Part shown: one piece after another, positions 1-12,347 of the stretch
Numbering within the stretch: position 1 is the first letter of the stretch
Layout of the letters: every line of letters begins with the position of its first letter
Source: a bacterium
Lineage (GTDB): Bacteria > SM23-31 > JAUVVT01
NCBI GenBank assembly: GCA_030616165.1
Contig: JAUWXV010000101.1
Location: 1-12,347 of the forward strand
DNA length: 12,347 nt
Direction: 5' to 3'
Translations under genes and position numbers: made by a program
Notes under the pieces: generated by a model
Told to the model about the DNA's origin: nothing
The model's database searches: none
The model's input: only the letters and a program-made list of their open reading frames with translations

Positions 1-100
1 TCCAAATGACTAAATGTCAAAACTTGTGTATTTATAGTTATTTTGATATTTGGATTTTGAGCTTGATTTGACATTTGGATTTTGACATTTGACATTAAAT
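1..100. repeat. AT-rich degenerate spacer repeats
   Basis: A 19-base unit, TTTGAYATTTGGATTTTGA, occurs at 42-60 and 67-85 with one mismatch (T/C at the Y). A shortened unit, CATTTGACATT, follows at 86-96. An 11-base segment in opposite orientation, AAATGTCAAAA at 12-22, is the exact reverse complement of 80-90. No coding frame is convincing here. The arrangement looks like a dispersed, recombining intergenic repeat cut by the left window edge. Whether it recurs elsewhere in the genome cannot be seen from this window. Confidence 0.6.
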
Positions 101-281
101 ATTCTATTTTCTACTAATATAGAAGAATTATTAGTTAAAGGATTAAGAAATCACCTCACTGGTTAAAATGGGTTTCTTTAAATATAAGAGTATAATAAAT
201 CTTTTATACAATCACTAAAGCAATAAATTAATATAATTATATCAAATATTCAATCTATTTTTTTCAAACTTGGATTTAATA
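101..281. other. gene-free AT-rich spacer
   Basis: No supportable gene. The only structure seen is a weak imperfect inverted repeat, AAGAAA at 145-150 against TTTCTT at 173-178, enclosing a relatively G+C-richer stretch with a small ACC/GGT pairing. It could be the end of a transcript entering from the left, but there is no clear T-run after it, so I do not call a terminator. Confidence 0.4.
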
Positions 282-290
282 TGATATAAT
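282..290 (+). promoter_or_regulatory. putative extended -10 promoter for the DUF3467-anmK operon
   Basis: TGATATAAT is a perfect extended -10 element (TGnTATAAT) lying 72 bases upstream of the ATG at 363. A TTGGAT resembling a -35 box lies at 270-275, but only 9 bases away, so it cannot pair with this -10 at normal spacing. The call therefore rests on the extended -10 alone. In such AT-rich DNA chance matches are frequent. Confidence 0.35.
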
Positions 291-362
291 ATTATATTTT
301 TCTATTGATATTTTTTAATAATTTAGGTAAATTTATAAAAATAATAAAATTGGGAGCAATAA

Positions 363-671
363 ATGATTCAAGAAAAACAAATAACTATAGAACTTAGTGA
401 AAAAGAGTCTGAAGGTATATATTCAAATTTTGTACTGATTTCGCATTCTCCAGCCGAGTTTATAATTGATTTCACAAGGATGCTTCCGGGAGTCCCAAAA
501 ACAAAAGTTTTTGCAAGGATAATTATGACTCCCCAGCATGTAAAGTCTTTTTCCGAAGCTCTTAAAGAAAATATAGATAAATTTGAAAAAGAGTTTGGAG
601 AAATAAAAGCATTGAAAAAACAGAAACCAAAAGACTTTGGATTTAAGTTTGGAGAAGAAAAATCAAAATAG
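363..671 (+). CDS. DUF3467 family protein
   Basis: A small soluble protein of 102 residues that matches the DUF3467 family over nearly its whole length. Visible hallmarks are an N-terminal strand region (QITIELSEKESEGIYSN), the S-P-A-E-F-I-I-D-F segment near residues 29-37, a LPG turn, the V-x-A-R-I-I-M-T-P-Q-H core around residues 49-59, and a C-terminal amphipathic helix (SEALKENIDKFEKEFG) with a lysine-rich tail. Family members are about 100 residues, so the gene is full length. Its biochemical function is not established. A GGGAG motif at 352-356, six bases before the ATG, supports the start. The next gene starts 12 bases after the stop, so the two are probably cotranscribed. Confidence 0.87.
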   Translation: MIQEKQITIELSEKESEGIYSNFVLISHSPAEFIIDFTRMLPGVPKTKVFARIIMTPQHVKSFSEALKENIDKFEKEFGEIKALKKQKPKDFGFKFGEEKSK

Positions 672-683
672 GAAAAATTAGAT

Positions 684-1031
684 ATGTTAAAGGATATCAA
701 ATTTTGTTCATGCAGTATTTTTGATATAGAAGAAGAAGAGGAAAATCAATGCATGTTTTTCGGATTCACAGAGCGGGCACTAGAAATGCTCAGCGAGGGT
801 GTGCTTAAATATATATCAGACACAGATAAAATCGGAAACCATTCGGAAGGAATTTATGCGGGTGTTGATAAATCAGGAAATGAAAAATATGTGAAGATTC
901 ATAAAATAAGCGAAAATCTATGGAGAATACCCACATTATATATCGATCCTTTTATAAGGCTCCTATTTAAATATCTACCAGCATACTATATCTCGCCTGA
1001 AGAAAAAGAAAAAGTCAAATGCGGTAGATAA
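684..1031 (+). CDS. hypothetical protein, 115 aa, Cys-containing
   Basis: I do not recognise this protein. It begins MLKDIKFCSCSIFD, giving a C-x-C pair at residues 8 and 10. A run of glutamates (residues 17-21) follows, then a third cysteine at 24 and a fourth near the C-terminus (KCGR). The middle (about 35-90) alternates helix-like and strand-like segments (FTERALEMLSEG, GIYAGVDKSGNEKYVKIHKI). The region near 90-105 is hydrophobic and aromatic but lacks the length of a clear membrane helix. There is no signal peptide. A GGAAAA stretch about 10 bases upstream could serve as a weak ribosome binding site. It sits 12 bases after the DUF3467 gene and 21 before anmK, which supports a real gene in one transcript. 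The four cysteines could bind metal, but that is speculation. Confidence 0.65.
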   Translation: MLKDIKFCSCSIFDIEEEEENQCMFFGFTERALEMLSEGVLKYISDTDKIGNHSEGIYAGVDKSGNEKYVKIHKISENLWRIPTLYIDPFIRLLFKYLPAYYISPEEKEKVKCGR

Positions 1032-1052
1032 AAAATAAAATCATTTCAAATT

Positions 1053-2240
1053 ATGACAAACTTGGGTAAAATACTTAATAAGAAGGAAAAATATATCGTT
1101 GGTTTGATTTCGGGGACATCTATGGACGGGGTGGACGCAGTGCTTATTAAATTAAAAGGATGTGCTGAAAAAACTTCGTTTAAACAAATAGGATTTATCA
1201 CCTATCCATATCCTCCTGGCTTGAAAGAGAGGATAATCGAGATTATATCAAGTATAAAAGTTTCACTTGATGAGATAAGCAGGATTAATTTTCTTATTGG
1301 TGAGATATTTGGGGAGGCGGCTTTAAGGGTTTGCCAAAAAAGCGGTGTTGCTGTTTCGGAGATAGACCTCATAGGTTCACATGGTCAAACAATATGGCAC
1401 AGCCCGATGAAGGAAGAGATGTTTGGGCATAAAATTGGAACAACACTCCAACTTGGAGAGCCGTCCACAATTGCTGTAAAAACTGGCATACCAACCGTGG
1501 GAGATTTCAGAACAGCGGACATCTCCTCAGGAGGAGAAGGCGCACCCCTAATACCGTACTTCGATTACCTGATGTTCAGAGATAAGTCAGAAAACAGGGC
1601 TATTCTGAATATCGGTGGAATTTCGAACATAACATTGCTCCCTAAGAACTGCAAAAAAAAAGATGTAATCGGATTCGACTGCGGTCCTGGAAATTTATTG
1701 ATAGACCAAATTGCCAAACTGCTATTTCAAAAGGATTTTGACAAAAATGGAAATATAGCCATTAAGGGAAAACTTTCTGTTGAACTTTTAAATTTTATGA
1801 AAAAACATCCCTTCCTTATGAAAAAGCCTCCAAAATCCTCAGGGAGAGAAGAATTTGGTGATGACTATATTAAAAAAATTCTCAAATTTTCAGAAAAACT
1901 AAGAAAAGAGGATATAATTAAAACCATCACTGAATTTACTGCTCTTGCCGTTTATTTAAATATTCAGAAATTTATTAAAGATAGACTGAAGGTAGATAGA
2001 TTAATTGTAAGCGGAGGAGGTGTAAAAAACAAATTAATAATAAATTCTCTCAAAAAATACTTTAAGGAAACAAAAGTTGAATCAACCGAAAAATACGGCA
2101 TATCTCCAGACGCAAAAGAAGCAATTGCTTTCGCAGTTTACGCTAATGAAACTTTATACGGAAATCCAATCAGTATAAAAAATGTTACCGGTGCCAACAG
2201 AGAAAATATTCTTGGAAAAATTTGTTTAATTTCTTTGTAA
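1053..2240 (+). CDS. anmK: anhydro-N-acetylmuramic acid kinase
   Basis: AnmK phosphorylates 1,6-anhydro-N-acetylmuramic acid while opening its anhydro ring, giving MurNAc-6-phosphate, so murein fragments released by lytic transglycosylases re-enter metabolism in the cytoplasm. The 395-residue product has the whole family set in order: GLISGTSMDGVDA (17-29), GSHGQT (108-113), a substrate-loop region with LGEPSTIA and GDFR (133-153), an Asp at about 156 in the ADISSGGEGAPL segment that aligns with the catalytic aspartate, NIGGISN (186-192), FDCGPGN (208-214), SGGGVKN (320-326) and PDAKEAIAFA (352-361), ending with the TGANR motif. It is slightly longer than usual because of a lysine-rich N-terminal extension of about 12 residues. 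The ribosome binding site is poor. It is the last gene of a three-gene unit, and its presence implies a Gram-negative type envelope. Confidence 0.95.
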   Translation: MTNLGKILNKKEKYIVGLISGTSMDGVDAVLIKLKGCAEKTSFKQIGFITYPYPPGLKERIIEIISSIKVSLDEISRINFLIGEIFGEAALRVCQKSGVAVSEIDLIGSHGQTIWHSPMKEEMFGHKIGTTLQLGEPSTIAVKTGIPTVGDFRTADISSGGEGAPLIPYFDYLMFRDKSENRAILNIGGISNITLLPKNCKKKDVIGFDCGPGNLLIDQIAKLLFQKDFDKNGNIAIKGKLSVELLNFMKKHPFLMKKPPKSSGREEFGDDYIKKILKFSEKLRKEDIIKTITEFTALAVYLNIQKFIKDRLKVDRLIVSGGGVKNKLIINSLKKYFKETKVESTEKYGISPDAKEAIAFAVYANETLYGNPISIKNVTGANRENILGKICLISL

Positions 2241-2272
2241 TGGCTCACTTTTATTTGTAAAAAATAGACACC

Positions 2273-2300
2273 TTTTCATCTCTATTTCTCAGGATGAAAA
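2273..2300. terminator. hairpin downstream of anmK, weak terminator candidate
   Basis: TTTTCATC (2273-2280) pairs perfectly with GATGAAAA (2293-2300) across a 12-base loop. It lies 33 bases after the anmK stop, where a terminator would be expected. On the plus strand the stem is followed by A-rich rather than T-rich sequence, so it is not a canonical intrinsic terminator. An alternative is a transcript-end stabiliser or chance in AT-rich DNA. Confidence 0.28.
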
Positions 2301-2335
2301 AAAATAAAGAATTTTATTAAATTTGAATATTTTTC

Positions 2336-2364
2336 TTGTAAAATGATGTTAATGATTTTATATT
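2336..2364 (+). promoter_or_regulatory. putative sigma70-type promoter for the GspE-N-like gene
   Basis: TTGTAA (2336-2341) and TATATT (2359-2364) are separated by exactly 17 bases and match the -35/-10 consensus at 4 of 6 and 5 of 6 positions. They lie about 100 bases upstream of the GTG start at 2466, just after the hairpin that follows anmK. The surrounding A/T bias makes this only a candidate. Confidence 0.35.
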
Positions 2365-2451
2365 TTAAATAGAAAAAATTTATTAAATTTTAAACAAATC
2401 ATAAATCATAATTAAAAATGTATTTACACCAAGAAACCACATAAGTTTATG

Positions 2452-2460
2452 AAAGGGTGG
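2452..2460 (+). promoter_or_regulatory. ribosome binding site deciding the GTG start at 2466
   Basis: AAAGGGTGG at 2452-2460 resembles a Shine-Dalgarno sequence and sits 5 bases before the GTG at 2466. The upstream in-frame GTG at 2457 lies inside this motif and has no purine-rich site of its own, so 2466 is the better start. Confidence 0.55.
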
Positions 2461-2465
2461 TATTA

Positions 2466-2849
2466 GTGTTATTTGGTAAATACCTTTTAAAAAAGGGACT
2501 TGTAACCAATAAGGACATTAATGACGCCTGTTCTTTACAAAGAAAACGCTGTCAAAAGATAGGAAGAAAAGCACGAGAAAAGGGTTTATTGTCGAACTCC
2601 GATATTGCAAAAATTACAAGAAAACAGAATGAACTTGGGAGTAAATTTGGAGAAACTGCTGAAGAATTAAAACTCTTAACACATGAACAGGTTTCGGAAT
2701 TACTCGATAAACAAAAAAGGGAATATATGTTCTTCGGCGAAGCACTTATTTTGAGCGGTATTTTAACCGAAGATATAGTAAAAAGAGAATTGAAACTCTT
2801 CTGTAAGGAAAGAGAAGAGTTCTGGAGAAAATTTTTCAAAATCCATTGA
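2466..2849 (+). CDS. small GspE-N-terminal-like helical repeat protein
   Basis: A 127-residue soluble, charged protein made of repeating helical units of the form G-x-x-L-x-x-x-G-L-L/V-x-x-x-x-I followed by a helix. Units are seen at FGKYLLKKGLVTNKDI, IGRKAREKGLLSNSDI, FGETAEELKLLTHEQV and FGEALILSGILTEDI, each followed by a basic or polar helix that often contains an LxxKQ-like end. This pattern resembles the N-terminal domain of type II secretion and type IV pilus ATPases (the GspE/MshE N-terminal family, some members of which bind cyclic di-GMP) but here it stands alone without an ATPase. It may be a partner or regulatory protein, but the function is unproven. The GTG at 2466 is chosen over 2457 because of the preceding AAAGGGTGG. 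No close gene neighbours share its strand within 200 bases. Confidence 0.72.
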   Translation: MLFGKYLLKKGLVTNKDINDACSLQRKRCQKIGRKAREKGLLSNSDIAKITRKQNELGSKFGETAEELKLLTHEQVSELLDKQKREYMFFGEALILSGILTEDIVKRELKLFCKEREEFWRKFFKIH

Positions 2850-3205
2850 GTAAATTCTTGATAATAAAACAATTCTATTAAATTGGTTATAATCTTCTAA
2901 TTTTCTAATAATGATATAATTTTATTTTTTTAATGTGTTTGACTTATTAGAAATTAAATAATTAACTTCGAAAAAAATATATCTCAATTTCATATCTGCA
3001 ACTAAATTTAGATTTTTCGCTGTTTTTGAAAGATCATACAATACATTTTAATACAAGGTGTATGAAAAGGAATAAATCTGGTTAACTCAAAGATGATAAA
3101 TTTTAATATCGTCGGATATATAAACAAATTGATGGAATCATAATAAGTTTGGATATATTAATCAGGTAAAAACATCCCTTAATGTACTAAAGGCATAAAA
3201 TTAAA
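2850..3205. other. gene-free AT-rich spacer with an inverted repeat
   Basis: No supportable gene. TTTCTAATAA (2902-2911) and TTATTAGAAA (2944-2953) are perfect inverted copies of 10 bases. With one unpaired base the stem extends into flanking AAT/ATT. The 32-base interval between them contains TGATATAAT at 2912-2920, the same extended -10 sequence seen before the first operon, and a T-run. A promoter inside a hairpin, or a terminator of the upstream gene, are both possible. The methyltransferase start lies about 285 bases further on. Nothing else stands out. Confidence 0.4.
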
Positions 3206-3742
3206 ATGGAGATATTAGACCTCGGATGCGGTCTGAAATCCAAAAAAGAGGGTTCAGTTGGTCTGGATAAGCGTTCAGCACCACACGTTGACATAGTTCA
3301 TGACCTTAATGTGTATCCCTATCCATTTCCTGACAGCGAATTTGACTGGATTGAGATGTCTCATATAATTGAACATGTTGAGAAGCCGCTGTATATGATG
3401 AACGAAGTCCACAGGATAGCAAAGAACAGAGCAACATTGAGGATAATCACTCCTCACTATTCGTCTCAATTATCATACGGTGATTTCGAGCATCTTCATC
3501 ACTTTGGATATATAACATTTCTTACACTTCAAAACACCGGGTTATTTAAAATTAAAAAGTATAAGTTGTGGTTTACAGATTTGTATAGAGTGCTTGGTAT
3601 TAGTCTAATAGCAAATAAGTTCCCGCGCAGGTGGGAAAAATATCTATCAAATATTTTTCCTGCCCGTTTCGTAGAATTTTTTCTTGAAGTTGTGAAAGAT
3701 GATGGGAAATGTAATACCCTTATAGAGAAGTATATATATTAA
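3206..3742 (+). CDS. class I SAM-dependent methyltransferase (Methyltransf_11-like)
   Basis: Probably transfers a methyl group from S-adenosylmethionine; the substrate is unknown. Motif I is immediately at the N-terminus (ILDLGCG, residues 3-9). It is followed by VGLDKR with an acidic residue ending strand 2 (D21), DIVHDLN (29-35), the PYPFPDSEFDWIEMSH segment typical of this subfamily, IIEHVEKP (54-61), and a late HRIAKNRATLRIITPHYSS block (69-87) where most relatives have a KPGG turn. The usual helices before motif I are absent. In-frame stop TAA at 3188-3190 and no alternative start in between make the ATG at 3206 the only choice, so the short N-terminus is real. At 178 residues it is compact. 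No sugar, lipid or cofactor genes adjoin it, so the pathway cannot be inferred. The C-terminal half is variable and basic/aromatic. Confidence 0.85.
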   Translation: MEILDLGCGLKSKKEGSVGLDKRSAPHVDIVHDLNVYPYPFPDSEFDWIEMSHIIEHVEKPLYMMNEVHRIAKNRATLRIITPHYSSQLSYGDFEHLHHFGYITFLTLQNTGLFKIKKYKLWFTDLYRVLGISLIANKFPRRWEKYLSNIFPARFVEFFLEVVKDDGKCNTLIEKYIY

Positions 3743-3848
3743 CTGCATTTTTTAAAACAAAAGGTGTATTATGCAAATTTTTTAAATTATTTCGAACTAA
3801 ACACTCATGCTCTTTCAGATCGCCACTAAACATGAAAATAATTGTAAT

Positions 3849-3880
3849 GACAGAACACAGTGTGCAGGCACTGTTCTGTC
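3849..3880. repeat. 12-bp palindromic stem-loop
   Basis: GACAGAACACAGTG (3849-3862) pairs with CACTGTTCTGTC (3869-3880) with a two-base bulge in the left arm and the loop TGCAGG. It is markedly richer in G+C than its surroundings. No T-run follows, so it is not a standard terminator, though it lies about 107 bases after the methyltransferase stop. It also lies between convergent genes. It could be a dispersed palindromic element or a transcript-end hairpin. Confidence 0.6.
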
Positions 3881-3898
3881 CTTACATCTAATTTCTTT

Positions 3899-3925
3899 AA
3901 TCTGTGTAATCCGTGAAATTCGTGG
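3899..3925. repeat. three tandem 9-mers, AATCYGTGN type
   Basis: AATCTGTGT, AATCCGTGA and AATTCGTGG follow one another without gaps, giving a consensus of AATCYGTGN. They begin 18 bases after the palindrome at 3849-3880, and the pair may form one dispersed element. No protein frame is supported through it. From memory, very similar strings are common between genes in a number of environmental bacterial genomes, but I cannot check this here. Confidence 0.55.
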
Positions 3926-4011
3926 TTCTATTTTCTGGTTAAATATTCATATCTACCAGGATTCTTTTCACAACTTGAAATTAGCGAAATACTACCTATA
4001 ATAATCCCTTC

Positions 4012-4044
4012 TTAACTTTTCTTTGAAAATTCTCTTCTGTTCAT
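4012..4044 (-). pseudogene. vestigial third Tat-lipoprotein leader (10 codons)
   Basis: Reading the minus strand from 4044, the frame gives MNRREFSKKS and then TAA at 4014-4012. The first 36 bases match the start of the PrcB-type lipoprotein gene at 33 positions. One change turns Leu7 into Ser and two adjacent changes turn the Leu11 TTG codon into the stop TAA. It lies 20 bases after the stop of the BsuPI-domain gene, on the same strand, as a third gene of the series would. Homology to the leaders ends after about 12 codons, and beyond it lies the spacer with the palindrome and 9-mer repeats. Most likely it is the remnant of a deleted third paralogue. A tiny expressed peptide is possible but unsupported. 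Confidence 0.6.
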
Positions 4045-4064
4045 TTTAGGTTTGATAAATTTGT

Positions 4065-4559
4065 TTATGGAATTATTTCTATAGGTACCGAAACTTTTGT
4101 ATCAACATAATTTCCTGTACCAGCATATAATCCTCCAATCGCACTATATTTTCCAACATTAACTAAATTATTTTTATTATCTCTCATATCCCACACATAG
4201 GAGTAATCGTCAGAGTCATTGGGGGCAAGCATGAGTAAGGTTGCCAGATCCCACCAAGTGTTTACTGCCATCCAGATAACTTCTCCATCTTTTTCAACCC
4301 AAAAGTTCCACTCAGGCGAATGAGGAAAAATAAACTTCACATCCTCATCTCTCAAATTAGTAACCCTATACAACATCTCCACTTTTTCTCCTAATTTATA
4401 GACAGATTTATCAGTTTGCATATAATATTTCATACCACTAATTGGTCCCGTATAAATAACGGGATTCTTTTGACTACAACCAGAAATTAAAGGAACACTT
4501 CCTATAACAATAATTACAATACTTTCCAAACCTTTCTTTAAAAATTCTCTTCTGTTCAT
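4065..4559 (-). CDS. Tat-type lipoprotein with BsuPI-like domain
   Basis: A 164-residue predicted lipoprotein. The leader carries a twin-arginine motif (NRREFLKK, residues 2-9), a hydrophobic stretch (about 12-25) and a lipobox ISGC with the lipidated cysteine at 28. The mature part (about 43-164) resembles the BsuPI domain family, named for an intracellular proteinase inhibitor of Bacillus: YYMQTDKSVYKLGEKVEM, then YRVTNLRDEDVKFIFPHSPEWNFWVEKDGEVIW, and a late G-K-Y-x-A-x-G turn. This is an immunoglobulin-like beta sandwich. Tat export suggests folding before export or a Tat preference in this organism. It lies 17 bases downstream of the PrcB-type lipoprotein, in one operon. The function is not known; protease inhibition or surface adhesion are only family-based guesses. 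No clear Shine-Dalgarno precedes the ATG. Confidence 0.82.
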   Translation of the reverse strand: MNRREFLKKGLESIVIIVIGSVPLISGCSQKNPVIYTGPISGMKYYMQTDKSVYKLGEKVEMLYRVTNLRDEDVKFIFPHSPEWNFWVEKDGEVIWMAVNTWWDLATLLMLAPNDSDDYSYVWDMRDNKNNLVNVGKYSAIGGLYAGTGNYVDTKVSVPIEIIP

Positions 4560-4576
4560 TTTAATTTTAAATAAGA

Positions 4577-5062
4577 TTATTGATTATATGATTCAAAAAT
4601 TACTGGTTTTTTTAATTTTGTTGTTTTAACAATATGATAGGGATTTATAGATAAATAATGAAAATCTCCTTGTGGAGTTTTTTCAGACACTTTGACAAAT
4701 ATGGCATTATTAGATTCGGTAATATCTAAAATATTTATTTCATAGCCCCAAATATGACACTCGCCCATATAAACTGCTAATATTGTATATCTTGAAAAAT
4801 AAGTATTAGGGACATTTAATAAATATTCTGGTGGGCTAAAAAATCTTTCAAATGCTTCTTCCCACATTTTATTCCATTCTGTATAGTCATTAATTACAAA
4901 AGATTTTTTCTCTTTGATTGTAGACATATTCCCTTTGCCAATTGTTTCAAAATCAACAGTAATGGAATATTCAACAGGATTTTTCCAACAACTAAAAATT
5001 AATAGAATACTGCATATTAAAATAAATTCCAAACTTTTCTTTAAAAATTCTCTTCTGTTCAT
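4577..5062 (-). CDS. Tat-type lipoprotein with PrcB C-terminal-like domain
   Basis: A 161-residue predicted lipoprotein with the leader MNRREFLKKSLEF, nearly the same as its downstream neighbour, and a lipobox-like IFSC with cysteine 25. Phe at -2 is less usual for a lipobox. The body fits the PrcB C-terminal family, first described in the dentilisin protease complex of Treponema: FVINDYTEWNKMW (55-67), FSRYTILAVYMGECHIWGYEI (89-109), KVSEKTPQG, NPYHIVK (140-146) and PVIFE (153-157). The usual G-G in the 'GxxxxGGY' segment is modified to IWGY. A role in assembling or stabilising a surface protease is possible by family, but no protease gene is nearby. It starts 31 bases after the stop of the barrel/YLYP gene and is probably cotranscribed. 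The first residues after the cysteine share KNPVxY with the neighbour, so the duplicated leader extends past the cleavage site. Confidence 0.8.
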   Translation of the reverse strand: MNRREFLKKSLEFILICSILLIFSCWKNPVEYSITVDFETIGKGNMSTIKEKKSFVINDYTEWNKMWEEAFERFFSPPEYLLNVPNTYFSRYTILAVYMGECHIWGYEINILDITESNNAIFVKVSEKTPQGDFHYLSINPYHIVKTTKLKKPVIFESYNQ

Positions 5063-5093
5063 TTTGATTCTGATTTAGTAATCTTTTAGAATA

Positions 5094-6437
5094 TTATTTT
5101 AATATCACTCCCCATTCTGCAACGGTAAATCCTTCTCTTAAGAATTTTTTCACTTCTGGGAGATTTAAATTTTTCATACTGCTCGCAGGCAAAACATAAA
5201 ACCATAACCTTTTTATTGAATCCGGTTTGGGCGAGATTTCAAGAGAAAAATATTTATCAATTTCACTATCTACAATTGGATAAACTTCATAATACTTACC
5301 ATCAGGGAGATGAGTACTCCAGTATTCAATGAAATCATTAATCTCATTAATGTTAAAACCATATTCGTAAAGTATCTTTTCAAAAAAGGATATGATGTCT
5401 TTTTTCTCCACACACCAACCCCTCTTTAAGTTTTTTGGCTTTGTAATATCCCCCTCATAAAACAGATAATCATACTTTTCGTCTATCCTGCCGTTTTTCT
5501 GAACAAAAACATTCCAGCCATCATTATATTCAGGAATACTCTCTGTGATTTTTGAATTATTTTTTCTATTTAATTTTACTTTTACTGTTTTGTCTTTTTC
5601 TGGATAAAGGTAGATATTTGGCTTCTTTACTCCAACAAAATAAACTCCATAACTCTTTGGGAAAATATTTTTACTAATACTCCTGAATCCACTAAATATT
5701 TCTGATGTTGAAATATAAATACCCGTTTTAAATATTAACGACTTCTTTTCAGTTGTATATTCATACGAAGGCTTGCTAAAAATTTCATCATAAAGTGATA
5801 TATATGGAGTTATATATTTGTAGTTATACGATAAATTCAGTTCCACACTTGTTATTTTTGCATTAATTTTACGAACGCTGTTAGAAAAATAATAATCTGA
5901 ATACTTTCTTTTATAACTACCCACTGCAGTAATTGTAAAGTTTTTATATAATCTTGAAAGAGATGCTGAAAATGAATAATTCCTGAGAATATTGTTACTT
6001 TTAAAATTTCTCGAATAAGAAATTGCAGTATTGAACATAGAACTTGAATTACTTATTCCTGAACCCAAACTAAATGCAAAAAATGGATTTGACTCATACG
6101 TTGTAAAAAAAACCAACTTTGATTTACTTTTCAATCCATCATATAAATTTGAAATATTCAAATTAAAAAATAAGGGAATATTCTTAAAATTATATAAAAT
6201 ATTTGCTCCTATAGTTAAATCATAATAATTTCTGCCAACTACTGTAACTCTATTTGTTCTAAAATGATAATTTTCTCCATATACATAACCTAAATCTGTA
6301 TATAAATTCATCCAGTCTGGAATATTTAATAATTTATTTTCTTTTTCTGCCTTTATTTTTTCTTCAGCAAATGATTCCGGGAAAAAACATATATTTAAAC
6401 CAGCAATAACTAATAGATAAAAAATAAAATTTTTCAT
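5094..6437 (-). CDS. secreted protein: probable beta-barrel region plus C-terminal YLYP...EWG domain
   Basis: A 447-residue exported protein. Residues 1-24 form a signal peptide with likely signal peptidase I cleavage after SFA (22-24). Residues about 45-270 are rich in alternating aromatic/hydrophobic and polar residues (YYDLTIGANILYNFKNIPLFFNL, YSFSASLSRLYKNFTITAVGSY cores), with Asn/Ser-rich turns. That pattern fits about ten amphipathic strands of an outer-membrane barrel. From 271 a distinct domain begins with KKPNIYLYPEK. It continues with PEYNDGWNVFVQKNG, YLFYEGD (324-330), an Asn-rich NINEINDFIEYW segment (362-373) and ends with REGFTVAEWGVIL. I recognise these motifs from a widespread uncharacterised bacterial domain, usually found alone or at a C-terminus. 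The function is unknown. The gene heads the lipoprotein operon, and its upstream region has a palindrome. Confidence 0.75.
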   Translation of the reverse strand: MKNFIFYLLVIAGLNICFFPESFAEEKIKAEKENKLLNIPDWMNLYTDLGYVYGENYHFRTNRVTVVGRNYYDLTIGANILYNFKNIPLFFNLNISNLYDGLKSKSKLVFFTTYESNPFFAFSLGSGISNSSSMFNTAISYSRNFKSNNILRNYSFSASLSRLYKNFTITAVGSYKRKYSDYYFSNSVRKINAKITSVELNLSYNYKYITPYISLYDEIFSKPSYEYTTEKKSLIFKTGIYISTSEIFSGFRSISKNIFPKSYGVYFVGVKKPNIYLYPEKDKTVKVKLNRKNNSKITESIPEYNDGWNVFVQKNGRIDEKYDYLFYEGDITKPKNLKRGWCVEKKDIISFFEKILYEYGFNINEINDFIEYWSTHLPDGKYYEVYPIVDSEIDKYFSLEISPKPDSIKRLWFYVLPASSMKNLNLPEVKKFLREGFTVAEWGVILK

Positions 6438-6440
6438 AAT

Positions 6441-6514
6441 ATAACTCTATTTGAGATTACGTTAATTTTTAAATTTTCAACTTTTTTATAAAAAAAGTTG
6501 CATAAATAACTCTA
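6441..6514. repeat. 9-base direct repeat flanking the upstream palindrome
   Basis: ATAACTCTA occurs at 6441-6449 and again at 6506-6514, 65 bases apart, with ACGTTA sequences also present near both copies. The pair brackets the palindrome at 6478-6500 just upstream of the barrel/YLYP gene. It could be part of an operator arrangement. In AT-rich DNA a chance pair is not excluded. Confidence 0.35.
6478..6500. promoter_or_regulatory. perfect palindrome upstream of the secretory operon
   Basis: CAACTTTTTT (6478-6487) and AAAAAAGTTG (6491-6500) are perfect inverted copies separated by ATA. It lies 41-63 bases upstream of the ATG of the barrel/YLYP gene at 6437, where a regulator could bind, or it may form a hairpin in the 5' leader. 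Read on either strand it ends in GTTG rather than a T-run, so an intrinsic terminator is less likely. Confidence 0.45.
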
Positions 6515-6800
6515 CGTTACTTTCACTAAAGATATATTCTGAAAGTTCATAAAATTTGAATAATTATTTCAGATTTTTGAAAATTTTTTATTTAATAAAC
6601 TTTGTTAAATTTCATATAATTTTTGTTTTTAAATCATAATAACAAGTATAAATTATATAAAAATATGTTAATGGATACCTTTATTAAAAAAATTATTTTT
6701 TTGTATTCTGAAACCATAAAAAATTCTTTTGTTTTTGCGAAAAAATTGATATATTTATACACTAAATTAATAAATATTTAAACCAGATATAGAAATAAAA

Positions 6801-8087
6801 TTGGAAACTAAAGTTACAAACATAAGAAATAGTGAAAAGAGTATAGAGATAAAAATCCCCTATTCAGAAATCGAAGAAGATGAGAATGCTGTTTATGAAG
6901 AATACCGCAGAGAAGCAAAGATAGAGGGTTTCAGGAAAGGGAAAGCTCCGCTTTCTATGATTAAAAAGATGTTCGGAAAGACAATTGAAGGATATTTAAT
7001 TGAAAAACTGATTAATAAATATTACCGTGAAACAATAGAAAAAGAAAATATAAAACCAGTCAGTGAAGCAAAAGTACAAAACGTAAAATATAATAAAGAT
7101 GAAGGATTAAGTTTTATTGCGATTATTGAAGTGGAACCTTTATTTGAACTTGCCGTTCTTGATGACATGAAAGTTCAAAGGGAAACTAAAAAAATAACAG
7201 AAAATGAAATTAATAAAGAAACCGAAGGACTGAGATATGAATTTGGAACGAAAGAAAAATTTGAAGGTGAAGCACAAATAGGACATTACCTTCTTGTGGA
7301 TATACAACAACTTGATCCCAATACCAATCTTCCACTTATAGGAAAAAAACGGGAAAATTTGTATTTAAGAATTGGAGATAATATCCTCGGAAAAGATGTT
7401 GAAGAGCAATTAGTTGGCATAAGAATCGGTGAAAGTAGAGTCATTACTACTAATGTTAAGCAAGGTATGATTAAGGAAGGAATTAACAATCAAAATCAAG
7501 AAAATAGAACTGTGCATTATCTGTTTGAAGTTAAAAATATTGAAAAGATAATTCTTCCTGATTTAGATAACGAATTTGCCAAAGATGTAAATGAGAATTT
7601 AAATAATCTGGAGGATTTAAGAAAATATGTAAAGGAAATGCTCGAAGAGAGGGCAGACTTTGAATCCGACAAAAAGGTAAGAAAACAGATAGAAAATGAA
7701 ATCATAAGAAGGCATGGATTTGATATTCCAAATGGTATGATTGAATATTACCTCAATAATCTTCTAAAAGACATAAAAAAAGAGAGTCTTGAAAATGTTG
7801 ATGAAGAATATATAAAATCTAATTACCGCGATTTAGCAATTAGAAACATCAAATGGTATTGGATTAGAGAGAAGATAATCAAAGAAAATAACATCAAGGT
7901 TGAAGATTATGAAATAGATGAAAGGATAGAAGAAATTGCTAAAAGAAGCGGAATAAGCCCAGAAAAGGCACGCATTACCTTCAGGTCAAAAAAATCAAAA
8001 GAAGAAATAAAACAAGAAATACTTGAAGATAAACTTTTTAATTTTCTTTTAGAAAAAACACAGATAGAAAATGTAAGCATTTTATAA
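6801..8087 (+). CDS. tig: trigger factor, ribosome-associated chaperone
   Basis: Trigger factor binds the ribosome near the exit tunnel and shields nascent chains. The 428-residue product has the N-terminal ribosome-binding domain with the signature GFRKGKAP at 43-50, a PPIase/FKBP-like domain at about 155-247, and a long helical C-terminal arm domain at about 255-428, which is the normal architecture and length. The FKBP-like domain retains the strand framework (GHYLLVDI, LYLRIGDN, QLVGIRIGESRV) but lacks the aromatic residues usual around the 'GxFIPGFE' part, so prolyl isomerase activity may be weak or absent. It starts with TTG at 6801. The upstream in-frame codons lead to a TAA at 6771-6773 without any ATG, and the N-terminal sequence begins where relatives begin. 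It is followed by clpP 56 bases later, the classical neighbour. Confidence 0.93.
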   Translation: METKVTNIRNSEKSIEIKIPYSEIEEDENAVYEEYRREAKIEGFRKGKAPLSMIKKMFGKTIEGYLIEKLINKYYRETIEKENIKPVSEAKVQNVKYNKDEGLSFIAIIEVEPLFELAVLDDMKVQRETKKITENEINKETEGLRYEFGTKEKFEGEAQIGHYLLVDIQQLDPNTNLPLIGKKRENLYLRIGDNILGKDVEEQLVGIRIGESRVITTNVKQGMIKEGINNQNQENRTVHYLFEVKNIEKIILPDLDNEFAKDVNENLNNLEDLRKYVKEMLEERADFESDKKVRKQIENEIIRRHGFDIPNGMIEYYLNNLLKDIKKESLENVDEEYIKSNYRDLAIRNIKWYWIREKIIKENNIKVEDYEIDERIEEIAKRSGISPEKARITFRSKKSKEEIKQEILEDKLFNFLLEKTQIENVSIL

Positions 8088-8131
8088 AAATTATATAAAA
8101 ATAAAAAATATTATTAAATTAAATTTTTAAC

Positions 8132-8140
8132 AGAGGTGAG
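8132..8140 (+). promoter_or_regulatory. ribosome binding site of clpP
   Basis: AGAGGTGAG precedes the clpP ATG at 8144 with three bases between. It is one of the few good Shine-Dalgarno sequences in this window and fixes the start. Confidence 0.7.
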
Positions 8141-8143
8141 AAA

Positions 8144-8746
8144 ATGAATTTAGTTCCTATTGTTATTGAACAAACCGGGAGGGGAGAACGTGCTTATGAT
8201 ATATACTCTCGTTTATTAAAGGAGCGAATAGTATTTCTTGGAGTTCCGATAGAGGATTCCATAGCAAGCCTGATAATCGCCCAGATGCTTTTTTTAGAGG
8301 CAGACGACCCTGACAAAGATATATATTTATACATAAATACACCTGGCGGGAATGTATCATCAGGACTTGCAGTTTACGATACTATACAATATATCAAACC
8401 CGATGTTGCAACAATATGTATGGGACAGGCATCAAGCCTGGGGGCTGTTCTTCTTGCTGCTGGTGCAAAAAGCAAACGCTCTGCTTTACCACATTCCAGG
8501 ATTATGATTCATCAGCCCTGGGGGGGACTTCAAGGACAGGTCACCGATATTGAAATTCACACCAAGGAACTAGTAACATTAAGGGGAAAAATAAATAATA
8601 TACTGGCAACTCATACGGGCCAGCAAATCGAGAAAATCGCTAAAGACACTGACCGAAACTTCTTTATGTCTCCAGAAGCCGCAAAAGAGTATGGAATTAT
8701 TGACGAAGTTATATTTAAAAAGAAATCCCTTGAAACAAAAAAGTAG
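8144..8746 (+). CDS. clpP: ATP-dependent Clp protease proteolytic subunit
   Basis: ClpP forms a tetradecameric barrel that degrades proteins threaded in by ClpX or ClpA/C. The 200-residue product is normal in length. It shows the N-terminal axial segment ([23 protein letters not shown] core), [10 protein letters not shown] (60-69), the nucleophile in GQASSLGA with catalytic Ser98, [12 protein letters not shown] with catalytic His123, and the DTDRNFFMS segment. In the last, the catalytic aspartate of most ClpPs (D172 in the same numbering, T-D-R-D) is replaced by Asn172, read directly from the AAC codon. A similar Asn is known in Listeria ClpP1, where activity is altered, so reduced activity or dependence on a partner is possible but not shown. 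It lies between tig and clpX; clpX starts 14 bases after its stop. Confidence 0.95.
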
Positions 8747-8760
8747 CCGGAGAATAATTT

Positions 8761-10008
8761 ATGAAAAAAACTATCAATCGAAAAAGAGGAGTATGCTGTT
8801 CATTTTGTGGCAAGTCTCCCGGAAAAACTAACTTCATTATTTCGGGTCCGGATGTATATATATGTGATGAATGCGTTTTTAATGCAAAGGAGCTCATAAA
8901 AAATAATTTTACAACACGAACTACTTCAAGAAGAAAAATTCTCAAACCTGCCCTTATAAAAAAAGAAATTGATTCATACGTTATTGGACAAGAGCAGGCA
9001 AAAAAAATCTTATCTGTTGCGGTGTATTCTCATTATAAAAGGATAAATTCAGGAATACTTATGGATGACGATGTTGAGATAGAAAAGAGTAATATACTTC
9101 TTATAGGACCCACAGGGACCGGAAAAACACTTCTTGCGAGGACATTATCGAGATTCCTTCAGGTTCCGTTTTCTATATCGGATGCTACTGCATTAACCGA
9201 AGCAGGATACGTCGGAGAAGATGTTGAAAACATACTTGTTCGTCTCCTCCAAGCAGCAGATTATGACCTCAAAAAGGCAGAAAGGGGAATTGTATATATC
9301 GATGAATTCGACAAAATTGCCAGAAAAGAAGCAAATGTATCTATAACAAGAGACGTTTCTGGAGAGGGTGTCCAGCAGGCTCTCCTTAAAATATTTGAAG
9401 GCACAGTTTCAAGTATCCCCCCCAAAGGGGGCAGGAAACATCCAGAACAGAGTTTCATAAATATTAATACCAAAAACATACTATTTATATGTGGCGGAAC
9501 GTTTGAAGGACTCGACGAAATTATTCTAAAGAGGATAGGAGAAGGTTCTATAGGTTTCAAATCTATCCCAAAATCAAAAAGATACTCCAATATCGGGGAG
9601 ATTTTAAAACAAGTTCAGCCAGAAGACCTTTTAAAATTCGGTCTTATTCCTGAAATTGTTGGAAGACTTCCAGTAGTGGCTGCCCTTGATGATTTAGATA
9701 AAAAAGTTCTTCTGGATATTTTATCCAAACCTAAAAATGCTATTCTGAAGCAGTATAAAAAACTTTTTGAAATCGAAGGCATTAAATTAAAATTTACTGA
9801 TGATGTACTGAATGAAATAACCGATATTACTATGAAAAGAAAAATGGGTGCACGAGGTCTGCGCTCAGTAATAGAAGACATTATGCTTGATATTATGTTC
9901 AAAACCCCTTCGATGAAGGGAGTTAAAGAATGTGTTATAAATAAAGATGTTCTTATTAACAAAGCAGAGCCTGTTTTTGTATTAAAAAGAATTAAAAAAG
10001 GTGCTTAA
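8761..10008 (+). CDS. clpX: ATP-dependent Clp protease ATP-binding subunit ClpX
   Basis: ClpX is the hexameric AAA+ unfoldase that recognises tagged substrates and feeds ClpP. The 415-residue sequence is complete. It has an N-terminal zinc-binding domain with Cys13, 16, 35 and 38, Walker A GPTGTGKT (116-123), pore loop GYVG (149-152), Walker B IVYIDE (177-182), the RKH loop (225-227), the ClpP-docking IGF loop (264-266), the arginine finger region PEIVGRLP with Arg302, and sensor 2 GARGLR (363-368). The N-terminus before the zinc motif is short and basic. GGAG at 8749-8752 lies 8 bases before the ATG. It follows clpP by 14 bases in one transcript. The intact IGF loop shows it is built to dock on ClpP, which argues that the Asn172 ClpP is still part of a working complex. 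Confidence 0.97.
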
Positions 10009-10091
10009 TAAAATATATTTTCTTGCTTATCTCATTAAACTTATTTGCAAAGACAATATTTGCTCTTAAACATATCAATAGTTTTTAGACA

Positions 10092-10676
10092 ATGCATATT
10101 GAGAAAGTTGAATTTCTTAAAAGTGTGTTTGATACTTCTTCGTTTCCTAAAAAAGTACTCCCCTCGGTTGCATTCGCGGGAAGGTCTAATGTTGGAAAAT
10201 CTTCGGTTATAAATCGCCTTCTTAGAAGAAAAGGTATAGCAAAAATCAGTTCAAAACCGGGAAAGACGATATGTATTAATTATTATATTGTCAACAATAA
10301 ATATTACTTTGTTGACCTTCCGGGATACGGTTACTCAAAAGTCCCTAAAAAAATGCAGAAAAATTGGAAATATCTTATAGAAAGTTTTATAAAAAACAAT
10401 GAACAACTTAAATGTGTTGTTATTATAATTGATATTCGGATAGGAATTGATGCTAAAGATGAAATGTTGATAGATTGGTTGTCATTAGTTAAAATCCCTT
10501 ATATAGTTGTAGCAACGAAGTGTGATAAAATATCAAACATAAATATCAATAAAAATATAGAAACGATTAGAAGGGACTTAGCGGATACAATCCCTCTAAT
10601 TCCCTTTTCTTCGCTTAATGACCGATGGACATCTACTCTTTGTGGAGAAATAGATAAATACCTAATTGTTTCGTAG
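10092..10676 (+). CDS. engB: ribosome biogenesis GTP-binding protein EngB/YsxC (YihA family)
   Basis: A small TRAFAC-class GTPase needed for large ribosomal subunit assembly. The 194 residues carry G1 GRSNVGKS (30-37), the G2 threonine in SSKPGKT (T59), G3 DLPGYG (75-80), G4 TKCD (142-145, the TKxD form usual in this family), and a G5-like PFSSLN near residue 172. The length is typical (about 190-210). It begins MHIEKVEFLKS, as relatives do, supporting the ATG at 10092, although no strong ribosome binding site is visible. It follows clpX after an 83-base spacer. In many Gram-negative bacteria lon lies between the two; here it does not. Whether it shares the Clp transcript cannot be told. Confidence 0.94.
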   Translation: MHIEKVEFLKSVFDTSSFPKKVLPSVAFAGRSNVGKSSVINRLLRRKGIAKISSKPGKTICINYYIVNNKYYFVDLPGYGYSKVPKKMQKNWKYLIESFIKNNEQLKCVVIIIDIRIGIDAKDEMLIDWLSLVKIPYIVVATKCDKISNININKNIETIRRDLADTIPLIPFSSLNDRWTSTLCGEIDKYLIVS

Positions 10677-10797
10677 ATATTTTCAATGAGTGAATTGCTG
10701 TTAAAAAGCCTTAAACGAATTAAAATGATAAGCCAAATTATTAATTGAATTTGCCACATGATTAATTAAATGTCAACATTCTGAAAAGATTAATAAA

Positions 10798-10805
10798 AAA
10801 GGAGG
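10798..10805 (+). promoter_or_regulatory. strong Shine-Dalgarno of trpB2
   Basis: AAAGGAGG lies 4 bases before the ATG at 10810 and is close to the ideal anti-16S sequence, in contrast to most genes here. It suggests efficient translation and confirms the start. The 133-base spacer after engB (10677-10809) is AT-rich and presumably holds the promoter, but no clear -35/-10 pair stands out. Confidence 0.65.
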
Positions 10806-10809
10806 AAAT

Positions 10810-12171
10810 ATGGAAGAAACAAGAATAATGCTTTCTGAAAAAGAGATGCCGCAGCAGTGGTATAATATACTCCCCGACCTTCCTGAACCGCTGTCACCCC
10901 CTATCAATCCGGGGACTGGCGAACCAATAGGACCGGAAGACCTTGCTCCAATCTTTCCAATGGAACTAATAAAACAAGAGGTCAGTCAAGAACGTTGGAT
11001 TGAAATACCAGATGAAATTCAAAGAATATACAGATTATGGCGTCCTTCACCACTATATCGTGCACATAGACTTGAAAAAGAATTAGGCACTCCCGCAAGA
11101 ATTTATTATAAAAACGAAAGTTTCAGCCCTCCAGGAAGTCATAAACCAAACACGGCAATTGCTCAAGCCTATTATAACAAGCAGGAGGGTGTAGAGAGGA
11201 TATGCACCGAGACCGGTGCTGGTCAATGGGGGAGTGCTCTTTCCTTCGGTTGCTGTCTTTTCGGGCTAAAATGCACGGTTTATATGGTTCGTATTAGTTA
11301 TGAACAAAAACCCTACCGAAAAATGTTGATGCAGTCCTGGGGAGCAGAAGTTTATCCATCACCGACAAATATGACAAAATCTGGGCAATCTATTTTAGAA
11401 AAAGACCCCGAATCTCCCGGCAGTCTTGGTATTGCAATTTCGGAAGCAGTAGAGGATGCAGCAACCCACGAAGAAGCGAAGTATTCTCTGGGAAGTGTGT
11501 TAAACCATGTTCTTCTCCATCAAACCATTGTTGGTCTTGAACTGAAAGAACAACTTAAATTAGCAGGTGAGGAACTGGATGCTCTTTTTGGATGTGTTGG
11601 GGGAGGTTCTAACTTTGCAGGTCAATCCTACCCATTTGTGAAGGATAAAATGGACGGAAAGGATATTGATTTAATTGCTTGCGAGCCAAAAGCCTGTCCG
11701 ACTCTGACACGCGGATTATATCGCTATGACCATGGAGATACTGCAGGATTGACACCTCTAATGAAAATGTACACACTTGGTCACAGTTTTGTTCCTCCAC
11801 CAATTCATGCTGGAGGGCTCAGATACCATGGAGATGCCCCAACACTCTGTCTGCTCGTTGACAAAGGAATTATCGAACCACGCGCTTACCACCAGAATGA
11901 AGTATTCGAAGCAGCACTTAAATTTGCACGCACCGAGGGAAGTCTCTGCGCTCCTGAAACCGCGCACTGCATTAAAGGAGCCATCGATGAAGCTGTGAAG
12001 TGTAAAGAGATTGGTGAAGAAAAATGTATTGTAATAGCATACAGCGGTCATGGTTTCTTTGACCTGGGTGCATACGAAAAATATCTTGCGAATCAACTTG
12101 AAGATTATGAATATCCTGAAGAATTGATTAAACAAGCATTATCTGAACTCCCAGAAATTAAAGATGCTTAA
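10810..12171 (+). CDS. trpB2: tryptophan synthase beta chain, TrpB2 type
   Basis: A pyridoxal-phosphate enzyme of the beta-replacement family that joins indole and L-serine to give tryptophan. The 453-residue length and long N-terminal region (about 70 residues, [18 protein letters not shown]) are typical of the TrpB2 branch rather than TrpB1 (about 400). It has [27 protein letters not shown] (78-104 region), GSHKPNTA with the PLP lysine at 112, [11 protein letters not shown] with the catalytic Glu134, the [20 protein letters not shown] block, [15 protein letters not shown], the phosphate-binding GGGSN (264-268), and the late SGHG loop. No trpA or other trp genes are in view. TrpB2 enzymes often work alone or only loosely with TrpA, so indole salvage is plausible but not demonstrated. 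Hairpins follow the stop. Confidence 0.93.
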
Positions 12172-12216
12172 AGATTCTGCTTAACCTTTGTAATTTTTGT
12201 TTTTTCATTAAATCTT

Positions 12217-12242
12217 CTACTTTCTTTTGAAAAAGAAAGTAG
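12217..12242. terminator. 10-bp hairpin after trpB2
   Basis: CTACTTTCTT (12217-12226) pairs perfectly with AAGAAAGTAG (12233-12242) over the loop TTGAAA. It lies 45 bases after the trpB2 stop and could end its transcript. What follows is A-rich (CAAAGAAAAC), so on the plus strand it lacks a U-tract; the strand of action is uncertain. The stem is purine/pyrimidine-segregated and resembles dispersed intergenic hairpins. Confidence 0.4.
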
Positions 12243-12266
12243 CAAAGAAAACTTTAAATTATTTCT

Positions 12267-12294
12267 AATTCATCCCGCTTAATCGGGATGAATT
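12267..12294. repeat. 11-bp palindrome with CCCG/CGGG core after trpB2
   Basis: AATTCATCCCG (12267-12277) and CGGGATGAATT (12284-12294) are perfect inverted copies around CTTAAT. It is the most G+C-rich stem in the spacer. No T-run follows on either side, so it is better described as a palindromic intergenic element or a processing/stability hairpin than an intrinsic terminator. It is 24 bases after the previous hairpin. Confidence 0.5.
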
Positions 12295-12316
12295 CGAAAT
12301 GCTTGTGTCTCTCAAC

Positions 12317-12332
12317 TGCTAGTGAAATAGCA
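12317..12332 (+). terminator. weak terminator-like hairpin at the window end
   Basis: TGCTA (12317-12321) and TAGCA (12328-12332) pair over GTGAAA and are followed by CTTATTTTT. The short stem makes this a weak candidate, but it is the only one of the three hairpins here with a T-rich tail on the plus strand. Confidence 0.3.
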
Positions 12333-12347
12333 CTTATTTTTAATACT

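Follow-up and report, generated by a model that had tools for sequence, protein, structure and literature searches.

The window analysed here, which is the whole of contig JAUWXV010000101.1 (12,347 nt; C282) of a draft bacterial genome of 3.74 Mb in 343 contigs, contains two neighbouring genes in which nearly the same leader DNA is joined to two different lipoprotein bodies, followed by a third copy of the leader that has no body. We read this run as one of several leader-body mosaic lipoprotein arrays, organised like the Erp genes of Borrelia and built on a twin-arginine (Tat)-type leader, and we give this reading a probability of about 0.7. The first-pass annotation had proposed a repeated leader cassette on different domains, and this proposal is well supported by about 13 copies of the leader in three arrays of the genome, by bodies lacking mutual similarity, and by other bodies behind the same leader in the sister genus.

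The window genes and their shared leader

The ATG codons of the two lipoprotein genes (Table 1) open 36 coding bases of which 35 are identical, the sole mismatch being at base 28 (AGT vs GGT), and KNPV directly follows the lipobox cysteine in both proteins. The leader DNA and the mature N-termini are thus as alike as had been annotated, and the statement that the proteins are unrelated past the leader also holds, since the body of gene 1 belongs to PrcB_C (PF14343, E 4.3e-6) and that of gene 2 to BsuPI (PF12690, E 1.6e-6), both over the Pfam gathering score, and BLASTP finds no similarity between the two bodies. These families cover only the window bodies, not the common leader. The NCBIfam equivalog of dentilisin PrcB (denti_PrcB) gave a partial match to gene 1, far under its cut-off (E 3e-5), and the structure prediction of the PrcB-like protein was uninformative on its fold (mean pLDDT 38). 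The longest exact repeat of the two intact copies is about 30 bases, and homologous recombination becomes inefficient near this length.

Tat export of the leader-1 proteins is predicted from the RR-x-F-L-K motif of the n-region together with a TatC in the genome; each of the six class genomes encodes TatC. Lipidation is likewise predicted from motifs, the lipoboxes ISGC and IFSC being good and several others having an unusual Asn before the Cys (IYNC, IFNC).

The third copy starts with an ATG at 4044, 20 bases past the stop of gene 2 (end at 4065), where it had been annotated; the accompanying claim that it ends at a stop was not upheld. Past the TAA the frame reads EGIIIGSISLISSCEKNPGRYEYLTRK up to a TAG, the leader homology runs on through ISSC-EKNPGRYEY, and the leader profile matches with E 4.5e-16 and one stop inside. 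As the homology continues in frame beyond the TAA, the copy is a whole leader, though degenerate, that has no body behind it. It is weakly closest to the sister-genus copy G001:5036 in a tree of the leaders (67% bootstrap), which has weak support throughout. That the copy is the scar of a deletion is plausible and consistent with the recurrence of body-less leaders described below. A 23-base sequence beside this copy was also considered as a dispersed repeat and rejected, since it is not repeated in the other loci compared.

Table 1. Features of the window, with positions counted from its first base, and sites of the second leader in other loci
Feature	Position	Strand	Description	Size
Lipoprotein gene 1	4577..5062	-	leader-1 (~4961-5062) and PrcB-like body	161 aa
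Lipoprotein gene 2	4065..4559	-	leader-1 (~4449-4559, few inserted residues) and BsuPI body	164 aa
Body-less third leader-1 copy	3928..4044	-	TAA at codon 11; lipobox and KNPGRY homology kept; in-frame TAG at ~3928	
Exported protein gene	5094..6437	-	upstream of the window run; no Pfam match	447 aa
Dispersed palindromic repeat (REP/MITE-like)	3843..3886	.	GGACAGAACA...TGTTCTGTCC; ~11 genome sites	
Leader-2 sites	L031 (C197) 2763-2632, 4427-4281, 4695; L088 3824; L104 1501			

Leader copies in the genome and its relatives

The copies of leader-1 in the genome are confined to three short contigs, C282, C219 and C197. A leader profile, built from the very copies that it finds, gave 10 matches with E from 5e-24 to 3e-6 and the next one only at 0.03, a similarity well outside chance expectation; beyond these, we recognised two degenerate copies (C197:258 and C197:4738) and one cut by the end of C219 (~5589). 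Bodies follow seven copies (two on C282, four on C219 and a chimera on C197), and five others lack a body or are broken (C282:4044, C219:2684, C197:2875, C197:258 and C197:4738), the remnant at C197:4738 being the head of its array. The possibility that the same leader DNA would be found in dozens of unlinked Tat genes, raised in the first-pass annotation, is therefore not what the genome contains; since leader-1 is restricted to three contigs, and the codons of other RR proteins differ from its own, it is not an ordinary Tat signal. Two body-less leaders, L030 (C219) 2684-2821 and L088 5217-5363, each carrying Lys as its second residue, group together in the leader tree (72% bootstrap) and could represent a short lipopeptide gene instead of remnants.

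An all-against-all BLASTP comparison of the bodies yielded no significant match with one exception, in which the BsuPI body of the window resembles the N-terminal part of a protein with a different leader (21%, E 5e-4) in G005, a genome from another family of the class. Apart from the window genes, the bodies in the own genome and in the sister genus (G001) are without Pfam match, save for a weak DUF3108_like match at C219:2100 (E 4.5e-5, under the cut-off) and the chimera of C197, a beta-propeller protein. By these comparisons, the bodies behind leader-1 appear to be of unrelated origin. The G001 leader-1 gene at L032 4809-5036 has only 75 aa and its body is seemingly truncated.

Outside its own genome, leader-1 was found as two copies on other bodies in contig C285 of G001 and as one body-less copy in G005. 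Among the 386 relatives searched, which include no second genome of the same genus, there was no further comparable copy, the remaining matches having E 1e-5 or worse; the class genomes (G000, the own genome, to G005) are fragmented drafts of 300-490 contigs. An exact DNA-pattern scan of 84,980 species genomes, a set that may omit records near the window's own genome, returned the G001 contig JAUVVT010000153.1 (isolate CSMAG_1171) as its sole match. The CSMAG name is found in a cold-seep genome catalogue (PMC10491686), and, judging by this name, the G001 genome is presumably part of that catalogue.

The comparison with G001 also bears on the position of the arrays. The protein encoded upstream of the window run, which we guess to be a beta-barrel (its structure model, with mean pLDDT 30, was uninformative), has a homologue on contig C156 of G001 (36% over 330 aa, E 3e-49), and the C-terminus of another homologue sits directly before the two leader-1 genes of C285 (E 8e-6 to the window protein and 3e-10 to a second G001 homologue). 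The bodies of these two genes are without similarity to the window bodies, and a permease gene next to the G001 locus adjoins, in the own genome, a leader remnant on C197. Array positions thus correspond in both genomes while the bodies differ, and the arrays need not be strict orthologues. Conservation of both window genes across relatives, the other case that had been considered, was not observed, since the gene content differs in G001. A leader swap on the upstream gene was also considered, as the mature parts of the window and C156 proteins align from the putative cleavage site and the start of the G001 protein is leader-2-like; it is not claimed, because the signal regions may simply have diverged.

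The upstream edge of the leader lies at the ATG. Identity averaged pairwise over the copies in 10-base bins is 0.37 before the ATG, 0.56 in the A-rich last 10 bases and 0.94 after it, and it is at background 20-30 bases downstream of the cysteine. Four copies (C219:1606, C197:258, C197:4738 and G001:5036) have an upstream box in common, whose pattern TTTWTATHTCAAAAACATTR, derived from the same sites that it matches, occurs exactly at only three places of the own genome, each before a leader-1 copy. The box is not present at the window run, which follows the gene at 5094-6437 instead. The palindromic repeat of the window (fold z -4.2) shows 93% identity across 44 nt with C197:4470-4513, a site immediately ahead of the leader-1 chimera, and lies near leader-1 copies at 2 of its ~11 sites. 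By eye, a MITE-like element with the ends GCTGAAAAAGT...ACTTTTTCAGC was seen at L030 ~1410-1550, just ahead of the first leader-1 gene of C219.

A second leader, of the Sec type (RLKNKIxPYVLSLxILAGA), is reused in a similar manner, in front of a TPR/GWxTD protein and a propeller protein on C197 and of TolB-like proteins in G005, and its synonymous sites, too, are unusually alike between families (18/24 and 19/23 codons identical). In the chimera at C197:4457, codons 1-15 of leader-1 run straight into leader-2 at LEGIV/LENII, a junction suggestive of joining over a brief similar stretch.

The arrays, the orphan leaders and the chimera lead us to infer that recombination at leader DNA is the step that joins or deletes bodies. 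The cassette of about 100 bp comprises a twin-arginine n-region (MNRREFLKK), a hydrophobic stretch, the lipobox cysteine and KNPVxY as a short tether. It fronts several unrelated mature domains, whose genes follow one another head to tail in arrays resembling operons. The product of each full gene would be a protein exported by Tat, lipidated at its cysteine and presenting a distinct folded body in the periplasm or, as we suppose, at the surface. Most likely the arrays arose because the leader copies provided the homology by which genes were duplicated and leaders became joined to new bodies; where a body is lost, its leader would stay behind as an orphan, as in the third copy of the window.

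Origin of the leader similarity

The similarity of the leader DNA could have other causes. Ordinary codon bias acting on a general Tat motif, an alternative that the first-pass annotation had asked to exclude, would be suggested by the likeness of MNRREFLKK to the Tat consensus and by the other RR proteins of the genome. The copies use the same codon for the same amino acid in 82% of the pairs, as against 44% in simulations with the usage of 20 own-genome genes or gene parts and 49% with that of the bodies, and 0 of 5000 simulations reached the observed value with either table; in addition, MNRREFIKK also opens an unlinked gene on C102, which encodes it with other codons and is without the rest of the leader. 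The probability left to this explanation is negligible. Tandem duplication of a single lipoprotein gene, whose mature part would have diverged very fast while purifying selection kept the leader, fits the single orientation of the tandem arrays and the conservation of the KNPVxY tether beyond the cleavage site. Nevertheless, the two window bodies fall in different Pfam families over gathering scores and show no pairwise similarity, and the BsuPI-like stretch of G005 stands under a different leader. Furthermore, the synonymous sites of the leader are unsaturated, with pS of 0.36 between copies of the own genome, 0.38 to G001 and 0.39 to G005 (estimates from ~30 codons per copy), so that divergence by point mutation into unrelated families within that time is implausible, and we consider duplication improbable.

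These pS values are lower than those of orthologous genes, since pS of TatC is 0.57 between the own genome and G001 and 0.77 between the own genome and G005, and pS to G001 is 0.60 for the upstream gene and 0.70 for the permease fragment. Likewise, when the own genome is compared with G005, the fraction of codons that are identical is 0.87 for the leader, as against 0.42-0.46 for clpP, clpX, tig and tatC. The leader has therefore either spread after the lineages split or been constrained as DNA. Constraint on the nucleic acid itself, as a translation start or as a regulatory RNA or DNA signal, would make the synonymous similarity a product of selection; it would account for a synonymous identity about equal within the genome and across families, for the low pN of the first 12 codons (0.035) and for the A-rich start of copies that mostly have no obvious Shine-Dalgarno sequence. 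However, the same 12 codons still have a pS of 0.32, and in codons 13-36 pN (0.25) nearly matches pS (0.38), so that the DNA is not frozen and a recent common origin is favoured over strict constraint. The starts of ordinary orthologues, in small samples, were not consistently more conserved than the remainder, and constraint, even if true, would leave the unrelated bodies unexplained. We regard it as possible, though clearly less probable than mosaic arrays.

The leaders are thus probably younger in origin than the genomes that carry them, having arisen by copying and perhaps by transfer. Copies from the one genome do not clearly resemble each other more than they resemble those of the other genera, so that nothing points to homogenisation still in progress. 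The G005 copy shares its contig with a 16S rRNA gene, and such contigs are easily mis-binned; Hsp20 on this contig has 48% identity to a genome of G005's own family vs 38% to G001, a kinship that speaks mildly against mis-binning. A bolder version of the mosaic reading, in which the cassette would be a mobile module that recombination spreads inside a genome as well as from one family of the class to another, with the orphan leaders at the 3' ends of runs serving as homology arms for the insertion of new leader-bounded bodies, seems unlikely.

Comparison with known lipoprotein families

The closest parallel is the Erp family of Borrelia (OspE/OspF/Elp, with an upstream homology box), carried on cp32 prophages, in which one sequence of promoter, leader and first residues precedes bodies of many independent origins and evidence of recombination exists; its bearer is a pathogen that lives with a host, and the family has been linked to binding of the host and evasion of complement (PMC10016077; PMC9060444). 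As in Erp, the leader and the first mature residues are common here and the bodies have no detectable similarity. An upstream box accompanies three leader copies of the own genome and one of the sister genus, the window run being without it. Unlike Erp, the leader is of the twin-arginine type, the runs are short and include orphan leaders, the bacterial group is different and no role in host interaction is known. No viral contig had an exact match to the leader pattern, a reading of the ORF lists of the three contigs brought no prophage genes to notice, and the families that Pfam and NCBIfam matched to leader-1 proteins did not include Erp, OspE or OspF. An Erp-type genetic scheme in an uncultivated lineage would mean that the scheme arose elsewhere too, with a Tat-type leader, and the leader-1 arrays would offer a compact system in which to test leader-bounded domain swapping by strain comparison.

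Rearrangement of surface lipoprotein genes has also been described for the Vpma and MBA multigene families of Mycoplasma and Ureaplasma, in which variants or chimeras are reported to arise by site-specific recombination through Xer1 (Vpma) or by inversion at inverted repeats (MBA) (PMC5634654; PMC3047005). The arrays described here differ from these families, since no recombinase gene was noticed close to them and the leaders of any one run are repeated in direct orientation.
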